Of a stretch of 45,379 nt of DNA, positions 1 to 45,379 are shown piece by piece. Source of the stretch: a virus. Location of the stretch: the IMG/VR virus record IMGVR_UViG_3300006736_000013, positions 1 through 45,379 of that record, one strand, 5' to 3'. Numbering within the stretch: the first letter of the stretch is position 1; each line of letters begins with the position of its first letter. Both the position numbers and the translations under genes were made by a program. The notes under the pieces were generated by a model, which was given only the letters and a program-made list of their open reading frames with translations, did no database searches and was not told where the DNA came from.

Positions 1-332
1 ATGTCCCTGCGGGCGGCTTTCCTATATATAGGGTACTTGAGCCCCGCACGTATACCAAGCAAATCGTTGTCGACGAGCTTGGCTAGGCTGGTCGTTGTCG
101 TCTCACTCATCGAGAGATACTGTAGCTCGAGGTCATACCATGGGGCATATAGCCCAACACCTATGATTAAGGGGTTTGTGCTTAGACTACTGTCGCTGGC
201 TAAGCCAAGATCGTTGCCCGTTGAGTAGTATATTGATACCCCTGGCGATGGCAATATATTGGCGTAATTAGGTGATGATTGAGACATCAAAAATAGGAGC
301 AAAAAGGACGTTAAAATAGTGCTGGTTTTCAT
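1..332 (-). CDS. Exported outer-membrane-like protein, C-terminus cut by window edge
   Basis: Reading leftward from an ATG at 332 gives 110 open codons that run off the window. A good ribosome binding site (GGAGG, 7-8 bases upstream) supports the start. The product opens with a typical Sec signal peptide: a short basic start (MKT), a hydrophobic core (about residues 4-16, LTSFLLLFLM) and a polar region with a likely cut near residue 24. The mature part has alternating polar and hydrophobic stretches such as LIIGVGLYAPWYDLELQYLS and LLGIRAGLKYPIY, as in outer-membrane beta-strands. I infer a small outer-membrane or periplasmic protein, possibly a lysogenic-conversion (moron) gene. No family is recognised. 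If the contig is circular the frame continues from 45379 to a TAA at 45295-45297. Confidence 0.6.
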   Translation of the reverse strand, partial: MKTSTILTSFLLLFLMSQSSPNYANILPSPGVSIYYSTGNDLGLASDSSLSTNPLIIGVGLYAPWYDLELQYLSMSETTTTSLAKLVDNDLLGIRAGLKYPIYRKAARRD

Positions 333-879
333 GGTAAACCTCCAAAAAACAGGGATATTACTCACCCAACAGGATAAAATAAGTGCCCCAAAAAAGCAAG
401 AAATGGACAATAGACCGCCACCTTTCGTTTTTTTCGATGGCCAAAAATTTCCAACTGTGGAGGACTATTGTTGAAAGACATGTCTCTTTGCCCAAATGTT
501 TTTTAGTAGGTTTTTAGAAATCTCTTGCGAAATAAGTGCACCAAAGTCACCCAAGTCACCCATAAGTCACCCAGATTTTGGTGATGGTCTCAGGTACAAA
601 TGCCCAATTAATGGGTGACTTGGGTGACTTTTTACTACTATTAATAAAATATATTTAAATAGAGAAAGTGGGAAAGAGAGGTAGCAAAGAGACCGCCACA
701 GTTGGTAGGTGATATGCCTTATATATAAAACGAGTTAACCCGTGTTTTTCGAAAAAGTCACCCAAATCGTTTTTAGCTGTTATTTTTGGATGCTGTTTTT
801 GGATGATGTTTTTTATTATTTTCTCTTTTTTTCTTCACTCTTTTTTTGATGGGGTGTTTTTCATCATCGTCATGATCGC
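333..879. other. 547-base non-coding region with GTCACCC array
   Basis: No convincing gene is seen in this stretch between the leftward repressor-like gene and the leftward exported-protein gene. It holds the 21-bp inverted repeat described separately, a further GTCACCC word at 757-763, the word GACCGCCAC twice (near 413 and 690), two copies of TTTTTGGATG near 785-802, and T-rich runs around 810-850. It probably contains the promoter and control sites of the exported-protein gene. I could not fix a convincing -35/-10 pair. Confidence 0.6.
543..631. repeat. Perfect 21-bp inverted repeat made of tandem GTCACCC words
   Basis: Arms at 543-563 and 611-631 are perfect reverse complements separated by 47 bases. 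Each arm holds two GTCACCC words 9 bp apart (546-552 and 555-561; inverted 613-619 and 622-628). A further direct copy is at 566-572 and a sixth at 757-763. Spacing near one helical turn suggests a cooperatively bound protein site such as an operator, an iteron-type origin element or a partition site. The loop is long for a terminator, although T-rich sequence follows. Confidence 0.75.
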
Positions 880-1248
880 TTAGTTGGCGTTGGGTTTTTG
901 GTTGAGGATGTCGTTTGTTAGATTATCGATTTGGCGTGCGATCTTGGTTGGTGATAGCTTGTTCTCATCCATTAGGAGCATTAAATCTTGGAGCATGGCA
1001 CGCGTTTGCTTGTGGTCATGTAGATAGTGCCATGTAAAGACGAGCGATTCCTTAGGCGAGAGCTTAAGCAGCATAGAGATCAATTTGTGCTTGTCGTAGC
1101 TGGGCCGCTTGCCGTAGTTCCTTAAGTGAGACAGGTATCCACGCGAAATGTTTAGGTAAATACATAAGCCATTCGTTTTTGACCGATGCTCGTTAATGAA
1201 GCGGTCAATGAAGTAGTTAAAGAGCGCATTCCATTTCTTATTACTCAT
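880..1248 (-). CDS. Repressor-like DNA-binding protein
   Basis: A 122-residue basic protein. A helix-turn-helix-like stretch lies at about residues 28-60 (LNISRGYLSHLRNYGKRPS, then a helix ending ISMLLKLSP), resembling Cro/CI-type recognition helices. A second helical, basic segment near the C-terminus includes LSPTKIARQIDNL. It is transcribed away from the terminase arm. Its upstream gap (1249-1714) holds a symmetric operator-like site, so it sits where a lysogeny regulator would be expected. No peptidase (LexA/CI-type) domain is present, so any induction would not be by self-cleavage. The lysogenic-regulator role is inferred from position; the family is not identified. The start ATG at 1248 is the first in frame and its ribosome binding site is weak. 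Confidence 0.6.
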   Translation of the reverse strand: MSNKKWNALFNYFIDRFINEHRSKTNGLCIYLNISRGYLSHLRNYGKRPSYDKHKLISMLLKLSPKESLVFTWHYLHDHKQTRAMLQDLMLLMDENKLSPTKIARQIDNLTNDILNQKPNAN

Positions 1249-1283
1249 TGATTAGAGCATAGCATGATTTATTTCTTTATTTT

Positions 1284-1302
1284 GTATACTAGATTGGTAT
1301 AC
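1284..1302. promoter_or_regulatory. Operator-like palindrome GTATAC-N7-GTATAC
   Basis: The sequence GTATACTAGATTGGTATAC carries two copies of the self-complementary word GTATAC, 13 bp apart, 36 bases upstream of the repressor-like ATG at 1248. On the leftward strand a TATAAT-like word lies at about 1316-1321, so a bound repressor would sit just downstream of that promoter. An isolated GTATAC also occurs at 44072-44077 beside another inverted repeat. Binding by the neighbouring regulator is inferred. Confidence 0.4.
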
Positions 1303-1339
1303 GCAGTATGTGATATTATACGGCTTTTGAAGTTCTGCT

Positions 1340-1436
1340 GTGGGTAAAGGGGAAATAAATTATGTGGGTAAAGGGGAAATAAATTATTGTGAAATTGTTA
1401 TTACTTAGGATAGTTGTTGGGTTTCGGGGAAATAAA
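1340..1436. repeat. 24-bp tandem direct repeat plus third partial copy
   Basis: A 24-base unit containing GTGGGTAAAGGGGAAATAAA occurs twice in immediate succession (1340-1363 and 1364-1387). The word GGGGAAATAAA recurs at 1426-1436. The copies sit in the divergent control region directly upstream of the multi-hairpin element. They could be regulator or polymerase-recruitment sites. No function can be assigned from sequence alone. Confidence 0.65.
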
Positions 1437-1447
1437 ATTGATATCTA

Positions 1448-1587
1448 AGCTTTGTGAAGCTGGAACCGACAGGGCGATGGAGCCTGGAAAGACTAGCGCA
1501 CCTGTCGGCTTGCTGGGAACTAATGAATACCTTACAATAATTGTATGGTAAATCCTTTTGGCCAAGGATCTCGGAGCAAAACTCCGA
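1448..1587. ncRNA. Candidate structured RNA: five consecutive hairpins upstream of terS
   Basis: Five hairpins follow one another in 140 bases. P1 is AGCTT/AAGCT (1448-1452, 1457-1461). P2 is CCGACAGG/CCTGTCGG (1466-1473, 1501-1508), extended inside by GCG/CGC with a bulge. P3 is a 10-bp stem with one T-T mismatch and a TAA loop (1528-1537, 1541-1550). P4 is ATCCTT/AAGGAT (1552-1557, 1564-1569). P5 is TCGGAG/CTCCGA (1571-1576, 1582-1587). It lies in a gene-free control region 127 bases before terS. Strand is undecided because the hairpins are symmetric. Candidates are a regulatory RNA, a leader RNA, a packaging-related RNA or a cos/pac-type DNA site. I matched it to no known RNA class. Confidence 0.5.
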
Positions 1588-1714
1588 ATTCAATTAGTAA
1601 CCAATATAGTAGTCAATCGATATATTGTAATATGATATATCTCGACTGCGTTAATACTAACAGTGGCCAATAGTGATGTCAATGGATAGTATTATTGAGG
1701 CTAGGGAGCTTTAG

Positions 1715-2272
1715 ATGGGTCGAAAGTCTAACGCTAAGTCATTGGCCGAGAGTTTAAAAGAAGAAGTTATCACACCGGAGAGGGTTTTAGCGGCACTTGA
1801 TAAAGCTAGAGCGGTGCAAGTTAAGGTCTCTAAATACCCAGACGAGTTAAAGATCCTTGCTATGACGATGCGTACAGAGGGCATGACCTATAAGGCTATC
1901 GGCGAGAAGATTGGTGTATCAGAGTCCTCGGTCCATTGTTGGATTAATGACCATAAGGTCGATGCCCTTCTGTTAAATGATCTGTCTGGAGGGCTCAAAA
2001 GGCGGATGTCAAACCGGATGTATATTGCTGCCAACACGTCGTTATCGCGTATTACGGACGAAGACTATGACAAAGCCTCTTTATTGCAAAAAGGGACGTT
2101 CTCGGCTGTTATGATTGACAAGGCGAGGCTATTAGATGATGAATCTACGGTATCGGTAATGGTGGCTTATGATAGAAAGGTTAATGTTAAGGATAATAGG
2201 ACGGTTATAGATGCGGATGCGCGAATAGTTGAGGCTGAGATAGCCGAGCTTAAGGAGGACATTGATGGGTGA
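1715..2272 (+). CDS. terS: Terminase small subunit (putative)
   Basis: A 185-residue protein with a helix-turn-helix at about residues 57-77 (YKAIGEKIGVSESSVHCWI), a central helical segment and a charged C-terminus (EAEIAELKEDIDG). Small terminases combine such an N-terminal DNA-binding fold with an oligomerisation core, recognise the packaging site and recruit the large subunit. A GGGAG ribosome binding site precedes the ATG. It is the first gene of the rightward arm. The large terminase lies about 2 kb downstream, separated by membrane proteins and a phosphatase, which is unusual because the two are normally adjacent. Another HTH regulator is the main alternative. Confidence 0.6.
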   Translation: MGRKSNAKSLAESLKEEVITPERVLAALDKARAVQVKVSKYPDELKILAMTMRTEGMTYKAIGEKIGVSESSVHCWINDHKVDALLLNDLSGGLKRRMSNRMYIAANTSLSRITDEDYDKASLLQKGTFSAVMIDKARLLDDESTVSVMVAYDRKVNVKDNRTVIDADARIVEAEIAELKEDIDG

Positions 2273-2282
2273 TTGGCTATAA
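2265..2282 (+). CDS. Five-codon leader ORF (MGDWL) coupled to the next gene
   Basis: A strong Shine-Dalgarno (AAGGAGG, 2252-2258) sits 6 bases before an ATG at 2265 that reads only MGDWL before TAA at 2280-2282. That TAA overlaps the ATG at 2282 of the next ORF as TAATG. The downstream ORF has no ribosome binding site of its own at normal distance, so re-initiation after this mini-ORF is the simplest way to start it. The same layout recurs before the large terminase. Confidence 0.45.
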   Translation: MGDWL

Positions 2283-2509
2283 TGGCAAGGGTAAAGGGCA
2301 AAAATGTGGCAAATATAGTCTATCTATTGGTAGTTATTATGCTGTTTATGAGCCTAGTGGCGGTAGTGCTGACCTCATCCTTACCCAGGAAGCGCTCACC
2401 CTTTATAGGGCCGCCACCCCCACCCCCCGGGGGGGGGATCAGCGGTCTTTTTATATATGTTTGGTCACCAATTCTTTACGAAAAATTAAAAAGCGAGCAT
2501 AAATCATGA
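2282..2509 (+). CDS. Small membrane protein with a C6/G9 tract
   Basis: A 75-residue ORF with one clear transmembrane helix at about residues 11-31 (VYLLVVIMLFMSLVAVVLTSS), then a basic turn, a run of six prolines and three glycines, and a short tail. The poly-Pro/Gly part is encoded by a homopolymer-rich stretch (2417-2437) that also looks like a terminator stem. An overlapping frame from a GTG at 2269 is open over the same span, so I am not certain which frame, if either, is used. Start choice rests on the TAATG overlap with the mini-ORF. It could be a lysis accessory (spanin- or pinholin-like) protein; no family is recognised. Confidence 0.4.
   Translation: MARVKGKNVANIVYLLVVIMLFMSLVAVVLTSSLPRKRSPFIGPPPPPPGGGISGLFIYVWSPILYEKLKSEHKS
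2411..2453 (+). terminator. GC-rich hairpin followed by T-run, inside small ORF
   Basis: CCGC (2411-2414) pairs with GCGG (2442-2445). Between them the C5 and C6 runs face a G9 run (2429-2437). The stem is followed by TCTTTTTA, the layout of an intrinsic terminator acting rightward. If active it would attenuate transcription from the terS side into the morphogenesis arm. The position inside an ORF makes either the ORF or the terminator doubtful. Confidence 0.35.
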
Positions 2510-3201
2510 GCCTGCCAACATGGTACAGGCCCTATACAGACGTAGCGAAAGCCAAAAGAGAGGCCAAAGAGAGATATATGTGGCAAACTAGTTGTATGGT
2601 GTGTGGGGCATGCCCTGTTTCCATTGACACAATTGATTGGGATAATGCATTATGTGACCGGCATTTACGGTTACAAAAAGAGGATTCTGAAAAAATGGAA
2701 GATAGATTAGATAGAAACATAATTGCCTCTAATATTTTAGATAGATTAGATAGATTAGATAGATTAAATAGCATGATTGCCTTGACCTTATTAAATAGAT
2801 TACAGCAACATCTGCATTATTTCTTAGCAGTCCCAGTTCTCATTATGTTAGCGCTGTTTATTTATGATATTTATTTTTTCTTCAGTACAGGAGGGTCCCC
2901 ACCCCTTAAATTTAACGTGCCAAAATGGGGAGGACTTGTCTGTCTCGCCTTTATTTGGTGCAGCATCCCCGTTAATTATATTTTATACCGCTTTCAGATG
3001 CGTGAAATAAAGAAGAAATACAACAAAGAATTTGATGATATTAAGGAGCAACAACAAGATGTTAACAAAACCAAAATTAAAAGAAACGACCCGCTTGATC
3101 ATAGCAAAGACAGCGATCCAGATAGTAGTGAGGCTACTCCAGTTAGCCGAGATCGCATCGCCCCGGACACACAGGGGGATAAAGATGAAGACAGTGTGTG
3201 A
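2506..3201 (+). CDS. Two-TM membrane protein with Cys cluster and DRL repeats
   Basis: A 231-residue protein. A possible metal-binding cluster lies near the N-terminus (Cys30, Cys33, Cys36, Cys50, His53). It is followed by a helix with repeated Asp-Arg-Leu triplets (67-69 and 79-87) encoded by a 9-bp tandem repeat (about 2738-2768). Two transmembrane helices follow (about 105-127 and 142-163) and then a highly charged tail. The topology suggests a cytoplasmic N-terminus and a charged C-terminus on the same side. It starts four bases before the previous ORF ends. Not recognised; a phage membrane-associated protein of the early packaging region. Confidence 0.6.
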   Translation: MSLPTWYRPYTDVAKAKREAKERYMWQTSCMVCGACPVSIDTIDWDNALCDRHLRLQKEDSEKMEDRLDRNIIASNILDRLDRLDRLNSMIALTLLNRLQQHLHYFLAVPVLIMLALFIYDIYFFFSTGGSPPLKFNVPKWGGLVCLAFIWCSIPVNYILYRFQMREIKKKYNKEFDDIKEQQQDVNKTKIKRNDPLDHSKDSDPDSSEATPVSRDRIAPDTQGDKDEDSV

Positions 3202-3235
3202 GGACCTATTGAGATCAAGGGAGCTGAAATGGTAA
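3059..3235 (+). CDS. Possible overlapping 58-residue ORF
   Basis: An ATG at 3059 follows AAGGAG (3043-3048) at ideal spacing and opens a 58-codon frame that lies out of frame inside the tail of the two-TM protein gene. Its TAA (3233-3235) overlaps the ATG of the next gene as ATGGTAA, the usual sign of translational coupling. The product is basic and partly amphipathic (LKETTRLIIAKTAIQIVVRL). It may instead be a chance frame under a low-complexity charged tail. No family is recognised. Confidence 0.25.
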   Translation: MLTKPKLKETTRLIIAKTAIQIVVRLLQLAEIASPRTHRGIKMKTVCEDLLRSRELKW

Positions 3236-3423
3236 TCGATAACCGACAAAAAATAGAATTACACCTATGGGATTTTATAGAGAGTGTCTATTTCACTGCC
3301 ATCGATCATAATACACCGCAGGAAATTGGCAATTCACTTGTGGCAGAAGTCAAGGTCGAGTTCAATTTTTATAGTGGTGAGGACGTTAGGGTCTTAAAAA
3401 GCCTTAGCCTCCATTCAAACTAA
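3229..3423 (+). CDS. Small conserved-looking protein of unknown function
   Basis: A 64-residue acidic protein with a predicted helix followed by strands (SLVAEVKVEFNFYSG). AGGGAG lies at 3219-3224, a few bases before the ATG, and the gene ends one base into the start of the phosphatase gene (TAATGG), so the two are coupled. It shows no motif I recognise. Its place between membrane proteins and the phosphatase suggests membership of the same transcription unit. Confidence 0.55.
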   Translation: MVIDNRQKIELHLWDFIESVYFTAIDHNTPQEIGNSLVAEVKVEFNFYSGEDVRVLKSLSLHSN

Positions 3424-4166
3424 TGGCAAAAAAGAGGACATTGGTAATTGGCGATATCCATGGTGCGAATCTAGCACTGGAGCAAGCCCTTGACCGTTCC
3501 GGGTTTGATAGAGCGAAGGACCATCTTATTATTCTGGGTGATATTGTTGATGGCTGGCCGGAAACGCGGCAGTGCATCGACACGGTCCTGGGCATAAAGA
3601 ACAGGACATTTATTCTAGGCAACCACGACAAATGGGCACTTGACTGGATGAAGACAGGTATCGCTAAAAAGATATGGACTACCCAGGGCGGGAAGGCGAC
3701 GATAGAATCGTATGGCGCGAAAATATATGATGTGGTGCCCCCCACGAAGGTACCTGAATCACATATCGAGCTTTTAGACACTGCGCTTTTTTACCATTTA
3801 GACAAAAAGGACAGGCTCTTTGTCCATGGTGGGATTGAACCGGAGGGGGTGCGTCCGTTGGATTTAGGTGAGCATACCACTTATGATTTCCTCTGGGACC
3901 GCACCTTAATTGAAAGAGCGATGAGGGCGTGGGAATATGATAAAGAAGGCAAAATGCCACAATTCACAAAATACAAAGAGGTTTATCTAGGGCACACGAC
4001 AACATGGCATCTATCCAAAGTCCCACTTAACATAGGCGAGATCTGGGCAATGGACCAGGGCGCTGGCTGGGAAGGTAAGCTATCGATTATGGATATAGAC
4101 AGTAAAGAGTTCTGGCAGTCTGACAAGGTTTCAGAGCTATACCCCGAGGCGGTGGGTAGACGGTAA
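3423..4166 (+). CDS. PPP-family metallophosphoesterase (Ser/Thr phosphatase-like)
   Basis: 247 residues with the full signature of calcineurin-like PPP phosphatases: GDIHG (10-14), GDIVDGWPE (39-47, in place of GDxxDRG), GNHD (66-69), HGG (135-137) and a late GHT motif. These Asp, Asn and His residues bind the two metal ions. Phage relatives (lambda phosphatase type) remove phosphate from Ser/Thr/Tyr of proteins; related cellular enzymes cut diadenosine tetraphosphate. The change of DRG to DGW in motif II differs from classical protein phosphatases, so the substrate is open. It sits between terS and terL and probably alters host signalling or takeover. Family call secure, substrate not. Confidence 0.85.
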   Translation: MAKKRTLVIGDIHGANLALEQALDRSGFDRAKDHLIILGDIVDGWPETRQCIDTVLGIKNRTFILGNHDKWALDWMKTGIAKKIWTTQGGKATIESYGAKIYDVVPPTKVPESHIELLDTALFYHLDKKDRLFVHGGIEPEGVRPLDLGEHTTYDFLWDRTLIERAMRAWEYDKEGKMPQFTKYKEVYLGHTTTWHLSKVPLNIGEIWAMDQGAGWEGKLSIMDIDSKEFWQSDKVSELYPEAVGRR

Positions 4167-4179
4167 TAGATAGATAGTA

Positions 4180-4226
4180 GGCGTTTTGGTCGACGCCGTA
4201 GTTAGTTAGAAGAAAAAGGAGTCTGG
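4180..4226 (+). promoter_or_regulatory. UUUGGUCG hairpin plus GGAGUCUGG ribosome binding site, copy A
   Basis: The stem GGCGU (4180-4184)/ACGCC (4193-4197) closes the 8-base loop UUUGGUCG (4185-4192). Twenty bases on comes GGAGUCUGG (4218-4226), the ribosome binding site of the 13-codon leader before the large terminase. The same loop and same extended ribosome binding site occur at two other loci with unrelated stem sequences. This suggests an RNA-binding protein or antisense RNA that reads the loop and controls initiation. Confidence 0.7.
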
Positions 4227-4228
4227 GA

Positions 4229-4270
4229 ATGATAGGTATGGAAATAGAATGGGTGCGCGTTAAAAAATAA
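4229..4270 (+). CDS. Thirteen-residue leader peptide of terL
   Basis: The GGAGUCUGG ribosome binding site leads to an ATG at 4229 that encodes MIGMEIEWVRVKK. It stops at TAA 4268-4270, which overlaps the terL ATG as TAATG. The terL start has only an A-rich run just upstream and no Shine-Dalgarno, so terL translation probably depends on ribosomes finishing this leader. The leader sits immediately downstream of the conserved hairpin, so regulation of the leader would pass on to terL. Confidence 0.55.
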   Translation: MIGMEIEWVRVKK

Positions 4271-5940
4271 TGCCCCCAAAAAAAGCGAAACCTAAAAAAA
4301 GAAAGGTAATAAAAAAGCCTATCCCCACCCCTCCCCTATCGGGAGAAATAGCGGCAGGGGATGGGGTAATAGAAAAGAAAAAGCTGACAAAAGCCCAAGC
4401 TGAGGCGTTACTACGAGTAAAGCAGGCTGAGCTCGACGCGCTTAATGAGAAACGGAAATTATATGATGCGGAGGAGAAAAAATACGATGCGATTATCAAT
4501 AAATATGAAGAGGATAATAAAATTCTCTTTTTTAATCATCCTGATAAGGGGCATCTGGGCCCCTATGGGACGTGGAAGAACAACCATGCACAAGATCTCA
4601 TTATTAAGGCGGTTGAGGAAGCAAAGTATAAGTTAATCTCCTTAACTGGCGATAATCAGATCGGGAAGACCTTGATGGAGACGATCATGGTCATCGCATT
4701 CATGCGTGGCCATTGGCCATGGGAAGACCCGAAGATGGTTGGCCAGCATTTATGGGACAAGTTCGGCTTTAAGCCCCCTATCCATATCCGTTGGATTGGT
4801 GCTGGTTGGGAAGATCATATTAAGAGGACGTTGCTTAATGAGGGCTTGGACGTGTTCTGGCCCAAGTCATGGCCCGTCAAGAAGAAAAAGAATAACCAGG
4901 GCGTTGACTATCATTGGGTAGATGAGACAACTGGGAGCTACTTGTATCTGATGAGTTCTGACCAGGACGTTGTAAAGTTTGCAGGTAGTAAATGCGACCT
5001 CGTTATTTTCGATGAGCCATTCCCTAAAACGATATGGGATGAGAACGTTGCAAGGATCATCGCGAAAGGTGGATTTATTTTCATAGGGGCGACAATCCAT
5101 GAGGAGGATGACCTATGGCTATACGATGAGATCCTAGATATGGAGATTGACTCAGCAACCAAGAAAGAGAAGATTTTCCATTTAGAGGCAGCAGCCAAGG
5201 TCAATATGGGGCATGGAACAATTAAAAAGAATGTAGCTGACGCGGCCTTCCTGATGACGAAAGAGGGTCGTGCCAAGCGTCTCGAGGGCAGTAAACTCAA
5301 GTCATTTGGCCGTGTTATTAGATATGATGAACTTAATCTCACTGAGAGGATTGATATTCCGCCACACTGGATGCATATCGCAGCTGTTGATATCGGGGTA
5401 TCCAAGCCACATGACGTATTGTTTATGGGTTTTGACGAGATGGAGCGACGCTACTTCACGTTTGAATTTGAGGTCAATGGCAATGGCAATGATATTGGGG
5501 AGAAGATCATTGACACAATGCACGCGCATAAGTTGCGTTTACAGGAAGTTATTATTGACCCATTAGCAAAAGCGGCCCAATTCCACGAAGATTCCATTTA
5601 TTGGCAACTTGACATGTATCTCAGGAAATTTGGTATTAGGCTATCGTGCGGCTCAAAGCGTAAAGAAGATGGGGTTATCCAGCTCAATAAACTCTTTAAA
5701 GGGCGTATTGACAAATTCCCTGATTTATTAATATTTGACGATTTATATAAAACTAAAGCACAATTGAAGATACGGTTTGATAAAGAGGGTCGGATCCCAA
5801 AAAAGAACGATGATCAGTTTGAGAATGGGTATCGATTAGCGTTATGTCAGATTGATTATTATGATCCAGTAGACGAAGATGCTGTTAGAGAGATGAATAC
5901 AGGTGGGAGTATATTGAGCGGAACAGATGCGGGATATTAA
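4270..5940 (+). CDS. terL: Terminase large subunit (packaging ATPase-nuclease)
   Basis: 556 residues. A basic, Pro/Lys-rich N-terminal extension (1-40) and a coiled-coil helix (40-85) precede the ATPase. Walker A is GDNQIGKT (127-134), a variant of the usual GxxxxGK[ST] loop. Walker B with catalytic Glu is CDLVIFDEP (242-250), and a motif III-like GATIHEEDD follows. The C-terminal RNase H-like nuclease shows Asp374 (AAVDIGVSKPHD), Asp430 (VIIDPLAKA) and late acidic residues near 514-537. It drives DNA into the prohead and cuts concatemers. The start is set by the TAATG overlap with the leader peptide; hairpin copy A lies upstream. Confidence 0.9.
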   Translation: MPPKKAKPKKRKVIKKPIPTPPLSGEIAAGDGVIEKKKLTKAQAEALLRVKQAELDALNEKRKLYDAEEKKYDAIINKYEEDNKILFFNHPDKGHLGPYGTWKNNHAQDLIIKAVEEAKYKLISLTGDNQIGKTLMETIMVIAFMRGHWPWEDPKMVGQHLWDKFGFKPPIHIRWIGAGWEDHIKRTLLNEGLDVFWPKSWPVKKKKNNQGVDYHWVDETTGSYLYLMSSDQDVVKFAGSKCDLVIFDEPFPKTIWDENVARIIAKGGFIFIGATIHEEDDLWLYDEILDMEIDSATKKEKIFHLEAAAKVNMGHGTIKKNVADAAFLMTKEGRAKRLEGSKLKSFGRVIRYDELNLTERIDIPPHWMHIAAVDIGVSKPHDVLFMGFDEMERRYFTFEFEVNGNGNDIGEKIIDTMHAHKLRLQEVIIDPLAKAAQFHEDSIYWQLDMYLRKFGIRLSCGSKRKEDGVIQLNKLFKGRIDKFPDLLIFDDLYKTKAQLKIRFDKEGRIPKKNDDQFENGYRLALCQIDYYDPVDEDAVREMNTGGSILSGTDAGY

Positions 5941-5960
5941 ATTTTAGAGTGAAATTGAAT

Positions 5961-6008
5961 TATCTACACACCTTTTGGTCGGGGTGTATAGATAAAAAAG
6001 GAGTCTGG
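5961..6008 (+). promoter_or_regulatory. UUUGGUCG hairpin plus GGAGUCUGG ribosome binding site, copy B
   Basis: A long stem (5961-5972 with 5983-5994, 12 pairs with one mismatch, plus a U-G closing pair at 5973/5982) carries the loop UUUGGUCG (5974-5981). GGAGUCUGG follows at 6000-6008, and the ATG of the holin-like gene at 6013 comes 4 bases later. Here the stem ends only 5 bases before the ribosome binding site, so a protein bound to the loop, or stabilisation of the stem, could block ribosome entry directly. Confidence 0.7.
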
Positions 6009-6012
6009 AAAA

Positions 6013-6498
6013 ATGACAAATATTTTAGGGTTAGTAGGGGATATAGTAGGCTCAGTTGTGACGCCTATTATGGACGTGTTTCAGACAGATGCTAAGACAC
6101 GTTTAATTAATGTTGAGGGCGCTCATAAGGTGGCACAGGCTAAAATTGATTTAAAGGTCGCCAAGCTGAGCGCCCAAGTTGATCGGGAGAAGCGTATCTC
6201 CGAGAGCGATTTGTCCTATGACCTGCAGGTCATAGGGAATAGGAAAGAAGGGACGATTATTGGCAACGTCATCATCCTTGGCTTTGTGTTAATTATGGCG
6301 CTTACATTTCTACCATCAACTCAGTCATCGATGAGTATTGGCTGGGCGGCGCTTAGTGTGGCCCCATGGTGGTTTGAATTTGGGATAGTTGGCATTCTTG
6401 TATCTACGCTTGGGCTTAAAGAGGTCTTTCGTATGTTCCTTGGTATGGCGGCTACGAAAATGACGAAAAAGAAACCATTAATTAAAGGGGAGCAGTAA
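6013..6498 (+). CDS. Holin-like membrane protein (3TM type, putative)
   Basis: 161 residues: an N-terminal hydrophobic or amphipathic helix (ILGLVGDIVGSVVTPIMDV), a long charged helix (about 28-72), then two strong transmembrane helices (about 80-100 and 119-139) and a basic tail. This is the layout of holins of the gene-transfer-agent 3TM type, often found next to terminase or portal genes. Holins form the membrane lesions that time lysis. Translation is probably controlled by hairpin copy B directly upstream. A structural membrane protein is the alternative. Confidence 0.5.
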   Translation: MTNILGLVGDIVGSVVTPIMDVFQTDAKTRLINVEGAHKVAQAKIDLKVAKLSAQVDREKRISESDLSYDLQVIGNRKEGTIIGNVIILGFVLIMALTFLPSTQSSMSIGWAALSVAPWWFEFGIVGILVSTLGLKEVFRMFLGMAATKMTKKKPLIKGEQ

Positions 6499-6500
6499 CT

Positions 6501-8540
6501 ATGGCAAAGCGTAGCGTAAAAAAAGTAAAGAAAAATTCAGGCCAGGCATTGGGTAATATCATGGATGAACTGAATCTGAGTGAGAAAGAATTAAAGGAGC
6601 TTGGTCAGGATGTAGTACGCGGGTATAAGGCCGATGATGCTAGCCGTTCTAAATGGAAGGCTATGCATGCATCTTGGCTAAAGCTCTTTTCTATGCAACG
6701 TGACCCTAAAACAGCGCCATGGAAAAATTGTTCTAATATTGGTTTGCCTGTCCTCACAACGGCATGTATTCAGTACCATGCAAATGCCTATCCATCGCTG
6801 CTCCCACCAAAAGGGATTGTTAAAGGTGACGCGGTAAGGCCGGGTGCAGATGCCCGTGACATTGCTGACAGAAAAGCGAAATACACTAATTTTTATTTAT
6901 CAAGAAAGTCCAAGACATTTATGGAGTCTATGGACACGACACAGCTTAAGTTGCCTGTTGAGGGGACGGTTATACGCAAGCAATATTATGACTCTATTAA
7001 GAAGATTGTCATTACTGACTGGATTAGCCCAATGAACTTTGTTATCAGCAATGATACTCGTTATTTAGAGGACGCTGAGCGATATACGCATGTCTTAAGT
7101 GAGACAGAAAACGCTATTAGTAAGAAAGGTAAAGCTGGATTCTATCAGGATGTAGCTGACCTTGGCCCTGGTAAGCCCGAGGATCTAACTCGTGATGCGT
7201 ATGTCGAGCAGCAGCGAAAAAATGTTGGCTATGAAGAGGGTGCTGACAATGATGATAATACACTGCCACGTATGATTTTAGAGCAGTATATCTACCGTGA
7301 TTTTGGTGAGAGTGATGTTCCGGGAACGCGCGACCCATATATTGTCGTTGTCGATGAGGAGTCTGAGCGTGTCATCCGTATTTCGCGCCGTAAGAATCCA
7401 GAGACTAAAAAGCCTATTAATATTTTCACAAAATACGGATTTATTAAAAACCCGGCTGGATTTTATGATTATGGTTTTGGGCTCTTGCTTGATGGGACAA
7501 ACAAGGCAATGAATTCGATTCTGAATCAATTAATCGATTCTGGTTCTCTCCAGAATCTACAGACAGGATTTGTTAATAAGGCAAGCGGCATGGCTCGTGG
7601 GGTTGTTGATATGTTAATGGGCGGATTCAAAGAGGTAGACCTTCGTGGGGATGATATACGAAAAGAGGTACTGCCTTTCAAGTTTGGCCCACCGTCCCAG
7701 GTCTTGTTTGCTATGTTGGGTTTCCTACAACAAAATATTGATAAGCTTACCACTGTAACGGAATTGAAGACTGGGGCACTGCCAAAATCTGATACTTCTG
7801 CAACAGCGGTCACTGCTTTAATTGAAGAGGGGCAACGTGTCTTTAGTGTAATTCATCAGCGAAACCATCGTGCGTTCAGCCAGGAATTGGATACGGTCCA
7901 TGACTTGATTGGCCTCCATCTAGATGTGGAGGAATATTTCGATGTCGTGATTAATCCAGAAGTCGATATGGTTGATTCTGAAACAGGTGAGCCGAACATA
8001 TCCAAGAATGAAGTGCTTAAAATGTTGAAAGCGGACTGGAAGGTTCCTTTTAGGGGTTTAGCGCTTGTGTCGGACCCTAATATCACATCAAGGCAAGAAA
8101 AGGTGGCTAAAGCACAGTTCTTATATGAGACTACGCTTAATAGCCCTGTAACACAGCAGAACCCAGAGAATATTCTAAATGCGCAGAAAACTCTATATAA
8201 GGCAATGGATATTGACGAGGACATTGCAGCCAGTGTAACGCAGGTAGAACTTGATGAAGGGCCTCCTAATTTACCGCAAGATGAAGAGATTCAGATTTTC
8301 CTTAAGGACGGTATGGTCGATGCGCTTGAGACGCAGGATCACAATAATCATCTCCAGGTCATAGAGGAATTTGAACAGTCTGAATTCTTTACATTTCTCA
8401 CCCCGATTGGCGCTAAGAACTTGGATTTACATAAGCGCCAACATATTGGCTTCTTGTATGCACAAACTGTGGGACAGCTTAACGCTCAGGACGAGCAGGC
8501 CGCTGCACAGCAGCCACCATCACAGGTTGCAATAGCGTAG
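6501..8540 (+). CDS. Portal protein
   Basis: 679 residues. The N-terminal third has the signature of podovirus-type portals from environmental phages (APWKNCSNIGLPVLTTACIQYHANAYPSLL, in two parts). A wing with TDWISPMNFVISNDTRYLEDA and a helical stem-like region (DGTNKAMNSILNQLIDSGSL) follow. The C-terminus is acidic and Gln-rich. Twelve copies form the ring at one capsid vertex that docks terminase and later the tail. The size fits large P22-like or marine podovirus portals. GGGGAG precedes the ATG; it follows the holin-like gene by two bases and is followed by head genes in normal order. Confidence 0.8.
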   Translation: MAKRSVKKVKKNSGQALGNIMDELNLSEKELKELGQDVVRGYKADDASRSKWKAMHASWLKLFSMQRDPKTAPWKNCSNIGLPVLTTACIQYHANAYPSLLPPKGIVKGDAVRPGADARDIADRKAKYTNFYLSRKSKTFMESMDTTQLKLPVEGTVIRKQYYDSIKKIVITDWISPMNFVISNDTRYLEDAERYTHVLSETENAISKKGKAGFYQDVADLGPGKPEDLTRDAYVEQQRKNVGYEEGADNDDNTLPRMILEQYIYRDFGESDVPGTRDPYIVVVDEESERVIRISRRKNPETKKPINIFTKYGFIKNPAGFYDYGFGLLLDGTNKAMNSILNQLIDSGSLQNLQTGFVNKASGMARGVVDMLMGGFKEVDLRGDDIRKEVLPFKFGPPSQVLFAMLGFLQQNIDKLTTVTELKTGALPKSDTSATAVTALIEEGQRVFSVIHQRNHRAFSQELDTVHDLIGLHLDVEEYFDVVINPEVDMVDSETGEPNISKNEVLKMLKADWKVPFRGLALVSDPNITSRQEKVAKAQFLYETTLNSPVTQQNPENILNAQKTLYKAMDIDEDIAASVTQVELDEGPPNLPQDEEIQIFLKDGMVDALETQDHNNHLQVIEEFEQSEFFTFLTPIGAKNLDLHKRQHIGFLYAQTVGQLNAQDEQAAAQQPPSQVAIA

Positions 8541-8543
8541 GCA

Positions 8544-8771
8544 ATGGCGAATGAAATCAGTAGATCTGATTGGGAAGTGTGGTCATCTAATCCAATAACT
8601 AAGGCGTACTTTAAGGAATTGCAAAATCAAGTAAAGGAGGAGGGAGATTATCTTTTAAAAATATCATCTGAAAGAGAACTTGCGCGTAATTTTTTTGAGC
8701 GTAAGGGAACAGTGAATGGTCTATTAATCGCGATAGATTATATCCGAGAAATTCTCGCAAACGATACCTAA
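8544..8771 (+). CDS. Small helical protein between portal and GroES
   Basis: 75 residues, mostly helical and charged, with the pattern SDWEVWSSNPITKAYFKELQ at the N-terminus and a final amphipathic helix. Small proteins of this kind, with a W-x6-P-x-T-x4-F-like start, are common directly downstream of podovirus portal genes. Their function is unknown. It starts 4 bases after the portal stop, with no strong ribosome binding site of its own, so translation is probably coupled to the portal. Confidence 0.6.
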   Translation: MANEISRSDWEVWSSNPITKAYFKELQNQVKEEGDYLLKISSERELARNFFERKGTVNGLLIAIDYIREILANDT

Positions 8772-8792
8772 AAAAACGGAGGAGATTAAAAT

Positions 8793-9092
8793 ATGTCAGA
8801 AAAAAATGAGTCAGGGATTAACCCTGTATTCAATCGCATTGTAGTCAAGCGCAAGGAAATTCAAACGAATTCAGCCATTGTGCTTCCAGACGAAGTTAAA
8901 AATGCGCTTAAAGCATCTCAAGGGGAAATACTCGCGGTAGGCCCGGAAGCAAGTTCTGGGTTCAAACTTGGACATAAGATTGTTTGGGGAAAATACGCCG
9001 GTGTTGAAGTGGACCGTGGCGGAGTTCCTTATGTTTGCATGAATGATGAAGACGTTATCGGGATTATTGATGAATATGAGGAGGCTTTATAA
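8793..9092 (+). CDS. groES: Phage-encoded GroES-type co-chaperonin
   Basis: 99 residues, full length for the Cpn10 family. The N-terminal strand (FNRIVVKRKE, 13-22) is followed by a mobile-loop region that keeps the GroEL-contacting hydrophobic tripeptide (AIVLP, 28-32). The barrel comes next (GEILAVGPE, 44-52; GHKIVWGKYAGVEV, 60-73) and then the closing strand DEDVIGII. It would cap host GroEL and help fold capsid protein, as T4 gp31 does. A GGAGGAG ribosome binding site precedes it. Its place between portal and scaffold genes supports a role in head assembly. No GroEL gene is seen in the window. Confidence 0.85.
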   Translation: MSEKNESGINPVFNRIVVKRKEIQTNSAIVLPDEVKNALKASQGEILAVGPEASSGFKLGHKIVWGKYAGVEVDRGGVPYVCMNDEDVIGIIDEYEEAL

Positions 9093-9094
9093 TT

Positions 9095-9940
9095 ATGTCA
9101 GAACAGGATGTTACACAGACGCAGGATGCGCCCCCACCAGCCAGTGCGGGAGGGGAGCCAGCCGCCGCCGCCGCTCCACCACCAACAGAACAGGCTGCCA
9201 ATTCTAGTAGTGAAGGTGGGCCAGAACACCAGCCTAAAGAAGGATCTCCGCGTTGGAATAAGCTATATCGTAATTGGAAGGATGGCGAGCGTGAGAATGC
9301 AAAGCTTGAAGAGAGGAACGGAGAGCTTGAGACTGAAGTAAGGGCGATGAGAAGCGACTTAAATGAGTTTGTGACTAGCTCTAAGCAAGCTAAGTATAAC
9401 GAGGACTTGGCGGAAGCTGAACGTCAAATGAATGATGCGTTTTCTAGTCAGGATGATGATGCTTTCAATAAGGCGAAAATTTATTTAAAAAACGTTCAGG
9501 ACAATGCGCCTCAGGCCAAGCCTAAGCAAGATCAGGTTGCAACCGTCAATGAGCAGTCAGCCCAAACGAGTCGTGCCGTTGAGACATTCAAGAAATACAA
9601 TTCTTGGTACGAAAACGATTTAGATTTGACGAATAGGGCGCATGAAATCAACAGGGAGTTAGTGCAAGACCCAAGGTGGAACTCACGTTCTGAAGATGAG
9701 CTCTTGGCAGAAGTTAGTCGTCGTACTATTGAGTACGCTGACATTACTGATAATCCTTATAACAAGGGCCAAGGTATGGTGAATGGCTTGAGTGGTGATG
9801 GTGGCGAGCTGCCTACGGCCAATGATTCTATTGAAGAAAAAGTCGCCAGGCTAACTACAGAACAGAAGAAAGTTGCGGTGAAAACTGCGCCGGAATTATC
9901 TCAAACTGAAGCATATCGCGTTTATGCAAAGAACACATAG
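9095..9940 (+). CDS. Capsid scaffolding protein (putative)
   Basis: 281 residues. A disordered Pro/Ala/Glu-rich N-terminus (1-50) precedes a long coiled coil (about 62-105, ENAKLEERNGELETEVRAM) and further charged helices. The last 60 residues may bind the coat protein. Composition, length and position before the major capsid gene are typical of podovirus scaffolds, which fill the prohead and leave before packaging. The call rests on context and composition, since scaffolds share little sequence. Confidence 0.6.
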   Translation: MSEQDVTQTQDAPPPASAGGEPAAAAAPPPTEQAANSSSEGGPEHQPKEGSPRWNKLYRNWKDGERENAKLEERNGELETEVRAMRSDLNEFVTSSKQAKYNEDLAEAERQMNDAFSSQDDDAFNKAKIYLKNVQDNAPQAKPKQDQVATVNEQSAQTSRAVETFKKYNSWYENDLDLTNRAHEINRELVQDPRWNSRSEDELLAEVSRRTIEYADITDNPYNKGQGMVNGLSGDGGELPTANDSIEEKVARLTTEQKKVAVKTAPELSQTEAYRVYAKNT

Positions 9941-9955
9941 GAGAATATAAAAAAA

Positions 9956-10639
9956 ATGGATACTTTAAAAAATGGGTCTGTTAATAATAGCGATGAATAT
10001 GATATACTTAAAGTAGAGGACACCGTACATGATGGCCTCTACTTGACAACCTATTCAAATGGAGTCGAGGTCGAGCAGGAACTTAGCCCTTACGAGGTTG
10101 ATTTTATTCGAGAGCGAATAAGCGGCGCTGGTACTGGGGAAGTGGACTCTCGCGTTGATGAAGAACTTCGTGACCGTTCTGAAAAAGAGAAAGGGTCACG
10201 CCTTACCACTGGATTAGAGTCTGGTGCAAACGGGTTAAAATCCGCGACAAAATTTGAAGAACCGAGAGGACGCACTGGAAGTGTCTCTTGGAAACCATCT
10301 TCATTATTGACAATCCCAAAAGTTCCCGGGAAAAAGCGCCGGTGGGTGAACTCCAATATTAATGGTCGTACTGAAAAGATGATCGAGGAAAATTGGAGAT
10401 TTGTTCAAACATCAGAGCTGCCCGCAGCAACAATTGCGGATGGGAAATTAACAGACGGAAACGTCCAACGACGTGAGCTTGTGTTAATGGAAATGTCAGA
10501 TGAGATGCATTCCGCTAGAGATGAATATTTTCAGGATATTCGACGATCGGGATCTCAGTTAATAGCCGCCCACAATCAAAGGATGGGGTCTATTGGCGGG
10601 GTTAATCTTGGTTATGGAAAAGTAGAAGTGGAGAGTTAG
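9956..10639 (+). CDS. Head-region virion protein of unknown function
   Basis: 227 residues. The acidic N-terminal half carries a possible beta domain (YLTTYSNGVEVEQELSPYEVDFIRERI). The C-terminal half has the segment KRRWVNSNINGRTEKMIEENWRFVQ and an amphipathic helix (RDEYFQDIRRSGSQLIAAHNQR). RWVN-type segments of this kind recur in small head-associated proteins of environmental phages next to scaffold and capsid genes. I infer a capsid-interior or connector-region protein. Ribosome binding site AGGAG at 9940-9944. Confidence 0.45.
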   Translation: MDTLKNGSVNNSDEYDILKVEDTVHDGLYLTTYSNGVEVEQELSPYEVDFIRERISGAGTGEVDSRVDEELRDRSEKEKGSRLTTGLESGANGLKSATKFEEPRGRTGSVSWKPSSLLTIPKVPGKKRRWVNSNINGRTEKMIEENWRFVQTSELPAATIADGKLTDGNVQRRELVLMEMSDEMHSARDEYFQDIRRSGSQLIAAHNQRMGSIGGVNLGYGKVEVES

Positions 10640-10663
10640 TAAAAGAGGTATGACACATTAGCT

Positions 10664-10712
10664 AGGTCCTCCTTTTTTATTCGCTCTCTATGTGAATAAT
10701 TTAGGAGGACTT
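10664..10712 (+). promoter_or_regulatory. Hairpin that pairs with the next gene's ribosome binding site
   Basis: 10664-10673 (AGGTCCTCCT) pairs with 10703-10712, which contains the AGGAGGA ribosome binding site of the gene starting at 10718. Inside the loop a second hairpin forms (TATTCGC 10678-10684 with GTGAATA 10692-10698). Folded, the RNA would hide the ribosome binding site. The TTTTTT after the first arm could alternatively belong to a weak terminator. A timing or dosage control for an abundant virion protein is the inferred role. Confidence 0.45.
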
Positions 10713-10717
10713 TAATT

Positions 10718-11269
10718 ATGGCAAATGTAGATAGCCCATCAGGGGCAATTGTAATAGGGCGAATGGGCAGCGGCGAGCCGTCCTATCGACTTTTTAGTGT
10801 TGATTCATCTAATTCGGTCGCTTTATTTCACGGTAAGAGCGCGATTCTTTCGACTGATGGAAACGTAGATGGTATTGAAGCAGCATCAGATGACTTTATT
10901 GGGATTATTACTGCAATTTATGATTCAAGTGGTGTGCCAGTTAAGACATTGGCGGCAAGTACTGCTGGTTCAGTTTTAATTTGTGACGATCAAGACGCAA
11001 TTTATAAAATTCAGTTTGAAGGTGGCGGGACAGCTCCAACGGCAGCAGCTATTGGCGATTGTGCTGATTTTATCTGGACGCATTCTGACAATAGCGACAC
11101 GGGTCGCGCAGGAATGGAATTGTCTGAGACTTTAGTTGGTAATGGTAATAGCGCACAGATGCGAATACTTGAACTAAATAAAGCCCCAAACAATGCATGG
11201 GGACACAACGCAGAAGTATATGTTACCCCGAACGAGCATGCCTATAAAGCATCGCACGTTGCAATTTAG
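10718..11269 (+). CDS. Putative head decoration or minor head protein
   Basis: 183 residues, rich in Gly, Ala and Ser with beta-strand spacing and no signal peptide. Features include AIVIGRMGSGEPSYRLFSVDS, a central GGGTAPTAAAIGDCADFIW and a C-terminal NAWGHNAEVYVTPNEHAY. It lies directly upstream of the major capsid gene with a strong AGGAGG ribosome binding site that can be masked by a hairpin. Many related phages have a decoration protein here. The function is inferred from position and composition. Confidence 0.45.
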   Translation: MANVDSPSGAIVIGRMGSGEPSYRLFSVDSSNSVALFHGKSAILSTDGNVDGIEAASDDFIGIITAIYDSSGVPVKTLAASTAGSVLICDDQDAIYKIQFEGGGTAPTAAAIGDCADFIWTHSDNSDTGRAGMELSETLVGNGNSAQMRILELNKAPNNAWGHNAEVYVTPNEHAYKASHVAI

Positions 11270-11295
11270 TAAGAGTGAAAAGGAGTAAATAAAAA

Positions 11296-12198
11296 ATGAC
11301 AGCAACTACATCCAGTTTATCGGAGCTCCTATATCCCGGTCTCGAACCGATATATGGGACTAAGATTGATCAGTGGAAAGAAGAATATAGTCGATTTATC
11401 GACATTGAGAGGTCAGATCGGAACTACAATAGTTATCAGGAAATGATCGCATTCGGTCAGATCCCTGAAACGTCAAATGATGGCGGGACCACAACTTATG
11501 ATGATCCGCTACAAGGCTTTAAGACAAACGTTGTAAATAAGAAGTATACGCTCGGATTCAGAGTTTCGCGAGAAATGCATGATGATGATAATTATGCCGA
11601 AATAAACAAGCTGCCTGCTGCTATGGCGCAGTCAGTAGTAGACACCGTTGAAACATTGGGCGCAGACTTATTGAACAACGCATTTAGCGCATCGTTCCTA
11701 GGAACAGATGGGGTATCTCTTTGTTCAACTGCACATACCTATGGAAACGGAACTACTTTCGCGAATCGTCCTGCAACAGACGTTGATTTATCGATGACTG
11801 CATTTGAGACGATGAAAATAGATTTATCAGTATTAACTGATGGTCGTGGAAAGAAAATCAAGGTAATGCCTAGAACTATGATCGTATCACCTTCATTTGA
11901 AGCGACTGCTAAGCAGATTTTGCAATCAGATAAAGATCCTGAAACGGCTAACAATGCAATCAATCCATTCAAAAATGGGGTTGATTTGGTAGTTAGTCAT
12001 TTTCTTGATGACACTGACAGTTGGTTTGTTCGTACTGACCAAGAAGGATTGATCTGTCAAAGACGTGTATGGCCCTTCGAGTTTCGTAAGGACAACAATT
12101 TTGATGATGATGTCGCAAAATTCAAAACCTATGGAAGACTTCGTTTTGACTTCTATAACGCACGCTCAATCTGGGGCACTTCTGGTGGCGGCTCTTAA
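11296..12198 (+). CDS. Major capsid protein, Mu gpT-like
   Basis: 300 residues with the pattern of the Mu gpT major head subunit family: an N-terminal LLYPGLEPIYGTKIDQWKEEY, then ETSNDGGTTTYDDP, KYTLGFRVSREMHDDDNY, the helix AMAQSVVDTVETLGADLLNNAF, DGVSLCSTAHTYGNG, and a C-terminal YGRLRFDFYNARSIWGTSGG. This family has the HK97 fold and forms the icosahedral shell. The ribosome binding site AAGGAG is well placed. Neighbouring GroES and scaffold genes fit a coat protein needing assisted folding. Confidence 0.85.
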   Translation: MTATTSSLSELLYPGLEPIYGTKIDQWKEEYSRFIDIERSDRNYNSYQEMIAFGQIPETSNDGGTTTYDDPLQGFKTNVVNKKYTLGFRVSREMHDDDNYAEINKLPAAMAQSVVDTVETLGADLLNNAFSASFLGTDGVSLCSTAHTYGNGTTFANRPATDVDLSMTAFETMKIDLSVLTDGRGKKIKVMPRTMIVSPSFEATAKQILQSDKDPETANNAINPFKNGVDLVVSHFLDDTDSWFVRTDQEGLICQRRVWPFEFRKDNNFDDDVAKFKTYGRLRFDFYNARSIWGTSGGGS

Positions 12199-12259
12199 TT
12201 ATAAGTGTGGCTTATCAGAAAAAACGTATTAAAAAAAGAAAAAAAGGGAGTGTAAGAGA

Positions 12260-13225
12260 ATGGGATTAAGTCAAAATATGTCAAGTTATCCCGGTGGGTT
12301 TCCCAATGGCATCGAAGTTCAAGGAATGCCGGTTCTGAATACCTATGGCGGGAAAGTTTTCTGGGTGGATAGTAATGGGCCTGGTTCGGGTACCAATAAA
12401 GGGCCTCGTAAAGGGACATTCAATCATCCAATGGCAACATTGGACTCGGCTGTTAGTCAGGCTCAGGGTAGTCGTGGTGACATCGTTATGATTAAGCCAG
12501 GCCATACTGAGACCATTTCATCAGCTACAGCATTAGCGCTTGATGTTGCGGACGTAACAATTGTGGGGCTAGGTTCTGGGACATCTCGTCCTACCTTCAC
12601 ATTAGATACAGCGACTACAACTACAATTGCTGTGAGCGCTGCGAATGCAACGATCAGGAACATCATATTCAGTGCAAACTTTGCTGACATCGCGGAGTTA
12701 TTCACTCCTACAGCGGTTAACCTTGTTTGTATTGATTGCAAATTTACTGCAACGGCTACGAATATGAACTTTGTTGAGATTGCAGATACTGGCACTACAG
12801 ACAATGAGGCTGATGGGCTTTCATTTGTTCGATGCGAATGGATTGAGCCAGACACAGCGACAACTTCTCTTGTGAATGTTGATGCTGATCTTGATCGCTT
12901 AACTGTTGTTGATTGCTATATCGACCTCGGAGTTAACGGCGTTCTTTCTGCTATCGGAGAGATTGCAGCAGGGAAAGATCTAACTAACGTTAATATTAGA
13001 GGCAATTATGTTTCTAGGTTGGTAACAGGTAGTGCGGTTCAATTGCTGACATTCGTTGATACCACTACCACTAACACTGGAATAGCGGCATATAACTTCT
13101 GTCGTTCTTTAGATGTGGCGGGCGAGCTTCTTATATCAGCGGGTACAAACATTTCCCAGTATGAGAACCGTTCGACTTCAGTTATCGATAAATCCGGGTA
13201 CTTGTTACCTGCGGCTGATTCATAA
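12260..13225 (+). CDS. Parallel beta-helix virion protein
   Basis: 321 residues. The N-terminus (VFWVDSNGPGSGTNKGP, then FNHPMATLDSAVSQAQGSRGD) and the body (VTIVGLGS, ATIRNIIFSAN, LTVVDCYID, TNVNIRGNYVSR) show the repeating strand-turn pattern of right-handed beta-helices of the pectate-lyase type. Such proteins often follow the capsid gene in environmental podoviruses and may act as head fibres or decorations. No catalytic set for polysaccharide cleavage is evident by eye. The ribosome binding site GGGAG precedes the ATG. Confidence 0.6.
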   Translation: MGLSQNMSSYPGGFPNGIEVQGMPVLNTYGGKVFWVDSNGPGSGTNKGPRKGTFNHPMATLDSAVSQAQGSRGDIVMIKPGHTETISSATALALDVADVTIVGLGSGTSRPTFTLDTATTTTIAVSAANATIRNIIFSANFADIAELFTPTAVNLVCIDCKFTATATNMNFVEIADTGTTDNEADGLSFVRCEWIEPDTATTSLVNVDADLDRLTVVDCYIDLGVNGVLSAIGEIAAGKDLTNVNIRGNYVSRLVTGSAVQLLTFVDTTTTNTGIAAYNFCRSLDVAGELLISAGTNISQYENRSTSVIDKSGYLLPAADS

Positions 13226-13247
13226 GCTTAAATAGGAGGACAGTTTA

Positions 13248-13877
13248 ATGAGACCAAAACGAGTAACATTAACACCTCAATCTGATGCAGATGGCATTAG
13301 CTTATCCCAGACCCCTGCGGCTGGTGGGGCCCAAAACCTCACCATCACAGGGGCCCTGGCATCGGGCGGTGCTGTAACGCTAAATCATGGGCATTTGCTT
13401 ATAATCACTAGTGTCGCAGATGAGACGGGGAGGACGTTTACGGTTACAGGTACCGACTACAGGGGTACTGCGATAACTGAGGCAATCATGGGCGCGAATG
13501 CAGGGGTTGCAACAGGGACAAAATATTTTAAAGGGATAACGCAGATTTCCGTTGACGCTGATACCACTGGTGCAGTTACCGTTGGGGTTAGTGGTTTATG
13601 TGCATCTGGGGTGTATTTGATGGATAGGTATCAGAATCCGGTTAATATTGGATTTACATCTGTAGTTTCAGATACGTTGACGTATACGGTTCAGCATACA
13701 TCGAACGATATTCAGATTGCAGATTTGGATAATTTAACTTGGTTTAATCATGATTCCATTGCGGCAAAAACTACTTCTGAGGATGGAAATTTTGCGTTCG
13801 CTTCAGAGGGTATCCGTGTGATTGTTACGGCATTTACTGGAGGAACTTTACAGTTTGAGTTTACTCAATCTGGGTAA
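13248..13877 (+). CDS. Beta-rich virion protein
   Basis: 209 residues, almost all Gly, Thr, Ala and Val with strand-turn repeats and no hydrophobic membrane segment. It carries TGTDYRGTAITEAI and GTKYFKGITQISVDADT, typical of phage beta-sandwich appendage or decoration modules. AGGAGG precedes the ATG. It lies between the beta-helix protein and the fibre gene, so it is probably exposed on the virion. No specific family is recognised. Confidence 0.5.
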   Translation: MRPKRVTLTPQSDADGISLSQTPAAGGAQNLTITGALASGGAVTLNHGHLLIITSVADETGRTFTVTGTDYRGTAITEAIMGANAGVATGTKYFKGITQISVDADTTGAVTVGVSGLCASGVYLMDRYQNPVNIGFTSVVSDTLTYTVQHTSNDIQIADLDNLTWFNHDSIAAKTTSEDGNFAFASEGIRVIVTAFTGGTLQFEFTQSG

Positions 13878-13883
13878 ATTGTT

Positions 13884-14081
13884 GTGGGTATAACATCAAC
13901 TAATAAAAGCGGGTTATCAACAGGCAATACTTCATCTGAAGTTAGTATTGCGGGGCCATTAACGGCGTTCGGTGACCTTAGGGTCGCCGAACTAAATCCT
14001 TTATTCCAATTGAGTTTTGAATATACGGTTGATAATACGGCGACAATTGATGCTGAATGTTTGTGGAAGGAGCTGTTTTAG
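13884..14081 (+). CDS. Short stand-alone virion adaptor module
   Basis: 65 residues from a GTG at 13884. The second half (TAFGDLRVAELNPLFQLSF followed by EYTVDNT) matches a module that in other phages I recall opens much larger virion proteins. Here it stops after 65 codons. The next gene starts 2 bases later with its own AAGGAG. It may be a stand-alone attachment adaptor or the relic of a split fibre gene. No frame-restoring shift site is obvious. The GTG start lacks a strong ribosome binding site. Confidence 0.5.
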   Translation: MGITSTNKSGLSTGNTSSEVSIAGPLTAFGDLRVAELNPLFQLSFEYTVDNTATIDAECLWKELF

Positions 14082-14082
14082 A

Positions 14083-16209
14083 ATGGGAATTTCTAGTGGG
14101 ATAGGAAATAGTATCTCTTTATTTTTTGAGGATTCTCTTGTCGATATCTCTGGCATCACGCCATCAGATGGCCAATTTATAGTTGGCGATGGATCGAATT
14201 TTGTGGGGGAGTCTGGTGCTACTGTGAGAAGTTCAATGGGGATCGGGTTAACTGATACCTTGACAATCGCGACAGTTGTTGCAACTACTTTTGTAACTGC
14301 GGAGGACGTTGCGGTTATTGACCATACGATTACTTTAAATTCGACTGGAACGACATCATCTACAGTGGGTGGTGGTATCCTTATGGAAGGTGATGCGGCT
14401 GCAATTGTAGGATACTGGAAGGTACACGATAGCGACAGCACTCTACTCCAATCAAAAGCGCCGACTGGGAGCATAATTACTTATGACATCAATGCAAACT
14501 CCACGTTTCGTCTTGATGCGAATCTCACTGTACTGGCCACCTCTATACTTAATCAGAATTTAAGAACAACAGACTCACCTACCTTTGACGGACTAACTCT
14601 AAGTACTGGGAATCTTCTTTTGAGTTCTACAAGTGCATTTATATCACCTGGAATTGGGTTTGCAACAGGCGCAGGAAATGGATCTCATGTTATTAGAATG
14701 CGGACGAGTGAGTTCGTTTTTAAAGCAGGTAACTCTCAAGATATTACATTTGAGAATACTGCTGCAACTACATTATTAACAATTGCAAATGCCGGGAATG
14801 TAACCGTTGCAAATACATTATTAGCTGCACAAATAGATGTGGATAATGTAACGATAAATGGAAATGACGTATCTAGTACAAGCGGAAATTTAACCATAAC
14901 ACCACCTGGTGGAAGTGCTGTCGTTATAGATGGGGGCGCTTCATTCGATGGTACTGTTGTAACTGGATTAACAGCATTAACCTCTACTGCTTTAACAGGT
15001 ACGTTACAGACAGCGGCACAAACTAATATTACAAGTGTGGGAGCACTAGCCGGGGGCAGTATTGCGTCTGGCTTCGGAAATATTGATATCGGATCTAGCA
15101 CAATAAAGAGTGGTCTTATTAGTACATATGTCAATGATGCCGCCGTATCAGCAAACGGAATCATCATTGAACAGGACGGAACGGGTGATGCCGTCCTAGA
15201 ATTTGTTTTAAGTGGAACTAAGGTTTGGGCAATTGGAATAGATAATAGTGACTCTGATAAATTTAAAATAGCTGCTACAAATGATCTTAACTCAGATGCG
15301 CACCTTACAATAGATACAAATGGAAATGTAAATGTTCCGACCGGCGATCTTAATGTTGACACAGGGGATCTCTTTGTCACTGAAAATAATGACGGACCCG
15401 CACAGATAAGAGTATTTAACGGCAATTCTGGTTCAAGTGCATTTACAGAACTGGGTATTGTAAGTGATACAGCTGCGTTAACTTTGTTTTTGAATTCATC
15501 TACTCGAACAGCGGATGGTGGCGCAGACAATGCGACAATTAGAAACAACGCCGGAGCCTTATTGTTACAAAGCAGTGGATCAAATGGAATGACTGTAGCA
15601 GCTACAACAGGGATTGTTACTTTTGCAAGCAATGTAGTTTTAGCTGATGCGGTATTGGATCTTGGAGGTGCGGGTGATCTTGACGATTCTAATGGGATAA
15701 AGTTATTTTACTCTAATACCGACTATAAGATTGGATTCGATAACAATGGTGGTACTAAAGGGTATATTCGTTACAACGTAGATGTAGTCAATGCGACAAC
15801 ACATGGCCATATATTTTCAGCGGGTGACTTATCTGCTAGTACTGAAACTGATTATGTCCTAATCAATTCGGCAGGAATTAATATAGGAACTACAACTTCG
15901 CCAACAGGTACAGCAACAAAGGTATTAACTTTTGGGCTTAATGGCGGTGATCCAACAATGGGAGCAAATACCGCCGGATTTTTTGCAAAAGATGTTTCTT
16001 CGTCTGGTGAAATGTTTGGTGTTGATGAGGCTGACAACGTTACACAGTTGACCCCGCATGACCCTTTAACCGGGGAGTATTATTACCATTCATATAACAC
16101 CAGAACAAAAAGAGAATTAATAATCATGATGGAGCAAATGGCGAAGTTTATTGATAAGAAGTTTGGGACAGAATTTGTAAAAGAGTCTAAAGAATTAAAA
16201 GCAGCATAA
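14083..16209 (+). CDS. Large tail or head fibre protein
   Basis: 708 residues. The body is built of many beta-strand repeats with recurring motifs (SPTFDGLTLSTGNLLLSST; TALTSTALTGTLQTAAQTN; GNVNVPTGDLNVDTGDLFV), typical of trimeric fibres. The C-terminus changes to a charged amphipathic helix (KRELIIMMEQMAKFIDKKFG), which could be a trimerisation or capping segment. The ATG at 14083 is chosen over an in-frame upstream ATG because it has AAGGAG at 14067-14072 and avoids overlap with the previous gene. It shares the SVGxLxxL type of repeat with the spike protein at 18183. Likely a receptor-binding appendage. Confidence 0.65.
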   Translation: MGISSGIGNSISLFFEDSLVDISGITPSDGQFIVGDGSNFVGESGATVRSSMGIGLTDTLTIATVVATTFVTAEDVAVIDHTITLNSTGTTSSTVGGGILMEGDAAAIVGYWKVHDSDSTLLQSKAPTGSIITYDINANSTFRLDANLTVLATSILNQNLRTTDSPTFDGLTLSTGNLLLSSTSAFISPGIGFATGAGNGSHVIRMRTSEFVFKAGNSQDITFENTAATTLLTIANAGNVTVANTLLAAQIDVDNVTINGNDVSSTSGNLTITPPGGSAVVIDGGASFDGTVVTGLTALTSTALTGTLQTAAQTNITSVGALAGGSIASGFGNIDIGSSTIKSGLISTYVNDAAVSANGIIIEQDGTGDAVLEFVLSGTKVWAIGIDNSDSDKFKIAATNDLNSDAHLTIDTNGNVNVPTGDLNVDTGDLFVTENNDGPAQIRVFNGNSGSSAFTELGIVSDTAALTLFLNSSTRTADGGADNATIRNNAGALLLQSSGSNGMTVAATTGIVTFASNVVLADAVLDLGGAGDLDDSNGIKLFYSNTDYKIGFDNNGGTKGYIRYNVDVVNATTHGHIFSAGDLSASTETDYVLINSAGINIGTTTSPTGTATKVLTFGLNGGDPTMGANTAGFFAKDVSSSGEMFGVDEADNVTQLTPHDPLTGEYYYHSYNTRTKRELIIMMEQMAKFIDKKFGTEFVKESKELKAA

Positions 16210-16227
16210 AAAAAAGGAGTTATACGT

Positions 16228-16386
16228 ATGAAAATGTTTGAAATGAGTGAGCAAGTGAAGAGTGAATTGATGAACTATCTATTGGATTGTGGTGCTACTG
16301 CACGAATTGTTAATCCTGTATTGCAGACATTGAATGAGTTGCCCGAAGTAAAGGCTAAATCAAAGGCAAAGAAAGAAGATAAATAG
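16228..16386 (+). CDS. Small protein downstream of the fibre gene
   Basis: A 52-residue protein: MKMFEMSEQVKSELMNYL, then a helix and a Lys-rich tail. A strong AAAGGAG ribosome binding site 7 bases upstream and tight packing (stop one base before the next ATG) support it as a real gene. No family is recognised. It could be a fibre assembly helper or minor virion component. Confidence 0.6.
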   Translation: MKMFEMSEQVKSELMNYLLDCGATARIVNPVLQTLNELPEVKAKSKAKKEDK

Positions 16387-16387
16387 A

Positions 16388-16666
16388 ATGGCAAGTTTAT
16401 TAGATGCATTAAAACTAAAACTTCTTCGGAATAAATATAATAAGGCTGAAGACGGGGTTCATTCAGATAAAGCAACTATGGATGCGCTCCATATTATTGA
16501 TCGTATGATTCACAGTGGCCCACGCGCTCTTGATTACAGGAACCTTTTAAATACCTTGTTGGACCAGAAGATCTCTACTGGCCTGATTTCCAAAGATCAA
16601 TTGCATATGTTGATTATGAAACGGCATTTTAGAAGCCTTGAAGATAGAGAGGATGCGCCCGAATGA
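16388..16666 (+). CDS. Helical protein of unknown function
   Basis: 92 residues, helical and basic (MASLLDALKLKLLRNKYNK), with a central ALHIIDRMIHSGPRALDYRN segment. Its TGA overlaps the next start as ATGA, so the two genes are translationally coupled. The position between the fibre and tail-adaptor genes suggests a minor head-tail component. No recognised family. Confidence 0.5.
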   Translation: MASLLDALKLKLLRNKYNKAEDGVHSDKATMDALHIIDRMIHSGPRALDYRNLLNTLLDQKISTGLISKDQLHMLIMKRHFRSLEDREDAPE

Positions 16667-16866
16667 GTTCTACAAACTATCCAAAGAGTCGGTATGTATC
16701 AGGTGCCTTTAAGCGGACATGTGATGCGTCAGGTTTTGATTATCTATCCACAGAGCTAGTGCGTCAGTGGAACGGCTCGTATGTGCATCCTAAGTATCTT
16801 GACCCTATCCCTCTGGACATAGCACGTCGGCGTCGCCCTGTTCAACCCCCATTAAGGATATTTTAA
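16663..16866 (+). CDS. Small conserved phage protein (CDASGF/WNG motif)
   Basis: 67 residues with the pattern KRTCDASGFDYLSTELVRQW, then NGSYVHPKYLDP. A CDxSGF ... L.xxWxG.xVxxxxxxP layout recurs in small phage proteins located next to head-tail connector genes. The function is unknown. It starts inside the previous gene (ATGA overlap) and stops 2 bases before the tail-adaptor gene. Confidence 0.55.
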   Translation: MSSTNYPKSRYVSGAFKRTCDASGFDYLSTELVRQWNGSYVHPKYLDPIPLDIARRRRPVQPPLRIF

Positions 16867-16868
16867 TT

Positions 16869-18167
16869 ATGGCAGAAAAACTAACGATTAATTACACAAC
16901 ATCTGGCAATTACACTTTATCTGATTCAAGTAAGATAGAGGTGGCCAGTGGCGTCGCGCGTCTCAAGGATCTCGGTGGAGCAACGTATTCTACTGATAAT
17001 CCGACAGTGCTTCATGATACAGTGACAACAGCGGACAGGCTTATCTTGATGAATGAGTTTGCTACAAAGCCAACGAGCACTGAGGTCAAATATACATTAT
17101 ATGTTGATAGCCAGGACATATATCATGACGGGACTAACTGGATAGATTCGGATGGAACTTATTCTCAGTCAAATACGATGGCGGAGCTTATTGCTGACAT
17201 TGATAGGCTGGATATTGATAACTTTCAGTTACGTGCTTTCCTTAATACCACGGTTAGTACCTCGCGCCCTCTATTGGACAAAGTCGAGATTTTTTATGAG
17301 GCTTTTCCACAGACATCAAATAGTTTTAATCATAACCTAACTAGGAATCAAATAATTGAAGAGGCCTTTAGGGCTGTTGGAGCTGTTGCTTCAGGGAACT
17401 CATTATCTAATGAGCAGTACTCACGCGGTGCTAATCTACTCAATTCATTGCTTGCTAGTTGGCGGTCACGGGGCATACAGGTCTGGAACGAGCGAAAGAT
17501 CACAATTCCATTGCATGATGGGGTTGAGGTTCTTGGCAGCGATGGCTTGGATTATGAGTGCATCGAATCTCATATAGCGTCTACAAATACGGTTCCTGTT
17601 ACTGGACCAGAGTACATGACATTCTGGCGTGTGCTGAGCACCACGGCAGGTGCGGCACATGTTATCGGGAAAAAGTATATCTCATCCAATCAGTATGAAT
17701 TACCTTCGGAGGTCTTTTCTATTGAGGGCGCCTATATACGAGAAGCGTCGGACTATATCCCTTTAACCATTATTACAAAAGAAGATTATAGAACTGAATC
17801 AAGAGCAGATAGTACAGGGAAGCCTACACGCCTTTACTTTAAGCGTGGCTTTATTCCTGAGATTTTTATCCTGCCCTATCCTGACAGCCTCACTAACTAT
17901 GTGCTTGAGGTGGACGTCCTGGTATACCCACAAGATTTTGATCAGGGCTCAGACAATCCTGATCTGTTAATTGAGTGGCATTTAGCACTTCAGTATGGGC
18001 TTGCAAAGTTGCTTGGTCCATCAAGAGGGATAAGCGCAAAACAATATTCAATGATAAAGGATTTGGCTAAGGAGCATTTAGATAGCGCTATGGAGTCAAA
18101 TCATGAGGCGGGCGATCTTCAGATTGTGCCCGCAGGCGTAAATATTAACGATAGAACAAATTACTAG
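16869..18167 (+). CDS. P22 gp4-like head completion / tail adaptor with N-terminal beta domain
   Basis: 432 residues in two parts. Residues 1-150 form a beta-rich domain (YTLYVDSQDIYHDGTNWID). From about 158 the pattern TRNQIIEEAFRAVGAVASG, then GANLLNSLLASWRSRGIQVW, and later LPSEVFSIEGAYIRE is that of the P22 gp4 / podovirus tail-adaptor family. These proteins bind below the portal, close the filled head and form the platform for the tail. The extra N-terminal domain is unusual and may bind a spike or fibre. ATG at 16869; AGGA lies at 16856-16859. Confidence 0.65.
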   Translation: MAEKLTINYTTSGNYTLSDSSKIEVASGVARLKDLGGATYSTDNPTVLHDTVTTADRLILMNEFATKPTSTEVKYTLYVDSQDIYHDGTNWIDSDGTYSQSNTMAELIADIDRLDIDNFQLRAFLNTTVSTSRPLLDKVEIFYEAFPQTSNSFNHNLTRNQIIEEAFRAVGAVASGNSLSNEQYSRGANLLNSLLASWRSRGIQVWNERKITIPLHDGVEVLGSDGLDYECIESHIASTNTVPVTGPEYMTFWRVLSTTAGAAHVIGKKYISSNQYELPSEVFSIEGAYIREASDYIPLTIITKEDYRTESRADSTGKPTRLYFKRGFIPEIFILPYPDSLTNYVLEVDVLVYPQDFDQGSDNPDLLIEWHLALQYGLAKLLGPSRGISAKQYSMIKDLAKEHLDSAMESNHEAGDLQIVPAGVNINDRTNY

Positions 18168-18182
18168 GGGAAGTGAAAAACT

Positions 18183-20327
18183 ATGGCATTAGCATTACAG
18201 ATTGAAAGTTTAATAGCGGGATTAACAGATAGTAGTGGCCGTAATTTGGCTGGCGGATATGTCAAGTTTTTTGAGTCTGACGGTACGACGGCGAAGACTG
18301 TATGGGCTGACTCAGAGAAAGTGGCCACCAAAACGTTGAATTCAGATGGCGGGGTTGATCTTGATGATCGAGGCGTTGCTGAGGTGTATGGTGATGGGGT
18401 CTATATTATGAAGTCATACACAATAGATGATGTTTTGGTCGACTCATTTGGAGCTTTTCAGTTTAATCCAAGTGACCCGGCAACAGCGGCGGTGATTGAT
18501 GTCAGTTTATTCGGTAGTACGAATGATGCTGAGCGCATAAGCTTGGCGATAGCTGATGCTGCAGGTGCGGACAAAACAATCTATATTCCACCTGCAAATT
18601 ATGATATAGATACAAATCTAACGATTCCGTCCAATATTAATGCTCGTTTTGAACAGGGTGCTTATTTCACTGTTGCGGCAGGTCAAACGCTTACCGTAAA
18701 TGGGGTTATACAGGCACCTTTATATAATATACTCCAGGGGTCTGGCACGATAACAATTGAAAACAGAAACTTCTTTCAGCCCAGTGTTTGGGAGAGTGGA
18801 ACTCATGATAATGCAACCTGCGATGGGGTTTGGACTTTCCAAGATATCCCCGTATTTCAGTCTGGCTATTCAATGTCGGGTGGGGATATCACTATCCATG
18901 AGGCTGTAAATGACGGTAATCCGGCTATTTATCTTGGGGCGGCAGCTGCAGAGCGATTAGAGGTACAGTCAGTATATGACTCTGCTGCACAGACGCTTGA
19001 TTATGTGCAATTTGATACTAAGGCGGCAAGTGCTACAGCGGATAAAGGTGAATACCGTTTCTCAGTAGATGAGACTGATATTGCAGACATTAATGACTCA
19101 GGGATCAATGTTAAGACGGGGCTTGCTTTTTATATTAATGATACAAGCGTTCTTAATGCAACGACCTTGGGGTCTGGTGTTGTTGCTTCAAGTTTGACTA
19201 GTGTGGGGACACTGACATCGTTAGCGGCAGGGGCTACAACTCTTAGTAGTACTCTTGATGTCTCTGATCTGACAACATTTATTAAAGATGATGCGGGTGT
19301 TGGAGTTGAGCATCTTCGATTGAATAGGACTTCTGATTCCCCTGCGGATAATGACACATCGTATATCTCTTTTTACTCAGAGAATGATAACAATCAACAG
19401 CATGAATTTGCAAGGATTACAAGTAAATCAACTGATGTTTCAGATGGGACAGAAAAAGGACAATGGGAATTTTTAGTCGCCGATGGTGCCGATGGGTCTA
19501 TGGATTCTGTAGCTACTTTAGATATTGATAAATTGGCTTTGGCAACAGGATTGGAGCTCGGTCAATACCATAATTGGAAATTAGTATCAAAAACTACCGC
19601 CTATACAGCGGCAGACGAAACGATAATTTTAGTAGATACAACGGGTGGCGCCGTAACTATAACATTGCCAACGGCTGTAGGTATAACGGGAAGGCAATAC
19701 ACCATAGTAAGCATCGATGACACTAATGACGTAACTGTAGATGGCGCTGGTTCGGAAACAATCGGCGGTGCAACAACACGCTTGATCACATTAAAATATG
19801 CAAAGTTAATAATTGTATCCGATGGGACAAATTGGCAGGTTATGAATAACTTTCTAAGAGAGAATATGAAGGTAATAGACGAAATCATATTGCCAATCAA
19901 CCCCGCAAAGTCTTTTACAAGTACTTCTTATGTACGAATGTTTGATTATGAATTATCACCACTGATTAGATGGCCAGCTGCTTTGTTGGATAAATATGAC
20001 ATTTATCTTGAGTATGCATTATCTGGTGGGTCGAGTGGTAATTCTGAGCATGCTATTCGGTTTATAGATGCGAGTAGCAATGTACGCTTTGACTCAGGTG
20101 ACATTTCTGTAGGAAACCAAGCATCTGATGAAATGACGTGGAACACAATTGATGTGAAGGCGGGAAATTCCACAGATTGGGATCCGACAACAGAGCTTTT
20201 GGCGGGCATTAATGGAAATACTGCCTGGGAAATTCAGGCAAGGGCTGATATTTCTGCAGGAGGATATTCTTATTACAAAATGTCACTTCTATTGGTTGAT
20301 CCAAGTCACGCGCTAGGAGGAGCATAA
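18183..20327 (+). CDS. Tailspike/fibre protein
   Basis: 714 residues. The N-terminus (MALALQIESLIAGLTDSSGR, then GGYVKFFESDGTTAKTVW and FGAFQF) resembles adaptor domains of podovirus tailspikes. A beta-helix-like part follows (SLFGSTNDAERISLAIADAA and DKTIYIPPANYDID), which is a pectate-lyase-type entry. The repeat SSLTSVGTLTSLAAGATTLS comes next, then a C-terminal jelly-roll-like domain. It should attach at the tail and recognise or cleave surface glycan; no catalytic residues can be named by eye. The stop overlaps the next start (ATAATG). Confidence 0.65.
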   Translation: MALALQIESLIAGLTDSSGRNLAGGYVKFFESDGTTAKTVWADSEKVATKTLNSDGGVDLDDRGVAEVYGDGVYIMKSYTIDDVLVDSFGAFQFNPSDPATAAVIDVSLFGSTNDAERISLAIADAAGADKTIYIPPANYDIDTNLTIPSNINARFEQGAYFTVAAGQTLTVNGVIQAPLYNILQGSGTITIENRNFFQPSVWESGTHDNATCDGVWTFQDIPVFQSGYSMSGGDITIHEAVNDGNPAIYLGAAAAERLEVQSVYDSAAQTLDYVQFDTKAASATADKGEYRFSVDETDIADINDSGINVKTGLAFYINDTSVLNATTLGSGVVASSLTSVGTLTSLAAGATTLSSTLDVSDLTTFIKDDAGVGVEHLRLNRTSDSPADNDTSYISFYSENDNNQQHEFARITSKSTDVSDGTEKGQWEFLVADGADGSMDSVATLDIDKLALATGLELGQYHNWKLVSKTTAYTAADETIILVDTTGGAVTITLPTAVGITGRQYTIVSIDDTNDVTVDGAGSETIGGATTRLITLKYAKLIIVSDGTNWQVMNNFLRENMKVIDEIILPINPAKSFTSTSYVRMFDYELSPLIRWPAALLDKYDIYLEYALSGGSSGNSEHAIRFIDASSNVRFDSGDISVGNQASDEMTWNTIDVKAGNSTDWDPTTELLAGINGNTAWEIQARADISAGGYSYYKMSLLLVDPSHALGGA

Positions 20328-20698
20328 TGCAAAAATCAAATTTTACAAGTTATGATAGTGATGACATTTCGCTCTATAGCTATAGAGAAATACCAAAAAG
20401 ATTGTTACCAAACGAAAAATATGTAAAAAACAATAAGACTGGTAAGAAAACGTTAAATAAAAAGTTTGTTAAAGAAAAAGAGAAACAATATAAAAAAGAC
20501 GAATTGCTAGGGAAGGTGCATGCAGAAAGACGCGCACATTACCCTGAAATACAAGAAGGTCTTGATGCATTTGTTAAGTATATGAAACAGATACGGGTAG
20601 AAGGGGCTGAGGTTAATGACGAGACACAGAAATATGTAGATAAGTGCCTTTCTGTTAAGGTAAAATATCCAAAGTTTGGATTTGAGATAGATGGCTAA
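20327..20698 (+). CDS. Tail-fibre-associated small protein
   Basis: 123 residues. The N-terminal half is Lys-rich and probably disordered. The C-terminal half (AERRAHYPEIQEGLDAFVKY, then a helix, then LSVKVKYPKFGFEI) has the YP-x-I-x3-LDA ... V-K-x-YPK layout often seen at the ends of fibre or fibre-assembly proteins. It is coupled to the spike gene (start overlaps its stop) and overlaps the next gene by 8 bases. Likely an assembly partner of the spike, but this is positional inference. Confidence 0.5.
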   Translation: MQKSNFTSYDSDDISLYSYREIPKRLLPNEKYVKNNKTGKKTLNKKFVKEKEKQYKKDELLGKVHAERRAHYPEIQEGLDAFVKYMKQIRVEGAEVNDETQKYVDKCLSVKVKYPKFGFEIDG

Positions 20699-22121
20699 AT
20701 ACGTATCCATCCCAATTAATAGCAAGCCATTCCAGAGCATCGACGAGATTGGGTTAACTAATCTTAGTGACGTTTTACTTAATGGTTTTATTGAGGAGTC
20801 AAAGGAAGACGGGATCACAGTGAAGCGTCTTGGGCTTGATGTTCTTAAGGATATAGGTTCTTTTAAGAAGATAGACGGCCTGTTCTGGTGGGAGCAGTTA
20901 CAAATTATTATTGTTGTTTCTGATGGGAGTGTCTATAAAATCACAGACAGCACAGGATCATTGACAGATCTCACTAGCGATAAGTTAGAAGCAGATGGGC
21001 GTGTCTCATTTGCGCAAAACGGGACGACCCTAGTCATGGCTAATGGTGGCAGAATGGTTTATACAGATGGTACCACCCTAACTACTTTTGTAGCGGATGC
21101 TGATGCGCCGATATTGGTGACGCACGTTGCTTTCCTTGATCAATGGTTGTTGGCAAATAAGACAGGTATGGCCACATTCTTCTTTGCTGATTTCACAGGT
21201 GCACCGACCACTTGGTTGGCTATTAATGTTTTTTCTGCAGAAGCTCATCCAGATAATCTTATTGCTCTTTATGTGAATAAGAGAACAATAATATTGCCTG
21301 GCACAGAATCTATTGAGTTCTGGGGGAATGATGGGGTAACCCCTTTTGTTCGTCTACAGGGTACCACGACGGCTAGGGGTGCGATGGCGAAGCATTCAAC
21401 TGTATTTGCCAACGAGGTCGGTTTCTATTGGGATGACCGCAGGCGATTTGTGCGTATTGATGGGACACAGATCACTATTTTAAGTACACCATTTGATAAA
21501 ACAGTACAGGCCTTCACTACAGTTAATGACTGTCTTGCTGACTACATTACAGTGCAGGGAAGGCATTTCGTTCGATTCCAGTTCCCTACTGAGAATAGGA
21601 CGCTTATGTATGATATTGCAGGCGACTATTGGTTTGAATGGACATTTTGGAATAATGCCACGGCAGTACATGAGCGGTTCCTTGGCGAGTCATATTGCTA
21701 TGCTAGAGGGTTTAATCTGCACGTATTTGGGAGCCGTCGGGATTCTAATGTCTATAAGATGACGAATACTTCCTATGCTGACAATGGGGTTGACATCCAT
21801 CTAAAGAAGATTTCTGGCCACATTGATCATGACACTCCACAGGAGAAAATATCTTATGATGCGACACTCCGACTAAAGACCGGGAATGTTTTGAGCGGGA
21901 ATACGCAGGCGACTGCTCTATTGAGTTGGCGTGATGATGGTGCGCAGGGGTTTAGTAATCCTAGGGAAATGAAACTAAAGTTTGATAACGATACCCAATT
22001 TATTCATAGGGAAAATGACCTTGGCTCCTATTCATCGAGACAATGGAAAATAGAGCATTCTGATCCGGTCCCATTCGCGTTTGGGAAAATGATAGAGCGT
22101 GTGGAGGTCTTAGATGTTTAA
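20691..22121 (+). CDS. P22 gp10-like packaged-DNA stabilisation / tail hub protein
   Basis: 476 residues with a beta-propeller-like repeat pattern and the family features of P22 gp10: LFWWEQLQIIIVVSDGSVYKI, NGTTLVMANGGRMVYTDG, HVAFLDQWLLANK, KRTIILPGTESIEFWGNDG and a C-terminal SSRQWKIEHSDP. gp10 closes the tail tube below gp4 and blocks DNA exit. Finding it with a gp4-like protein supports a P22-type short tail. The start overlaps the previous gene by 8 bases. Confidence 0.75.
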   Translation: MAKYVSIPINSKPFQSIDEIGLTNLSDVLLNGFIEESKEDGITVKRLGLDVLKDIGSFKKIDGLFWWEQLQIIIVVSDGSVYKITDSTGSLTDLTSDKLEADGRVSFAQNGTTLVMANGGRMVYTDGTTLTTFVADADAPILVTHVAFLDQWLLANKTGMATFFFADFTGAPTTWLAINVFSAEAHPDNLIALYVNKRTIILPGTESIEFWGNDGVTPFVRLQGTTTARGAMAKHSTVFANEVGFYWDDRRRFVRIDGTQITILSTPFDKTVQAFTTVNDCLADYITVQGRHFVRFQFPTENRTLMYDIAGDYWFEWTFWNNATAVHERFLGESYCYARGFNLHVFGSRRDSNVYKMTNTSYADNGVDIHLKKISGHIDHDTPQEKISYDATLRLKTGNVLSGNTQATALLSWRDDGAQGFSNPREMKLKFDNDTQFIHRENDLGSYSSRQWKIEHSDPVPFAFGKMIERVEVLDV

Positions 22122-22524
22122 GTTCCCGTTATTCCAAAATATTGATTCACTACCACAATTAGTCTTATGGCTACTTAATATCTATTCACGGTTATCCGGT
22201 GGGAACTTAGTTAAATTTATTGTCGTTGATATTGGCGATTGGGACATGGATGCCACTGCATCTGTGACAGTCGACTACAAGCAGGCCGTTGGAGACACTG
22301 ATTTCAAGAGAGTCTTAGGGGTTTCCGTACAGATATTCAATGACGCTATGACCGATAGTTATTTCACTTCAGATGTTGATGATGGGATGACGAGTGTAAA
22401 AGTGGATAGCACGACCACTAAGGTGACGCTGACACGTAAGGGAAGCGGTTTCTTTGACGGGACGGACTACGATAGCACATCGATTGATACGAGGGGAAAA
22501 ATAACATTATGTCTATCAACATAG
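22114..22524 (+). CDS. Tail-region protein of unknown function
   Basis: 136 residues: an N-terminal hydrophobic helix (FQNIDSLPQLVLWLLNIYS) then a beta-rich region (VSVQIFNDAMTDSYF, KVTLTRKGSGFFDGTDYDS). It overlaps both neighbours (8 and 16 bases), indicating tight co-translation with the gp10-like protein and the acetyltransferase-like gene. Probably a minor tail or needle-associated protein. No family recognised. Confidence 0.5.
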   Translation: MFKFPLFQNIDSLPQLVLWLLNIYSRLSGGNLVKFIVVDIGDWDMDATASVTVDYKQAVGDTDFKRVLGVSVQIFNDAMTDSYFTSDVDDGMTSVKVDSTTTKVTLTRKGSGFFDGTDYDSTSIDTRGKITLCLST

Positions 22525-22982
22525 TCAAAGCAGAGATTGCAGATATCGATAGAATCGAAGAGCTATCGCAAAGCTGTTTCACTAAATTTTGCTTAAATGA
22601 TATCGGCTTAGAGTATTGTTCTAAATCAGTCAAAAAGAAAATTGGTGAGATGTTACAGAGTGAGACCTTTTTTGTCTATGTCGCAAAAGAGAACGATTTG
22701 ATTGTAGGGTTCCATATCGCAATTAGCTCGGGGACTCTGTATTCAGATACACAGAAACAGTTGGTAGAGATTGCGATGCAGTCTGACCCGTCGCTTAGTC
22801 AGGCTAAGCAGAGCCGGATCATCCTTTTGTTCATTCAGAATATTGAGCGCCTTTCATCTGAATTGGGCATTCATATTACAGCGTTCTCGATATGTCCCCA
22901 GTTCGATATTTCGGAAAATTTAATTAAAAAAGGTTACGCATTATCAGACAAGGTTTTAATAAAGAAAATGGAGGTGAGTTAA
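22509..22982 (+). CDS. GNAT-like acetyltransferase (putative)
   Basis: 157 residues. The N-terminal IVKAEIADIDRIEELSQSCF, the strand FFVYVAKENDLIVGFHIAIS and the later helix with QSRIILLFIQNIERLSSELG followed by ITAFSICPQFDISENLIKKGY match the beta1-alpha1, beta2-beta4 and motif A/B layout of GNAT N-acetyltransferases. The pyrophosphate loop (R/Q-x-x-G-x-G/A) is not clear, so acetyl-CoA binding is uncertain. GNAT-like proteins are known inside podovirus tail gene blocks, where a modification or structural role has been suggested. Confidence 0.5.
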   Translation: MSINIVKAEIADIDRIEELSQSCFTKFCLNDIGLEYCSKSVKKKIGEMLQSETFFVYVAKENDLIVGFHIAISSGTLYSDTQKQLVEIAMQSDPSLSQAKQSRIILLFIQNIERLSSELGIHITAFSICPQFDISENLIKKGYALSDKVLIKKMEVS

Positions 22983-22983
22983 T

Positions 22984-24234
22984 ATGGCAGCAATATCGTC
23001 GGTACTGGCAGCAACATCAATCGTAGGCGGATTGGTTGTGGGGGTCCAGCAGCAAGAGGCGTTAAATAATCAATCTAAAGCGATTGCAGATGCCGCTGTG
23101 GCGGAGCAGAGCGCTTATAGTGAGGCTCAAGAGTTATTAGGTAAGTCAAAGGATGCGGCTATCACAGACGTTGAGGCGGCTAACTTAAGAGCCCAGGGAC
23201 TCATCGATGATGGGACAGAGGCGGCAATTACAAGGCTCAATCAAACAGAAGGTGGGGCAATTGAAACGTTAAAAGAGTTCACTGCAAAATCAGATGAGAT
23301 ATATGCAACAACAGAACAGTTAATCGTTAAGGACTTACAAGATTCTGGTGTTATACAGCGTGCCGACATTAATAAGGGCGCACTTGATGCAATAGAAACC
23401 ATATCGGGCGGGAATTTAAAGATACAAGAAGCGTTTGAACCATTTATAGAGGCTGGGAAACGTGGACTAGAGAAACAACAGTTCCTTTCTGGATTATTAA
23501 CAGAAGAAGAGAAAGCAGCTCACGTAGAACGCTTCGGAGCGATTGAAGGCTCACCTCTATTCGAATTTAGAAAGCAAGAGGCTACAGAGGCCTTATCCAG
23601 GCGTCAAAAGGCGCAGGGCCGTGTATTTTCAGGGAAAGGGCTTGAAGAAGAGCTGCAGGTTACCAATAGATTATCGGCAGAAGAGTCCGAACGACAATTA
23701 CAGCAAGCATTTGGCTTATCGCAACAGGGGCTACAAGCCACCGGTTCGGCTGCTGGGTTTGCGAATCAAGCGACACAGAATATTGCTAATTTGCAGCAGG
23801 CACGTGGGGTTAATCTTGCGGGCCAGGCCTCGACACAAGCACAGGGTTTAATTAATGCCCGGCAAACATTTGGCCTAAATAGAGGGGCCTTACAGAGCCA
23901 GTTAGGGGCTAACATTAGTAATGTACAGCTTAGCTTAGGCCAGGCACGTGCTCGTCTCAGAGAGAACCAAGCGCTTAACCAGGCACGTCTGGCTGAGGGT
24001 CTTGGTACTGAAACATCCTTTATACGGACAGGGACTTCTGCACAACAGTCTAATCTTGCCGGACAGGCTGCACAATCACAGTTTAGAGCCGCTTCACAGC
24101 AAGCGCAGATAGGCGCACAGGCACAGGTATCCCCATTTTCAGGTCTCTTAGCTGGATTGGGTACCGGCGCACAATTCCTGGGATTTCAGCAGGGACAACA
24201 GGGGCAACAACAACCTGTCGGATTACAATCTTAA
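22984..24234 (+). CDS. Internal ejection protein, Ala/Gln-rich
   Basis: 416 residues. A hydrophobic N-terminus (ISSVLAATSIVGGLVVGV) leads into long coiled-coil helices very rich in Ala, Gln and Glu. The C-terminal 170 residues carry repeats with NQARLAEGLG, NLAGQAAQSQFRAASQQAQ and a Gly/Gln tail. Such composition and this position after the gp10-like gene are typical of the P22 gp7/gp20/gp16 class, which leave the head first and build the trans-envelope channel for DNA. Ribosome binding site GGAGG at 22970-22974. Confidence 0.6.
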   Translation: MAAISSVLAATSIVGGLVVGVQQQEALNNQSKAIADAAVAEQSAYSEAQELLGKSKDAAITDVEAANLRAQGLIDDGTEAAITRLNQTEGGAIETLKEFTAKSDEIYATTEQLIVKDLQDSGVIQRADINKGALDAIETISGGNLKIQEAFEPFIEAGKRGLEKQQFLSGLLTEEEKAAHVERFGAIEGSPLFEFRKQEATEALSRRQKAQGRVFSGKGLEEELQVTNRLSAEESERQLQQAFGLSQQGLQATGSAAGFANQATQNIANLQQARGVNLAGQASTQAQGLINARQTFGLNRGALQSQLGANISNVQLSLGQARARLRENQALNQARLAEGLGTETSFIRTGTSAQQSNLAGQAAQSQFRAASQQAQIGAQAQVSPFSGLLAGLGTGAQFLGFQQGQQGQQQPVGLQS

Positions 24235-24259
24235 TGGAACGAAAAGGGAGATATAGATA

Positions 24260-25249
24260 ATGGCACAAGGAATACCAAATTTACCCGCACAGGTAGCTGA
24301 TATAGGGAATCAATTTACTCAGGGCGTCGTACGGGGGCAGCAGGTTGCACAGAGCCGAGCGTCTATGTTAATGCAGCAACGTCAGGTACAGTCTCAACAG
24401 AGGCAAGAGGATTTTAAGCGAATAAAGGTTTTCATTGAGACCGAGGGAAATATATTAAATGATTTTATCGAAGATGGAAATGAGCAAGGTGCGAAGGATT
24501 ATTTGGAGAAGCGTAAAACTGATCCTTCTTTAAGCGGCGTATTTGAACGAACGGGGCTTAAAAATGTTGGGGTCTTTGCTTTTACTGATGATAAAGGGAA
24601 GCAAAAGGTTGGACTTGAAATGCCACTTAAAATAACTGAACAAAATATCGAGAAGTTTCCGCAAGATGCTAATATTCAGGTTGGTGATACAGGCTTTGCA
24701 AAGATGTCGCCCGATGGCAGTAAGATATTCTCTTTTAAACGAGATGAAAGCGCTACAGAAGGTGGGAAAGTTGCGCCTGAAACCAAGACAATCATTGACG
24801 CTACTCTGAAAACAGGGCTAAGGGAATTGGATGTATTAAAAGGGCTTGCCACTAGTCAGACCATTGATGATCAGCAACGAGCTGTTTTCCTTGATGAGCT
24901 ACGTTCTAAAAGCGATGCGCTTCTTGGTCAAGTGAAAAGCTTGTTGAAACAGAATGTTGATGTCTCAGCCCCTGGGTCAGACACTAAAATACCACCTAAG
25001 GATAATGATGAGATTATTGATAAGGCAATAGAAATGGCCCGACGGTTCAAGACTCTTGAAGGGGCATTAACTAATCTTGAGAAGAATAAGCAAATATTTA
25101 TTGATGCAGGTGTGAGTATGGAAAAGCTTAAGAAGATAGTATCGGAGGCGTTTGATGTCATTGGGTCTATAGATTCACCTGTTCCGACAGATATCATTCG
25201 AGACAATATAACAGAAGCGGTTCGGAGCCCGAATGCAACAACCCAGTAG
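24260..25249 (+). CDS. Second internal ejection protein (putative)
   Basis: 329 residues. A Gln-rich N-terminal helix (QGVVRGQQVAQSRASMLMQQ) is followed by mixed alpha/beta sequence (NVGVFAFTDDKGKQKVGLEM; NIQVGDTGFAKMSPDGSKIF) and further charged helices. Position and composition place it in the ejection block. It overlaps the large ejection protein gene by 17 bases. No enzymatic motif is seen. Confidence 0.55.
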   Translation: MAQGIPNLPAQVADIGNQFTQGVVRGQQVAQSRASMLMQQRQVQSQQRQEDFKRIKVFIETEGNILNDFIEDGNEQGAKDYLEKRKTDPSLSGVFERTGLKNVGVFAFTDDKGKQKVGLEMPLKITEQNIEKFPQDANIQVGDTGFAKMSPDGSKIFSFKRDESATEGGKVAPETKTIIDATLKTGLRELDVLKGLATSQTIDDQQRAVFLDELRSKSDALLGQVKSLLKQNVDVSAPGSDTKIPPKDNDEIIDKAIEMARRFKTLEGALTNLEKNKQIFIDAGVSMEKLKKIVSEAFDVIGSIDSPVPTDIIRDNITEAVRSPNATTQ

Positions 25250-28061
25250 AGCGCCAAATTTTGCAGATATCCTTAATACTAAAAAGGATGAGGATAAGCC
25301 AGATTTCGCGAGTATCTTACCTTCACCTAAAGCTCCTAAGCCTACTAGTGCGGTGGATAACCCGATTCTACGGGCTGCTCAGCTAAAGGGTCCAGAAGAG
25401 CCGGAAGAGCCAAAGGGCGTTTTTAAGGTTATTGATATTCTGCAGCGACCAAATTTCGCGATAGCCGGTGCGGTTAAGGCTTTGGCCGAGGGAGAGGACG
25501 TTAAAGGCGTAGTAAAAGAAGCTGGCAAGGGGTTCTTTGGCAAAGAAAGAGACACCTTTTCAGACGTTCTTAATACTCTTGGCTGGACTCATGAAGGGAA
25601 AGTTGGGCGCGCTGGACTAGCGAGTAAAGTTGGGCGCGGCGTTACCGGATTCGCTCTTGATGTTCTTACGGATCCTCTTACATATACTGGCGTGAGTGCT
25701 TTAACTAAGGCAGGGAAGTTGGCAGAGGGGGTTGGTAAGCTCGCTCCAACAGCAGCCAGGCAAGCTAAGCTTGGGCAAAGGGCTCTAATCCAATTTATGG
25801 GCAAAGAGCTTGTACGTGGTGAGAAAGTGTTCGAAAAGTCTGGCCAAATGCTTGATTTTGTTCGGGCATCTAATATAGGGGATCGACTTGGCAATTCATT
25901 TATCCCTAATTTCAGGCCTGCTAGCGTTGACCCAGAGATATGGAAGCGTGCCATACGTGTTAAAAACGCAGCGAAGAATGCGAAAATATTTAGGGAAACT
26001 GAGGCAGCGGATAAGGCGACTAAAATATATGTTCTATTAAATAAGTATATGAAAGAGGCCACTGATGTTGATCTTTCTAAATTATTAACCGCAATAGAAA
26101 AGCCTAGCAGTAAAATGCAGTTAGATGAAGGATTGCAAGAAATAGCGACCCTTTCTAGAGAGTATCTGGATGAGCTCTCTACGATTCGGAGCAAAGCAGG
26201 CAAGTCTATTATTGACCAAGATGACTTTAAATACCTTCCTCATGTCCATAAGCAGGATTTTGTGAATGACCTAAAGAATCTATTCGGTAAAGCCAGGGTC
26301 AATACAACAAGTAGCCCGGCTGACCAAGCGAGGAAAGTATTTAAATTTATCGATGATGGGGGCAATGAGCTACTGGGAACTGCTGACGAGTTTAAACTTA
26401 CGAAAACAGGTGATGATGCTTTTAAGGCGGCTGATGGCACGATATACAATTCATCCCTACCTACAATAGAAGAAAAGCTGGCAAAGTATCCTGAGATAGA
26501 AACGTCGTTACCTAACCTGATGTCGGTTGCGGGAAGGCGTGCAGCCAATCTAGAGCAGGGCTCTATCTACTTTGATGAAATCGCCGACCTGTCTGTTAAT
26601 ATGGGCGGTGTTGATACGTTCACCAAACTGGATGATGCGATACCTGTAAAAATAAACAACCAAGAAATACCTGAACTAAAAGGGCGTGTCTTTCACCCTG
26701 AGCTTGCAAGAGAGATTGTTAAGGTATTTGAAAAACTTACTAATAAAAAAGAGGTGGATGATGTTGTAAAGCTCTATGATAAAACTCAGAATCTATGGAA
26801 AGCTTCAGCAACCTTTGTCAACCCGGCGTTTCATTCCCGAAATGCAGTATCAAATATTTGGCAGAATTGGATTGGTGGGGTTAAGTCTCCAATTTCTTAT
26901 TCTAAAGCGACTCTGATTCAGTCATATTTAAGTGAAGGTAAGGTCACTGGTTCAGTTGCAAAAATTGCAAGAAAGGTATTTGGAGATATTCGTATTGATA
27001 AACTTGCCTCAAAATTAGATGATTTAGTAAGGAGATATTGGGATGACTATAATCAGCAGGGTCTAATACAAACCTTCTTCGAATCTGATATTGAGCGAGG
27101 GATCCAGAAACAAATTGAGCCACGTCTTTTGCAGGCGACTGAACGTGTGGGTGGGGTTGCTGATGCTGCCTCGCGTGCGGGCGGACGTGTATTTCAGGCC
27201 GGTGCCAATGTCGGAAATATGGTTGAAACAAACGCGAGGCTTACCCATTTTATTGATAAAATCGATAAAGGGTTTATTCCTGAAGAAGCAGCAAAAAGTG
27301 TTAAGAAGTTCCTATTTGATTATACGGAATTAACTGATGTCGAGAGAGAAGTGTTTAAGCGCATTGTCCCTTTTTATACTTGGTCAAGAAAGAATATCCC
27401 TCTCCAGCTTCAGGCTATTGTTAATAAGCCGCGATTCGCTGTGGGCATAGGGAAGGCTAAGGCAAACATAGAAAAGCAGGTTGGCATTGAAAAGATCGAT
27501 CAATCTGTACTTCCAGAGTGGCTTAAAAAATCTGAGCCTATCGTTCTTGGCGAAGAAGATGGCCAGATTAAAGTGGCTAAGCTTGAGGGGTATATCCCGC
27601 TAACTGACATTGGGTTGCTTAGCCCAAGTGAAATAGGGCGACAGACATTGGGCATGGTTTCTCCTTTCATTAAATTTTTACCACAGGCCGTTGCAAATTA
27701 TAACTTTTTTCTGGAACGTGAAGTGGAGCGATTCCCAGGCGAAAAGAAAGATCTTTTAAGAATGAAGGTAAATCCCTATCTCGATTTTGCATTACGTAAT
27801 ATCCGTCCCATTAATGAGTTGGATAAACTTATCGGAAAACCACATAACAAAGTCTCCGGTAAAGCTAAGCTCACTAACTTTCTATTTGGTGGGAAAATTT
27901 ATCATATTGATATTGCGCGACAGAAGCGTATCAATAATTTCTTGCGCCGCAAGAGAGCCGGCACATTGAAGGCCGCTGCGATAAAGGCAAAGAAGCAGGG
28001 CGATATAAAAGAGTTTAAGCGGCTTATAAAATTACGACAAGAAACATTAATAAACAAGTAA
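25233..28061 (+). CDS. Large internal virion / ejection protein
   Basis: 942 residues. The N-terminus is Pro/Lys-rich, then a Gly/Ala-rich segment (TGFALDVLTDPLTYTGVSAL) precedes long helical domains. The segment ATFVNPAFHSRNAVSNIWQN and, further on, FDYTELTDVEREVFKRIVPF followed by YTWSRKNIPLQLQAI form a motif pair common to very large phage virion proteins packaged with DNA. I see no lytic-transglycosylase Glu motif, so how the cell wall is crossed at entry is open. It is the last gene of the morphogenesis block. Confidence 0.6.
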   Translation: MQQPSRAPNFADILNTKKDEDKPDFASILPSPKAPKPTSAVDNPILRAAQLKGPEEPEEPKGVFKVIDILQRPNFAIAGAVKALAEGEDVKGVVKEAGKGFFGKERDTFSDVLNTLGWTHEGKVGRAGLASKVGRGVTGFALDVLTDPLTYTGVSALTKAGKLAEGVGKLAPTAARQAKLGQRALIQFMGKELVRGEKVFEKSGQMLDFVRASNIGDRLGNSFIPNFRPASVDPEIWKRAIRVKNAAKNAKIFRETEAADKATKIYVLLNKYMKEATDVDLSKLLTAIEKPSSKMQLDEGLQEIATLSREYLDELSTIRSKAGKSIIDQDDFKYLPHVHKQDFVNDLKNLFGKARVNTTSSPADQARKVFKFIDDGGNELLGTADEFKLTKTGDDAFKAADGTIYNSSLPTIEEKLAKYPEIETSLPNLMSVAGRRAANLEQGSIYFDEIADLSVNMGGVDTFTKLDDAIPVKINNQEIPELKGRVFHPELAREIVKVFEKLTNKKEVDDVVKLYDKTQNLWKASATFVNPAFHSRNAVSNIWQNWIGGVKSPISYSKATLIQSYLSEGKVTGSVAKIARKVFGDIRIDKLASKLDDLVRRYWDDYNQQGLIQTFFESDIERGIQKQIEPRLLQATERVGGVADAASRAGGRVFQAGANVGNMVETNARLTHFIDKIDKGFIPEEAAKSVKKFLFDYTELTDVEREVFKRIVPFYTWSRKNIPLQLQAIVNKPRFAVGIGKAKANIEKQVGIEKIDQSVLPEWLKKSEPIVLGEEDGQIKVAKLEGYIPLTDIGLLSPSEIGRQTLGMVSPFIKFLPQAVANYNFFLEREVERFPGEKKDLLRMKVNPYLDFALRNIRPINELDKLIGKPHNKVSGKAKLTNFLFGGKIYHIDIARQKRINNFLRRKRAGTLKAAAIKAKKQGDIKEFKRLIKLRQETLINK

Positions 28062-28074
28062 AGGAGAAACGAAA

Positions 28075-28371
28075 ATGATGGAAATAAATCCATTGGACAC
28101 AGTTATACATTCGATAATAAAAAATATGAATATGGTACTATATTCAGTCATTCTCGTGTTTATATCGATAGCCATTACAATTAAAGCAAAGAAGGTTTTT
28201 GATACATGGTTTAAGACTGAGTATATCAATCCTATGAACGGGGTTATCAGGAATTTAGAGACAGCGATAAAAACACTAACGCTATCTATTGCGGGTGAAC
28301 GTGCCAAGACGACTGAGGAGTTATCAGAGGTAAAGGAGCGGATAGCTGCGATAGAAGGGTCACGGAAATAG
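28075..28371 (+). CDS. Membrane-anchored coiled-coil protein (lysis accessory, putative)
   Basis: 98 residues with one transmembrane helix (about 20-38, MVLYSVILVFISIAITIKA) and a C-terminal coiled coil (RNLETAIKTLTLSIAGERAK, then ELSEVKERIAAIE). This is the build of XhlA-type accessory holins or inner-membrane spanins. It abuts the DUF5675-type gene, whose GTG follows its stop directly, so the pair resembles a lysis cassette. Ribosome binding site AAGGAG, ATG at 28075. Confidence 0.5.
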   Translation: MMEINPLDTVIHSIIKNMNMVLYSVILVFISIAITIKAKKVFDTWFKTEYINPMNGVIRNLETAIKTLTLSIAGERAKTTEELSEVKERIAAIEGSRK

Positions 28372-28773
28372 GTGCGCCTACAGCTCAAGCGGATAAGTAA
28401 GTCTAAATACGTAACGCTTGGGGTACTGATAGACGTTGAAGAAGGGCTGCCACTTATGCTTACATTGGAGTTGCCCTGGCTGGCTAATCAGCGCCGTATA
28501 AGCTGCATCCCGGAGGGTGTGTATTGGGTAGAGCCATATTCATCCGCTAAGTTCCCCCGTTGTTTTGAGGTGTGTGATGTCCCCGGCAGGGACAATATCC
28601 TTATCCACCCAGGCAATACAGTTAATGATGTCCTTGGCTGCATCTGTCCTGGAACTAATTATGGTACCCTTAATGAAGAGCCCGCTGTCCTACAGTCCCG
28701 ACTCGCGCTAGGAGTTCTCAAGGACTATGTCGGTGAGAGAAGCGGTTTCACTTTGGAGATTGCGAGCGGCTAA
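28372..28773 (+). CDS. DUF5675-family protein, candidate lysis enzyme
   Basis: 133 residues from a GTG immediately after the previous stop. Motifs of DUF5675 are LPW-x2-NQRRISCIPEG (34-49), VPGRDNILIHPGN (70-82) and GCICPG (89-94). His79, Asn82 and Cys90 are candidate active-site residues. The biochemical activity of the family is, to my knowledge, not settled; some members have been proposed as lysins. It is the only candidate here for a cell-wall enzyme, since I see no lysozyme, amidase or transglycosylase elsewhere. Confidence 0.6.
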   Translation: MRLQLKRISKSKYVTLGVLIDVEEGLPLMLTLELPWLANQRRISCIPEGVYWVEPYSSAKFPRCFEVCDVPGRDNILIHPGNTVNDVLGCICPGTNYGTLNEEPAVLQSRLALGVLKDYVGERSGFTLEIASG

Positions 28774-28777
28774 AAAT

Positions 28778-29040
28778 TTGCCATAAATTTGACATAAACT
28801 CCAAAAAAAACTATTATATCTCTTACATTTTATGGCGCTAACTTTGCATTATTTTGGGCCTAGCTTTGTTTATGGCGGTCTCTTTGCGTCTTTTAGTAAC
28901 CCATGGTAAGGATGAGGTCAGCGGTTCAATTCCGCTCGGGAGCTCCATAGAATTCGAGGCTAAAATAGACAAGAATGCCTTGGGATAAAGAATAAAAGAA
29001 AGAATGATTTGCTATATTTTTGCCATAAATTTGTTGACAT
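28778..29040. other. attP: tRNA-Thr(GGU) 3'-half core with GCCATAAA arm sites
   Basis: 28904-28947 reads as the 3' half of a tRNA from the anticodon loop (TGGTAA), 3' anticodon stem GGATG, variable AGGTC, T-arm AGCGG-TTCAATT-CCGCT, acceptor CGGGAGC, then T and CCA. The upstream bases do not complete a tRNA, so it is a fragment. Four GCCATAAA words flank it: direct at 28780-28787 and 29022-29029, inverted at 28829-28836 and 28869-28876. This is the layout of arm-type integrase sites around a core. Integration would replace and restore the 3' end of the host tRNA-Thr gene. This entry covers most of the 323-base gap between the lysis genes and the integrase. Confidence 0.75.
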
Positions 29041-29062
29041 GGCCATTTTCCTCCTTTATTAT
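29034..29062 (+). promoter_or_regulatory. Sigma70-type promoter for the integrase
   Basis: TTGACA (29034-29039), a 17-bp spacer and TATTAT (29057-29062) lie 35 bases upstream of the integrase ATG. The -35 box abuts the right-hand GCCATAAA arm site (29022-29029), so integrase bound there could repress its own promoter. Confidence 0.65.
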
Positions 29063-29096
29063 CTGGGTTATAAAACGGTGAAAGGGGCTAGAAAAA

Positions 29097-30188
29097 ATGG
29101 CAAAAAAAACTAAATACAGCATAAGGCAAAAGAAGAGAGGGGGAATTACCTATCTGTACATATCGACAACTACCATGCAAGTAGATCCGGTAACAAAAGA
29201 AAAAAAGCAGAAAGAGATATATGTAGAAAGTCTTGGGAAAAAGGGCGTCGATATCTCTATGTCAGAAGCCAAGATAGTGTTGATGAGATATAACGAGCAG
29301 GGGCAAGCGCTAACTAAAGATATTGCGTTTAATCTTTTCCTTGATGAATTTATCGAGAATTACAAATCTCTTGTCGGGCGGAACATCCGTCCAAGAACAT
29401 ATGAAAAATTTGTATCTTTGAGTCAACACTTTAAAAGCATCGCTTATATTAGCTTGCGTGAGATTGACAGGGGGATAATCAACAAAATGAAGGTCCGGCT
29501 TTGTGAAGACCTTGCAACCGTGACAGTTAATATGGTTTTGGTCGAGCTAAGAAAAGTTTTAAAATATGCAAAATTTGAAAACCGCATCATGCAGATTCCA
29601 GAATTTGAAATGGTCACTTTGACAGTTGAAGAGAAGGAGGAGGCTGAGCTAAGAAAGATTGAGCGCCTTTCGAAGGAGCAACTTGAAGCGCTGATCAATT
29701 CAACTGCAGGGAACACTCGGTTTTACATTTGCGTTATGGCGTTTACGGGGATGCGCCCATTTGAAATGATGGAATTATTATGGAGCGATGTAAATATGAA
29801 GGAGGGGTTTATACGGATCAGGTCCATGAACAGTAGAAAACCTGGCAGGATGGTGCCAATTACAAGTCAATTAAGAGAGGTGTTTAACGTTTGGCAGCGT
29901 ACATCTACTAACGTATGCCCATTCAAAAGTCGTCACAGCGCTCGAAACGCCGTTTTACGAGCTGGGCAAAGGATCGACCTTTCGATTAATGTCGCACCCT
30001 ACACGTTTCGGAAAACATACGCGAGCCTTTTAGCTGAAACAGGAATTTCCCCACTCATGCTAGCTAAACTTATGGGGCATAAGAAAATAGAAACCGCTAA
30101 TAAATACTATGCAGATATTTCATATAAGTACCTTGCACCAGAAATCGAGAGACTGCCTAAATTAGACATGGTTGAAAGGGCGGCATAA
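29097..30188 (+). CDS. int: Tyrosine-family site-specific integrase
   Basis: 363 residues. An N-terminal arm-binding-like domain (1-65) and a SAM-like core-binding domain (about 75-175) precede the catalytic domain. Arg220 (FTGMRPFEMMEL), Arg305 in YTFRKTYASLL, His328 (LMGHKKIETA) and the nucleophile Tyr337 or Tyr338 (NKYYADI) are visible. The usual His of HxxR is replaced by Tyr302. It recombines attP with the host tRNA-Thr site. The attP lies directly upstream. No excisionase is adjacent; the small HTH proteins near 36142 and 41272 are candidates. The ribosome binding site is AAAGGGG. Confidence 0.9.
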   Translation: MAKKTKYSIRQKKRGGITYLYISTTTMQVDPVTKEKKQKEIYVESLGKKGVDISMSEAKIVLMRYNEQGQALTKDIAFNLFLDEFIENYKSLVGRNIRPRTYEKFVSLSQHFKSIAYISLREIDRGIINKMKVRLCEDLATVTVNMVLVELRKVLKYAKFENRIMQIPEFEMVTLTVEEKEEAELRKIERLSKEQLEALINSTAGNTRFYICVMAFTGMRPFEMMELLWSDVNMKEGFIRIRSMNSRKPGRMVPITSQLREVFNVWQRTSTNVCPFKSRHSARNAVLRAGQRIDLSINVAPYTFRKTYASLLAETGISPLMLAKLMGHKKIETANKYYADISYKYLAPEIERLPKLDMVERAA

Positions 30189-30335
30189 TTATGAAAAATT
30201 TCGAAAAAAAATTCATTTCAATAGCAAAAAACGGGATATGTCGTATTTGGGTATCAAAAACTAGATTATTTTCCCGAGGATGAGAAATGGAAGGCGAAAA
30301 AGCTATGATAAGCTTTAGGATGGAGGTGGGCTAAC
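30189..30335 (+). other. Short-ORF region after the integrase
   Basis: Only very short reading frames occur here: 30 codons from ATG 30191, and 15 codons from ATG 30287 (MEGEKAMISFRMEVG) whose TAA ends one base before the GTG of the next gene. The second carries the GGAGG used by that gene. Neither is convincing as a protein gene. The AT-rich sequence marks the entry into the accessory cassette block. Confidence 0.4.
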
Positions 30336-30518
30336 GTGGGTGAGGAAATGGACTGGAAATGTAGACATGTTATTGGTGTTAGATATGATTATGAAGTCGC
30401 AACAATGGATAATATTACCAATAGAAAACAGGTAAATGAAGAGTGGTTCTATTGCCCAATTTGCGGGATCGATTTAGATGAAGCTAAAGTATTTGATTCA
30501 TTAGAAAAAAATAACTAA
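30336..30518 (+). CDS. Small zinc-ribbon-like protein
   Basis: 60 residues from a GTG with GGAGGT 9-14 bases upstream. Cys and His spaced as WKCRHVIG ... WFYCPICGIDL suggest one zinc site (Cys10/His12 region with CPIC near 45-48). Small treble-clef or zinc-ribbon proteins of this kind are frequent phage accessory genes without known function. The last codons (AAT AAC TAA) belong to the repeated intergenic element, as in other cassettes here. Confidence 0.5.
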   Translation: MGEEMDWKCRHVIGVRYDYEVATMDNITNRKQVNEEWFYCPICGIDLDEAKVFDSLEKNN

Positions 30519-30556
30519 ATATAATGAGCGTTATATTGAGTTAATTAGGAAAGGAG
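30512..30556 (+). repeat. Cassette-boundary repeat, copy 1
   Basis: Starts with the stop region of the upstream gene (TAACTAAATATAATGAGCG), continues TTATATTGAGTTAATTAGG and ends in AAAGGAG, the ribosome binding site of the next ORF. Copies 2 to 4 follow at 30734, 31109 and 31312, and a partial copy lies at 32933. Stop, spacer and ribosome binding site are thus conserved as one unit. Confidence 0.8.
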
Positions 30557-30563
30557 ATAGAAA

Positions 30564-30584
30564 ATGGAGGAGATGGAATGCTAA
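30564..30584 (+). CDS. Six-codon leader ORF (MEEMEC)
   Basis: AAAGGAG in the boundary repeat sits 7 bases before ATG 30564, which reads MEEMEC then TAA (30582-30584). It overlaps the ATG at 30578 of the next ORF by 7 bases. The same mini-ORF layout precedes terL and the small membrane protein at 2282. The next gene could instead use the internal GGAGGAGA as its own ribosome binding site. Confidence 0.35.
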   Translation: MEEMEC

Positions 30585-30736
30585 GACTATTGGAATATTT
30601 AATATTTGGGCATATCCATGAATGGGAGCTCATAAGAAGAGTGCGTTTAGGTGACGCAGATTTAGACATGAGAGGTACGCGAAATACCCTTCAGTGCAAA
30701 AAGTGTGGGAACATTAAAAAGAAGGATTTAATATAA
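30578..30736 (+). CDS. Small treble-clef-like protein
   Basis: 52 residues: MLRLLEYLIFGHIHEWELIR ... TLQCKKCGNIKKKDLI. An N-terminal H-x-HEW with a C-terminal CKKCG is a zinc-binding layout seen in many small prophage proteins. GGAGGAGA just upstream or re-initiation after the six-codon leader can start it. It is bounded on both sides by the cassette repeats. Confidence 0.5.
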   Translation: MLRLLEYLIFGHIHEWELIRRVRLGDADLDMRGTRNTLQCKKCGNIKKKDLI

Positions 30737-30772
30737 CTAAACATAATAAGCGTTATATTGAGTAGAAAGGAG
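30734..30772 (+). repeat. Cassette-boundary repeat, copy 2
   Basis: TAACTAAACATAATAAGCG followed by TTATATTGAGTAGAAAGGAG. It overlaps the stop codon of the upstream 52-residue gene and provides the ribosome binding site for the gene at 30785. From AATAAGCG onward it is identical to copy 3. Confidence 0.8.
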
Positions 30773-30784
30773 TGAGAAAATAGC

Positions 30785-31111
30785 ATGAGTGAGACAAGAC
30801 AAGCAGAAGAGACGAAAATTTTTAAATTAATTTTAAATCCAATGGCAGGAAGATGTGAGCATGAAAACGTTATTGCTATATCTGACGATATGGAAAAGCT
30901 TAAAAGTTTTTACATTGGAGAATTTTCAGAAAAACCGTATCAACATGAGGTAAACGATAGAATATGGAATAAGGTTTTTAAGAAGGGATCTATACTGGAA
31001 TGGTATAACGATAAAAGAGGTAATTATTATGCAACCGGACCTTTTGAAGAAGAATGGGTGAATACTGAATCGATTGAAAGTCTAAAGGATCGCATTTATT
31101 TTGTAGAATAA
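30785..31111 (+). CDS. Hypothetical accessory protein
   Basis: 108 residues, mixed alpha/beta and acidic: IFKLILNPMAGRCEHENVIA, DMEKLKSFYIGEFSEKPYQ, then GNYYATGPFEEEWVNTESIE. The sequence pattern (strand, helix, then a strand with an aromatic EW) is reminiscent of small phage proteins of unknown function. Its ribosome binding site comes from repeat copy 2, and its stop codon opens copy 3. No catalytic motif is seen. Confidence 0.5.
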   Translation: MSETRQAEETKIFKLILNPMAGRCEHENVIAISDDMEKLKSFYIGEFSEKPYQHEVNDRIWNKVFKKGSILEWYNDKRGNYYATGPFEEEWVNTESIESLKDRIYFVE

Positions 31112-31147
31112 TGTCGCACAATAAGCGTTATATTGAGTAGAAAGGAG
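31109..31147 (+). repeat. Cassette-boundary repeat, copy 3
   Basis: TAATGTCGCACAATAAGCG then TTATATTGAGTAGAAAGGAG. The first half diverges from copies 1, 2 and 4, while the second half is identical to copy 2. It contains the stop of the 108-residue gene and the ribosome binding site of the next gene. Confidence 0.8.
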
Positions 31148-31153
31148 ACGGTC

Positions 31154-31318
31154 GTGGGTGAGGCATATGAATTAGTACAACAACAAGCAGAGGATGAAGG
31201 GCTTTGGTTTAGGGCTGAATATGCTTCTGAAGACTATTTACAAAGAGCTTTGAGAGAGTTGCATGATTCCGTAGAGAGAGATTTTAATAGCAAGGAGACG
31301 GATCGTATAAATAACTAA
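31154..31318 (+). CDS. Small hypothetical protein
   Basis: 54 residues from a GTG 6 bases after AAAGGAG: VGEAYELVQQQAEDEGLWFR, then AEYASEDYLQRALRELHDSV. Helical and acidic. A longer frame from a TTG inside the repeat is possible but less likely, since it would begin before the ribosome binding site. It ends in AAT AAC TAA, the same tail codons as the first cassette. No family recognised. Confidence 0.5.
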   Translation: MGEAYELVQQQAEDEGLWFRAEYASEDYLQRALRELHDSVERDFNSKETDRINN

Positions 31319-31354
31319 ACATAAGCTGTCATTATATTGAGTTGATTAGAAAGG
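31312..31354 (+). repeat. Cassette-boundary repeat, copy 4
   Basis: TAACTAAACATAAGCTGTCA then TTATATTGAGTTGATTAGAAAGG. The centre (GCTGTCA) differs from the other copies, but the short ATAA ... TTAT arms around it are kept. It links the stop of the 54-residue gene to the start of the 55-residue gene. Confidence 0.75.
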
Positions 31355-31364
31355 TTGGTAGAGA

Positions 31365-31532
31365 ATGAAAATTGAGGATAACGGGAATATCATAACTTTC
31401 GATGAGGCGGTAACTATAGAAAATGGTGAGGATGGTCTTGCTAAAGCAACGTTATGCGAAGTTAACTATATAGAAGAAAAGAGTGTTAAAACTGGCAAGA
31501 ATCCTTATTTTATAGATATAAAAATATCCTAA
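31365..31532 (+). CDS. Small hypothetical protein before the methyltransferase
   Basis: 55 residues, beta-rich: MKIEDNGNIITFDEAVTIEN, then ATLCEVNYIEEKSVKTGKNP. AAAGG in repeat copy 4 lies upstream. A short hairpin (ATCCT/AGGAT) after the stop could weakly terminate transcription before the methyltransferase. No recognisable family. Confidence 0.5.
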   Translation: MKIEDNGNIITFDEAVTIENGEDGLAKATLCEVNYIEEKSVKTGKNPYFIDIKIS

Positions 31533-31561
31533 AAGAGGATTTTGTTATATCCTAAGAAGCA

Positions 31562-32938
31562 ATGATTAGAAATAAACAATTAAAAAAATACAGAGTGCTA
31601 TCCTTATTTTCTGGAGGAATGGGACTCGATATAGGATTAGAGTCTACAGGACGATTTGAGATAGTAGCTTGTATAGAAAAAGAACACGTTTTCTGTGAAA
31701 CAATCAGAAGTAATATTCAAGCAGGTCGTTTATCTAAAGACCTTAAAGTTATAGAGGGTGATATTTCTAAATTAAATCCAGATACAATCTTAAAAGAAAA
31801 TGGCATTGAACCAAATACAATAGATGTTGTTATTGGTGGCCCGCCTTGTCAATCTTTCAGTACTGCGGGAAATCGGGGGACTACTCAAGATCCAAGAGGA
31901 ACTTTAATATGGGATTTTTTAAGATTTATTCAATATATTAAACCCAAAATATTTTTAATGGAAAACGTCCGGGGTTTATTATCAGCAGCTTTGAAGCATA
32001 GGCCGATTGCTGATCGCCCAAATAATGGAGGGTCCGCTTTAGTGGAAGATGAACAACCGGGTTCCGTTGTCCGGTTGTTTTCTAAAGATTTAAGTAACCT
32101 TAATGGAATTGGTTACAACCTAAATATATTTGAGGTGAATTCAGTTAATTATGGAGCCCCACAGATTAGAGAAAGAGTTTTATTCATAGGAAATTGCTAC
32201 GGACGAGAAATAAAATTTCCTGAGCCAACACATTGTAATCCTGTTGGCTTAAATGAAAACTCGACACAACTTAATCTAATAAACGAAAGTTCAGAGAAAC
32301 TTCCATGGAAAACACTTGGTGATGCGATTCAATCATTAATTGATAAAGATCCATTAATTTTAGATTTTAGTCCAAGAAAAAAAGGATTTTTAAAAATGGT
32401 GCCCCCCGGTTCTAATTGGCGAAGTTTGCCAGACGAAATACAAAAAGAATCAATGGGTAAAGCTTGGTATGCTAAGGGAGGGCGTTCTGGCTGGTGGAGA
32501 AGATTATCATTTGATTTGCCTGCTCCAACTTTAGTTACAATGCCAAACCATGCAAGCACTTCACTTTGTCACCCAATTGAGACACGTGCTTTATCCATCA
32601 AGGAGTATGCAAGAATTCAAGAATTTCCAGATGAATGGGAATTTTGTGGAACCATTTCTAAAAAATATGCTCAAGTAGGAAATGCTGTTCCAACTCGATT
32701 AGGAAAAGTTGCTGGCAATGTAATTGCATGTGAGCTTGATGAAATTTTAGTTTCCAAAAGGATGCCTTTGAAAGAAGCTACTTGCGAACCAAAGATTATT
32801 TATTTGCAGTCTCATATAAGAACCCGTCAGTGGTTTGAAAAAGGGAAAGCTCAAATAAGGAAATCGGGCACAAAAAATTGTGATAGCCAACAAAAACTGT
32901 CAAAAACACTATTGAACCTGTATTATTTTAAAAACTAA
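31562..32938 (+). CDS. C5-cytosine DNA methyltransferase
   Basis: 458 residues with the m5C methyltransferase motifs in order: I (VLSLFSGGMGLDIGLE, 12-27), IV with catalytic Cys96 (GGPPCQSF, 92-99), VI (ENV, 134-136), VIII (QIRERVLFIG) and IX-X (YARIQEFPDEWEF, then YAQVGNAVP). A target-recognition region lies between VIII and IX. It transfers methyl from SAM to cytosine, probably guarding phage DNA against host restriction; no partner endonuclease is seen. Base composition is clearly more AT-rich than the flanking replication genes, suggesting recent gain. It ends in the partial fifth cassette repeat. The ribosome binding site is weak. Confidence 0.9.
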   Translation: MIRNKQLKKYRVLSLFSGGMGLDIGLESTGRFEIVACIEKEHVFCETIRSNIQAGRLSKDLKVIEGDISKLNPDTILKENGIEPNTIDVVIGGPPCQSFSTAGNRGTTQDPRGTLIWDFLRFIQYIKPKIFLMENVRGLLSAALKHRPIADRPNNGGSALVEDEQPGSVVRLFSKDLSNLNGIGYNLNIFEVNSVNYGAPQIRERVLFIGNCYGREIKFPEPTHCNPVGLNENSTQLNLINESSEKLPWKTLGDAIQSLIDKDPLILDFSPRKKGFLKMVPPGSNWRSLPDEIQKESMGKAWYAKGGRSGWWRRLSFDLPAPTLVTMPNHASTSLCHPIETRALSIKEYARIQEFPDEWEFCGTISKKYAQVGNAVPTRLGKVAGNVIACELDEILVSKRMPLKEATCEPKIIYLQSHIRTRQWFEKGKAQIRKSGTKNCDSQQKLSKTLLNLYYFKN

Positions 32939-32950
32939 ACATAACATGCA
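32933..32950 (+). repeat. Partial cassette-boundary repeat, copy 5
   Basis: AACTAAACATAACATGCA at the end of the methyltransferase gene matches the first half of copies 2 and 4, including the stop codon. The second half (TTATATTGAG and ribosome binding site) is absent. This marks the right end of the cassette block. Confidence 0.6.
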
Positions 32951-32969
32951 TTAGATTTAGTCATCGCTA

Positions 32970-32996
32970 TTGACAGTATCATCATGACAATATAAG
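32970..32996 (+). promoter_or_regulatory. Sigma70-like promoter upstream of the helicase
   Basis: TTGACA (32970-32975), a short 15-bp spacer and TATAAG (32991-32996). Transcription would begin near 33003, so the RNA would open almost directly with hairpin copy C (33011-33032). The short spacer lowers confidence. Confidence 0.4.
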
Positions 32997-33010
32997 TTTA
33001 CAGAGCGTTC

Positions 33011-33058
33011 TAGTTACTTTGGTCGGTAACTAAAATTCTAGAGAAAAAGGGAGTCTGG
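33011..33058 (+). promoter_or_regulatory. UUUGGUCG hairpin plus GGAGUCUGG ribosome binding site, copy C
   Basis: The perfect stem UAGUUAC (33011-33017)/GUAACUA (33026-33032) closes UUUGGUCG (33018-33025). GGAGUCUGG lies at 33050-33058, before the helicase start. This copy is about 27 kb from the other two and next to a predicted promoter. That argues that the element is a maintained regulatory unit and not a local duplication. Confidence 0.75.
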
Positions 33059-33064
33059 AAAAAT

Positions 33065-34648
33065 ATGCATGTAATGGCAAAGCCATCTGTCCTGCTGTCC
33101 AATGACGGCGAAAAAATAGTGATTTCACGCACAACATATGAGGACCGTCACCTAATGAAGGAGATCGGCGCCACATGGAATAGTCGGGTGCGTGCCTGGT
33201 TTATGCCAGCCTCTCATATCGCATACAAAGCATGTGTTGATGCAGGTCTAGAGGTCGGTGCAGGGCTAGTCTCTCATTTCCATATGTGTGGGTCCCCGCG
33301 CATACTATCTTTCGATGAATGCGCACTTAACTTCAAAACTAAGCCCTATCTACACCAGGAAAAATGGGTTGAGCTTTTCATGCAGCAAAACCAGGCCTTT
33401 TTCCTTGGGGATGTTGGCACCGGCAAAACTAAAGCAGCGATTGATTCAGCATGGGCAATGGATGCGTCACGGATCTTAATTGTGACACCTGCATGTGTCA
33501 TGCAGAATTTTGCTAGGGAAGTTAAGACCCACTCCGATTATGATGTTGTGGTCGTTGATGGGGCAAGGGCAAAGAAGGTAAAGACGCTCTCAGCTAAGCT
33601 ACATAATGTATATATCGTGAGCTATGACTCATTAGCAAGCCTACAGCAGGACCTAGTTGATTTTGATTTGATCATTTTTGACGAGATCCATTATCTAAAA
33701 ACTCATACAAGTCAACGTAGTAAAGCGGCCTACGATATCGCACAGAAGATCCCATGCCGTATAGGGATGACAGGCACCTTAATTGCAAACGGGATACAGG
33801 ATGCCTTTGGCCCCTACAAGGTCATCGACCCCAGCTTCTTTGGCACAAGCTACCATCTATTCAGGCAGCGCTACCTTATCATGGGCGGCTATGATGCAGG
33901 CCATGGCCCAACACAGATCGTTGGGTACAAGAACCAGGATGAATTTAAAACAATCATAGCCCGTAACAGCCTAAGATTTGCACTTAATGAAGTGACAGAT
34001 ATGCCCGAAGAAGTTGAGATCCCACTCTATGTTGAGCTCGATAGCCAAACAAAGACTATTTATAAAAATATTTTTAAGGAGATAGATGACACTGAGTATG
34101 CCCCGACGAGCACAATGGACAAAATAATGAAGTTGCAGCGTGTCACATCAGGCAAGTTACTCACACACCATGAGTCAGGTGAGAAGCTAGACGTACTCTT
34201 GAACCATCTAGACGAACTACAAGAACACAAGGTCATTATATGGTGTCGTTTCACAGACACTATCGCACACGTTTCTAAAGAGCTAATCTTCCAGAATATC
34301 CCACATGTTATATACAATGGATCAGCGACCGACAAAGAGATCGTCGCCAAGTTCAATGCCTCCGGCACATACGAAGATAAGCCCTATGTCATGATCGCCC
34401 AAATACAAATGGGTGTTGGCTGGGAAGTGCCGAGCGCCAAGTACGCCATATTCTATGAGATGGACTACTCACGCATCAATTATGTCCAGGCAAAGGGCCG
34501 GAACCGTAGGTTAAAAGGCTCAGAGACGGGCGCCGTTGTCTACATGTACCTACTAGCGAAAGACACAATTGATGAGGGGATATACAAGACCCTACAGACA
34601 AAAGACTTTACTGCGAAAGAAGCCCTCGAATATGTGGGCGGGTATTAG
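33065..34648 (+). CDS. SNF2-like DEAD/DEAH-box DNA helicase
   Basis: 527 residues. The N-terminal 70 residues (MKEIGATWNSRVRAWFMP) resemble the small HARP-like domain found in front of SMARCAL1-type ATPases. Helicase motifs are I GDVGTGKT (115-122), II DEIH (206-209), III GMTGTLIANG, a C-terminal lobe with HKVIIWCRFTDTIAHVS, and VI QAKGRNRRLKG. It translocates on DNA, probably for fork remodelling or recombination during replication. Start could be ATG 33065 or in-frame ATG 33074. The element upstream (hairpin copy C) suggests regulated translation. Confidence 0.85.
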   Translation: MHVMAKPSVLLSNDGEKIVISRTTYEDRHLMKEIGATWNSRVRAWFMPASHIAYKACVDAGLEVGAGLVSHFHMCGSPRILSFDECALNFKTKPYLHQEKWVELFMQQNQAFFLGDVGTGKTKAAIDSAWAMDASRILIVTPACVMQNFAREVKTHSDYDVVVVDGARAKKVKTLSAKLHNVYIVSYDSLASLQQDLVDFDLIIFDEIHYLKTHTSQRSKAAYDIAQKIPCRIGMTGTLIANGIQDAFGPYKVIDPSFFGTSYHLFRQRYLIMGGYDAGHGPTQIVGYKNQDEFKTIIARNSLRFALNEVTDMPEEVEIPLYVELDSQTKTIYKNIFKEIDDTEYAPTSTMDKIMKLQRVTSGKLLTHHESGEKLDVLLNHLDELQEHKVIIWCRFTDTIAHVSKELIFQNIPHVIYNGSATDKEIVAKFNASGTYEDKPYVMIAQIQMGVGWEVPSAKYAIFYEMDYSRINYVQAKGRNRRLKGSETGAVVYMYLLAKDTIDEGIYKTLQTKDFTAKEALEYVGGY

Positions 34649-34673
34649 AAAATAAATAGGAGGAAATGAAGTT

Positions 34674-35150
34674 ATGGAAGAGAATCTATCACTATCTGAG
34701 AAAAGGGAAAAGTTGAACGCGCAAATAGAGAACCTTGATAAGAAATTCGCCTCACAGGTAGAGAGTCTTATTGAGGCTAGAGCTAATATATCAGCTGAAA
34801 TCAGCGATAAAGAGCTGCGGATCAAGCAGCTCAAAGAAGAGCAGACCCAGATTGATGCAGAGCTAATGGTCCAACTGCAGGATGCTGGGATGGATCAAGA
34901 AGTTAAGTATTTTGGTGGCCTTCGCATGGAGTTCAAAGAAGAGATTGTGGGCTCTATTGAACCTGGGATGGAGGAAAACGTAATCCAATGGGCACGAAAT
35001 ATTGGGAATGAGGACTTAGTTAAGGTCTCTATTGGCAAAAGGGCTATCGGGAAATTGGTTGACTCCGGCATTGCGGTACCTATGTGCCTCAAGATAAACA
35101 CCTATACAAAATTTAATGTGCGTAAAGATACACGAAAAAAGGGGGGATAA
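34674..35150 (+). CDS. Coiled-coil protein of the replication/recombination block
   Basis: 158 residues. The first 85 form a long coiled coil (EKREKLNAQIENLDKKFASQ onward). The C-terminal domain (GGLRMEFKEEIVGSIEPGME, then IQWARNIGNEDLVKVSIG and INTYTKFNVRK) has a strand-helix-strand pattern I recall from a family of small phage proteins of unknown function in replication operons. It could help ssDNA handling or nuclease inhibition (Gam-like), but no Gam signature is certain. GGAGG precedes the ATG. Confidence 0.5.
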   Translation: MEENLSLSEKREKLNAQIENLDKKFASQVESLIEARANISAEISDKELRIKQLKEEQTQIDAELMVQLQDAGMDQEVKYFGGLRMEFKEEIVGSIEPGMEENVIQWARNIGNEDLVKVSIGKRAIGKLVDSGIAVPMCLKINTYTKFNVRKDTRKKGG

Positions 35151-35210
35151 AGATTAGCGGTATAGAGAAAAGTAGGAATTCTAAAACAAAGTAAAGGAAG
35201 GTAATTAAAA

Positions 35211-35375
35211 ATGAGTAAATTAAAATCAAGGAAATTATGGGCGAGTGTTATAGCGGGGTCTTTAGTTATATGTAATGAGGGACTAGATCTTAATCTAGAT
35301 AGCGCCACTATCATGTCATTCTCTGGGATCATCATCTCGTATGTGCTTGGACAATCTTACGTAGACAAAGGCTAA
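35211..35375 (+). CDS. Small membrane protein, holin-like
   Basis: 54 residues: MSKLKSRKLWASVIAGSLVI ... TIMSFSGIIISYVLGQSYVD. A basic N-terminus, one transmembrane helix (10-22) and a second hydrophobic stretch (33-47) ending in a GQS-x-VD motif match a family of very small phage membrane proteins often annotated as holin-like. AAGGAAGG precedes the ATG. Its place among replication genes is odd for a holin. Confidence 0.5.
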   Translation: MSKLKSRKLWASVIAGSLVICNEGLDLNLDSATIMSFSGIIISYVLGQSYVDKG

Positions 35376-35406
35376 TAGACTAAAAAACAAGGGAGAAGGA
35401 TGAAAA

Positions 35407-36117
35407 ATGGGAGATTTAAAAGTAAAGACAGCAGGCAAGCCTGTAGCGGAAACAGACGCCGCCATACCAGCATATATTGATGGAGCATCTATAGATGCGA
35501 GCATGCTAGACATTGACGCAGGTGATTTACAGATGTCAGCACTTTCATTGGTGCAGGGCCGCCACCCCGCGAAGAAGAATGACGATACCCTAAAAGATGG
35601 GGACTATGTTGATATGATGACAGGAAAGAACCATGGGCCACAGGTTCAGGTTATTATTGTCAAACACCAAAAAACATGGTCAAAACGGAACCTTGGCAAT
35701 GACTATCGGGATGACCGGTCCTTTTCAATCGATGGTGAATGTTGGAACGATTCTACCCCAATGACAGATGATGAGAAGTTTCGCTGTCTTGAGCATAACT
35801 TCTTCATTCTATTAGCGAAAGAAATGCAGCCAGTCCCTATGAAAATTAAGTTCAAAAAGACAAGTTCAAGAGCGGGTAGAAACCTTCTTAATCTACTGCA
35901 TCGAGAAGTAAAGAGTGGTCGCCCTATGCATGCCAAAACTTACACACTTTCGTCAGAACCACAGAACATTAACGGTAATGATGTGTTTGTAATCTCTGTA
36001 GCGCCCTCTGGGTTCTGTCCAGAAGAGCATTATTTTTTAGCTGATTCAGTTTCCAAGTCAATTCGTAGCGTTGAGATCAAATCAGACACAGATTCATCAG
36101 GCATCAAGCTCGACTAA
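35407..36117 (+). CDS. Putative ssDNA-binding or replication accessory protein
   Basis: 236 residues. A disordered acidic N-terminus is followed by a beta-rich domain (GDYVDMMTGKNHGPQVQVII, then KHQKTWSKRN), a segment FRCLEHNFFILLAKEMQPVPMK and a C-terminal strand set (VFVISVAPSGFCPEEHYFL) ending in an acidic tail. An OB-like core with an acidic tail and a position between helicase and primase genes would suit an ssDNA-binding protein. No motif proves this. GGGAGAAGG precedes the ATG. Confidence 0.4.
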   Translation: MGDLKVKTAGKPVAETDAAIPAYIDGASIDASMLDIDAGDLQMSALSLVQGRHPAKKNDDTLKDGDYVDMMTGKNHGPQVQVIIVKHQKTWSKRNLGNDYRDDRSFSIDGECWNDSTPMTDDEKFRCLEHNFFILLAKEMQPVPMKIKFKKTSSRAGRNLLNLLHREVKSGRPMHAKTYTLSSEPQNINGNDVFVISVAPSGFCPEEHYFLADSVSKSIRSVEIKSDTDSSGIKLD

Positions 36118-36141
36118 TTTAAAAAGAAAGTGGGAAATACC

Positions 36142-36600
36142 GTGAAACCTAGCATAGTAAAAAAGAAAAAATCTATCGGCAATCTAATCCCAACCAGAGA
36201 CCTGGCCAAGGTGCTTCTGGTGACGCCGCAATCAATACAGGAGCAGATACGAAAAAAAATCATCCCATCTGATTGTGTGTTACGCTTGCCTAATAAGACG
36301 AATACTCGCTATGTATATAGGATAGACGTTGAAAAGTTCTCTCGGTATTTCCCACAGACCGCAAAAATGTTCGATCACCATTTTAGTAATAGTACTGTTA
36401 AGCGCTTCTATACGGCCCTTGACTTCTCTCAACAGTTAAATATCAGTGAGAGTACCATGCGTAGGCATATTGGCGATGGCACTTACCCTGTTGTCACGAT
36501 ACCAAGCACTGGAAAGAAGCGTCTTGTGCGAATTGATGCACGTGCATTTGTAAGAAAATTCCCAGAATTTAATTCATATCTATTGGGTTTTAGCATCTAG
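36142..36600 (+). CDS. Tandem helix-turn-helix DNA-binding protein
   Basis: 152 residues from GTG 36142; GTG 36130 is also in frame but lies directly on the purine run. Two similar winged-HTH units are visible: TRDLAKVLLVTPQSIQEQIR ... YVYRIDVEKFSRYFPQTAKMF, and ALDFSQQLNISESTMRRHIG ... RLVRIDARAFVRKFPEFNSYL. Each ends in the same [VL]xRID-x4-F-x-[RK][YK]FP pattern, so the protein is an internal duplication of a MerR/excisionase-like domain. It may bind the origin or act as a directionality factor. It ends one base before the primase gene. Confidence 0.6.
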   Translation: MKPSIVKKKKSIGNLIPTRDLAKVLLVTPQSIQEQIRKKIIPSDCVLRLPNKTNTRYVYRIDVEKFSRYFPQTAKMFDHHFSNSTVKRFYTALDFSQQLNISESTMRRHIGDGTYPVVTIPSTGKKRLVRIDARAFVRKFPEFNSYLLGFSI

Positions 36601-36601
36601 C

Positions 36602-38923
36602 ATGGGATTAAAGGAACAAGTTGAAAGTCATTTATCAGTTGATGCTATTGTGGATCTATATTCAGATATCCAGCACGTTAAGCATGAGGGTAATGGCGGC
36701 TTAATTGGCCAATGCCCATTCACATTCAAGCATTCCGGTAAAAAGAAACATAATTTCAGTATCGATACCGACCCAAAGACAATCGGTAGATACAACTGCT
36801 TTGGTTGCCAATCAACTGGGAATATGTATACCTATTTAAAGGAAGTTAAAGGCATAGAAAAGCCCCTTTTATATTTAGCTGATCATTTTGGTATCGAGGC
36901 GGCGATTGATCAAGGCCATCGACCAGAAAAACAAATAATCCCTAGCGCCGTTATCCTTGCTGCGAAAAAATCGTTGCTTGGCAAAGAAAATGAGAAAGCA
37001 GTTAGTATGCTTGAGACGATGGGGATTCGCCGAGAAACTATGGCGAAATATAACTTAGGGTGGAGCGCTGGCCGCTACTGGATCCCAATTAAGGATGAGC
37101 ATGGCGATTATGTTAATGTCCGAAAATACAACCCGCTCTTTAGCGGTGGTTATAAGGTTATATCCTATGCAAAGGGATATGGCGAGAATCGGCTATGGCC
37201 AATTGAAAGCTTATCAAAGAAAAATAAAGACCAACCTATATATATATTTGAGGGTGAGAAAGATACCCTGACAGCCCTTAGTCTTGACCTTAATGCCATC
37301 ACATCGACAGCGGGAGCGGGCGCATGGAAAATGATTGAATGGGGCCTCCTATTTAAAGGTAAAGATGTCATTATTTGCATGGACATTGACAGTGAGGGCG
37401 TCTCTGGGGCTGATAAACGTGCGAAATCTATTCGCAAATATACTGACCGTGTACGGATAGTGACATTAGACCTGGATGTTAAAAAATATCCACACGGTGA
37501 TTTTTCTGACTATATAACACAGGAGGGGCGTTCGCTATCAGATTTTCTGGAGCTGGTAAATAAAGCTGAGAACTATGAGTTATCGGAAGAAGATGCCGAT
37601 GAGGACGAGAAGAAAGAGTCTAAAAATAAATTAACATCGTATACTATCATGTACGATTTCCAAGAAGTCTATAAACTAATTCTCCCCTATGATAAAAATT
37701 TTTACCGGTACAATGGGGGCGTCTATGGGGTCGTTGATGAATTGGAATTAAAGGGACTTATACAGAAATTTGTTTTCACTCGATACGAAAAAGAGCCCAG
37801 CCCAAAGCTTGTCAAAGATGTTGTTTTATCTCTAGAGTCTGAGATTTTCGAGAAAGATAAAACGCCCGATTCAGTATATTTAAATTTTACAAACGGCCTT
37901 TTAAACTTAAGTTCGTTCAAGCTTCAGGAGCATAAAAGGGATGTCTTTTCAGTTAATCAGGTCCCCGCCGTATTCGATGTCCTTGGTAAATACGAATGCC
38001 CTAGATGGGTGCAGTTCCTTGATGAGGTACTAGAGGGTGATCAGGAGCGAATCTGCCTGATACAAGAAATGTTTGGTTATTGTCTAACAAGAAGCACTGC
38101 GTACCAAAAGGCGTTTATGCTGTACGGCAGTGGCGCGAATGGAAAATCTGTTCTCCTCTCCATACTAGAAAAAGTAGTGGGCAGGAGCAATGTATCTAAC
38201 GTGGCCTTTACATCACTATCAGAAAAGTTTGCTGTTGCGGATTTACACAATAAACTATGCAATATTTCAGGGGAAATTGACTTTAATCGAGTGGCCAGTC
38301 TCGACTGCTTTAAGTCTATAACGGCTGGCGACACAATCATGATAGAACAAAAGTATAGGAAGGCTTTTTCGTATACCCCATTCGTCAAATTGATCTATGC
38401 AACGAATGAGTTGCCTGTTACCCGTGACCGTACAGATGGGTACTATAGACGATTCATTATCATCCCTTTTAATCGAGAGTTTAAAGGAGCGGAGATCGAC
38501 TATCGTATTGGCGATAAACTAGAGGCCGAACTTGAAGGTATTGTTGGTTGGGCAATAGAGGGGCTTAAGCGGTTAAAGAAGCGCGGGGAATTTATTGAGC
38601 CTAGCATATCAAAGGAGGAGATGACTATCTATCGAAAGGAAAGTAGTAGCTTGATGATGTTCATTGAGGAGCAATGCGAGCTTAGGCCTTCATATGAATG
38701 CGATAAAGACCACTTTGTATTTAAGTATAAGGAATTCTGTACTGACAACTCATACGGAGTTTGTTCAACGCATAGAATGACAAAGGAATTAAGGCGAAAT
38801 AAAGATCTCAAGATCTCTCTGAAGCATTCCGGTAGTAGATATTATTATATGGGCGTAAAAATTGTGAATAAATATGGAAATACTGATGGGGAGGTCAACC
38901 GATACAGCGGTCAAATAAACTAG
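36602..38923 (+). CDS. Primase-helicase: CHC2 zinc finger, Toprim and SF3 helicase
   Basis: 773 residues. The zinc finger is Cys38/His44/Cys66/Cys69 (CPFTFKH and CFGC). The Toprim core has EGEKD (217-221) and DID-x2-G (261-266). A D5-type N-terminal domain leads to a superfamily 3 helicase with Walker A GSGANGKS (509-516), Walker B-like LHNKLCNISGEIDF (548-561) and sensor YATNELPVTRDRTDGYYRRF (599-618). It primes and unwinds DNA at the phage origin. The fusion of bacterial-type primase with a P4/D5-type helicase is a known phage and plasmid arrangement. Confidence 0.9.
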   Translation: MGLKEQVESHLSVDAIVDLYSDIQHVKHEGNGGLIGQCPFTFKHSGKKKHNFSIDTDPKTIGRYNCFGCQSTGNMYTYLKEVKGIEKPLLYLADHFGIEAAIDQGHRPEKQIIPSAVILAAKKSLLGKENEKAVSMLETMGIRRETMAKYNLGWSAGRYWIPIKDEHGDYVNVRKYNPLFSGGYKVISYAKGYGENRLWPIESLSKKNKDQPIYIFEGEKDTLTALSLDLNAITSTAGAGAWKMIEWGLLFKGKDVIICMDIDSEGVSGADKRAKSIRKYTDRVRIVTLDLDVKKYPHGDFSDYITQEGRSLSDFLELVNKAENYELSEEDADEDEKKESKNKLTSYTIMYDFQEVYKLILPYDKNFYRYNGGVYGVVDELELKGLIQKFVFTRYEKEPSPKLVKDVVLSLESEIFEKDKTPDSVYLNFTNGLLNLSSFKLQEHKRDVFSVNQVPAVFDVLGKYECPRWVQFLDEVLEGDQERICLIQEMFGYCLTRSTAYQKAFMLYGSGANGKSVLLSILEKVVGRSNVSNVAFTSLSEKFAVADLHNKLCNISGEIDFNRVASLDCFKSITAGDTIMIEQKYRKAFSYTPFVKLIYATNELPVTRDRTDGYYRRFIIIPFNREFKGAEIDYRIGDKLEAELEGIVGWAIEGLKRLKKRGEFIEPSISKEEMTIYRKESSSLMMFIEEQCELRPSYECDKDHFVFKYKEFCTDNSYGVCSTHRMTKELRRNKDLKISLKHSGSRYYYMGVKIVNKYGNTDGEVNRYSGQIN

Positions 38924-38966
38924 GGCATAGAAATAAAAAGAAATAAAAAAGGGAGAGTGTTAGATA

Positions 38967-39197
38967 ATGGCAGCTAAAAAGAAAGAGAATACAATGGTTT
39001 TTGCTTCGTATCGTCTTGATGTAAATGCAGATACGAATGGCTTTGGCAATACGGTATGCGAAATTCCTGACGGGAAAAAGCTTGACAGCATTGAAATGAT
39101 AAGAGCCTTTGAGAGACAAACCGAAGCAAGCTTGAACAGATCTTGCCCTCAGAAAAAAACTTATCGTGTGACGTTACTAAATTGGAAGGAGTTATAG
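38967..39197 (+). CDS. Small hypothetical protein
   Basis: 76 residues: a basic start (MAAKKKENTM) then a beta-alpha domain (FASYRLDVNADTNGFGNTV, CEIPDGKKLDSIEMIRAFER). GGGAGAG ribosome binding site. It follows the primase and ends just before the next small gene. No family recognised. Confidence 0.5.
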   Translation: MAAKKKENTMVFASYRLDVNADTNGFGNTVCEIPDGKKLDSIEMIRAFERQTEASLNRSCPQKKTYRVTLLNWKEL

Positions 39198-39199
39198 CT

Positions 39200-39532
39200 A
39201 TGGCGACTTTGCCTAAATCATTATTCAATACAAAGGAGTTTAAGACACTTAAGAAAGCGTGTGGGCGTCTTGAAGAAAAGAATACACTAAAGAACATTAC
39301 TATATTTGAGATATTCAGGCAGAAGACTATTTTGCTGGCGATGGATCATTACAATGATGTTGGCTACAACAAAAAAACAGGGAACTATCTATGGATAGAG
39401 AAGATGATGAGCACAAGGCGGGCCAGGCCAGAATGGACGCAAACTAAGTTTTCGGACCTATGGCGTAAGCATTGGCCTGTTGGCGGCACACTGGATATGA
39501 CGGCATTACTGCAGGCGACACAGGAGCTATAG
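39200..39532 (+). CDS. Hypothetical basic protein
   Basis: 110 residues. The start at ATG 39200 is chosen because AAGGAG lies about 9 bases upstream; an upstream in-frame ATG would overlap the previous gene. The sequence is helical and basic (SLFNTKEFKTLKKACGRLEE, then MSTRRARPEWTQTKFSDLWR). It could bind nucleic acid. No family recognised. Confidence 0.5.
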   Translation: MATLPKSLFNTKEFKTLKKACGRLEEKNTLKNITIFEIFRQKTILLAMDHYNDVGYNKKTGNYLWIEKMMSTRRARPEWTQTKFSDLWRKHWPVGGTLDMTALLQATQEL

Positions 39533-39537
39533 GGCCC

Positions 39538-39708
39538 ATGGAAGAAGTTTCCCCACTTATATTAACGTTTGATCAGCTCAAGGCTATCAAAAAGGCGATT
39601 CAGCTAATCAGTCAGAATAACATGAATGGCCGGTTCAAGCCTGTATTTGCCATTAAGCACCTAAGGGCCATTTTAGCTTCATATCAGGAGGACGATGAGT
39701 GGCTTTAA
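39538..39708 (+). CDS. Small helical protein
   Basis: 56 residues (MEEVSPLILTFDQLKAIKKA ... LRAILASYQEDDEWL). The ATG at 39538 has CAGGAG 11 bases upstream, inside the end of the previous gene. It overlaps the next gene by 10 bases. Function unknown. Confidence 0.5.
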   Translation: MEEVSPLILTFDQLKAIKKAIQLISQNNMNGRFKPVFAIKHLRAILASYQEDDEWL

Positions 39709-39905
39709 TATCCTGCGTGAAATGTGGAAAAGAAATTGAGATGATGAGCACGCCCGCTTGCAATCGGATTGCTTGCAAAGATTGCTGCTCTCATTTCGAG
39801 TACCCGAAACGGGAAAGTGAGGACTTTGATTGTCGCCCACACCCAATTTCATTTAAATGTTATTGGTTTGAATTAGTTGAGCAAAATGATGGGAGAGACT
39901 TATGA
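39699..39905 (+). CDS. Cys-rich zinc-finger-like protein
   Basis: 68 residues from GTG 39699 with AGGAGG upstream. Seven Cys and two His (CVKCG, CNRIACKDCCSH, CRPHP, FKC) could bind one or two zinc ions. It overlaps both neighbours, so translation is coupled through this small-gene string. Possible adaptor or DNA-binding role; not recognised. Confidence 0.5.
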   Translation: MALISCVKCGKEIEMMSTPACNRIACKDCCSHFEYPKRESEDFDCRPHPISFKCYWFELVEQNDGRDL

Positions 39906-40366
39906 AAAATATAGCAGGTATAGACCCAGGCGCTAATGGAGGTGTTGCAATTCTCGGGACATATATAATCCCCAGTACTTTTTCATTTAAATGCAATACT
40001 GACTTCGACGTAGTTGAGTTTATTGATAGAGGTGAGGTTTCCTGTTGTTACCTTGAAAATATTGGTGGTAATGCTGGCGGATGCAAATTTCCCTCACAGT
40101 CCATGGTGCTTGGCAGGTCATGGGGTAAAGCTGAGGGCTGGCTACAGGCAATGGGGATAAGGTACGAGCTGGTCGCACCACAGAAATGGCAGAAGGCGCT
40201 TGGGATACGATATCCAAAAGGGGTATCAAATACCCAGAAAAAAAATATCACAAAAGCAAAAGCGCAACAGTTATTCCCTGGGATCAAAGTGACCCATTGG
40301 AACTCTGATGCATTACTTATTGCAGAATACGGAAGACGAAAGGAAGTAGAAAATGGAAATATTTAG
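39902..40366 (+). CDS. RuvC-like Holliday junction endonuclease
   Basis: 154 residues with the RNase H-like RuvC pattern: Asp8 (AGIDPGANGG), Glu52 (CYLENIGG) and a late Asp in THWNSDALLIAEYG. The middle GWLQAMGIRYELVAPQKWQ followed by KKNITKAKAQQLFP matches phage RuvC-type resolvases and crossover-junction endonucleases. It should cut branched replication or recombination intermediates before packaging. The ATGA overlap with the preceding gene indicates coupling. Confidence 0.8.
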   Translation: MKNIAGIDPGANGGVAILGTYIIPSTFSFKCNTDFDVVEFIDRGEVSCCYLENIGGNAGGCKFPSQSMVLGRSWGKAEGWLQAMGIRYELVAPQKWQKALGIRYPKGVSNTQKKNITKAKAQQLFPGIKVTHWNSDALLIAEYGRRKEVENGNI

Positions 40367-40919
40367 AAATTGGAGAGTATATCTATTGGGGCGAAAGGCA
40401 ATGCGTAGCGAGCTGGACCGATTAAAAAAGGAGCTAGCCTGGACAAAGGAGAATGTCGAATATTTTAGGGAGCGTGCACAGAACTTACGCACAACTAAGA
40501 TGGATCTTAAAAACAAGAATATAGAGTTGATTGAGAGTAAAACGCGATGTAAAATTGCTATAGATCAGTTAGTTGAGTCTGAGTCCTGCTTGACGGAGGC
40601 AACAAACGAGCTCCTTAAGTGCAAAAAAAGCGATGAAATTGCGATCATCCTCAAAATGTGGAACCTCTTATTAGAGGAGGATAATGTAGCGGTTCTTAGC
40701 TTAGCGCAGCAAGCCGAGCACTCAAAAGAAGATAGGAAAAGCATCTACTCGCGACACCAAGAGAACCAAGAGAATGTTGGTATGGCAACCGGGATGTCAG
40801 CACAGTATAGTGATATGGATTTTTCAGTAGATGAATGTAATTTTTGGTCTGATAGCCACACCTACATAAACCGATTCAGGAGGAAAAATAATGAGCTCTA
40901 TATCAATAGAAAATCCTGA
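40353..40919 (+). CDS. Coiled-coil protein
   Basis: 188 residues: a basic amphipathic start (MEIFRNWRVYLLGRKAMRSE), then a long coiled coil (about 20-90) and a less ordered, Ser/Glu-rich C-terminus. It overlaps the resolvase end by 14 bases and the next gene by 29. No enzymatic motif. It may be a structural or regulatory partner in the replication block. Confidence 0.5.
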   Translation: MEIFRNWRVYLLGRKAMRSELDRLKKELAWTKENVEYFRERAQNLRTTKMDLKNKNIELIESKTRCKIAIDQLVESESCLTEATNELLKCKKSDEIAIILKMWNLLLEEDNVAVLSLAQQAEHSKEDRKSIYSRHQENQENVGMATGMSAQYSDMDFSVDECNFWSDSHTYINRFRRKNNELYINRKS

Positions 40920-41181
40920 ACGACCAACGATACTAGATGAAGCAAAGGAAATTGTCCGTGGTCGTGGCAAGCAAGAGTATGGCGACCCTGAAGCGCATTT
41001 TGAATTAGTCTCTGAGCTTTGGAGCTCCTATATAGGGGCGCCTGTAACCTCAAAGGATGTGACCATGCTAATGATCCTATATAAGACAGCAAGAGAGAAA
41101 AATCAGCATAAAAGAGACAATCTAGTCGATATCGCAGGCTTTTCTTTTTGTGGTGCTAAGGTGACTGGGGACGATCGGTAG
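40891..41181 (+). CDS. DUF6378-like phage protein
   Basis: 96 residues with AKEIVRGRGKQEYGDPEAHF, then LWSSYIGAPVTSKDVTMLMI, LYKTAREKNQHKRDNLVDIAGF. The RxxxYGxPxxxF, LWxxYxG and KxxR ... DNxxDIAG blocks match DUF6378, an all-alpha family in phages with a MazG-like look. A nucleotide-related role is possible but unproven. GGAGG precedes the ATG. Confidence 0.65.
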   Translation: MSSISIENPERPTILDEAKEIVRGRGKQEYGDPEAHFELVSELWSSYIGAPVTSKDVTMLMILYKTAREKNQHKRDNLVDIAGFSFCGAKVTGDDR

Positions 41182-41183
41182 CA

Positions 41184-41279
41184 ATGATGGGTTTGCCGCA
41201 CGATTATGATGTGTGGCGGGTCGAACCGCCAGAGGAAATTGATGAAGGAGAATGGGAAGAAGGTGGAGAATATGATTAA
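41184..41279 (+). CDS. 31-residue acidic protein coupled to the next gene
   Basis: ATG 41184 encodes MMGLPHDYDVWRVEPPEEID then EGEWEEGGEYD. Its stop overlaps the next start as ATGATTAA. Very acidic. It begins 2 bases after the previous stop. Small acidic ORFs of this kind are common in phage early regions; function unknown. Confidence 0.45.
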   Translation: MMGLPHDYDVWRVEPPEEIDEGEWEEGGEYD

Positions 41280-41532
41280 TAAGAAAGAGATAACGCTTGA
41301 TAAATTACCTGAGGTTCTGTCAGATATAATGGCTGAGATTGAACTGCTTAAGATGTCCAGAGAGCCAAATAGGCTAATGAACATTAATGATGCCGCTAAT
41401 TATATCGGCGCTAGCCGTGGCGAGTTTGTGAAGTACCGGAAGGTCAAGGCAATCATGCCCGCCAAGGTCCCCGGCAGCCCTAGGTTCTTGAAATCCGAAT
41501 TAGATCGGTTTATGGTAGAATGTCAGGGGTAG
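41272..41532 (+). CDS. Small HTH DNA-binding protein (excisionase-like)
   Basis: 86 residues from ATG 41272, preceded by AAGGTGGAG. After a helical N-terminus (EITLDKLPEVLSDIMAEIEL) comes a winged-HTH of the excisionase/MerR type: LMNINDAANYIGASRGEFVK, then IMPAKVPGSPRFLKSELDRF. It may be the excisionase missing beside the integrase, or a regulator of this arm. Last gene of the rightward block. Confidence 0.6.
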   Translation: MINKKEITLDKLPEVLSDIMAEIELLKMSREPNRLMNINDAANYIGASRGEFVKYRKVKAIMPAKVPGSPRFLKSELDRFMVECQG

Positions 41533-41632
41533 GGATTTGCCTAGTCGTCTCGATAAAATATCGATCCTTATGGATTATGAACTATGTGTACCCAAGGGGC
41601 ACCACCCTACGTCTGATTCGAACAGATTAAAC

Positions 41633-42268
41633 TCAGCCGGGGTGGGGACCCCCCTGTATAGCTCCTTCAATGATAGAGCTAGCGTACTTTATGATCTTGC
41701 CTTGCATCTCTTTTTTATCCTCAGCAGCAGCACTAGAATCGAAAATAGCAGAAGCAGCCCTAGCAGAAGCCCAAGAAGAAGAAGAAGCAGACCTAGCAGC
41801 AGCCCAAGAAGCAGCAGCCCTAGCAGCAGCAGCCGCCCAAGCAGCCCAAGCAGCCCAAGCAGCAGCAGCAGAAGCAGCCCAAGAAGCCTCATCAGAAGCC
41901 GCCCAAGAAGCCTCATCAGCAGAAGAAGCAGCAGCAGCAGCAGCAGAAGAAGCAGAAGCCAATTCCACTTTAGAAATCGTACCCTGTTGAAAGTCCTTCG
42001 CGGCTTGAATAGCCTTCCGTGGCCGATCATCCTCGGGGTACTCTTTCTCGAAGATGGGCAGCACTTGTTCAGCACAGTAGATAGCAAGCTTTACGTTATC
42101 CTCTGTCTCTACTACCCGTGTGAACAGCCAGATAGCCGAATCAAAATGCTCATACTCATTTGCTTTCGCCATAAACGTCGCCAAGTCAGGTTCGTTCATC
42201 TCTGACCAGTACTTATAGAGTTCGTCACTTGCGCCTATCTCTCTTAGCTTTTCTTTTGTTACTTTCAT
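41633..42268 (-). CDS. Ala/Ser/Trp-repeat protein, Imm5-like N-terminus (paralogue 1)
   Basis: 211 residues. The N-terminal 100 (MKVTKEKLREIGASDELYKY ... DDRPRKAIQAAKDFQQG, with DDRPRKAI at 80-87) carries the DDRPRKAI-type helix of proteins annotated as Imm5-like putative immunity proteins, which also have Ala-rich helical tails. Residues 103-185 are almost only Ala, Ser and Trp (DEASWAASDEASWAAS, AAWAAWAAWAAAA). A short conserved tail (EDKKEMQGKIIKYASSIIE) follows, then a divergent end. It follows the paralogue at 42273 in one leftward operon. AAGGAAA is the ribosome binding site. Target and role unknown. Confidence 0.6.
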   Translation of the reverse strand: MKVTKEKLREIGASDELYKYWSEMNEPDLATFMAKANEYEHFDSAIWLFTRVVETEDNVKLAIYCAEQVLPIFEKEYPEDDRPRKAIQAAKDFQQGTISKVELASASSAAAAAASSADEASWAASDEASWAASAAAAWAAWAAWAAAAARAAASWAAARSASSSSWASARAASAIFDSSAAAEDKKEMQGKIIKYASSIIEGAIQGGPHPG

Positions 42269-42272
42269 AGTC

Positions 42273-43067
42273 TTATTTCCTTATGTCACTTTCAATGATA
42301 GAGCTAGCGTACTTTATGATCTTGCCTTGCATCTCTTTTTTATCCTCAGCAGCAGCCCAAGAAGAAGAAGAAGCAGCCCAAGCAGCATCAGAAGAAGCAG
42401 AAGAAGAAGCAGCAGCCCAAGCAGCATCAGAAGAAGCAGAAATAGCAGAAGCAGCCCTAGCAGCCCTAGCAGCATCAGAAGAAGAAGCAGAAGCAGCCCA
42501 AGCAGCCCAAGCAGCCCAAGCACCCCTAGAAGCGAAAATAGCAGTAGCCCTAGCAGCAGCCCAAGAAGAAGAAGAAGCAGCCCTAGCAGCAGCAGCAGCA
42601 GCCCAAGCAGCCCAAGCAGCATCAGAAGAAGCAGAAGAAGAAGCAGCAGCCCAAGCAGCATCAGAAGAAGCAGAAGAAGAAGCAGCAGCCCAAGCAGCAT
42701 CAGAAGAAGCAGAAGAAGAAGCAGCAGAAGCAGAAGAAGTAGCCCTAGCAGCCGACTCCAATTCCTCTTTAGAAATCGTACCCTGTTGAAAGTCCTTCGC
42801 GGCTTGAATAGCCTTCCGTGGCCGATCATCCTCGGGGTACTCTTTCTCAAAGATGGGCAGCACTTGTTCAGCACAGTAGATAGCGAACGTTGCGGCATCC
42901 TCTGTCTCTACTACCCGTGTGAACAGCCAGATAGCCGAATCAAAATGCTCATCCTCATTCGCTTTCGCCATAAACGTCGCCAAGTCAGGTTCGTTCATCT
43001 CTGACCAGTACTTGTAGAGTTCGTCACTTGCGCCTATCTCTCTTATCTTTTTTTTTGTTACTTTCAT
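42273..43067 (-). CDS. Ala/Ser/Trp-repeat protein, Imm5-like N-terminus (paralogue 2)
   Basis: 264 residues. The N-terminal 100 differs from paralogue 1 at only about ten positions. The central part (about 105-243) holds a 13-residue repeat, ASSSASSDAAWAA, three times in tandem and twice more near the C-terminal side, with linker runs such as GAWAAWAAWAASASSSD. The tail EDKKEMQGKIIKYASSIIE is shared with paralogue 1. Helical period and Ala content point to an extended helical rod or solenoid. Its TAA lies within the ribosome binding site of paralogue 1, so both are co-translated. Confidence 0.6.
   Translation of the reverse strand: MKVTKKKIREIGASDELYKYWSEMNEPDLATFMAKANEDEHFDSAIWLFTRVVETEDAATFAIYCAEQVLPIFEKEYPEDDRPRKAIQAAKDFQQGTISKEELESAARATSSASAASSSASSDAAWAAASSSASSDAAWAAASSSASSDAAWAAWAAAAAARAASSSSWAAARATAIFASRGAWAAWAAWAASASSSDAARAARAASAISASSDAAWAAASSSASSDAAWAASSSSWAAAEDKKEMQGKIIKYASSIIESDIRK
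42384..42735. repeat. 39-bp coding repeats (GCA/GAA/GCC-rich)
   Basis: A 39-base unit beginning GCATCAGAAGAAGCAGAAGA occurs at 42619, 42658 and 42697 in near-perfect tandem, with two further copies near 42384 and 42423. It encodes the 13-residue ASSSASSDAAWAA block on the leftward strand. The simple trinucleotide composition leaves several other frames open on both strands; these are shadows. Copy number is likely to vary by slippage or unequal crossing over. Confidence 0.8.
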
Positions 43068-43172
43068 TAGTTATTTTCCTTTATCTTGTTCCGTTAAATT
43101 ATTTATCCGAATGTTGACGACAGGCTCATTTTTCCCAACGTTTTGGTTTACAGAATGTGTATTATACGACAT

Positions 43173-43445
43173 TCATGTTGCTTTCTTAATATCCCTATAA
43201 TTCTTTGCTATCTCTTTTGCAGATTGAATCAAGCACTCCACTAGACCATCAATTTTCTTTTCGTCTCCATCTTCAATTAGTATTCCAATAGGGCTTGCAA
43301 TTAGGTTCGCTGCGACAAACATGGTCTGCATTTGAAATAATAACCAGTCAGACTCATTTGATGCATCTACGTCTTGAGCATACATATGTATAACATGCGT
43401 TACATCGTCATGCATTCTCATACCTCTTTTAATATTTTCACTCAT
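43173..43445 (-). CDS. Small acidic helical protein
   Basis: 90 residues, with MSENIKRGMRMHDDVTHVIH, a hydrophobic helix (LFQMQTMFVAANLIASPIGI) and a charged C-terminal helix. AAAGGAG precedes the ATG. Leftward, upstream of the repeat-protein operon. A palindromic TTTTCC array lies in its upstream gap. No family recognised. Confidence 0.5.
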   Translation of the reverse strand: MSENIKRGMRMHDDVTHVIHMYAQDVDASNESDWLLFQMQTMFVAANLIASPIGILIEDGDEKKIDGLVECLIQSAKEIAKNYRDIKKAT

Positions 43446-43530
43446 CCTCGTCTCCTTTACTAATTTAATTCTTTTATCCCAGGGTCCAGATATATATAGC
43501 TGGCCCTAGCTTGTTGTTAGTCATTAGTTC

Positions 43531-43617
43531 TTTTCCACTCTAAAAGAGTGGAAAAAAATCGTCTTTTCCAACTTTTCCCATATTTTAGCTGAATGGGAAA
43601 AGTTGGAAAAGACGATT
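43531..43617. repeat. Palindromic TTTTCC array: 11-bp hairpin plus 25-bp inverted repeat
   Basis: TTTTCCACTCT (43531-43541) and AGAGTGGAAAA (43545-43555) form a tight palindrome. Next, 43557-43581 and 43593-43617 are a perfect 25-bp inverted repeat with an 11-base loop. Each arm holds two TTTTCC words 9 bp apart (43564-43569, 43573-43578). The geometry repeats that of the GTCACCC array at 543-631. Likely a protein-binding array upstream of the leftward 90-residue gene; a hairpin RNA is the alternative. Confidence 0.75.
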
Positions 43618-43700
43618 ATAAATTTATAATAGTTATCCATCTCTACCCTTTCACCCCTTTTTTAATTAAGGGCAATTGTAAGGGGAAAATGTCGTATAAG

Positions 43701-44015
43701 TCAAGCAGCGGCCACGGCGTCATTGGCCCTATAACCCTCGGATATGTAGTTGATTACCTCACGTTTCTTTAATTCGTTATGTCCCATCATTGTTGTTTCG
43801 ACGAATACGAGTGATGCACGGGCATTACCAAGCCCCTTGCTTTTTCGTAGGCTATTGATATCTGATGAGGCAAGCTGGAACTGCTCTAGGGCGCGGCTCA
43901 TCTCCTCCTCGGGGAACTGGGTTGTCATTATATCACCCCCACCAAAGTAACGTCGTACCTCATACATTTTTGTCGTTGTCTCTTTCCATGTGAATTCTTT
44001 TTTCATGTTATCCAT
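43701..44015 (-). CDS. Hypothetical regulatory-arm protein
   Basis: 104 residues: FTWKETTTKMYEVRRYFGGG, DIMTTQFPEEEMSRALEQFQ, then a helix with SLRKSKGLGNARASLVFVET and MMGHNELKKREVINYISEGY. Charged, mixed alpha/beta, possibly nucleic-acid binding. The ATG at 44015 follows AAAGGG; ATG 44006 is an alternative. Unrecognised. Confidence 0.5.
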   Translation of the reverse strand: MDNMKKEFTWKETTTKMYEVRRYFGGGDIMTTQFPEEEMSRALEQFQLASSDINSLRKSKGLGNARASLVFVETTMMGHNELKKREVINYISEGYRANDAVAAA

Positions 44016-44081
44016 AATAGAGCCCTTTCTCTTTATATTGTTGCACAGTGTTGCACAGTAAAAAATATAGCCGTATACTTA

Positions 44082-44144
44082 AGGTTATGCGCTTATTATG
44101 TTATATCCCTTTCACCATGTGAATAACAGATAAGCGCATAACCT
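44082..44144. repeat. 15-bp inverted repeat upstream of leftward gene
   Basis: AGGTTATGCGCTTAT (44082-44096) and its exact reverse complement (44130-44144) are separated by 33 bases. A GTATAC word (44072-44077) and a tandem TTGCACAGTG repeat (about 44040-44059) lie next to it. It is in the gap between the leftward 104-residue gene and the rightward RHH gene, so a regulatory site for divergent transcription is likely. Confidence 0.65.
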
Positions 44145-44209
44145 CTGTTTTTTATTTGTATTTTCCCCTTTCACCATTATTTATATATTCCCACTTTAAT
44201 AATATTATA

Positions 44210-44253
44210 AACATCTAATTATAATATTAACAACATCTAATTATAATATTAAC
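44210..44253. repeat. 22-bp tandem direct repeat before the RHH gene
   Basis: Two adjacent copies of a 22-base AT-rich unit (AACATCTAATTATAATATTA, then AC) at 44210-44231 and 44232-44253. The period of two helical turns and the location 28 bases before the ribbon-helix-helix gene fit an autoregulatory operator, since RHH repressors bind such tandem boxes. Confidence 0.6.
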
Positions 44254-44281
44254 TTTATATCCTTTTACTTTGTGCGGGAGA

Positions 44282-44512
44282 ATGGATATAATTACCCACA
44301 TGAAGAAAGATAACCTAGGCCGCTTATTCGCTCTCGAAGATTTAGCTGCGTCAATGCGTCGCACACTAACACGATTCACTATTGAGTTAGATGAGGAGAC
44401 AAATGAGGCGCTTAAGGCAGTGGCTAAGAAAGAGGGCCGTGTCAAGAAGCTCCAGGCGGAGCTAATGATTAAGGATGCGATTGCACAGTTTAATGACGTG
44501 AGCGATACGTGA
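44282..44512 (+). CDS. Ribbon-helix-helix (Arc/CopG-like) regulator
   Basis: 76 residues from ATG 44282 (ATG 44300 also possible). The C-terminal TRFTIELDEETNEALKAVAK, then EGRVKKLQAELMIKDAIAQF, has the beta-strand plus two-helix layout of RHH repressors. It is the only rightward gene in an otherwise leftward arm. A tandem 22-bp repeat sits directly upstream. It overlaps the opposing HTH gene by 23 bases. Probably a dimeric repressor; target inferred to be its own promoter. Confidence 0.6.
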   Translation: MDIITHMKKDNLGRLFALEDLAASMRRTLTRFTIELDEETNEALKAVAKKEGRVKKLQAELMIKDAIAQFNDVSDT

Positions 44513-44669
44513 CCTTGACGGTCTTTATGTAATTCCTACTTATCCATTGTTGCGTGCTATCTTCGGGCCAGTCATACTTGCGTGCTATCGCCCGTATAGA
44601 TAGCCCCTCCTCGTTTTGAAGGGCTTCTATCTTTTTTATATCATAGTCGTACTTTGGTTTACTTGGCAT
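44490..44669 (-). CDS. Small HTH protein, convergent with the RHH gene
   Basis: 59 residues: MPSKPKYDYDIKKIEALQNE, EGLSIRAIARKYDWPEDSTQ, QWISRNYIKTVKVTYRSRH. The middle is a good helix-turn-helix (LSIRAIARKYDWPEDSTQQWI) of the homeodomain-like kind, resembling the HTH of the small terminase. The C-terminus is basic. Its 3' end runs 23 bases into the end of the opposing RHH gene, so antisense effects are possible. No clear ribosome binding site, which lowers confidence. Confidence 0.5.
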   Translation of the reverse strand: MPSKPKYDYDIKKIEALQNEEGLSIRAIARKYDWPEDSTQQWISRNYIKTVKVTYRSRH

Positions 44670-44735
44670 TATATGAGTAGGACAGCGGGCTCTTCATTAG
44701 CGGTAGAGCTTGGAAAGCGTATCCCAAATATGTCT

Positions 44736-45215
44736 TTAACCATTTTGTGGTGTCCAACGCGCAATACTACCGTTAAAGCCATTTGATAGATCGAGGCTAT
44801 ATAGAACCCTATGAAGTAGAGTGTAAACATTCATTCCTAGTAAAGGAAGGTATGAATCAAGCGTTGCATGTTTATCTATTGAATTGATTTTGCCTTTCGC
44901 AAAACAGAGGGCCTCTTGGTAAATGTCTTCTGAGACGTCCCTTCCCACTGAAACCCACTTCGCTTGTGGGATATCTTCTCTAGAGTTTGTATTCTCGTAA
45001 ATATCTTCCATCCCGTTAAATGATCCGTACTGGTATTTATTTACAATATCCTCAACTGCGCCTCTCTTTGGCCCGTTTTGGTAACTTATTGATACTGAAT
45101 TCCCCATGGAAAAGTTTTCGCTTTTTACGCTGAATTTAATAGCTGGAAAAACCTGTTTCAATTCTTTCTTAATTGCCTTTGCCGCTTTTGCTGACTCTGT
45201 TAATTCTCTTTTCAT
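44736..45215 (-). CDS. LPD29-domain-like protein
   Basis: 159 residues. KAIKKELKQVFPAIKFSVKS, then FSMGNSVSISYQNGPKRGAV, EDIVNKYQYGSFNGMEDIYE and AKWVSVGRDVSED match the pattern of LPD29, a domain of large polyvalent phage and plasmid proteins that also occurs alone. Its biochemical role is not known; LPD proteins are thought to enter the host with DNA or act in defence and counter-defence. AAAGGGAGC precedes the ATG. An ATAGCA/TGCTAT palindrome lies upstream. Confidence 0.65.
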   Translation of the reverse strand: MKRELTESAKAAKAIKKELKQVFPAIKFSVKSENFSMGNSVSISYQNGPKRGAVEDIVNKYQYGSFNGMEDIYENTNSREDIPQAKWVSVGRDVSEDIYQEALCFAKGKINSIDKHATLDSYLPLLGMNVYTLLHRVLYSLDLSNGFNGSIARWTPQNG

Positions 45216-45254
45216 TTTACTTGCTCCCTTTTTCTTTAATAAGATGACACCATA

Positions 45255-45344
45255 ATAGCAATGCTATCAAAGCATGTCATATTGAAATGCTGTGTTATAT
45301 GATATCAATGCTATTATATAAGGGTAAGATTAGGCCATAGCAAT
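45255..45344. promoter_or_regulatory. ATAGCAATGCTAT palindrome with two further half-sites
   Basis: 45255-45267 is a perfect 13-bp palindrome (ATAGCAATGCTAT). CAATGCTAT recurs at 45306-45314 and ATAGCAAT at 45337-45344. They lie in the 164 bases upstream of the leftward LPD29 gene, where an operator would be expected. No gene is seen in 45216-45379 apart from the possible continuation of the left-edge gene if the contig is circular. Confidence 0.45.
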
Positions 45345-45379
45345 AGCTTGACCCCCATATACATCTTATGTGGTGAGTA

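Follow-up and report, generated by a model that had tools for sequence, protein, structure and literature searches.

The genome of an uncultured tailed phage of bacteria carries a genuine three-copy element in which a hairpin with a fixed loop and a rebuilt stem is followed by a fixed ribosome-binding block. We consider it on balance probable that this element is a cis-acting translational operator, used thrice in one temperate phage and read by one trans-acting factor.

Three leaders share a hairpin loop and a ribosome-binding block

The window analysed here is the whole virus record of 45,379 bases, with a G+C content of 42%. The 8-nt loop UUUGGUCG is common to three copies of the element, at 4178–4226, 5960–6008 and 33011–33058, and the stems that hold it are unrelated in sequence yet paired. 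On the DNA level the loop reads TTTGGTCG and occupies 4185–4192, 5974–5981 and 33018–33025, while the ribosome binding site GGAGTCTGG occupies 4218–4226, 6000–6008 and 33050–33058, all on the + strand. A sequence-only reading of this DNA had reported an identical loop and ribosome binding site at three copies, and direct reading of the letters bears this out, coordinates included. It had also described the ribosome binding site as extended. The site is indeed conserved in all three copies, but the conserved stretch is a 20-nt block, TAGANRAAAARGGAGTCTGG, of which only the last nine bases had been noted; its length is constant across the three copies and it stands before the start codon. Alignment of the copies shows the loop and the 20-nt block to be invariant or nearly so, while the stems have been rebuilt. 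Every copy lies on the coding strand, in an intergenic gap, immediately upstream of the ribosome binding site and start codon. In copies 1, 2 and 3, respectively, the gap from loop to block is 14, 7 and 13 nt and the gap from block to ATG is 2, 4 and 6 nt, and the hairpins end ~17–32 nt upstream of the ATG. In thermodynamic folding, each of the three shows a hexaloop, UUGGUC, with a U.G pair closing it.

The hairpin of copy 1, TA-GGCGT (TTTGGTCG) ACGCC-G-TA by direct reading, spans 4178–4199 on the + strand, with the last A of its extension at 4200; its GGCGT/ACGCC stem is extended by UA/UA beyond a bulged G. Alone it folds with −8.7 kcal/mol, and the covariance model built from the three copies (R1) scores 80.2 bits over 4160–4233. 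Copy 2 has the longest stem, UUAUCUA.C.ACACCU/GGGUGU.A.UAGAUAA, with 13 pairs, one C.A mismatch and a U.G pair adjoining the loop (TTATCTA-C-ACACCT (TTTGGTCG) GGGTGT-A-TAGATAA, 5960–5995, + strand); the hairpin alone reaches −13.7 kcal/mol (z −4.3) and scores 76.7 bits with R1. Copy 3, TAGTTAC (TTTGGTCG) GTAACTA at 33011–33032 on the + strand, forms the stem UAGUUAC/GUAACUA, with −7.3 kcal/mol (z −3.7) for the hairpin alone and an R1 score of 83.1 bits. The corresponding blocks, which form a direct repeat family, align with one another and likewise lie on the + strand, are TAGAAGAAAAAGGAGTCTGG at 4207–4226, TAGATAAAAAAGGAGTCTGG at 5989–6008 and TAGAGAAAAAGGGAGTCTGG at 33039–33058.

The hairpins themselves leave the Shine-Dalgarno sequence free, and the leaders taken whole show no remarkable folding save in copy 2. 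There, two foldings compete, since the long stem uses the TAGA of the block for its outer 3′ arm. A possible second hairpin, TAGA/UCUG(G), surrounds the Shine-Dalgarno sequence with an 11-nt loop and has 5, 4 and 7 pairs in the three copies; it is weak (0 to −4.8 kcal/mol), and four of five of its pairs never vary.

Upstream of copy 3, our own script found a promoter-like TTGACA-N15-TATAAG at 32970–32996 on the + strand, with 11 of 12 matches and a short spacer. The box ends 14 nt before the hairpin and would put the hairpin near the mRNA 5′ end. The same script gave a weaker match (8/12) for copy 2 and no comparable site at the matching place of copy 1. These features bear on a reading in which the element is an mRNA 5′-end stabiliser or processing signal, the hairpin guarding a primary or processed 5′ end from decay and the block serving as a strong initiation site, with no dedicated regulator. 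The promoter-like matches at copies 3 and 2 agree with it, as does the placing of the hairpins a short way before the ribosome binding site, in gene gaps. We nevertheless regard a stabiliser as unlikely, given that protection needs no fixed loop, yet all eight loop bases are invariant, and that copy 1 offers no good promoter-like sequence.

The target genes and their phage

The three genes downstream had been named as terL, reached through a leader, a holin-like protein and an SNF2-like helicase, and ORF reading together with homology scans upheld these assignments. Copy 1 precedes a 13-codon leader ORF, MIGMEIEWVRVKK, at 4229–4270 on the + strand (direct reading; ATG at 4229), whose stop shares one base with the terL start in the TAATG at 4268–4272. 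The terminase large subunit-like gene follows at 4270–5940 on the + strand. Its product contains a Walker-type GDNQIGKT, matches no Pfam or PHROG family and has no match in the phage collection. The gene lies directly before the holin and portal genes, and an ORF 71% identical to it precedes the homologous portal gene on another contig (L051); on position and motif, we call it a putative terL. Copy 2 precedes a holin-like gene for 161 aa (6013–6498, + strand; phrog_2524), the product of which shows 38% identity, with 89% coverage, to gp23 of Pseudoalteromonas phage ACA1, a protein annotated as holin with an HHpred match to GTA_holin_3TM. Copy 3 precedes the gene for an SNF2-type DNA helicase of 527 aa (33065–34648, + strand), with Pfam SNF2-rel_dom and Helicase_C above cut-off and phrog_62 at E 1.6e-91.

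The source is a tailed phage of bacteria. Pfam/PHROG-type scans of the ORFs recognised genes for an integrase, a DNA methyltransferase, the SNF2 helicase, a primase and a Mu gpT-like capsid protein. A tRNA 3′ end, GGTAAGGATGAGGTCAGCGGTTCAATTCCGCTCGGGAGCTCCA, with tRNA-Thr as its best named match, lies at 28900–28947, directly upstream of the integrase gene; the phage is therefore very likely temperate, with this tRNA-Thr-like 3′ end its likely attP.

The window also holds two further repeat families. The repeat AACTAAAYATAA...TTATATTGAGTT occurs at 30508–30541, 30730–30763, 31105–31138, ~31311–31345 and 32928–32961. It is palindromic in its best copies, with conserved arms and a variable centre, and its RNA folds are weak except in the first copy. 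It precedes four small genes that have AGAAAGG-type ribosome binding sites and stands once upstream of copy 3; it has the look of an early-regulon DNA operator. Long triplet-type repeat runs (CAGCAGCCCAAG...) lie in 41650–42850, where they are duplicated at ~625 and 800 nt spacing and run through ORFs that overlap on the two strands. The one at 42273–43067 on the − strand matches Imm5-like immunity proteins.

Stem pairing exceeds chance

The loop sequence TTTGGTCG occurs six times in the window, and a stem is present only at the three sites that have the downstream block. The other three show 0–2 pairs and lack such a ribosome binding site; elsewhere in the window, TTTGGTCG and GGAGTCTGG occur with neither the partner nor a stem. 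At least three hairpins with a stem of five and one common 8-nt loop arose in 3 of 4000 dinucleotide shuffles, a test that counted hairpins and a common loop and did not require the shared downstream block. Across the window, the frequency of a stem around an 8-nt loop is 0.0081 for at least 5 pairs, 0.0031 for at least 6 and 0.0013 for at least 7; multiplied, these give 3.4e-8, and the shared block comes on top of this. When the three copies are aligned, 97% of the structure cells are paired, versus 27–45% with the partner strand slid, and five of seven stem pairs have changed on both sides. The pairing of the stems is thus well beyond chance, in a comparison of three paralogous copies that is not a phylogenetic test.

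Chance similarity or a recent functionless duplication could be argued from the three copies in a single genome. The shuffles and stem frequencies argue otherwise, and a plain duplication would have carried the stem along, whereas the stems here are unrelated; this reading strikes us as highly improbable. The sequence-only reading had seen selection on RNA structure in the copies, and this is sustained by the conserved loop, by the differing yet paired stems and by the common strand and place before the ribosome binding site. The U.G pair beside the loop of copy 2 and the G-bulge extension of copy 1 also suit RNA better than a DNA palindrome. The element is structured and probably functional, and we infer that its function lies at the RNA level.

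Occurrence in other viral sequences

The covariance model of the three copies finds no further match within the window. Outside it, the exact pattern of loop plus site has 47 matches in IMG/VR, none with a stem of at least 5 pairs, and we judge these 47 to be chance. The 20-nt block has 0 matches in IMG/VR, the pattern AAAAAG(N)GAGTCTGG gave no hairpin with the loop among the matches listed there, and a loosened loop plus TAGA block gave at least 118 matches, with no convincing element among those listed. Over ~2.4 Mb of listed loci the best R1 score is 22.9 bits, versus 77–83 for the real copies. The further copies for which the sequence-only reading had proposed a covariance-model scan of related phages were thus not found among the IMG/VR loci covered. 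Rfam has no match to the window and gives no more than sub-threshold chance matches at the copies, and membership of an Rfam family is rejected, nothing having exceeded a gathering threshold.

Relatives of the phage were sought by TerL, helicase and portal. The phage collection has none at the DNA level or by TerL, the plasmids none by TerL, and protein searches of genome_contigs none. One useful contig emerged, of 11 kb (L051/L054), with TerL 71% and portal 59% identical and a gene order that is largely shared. Upstream of its terL there is a different small ORF and no element; between terL and portal it has neither the element nor a holin-like gene. The contig does not reach the helicase region. 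Where the window has the element and the holin-like gene (5941–6498), L051 has a DNA methyltransferase-like gene (2385–3221), and copy 2 and its holin gene seem to form one unit in a cargo position open to exchange. Since L051 does not carry it at terL, the element has not been inherited as a fixed companion of terL. Retention of the element in relatives, on which the sequence-only reading had placed weight, is therefore not seen in the sole syntenic relative, although this is weak evidence from one 11-kb fragment with other neighbouring genes. Within the collections searched, the element is, as far as seen, private to this phage. What counts against an operator is that there are three copies only, all of them paralogous and in one genome, with no independent homologue in the searched collections, and that terL of the sole syntenic relative is not preceded by the element. 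The absence of a recognised RNA-binding protein candidate among the ORFs scanned, the unobstructed Shine-Dalgarno sequence and, outside copy 2, the unremarkable folding of the leaders count against it too.

Comparison with start-associated repeats and other known elements

That no such element had been described proved too strong a claim, since blocks at ribosome binding sites with an upstream inverted repeat are known from the SAS/ESAS type (PMC3203893, PMC7302621), with RNA hairpins unsupported in Cluster K. In Cluster K mycobacteriophages these repeats consist of a super-conserved block at the ribosome binding site and an inverted repeat upstream of it (PMC3203893), and Cluster EF Microbacterium phages have a similar start-associated repeat pair (PMC7302621). 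Like the element here, they have several copies per genome at unrelated genes, place a conserved Shine-Dalgarno block within a few nt of the start codon, have an upstream repeat (inverted in Cluster K) and are private to a phage group. They differ in sequence. The Cluster K pair consists of a GGGATAGGAGCCC block and 17-bp imperfect inverted repeats and the Cluster EF motif is GGGAAAGGACCCC, whereas the block here, TAGANRAAAARGGAGTCTGG, has no sequence similarity to the 13-bp consensus GGGATAGGAGCCC or to GGGAAAGGACCCC. They also differ in what is conserved: in ESAS the arms are conserved and the spacer varies, while here the arms are unrelated but paired and the loop is invariant. Because these defining sequence features are absent, the element, judged by its letters, is not a member of SAS/ESAS; it would act at the same place, and SAS/ESAS is the closest documented design.

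A reading of the same kind would make the block a site for a translation factor and the upstream repeat a promoter or DNA operator rather than an RNA structure. It draws on the super-conserved Shine-Dalgarno block, the 3′ part of which is unpaired with the anti-Shine-Dalgarno tail, and on the inverted repeat upstream and the unrelated genes (PMC3203893), and on the later report that ESAS contain putative SigA-like promoters (PMC11373665). The element here has no internal promoter, in that no promoter hexamers stand at a fixed place inside it. In ESAS, the arms keep their sequence and were not considered to fold into RNA hairpins, the reverse of the free, paired arms and conserved spacer found here. 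This reading thus seems to us quite unlikely.

Three other identities were rejected. No terminator signature is present, so the element does not qualify as an intrinsic terminator. A DNA hairpin promoter of the N4 type is set aside because no ORF exceeds 942 aa, the largest in the window, which is too small for a giant virion RNA polymerase; the N4 enzyme has ~3,500 aa. The copy 2 stem, with its T.G and C.A mismatch, also speaks against such a promoter. Copy 3 has a weak likeness to the L31-Coriobacteria leader (RF03128), from GGUCGG and AAAAAGGGAG, with a cmscan score of 20.9 bits that is below the gathering score of 33 and in another register, and copies 1 and 2 are unmatched.

The block might instead pair directly with rRNA. 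The stretch AGGAGUCUGGA is the 11-nt complement of E. coli 16S segment 333–343 (UCCAGACUCCU), and such pairing would recruit the 30S subunit through a second site. The complementary stretches lie at 4217–4226, 5999–6009 and 33050–33059, so that all three copies have an antisense match of 10–11 nt, versus at most 8 nt at 35 other gene starts of the window. E. coli 16S has four CUCC sites, and a 5-nt extension matching one of them, given the GGAG anchor, has p ~0.4%. The match is post hoc, however, and was made with E. coli 16S, which may differ from that of the host, and it leaves the hairpin and loop unexplained; for the complement of the loop, E. coli rRNA has no exact match. The target segment is highly conserved and, in mature subunits, helical (h13/h14). 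A comparable proposal for the T7 gene 10 enhancer, also involving 16S pairing, was not supported by rRNA mutation (PMC8748333). We rate direct rRNA pairing as very unlikely.

A probable translational operator read by its loop

In the T4 gene 43 operator, a hairpin ~40 bases before the start is accompanied by a sequence that overlaps the ribosome binding site; conservation covers the upper part of the hairpin with its loop, whose bases are important for binding (PMC3014915). The element here resembles the T4/RB69 gene 43 operator in having a conserved-loop hairpin tens of nt upstream of the start, beside the ribosome binding site. That operator is autogenous, serves one gene and has a UAAC/CAAC-type loop, whereas here the loop is UUUGGUCG and the genes are three and unlinked; the ORFs scanned included no recognisable gp43-like or replicative DNA polymerase. 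T4 RegA/RegB-type regulons are alike in that a single factor acts on many ribosome binding sites within a phage, with RegA using sites of variable sequence and without RNA structure (PMC3014915). Among the ORFs scanned, neither a RegA or RegB homologue nor any RNA-binding protein candidate was recognised.

The hallmark of an RNA operator read by its loop, as in T4 gene 43, is what the copies show: the loop is fixed, the stems are free, and both stand on the coding strand close to the ribosome binding site. Past GGAG, further bases are conserved that do not serve anti-Shine-Dalgarno pairing, which points to a second contact. The loop-read signature and this second contact together lead us to favour one trans-acting RNA-binding factor. 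We infer that recognition is by the loop and class the element as a phage translational operator or start-associated element.

We propose that the leader of each target mRNA would fold a hairpin presenting a U.G-closed UUGGUC hexaloop, and that the 20-nt block, single-stranded or weakly paired, would start 7–14 nt past the loop and carry the Shine-Dalgarno sequence and five further conserved bases ahead of the start codon. Loop and block would be read together by a single factor acting in trans, most likely an RNA-binding protein encoded by the phage or by its host. The stem would merely hold the loop in place, which would leave its sequence free. Binding of the factor would cover or expose the ribosome binding site, and translation of terL (via its coupled leader) and of the holin-like and helicase genes would thereby be set together. 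By itself, the hairpin stands too far upstream to obstruct the ribosome; a bound protein would need to reach over the block or displace the weak second helix.

It is a tentative idea, and one we would not yet lean on, that a single putative factor reads the U.G-closed UUGGUC hexaloop and the extended block so that replication, the packaging motor and lysis are placed on one post-transcriptional switch. The parts of the element separate cleanly, into a fixed loop, a free stem and a fixed block, which gives direct predictions for a binding factor and makes the element a small, well-defined RNA with which such a factor may be fished out. Phage start-associated repeats have been known since 2011 and their mechanism is still unsolved. 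If the three genes do share one switch, the timing of replication, packaging and lysis would be coordinated post-transcriptionally in a temperate phage.
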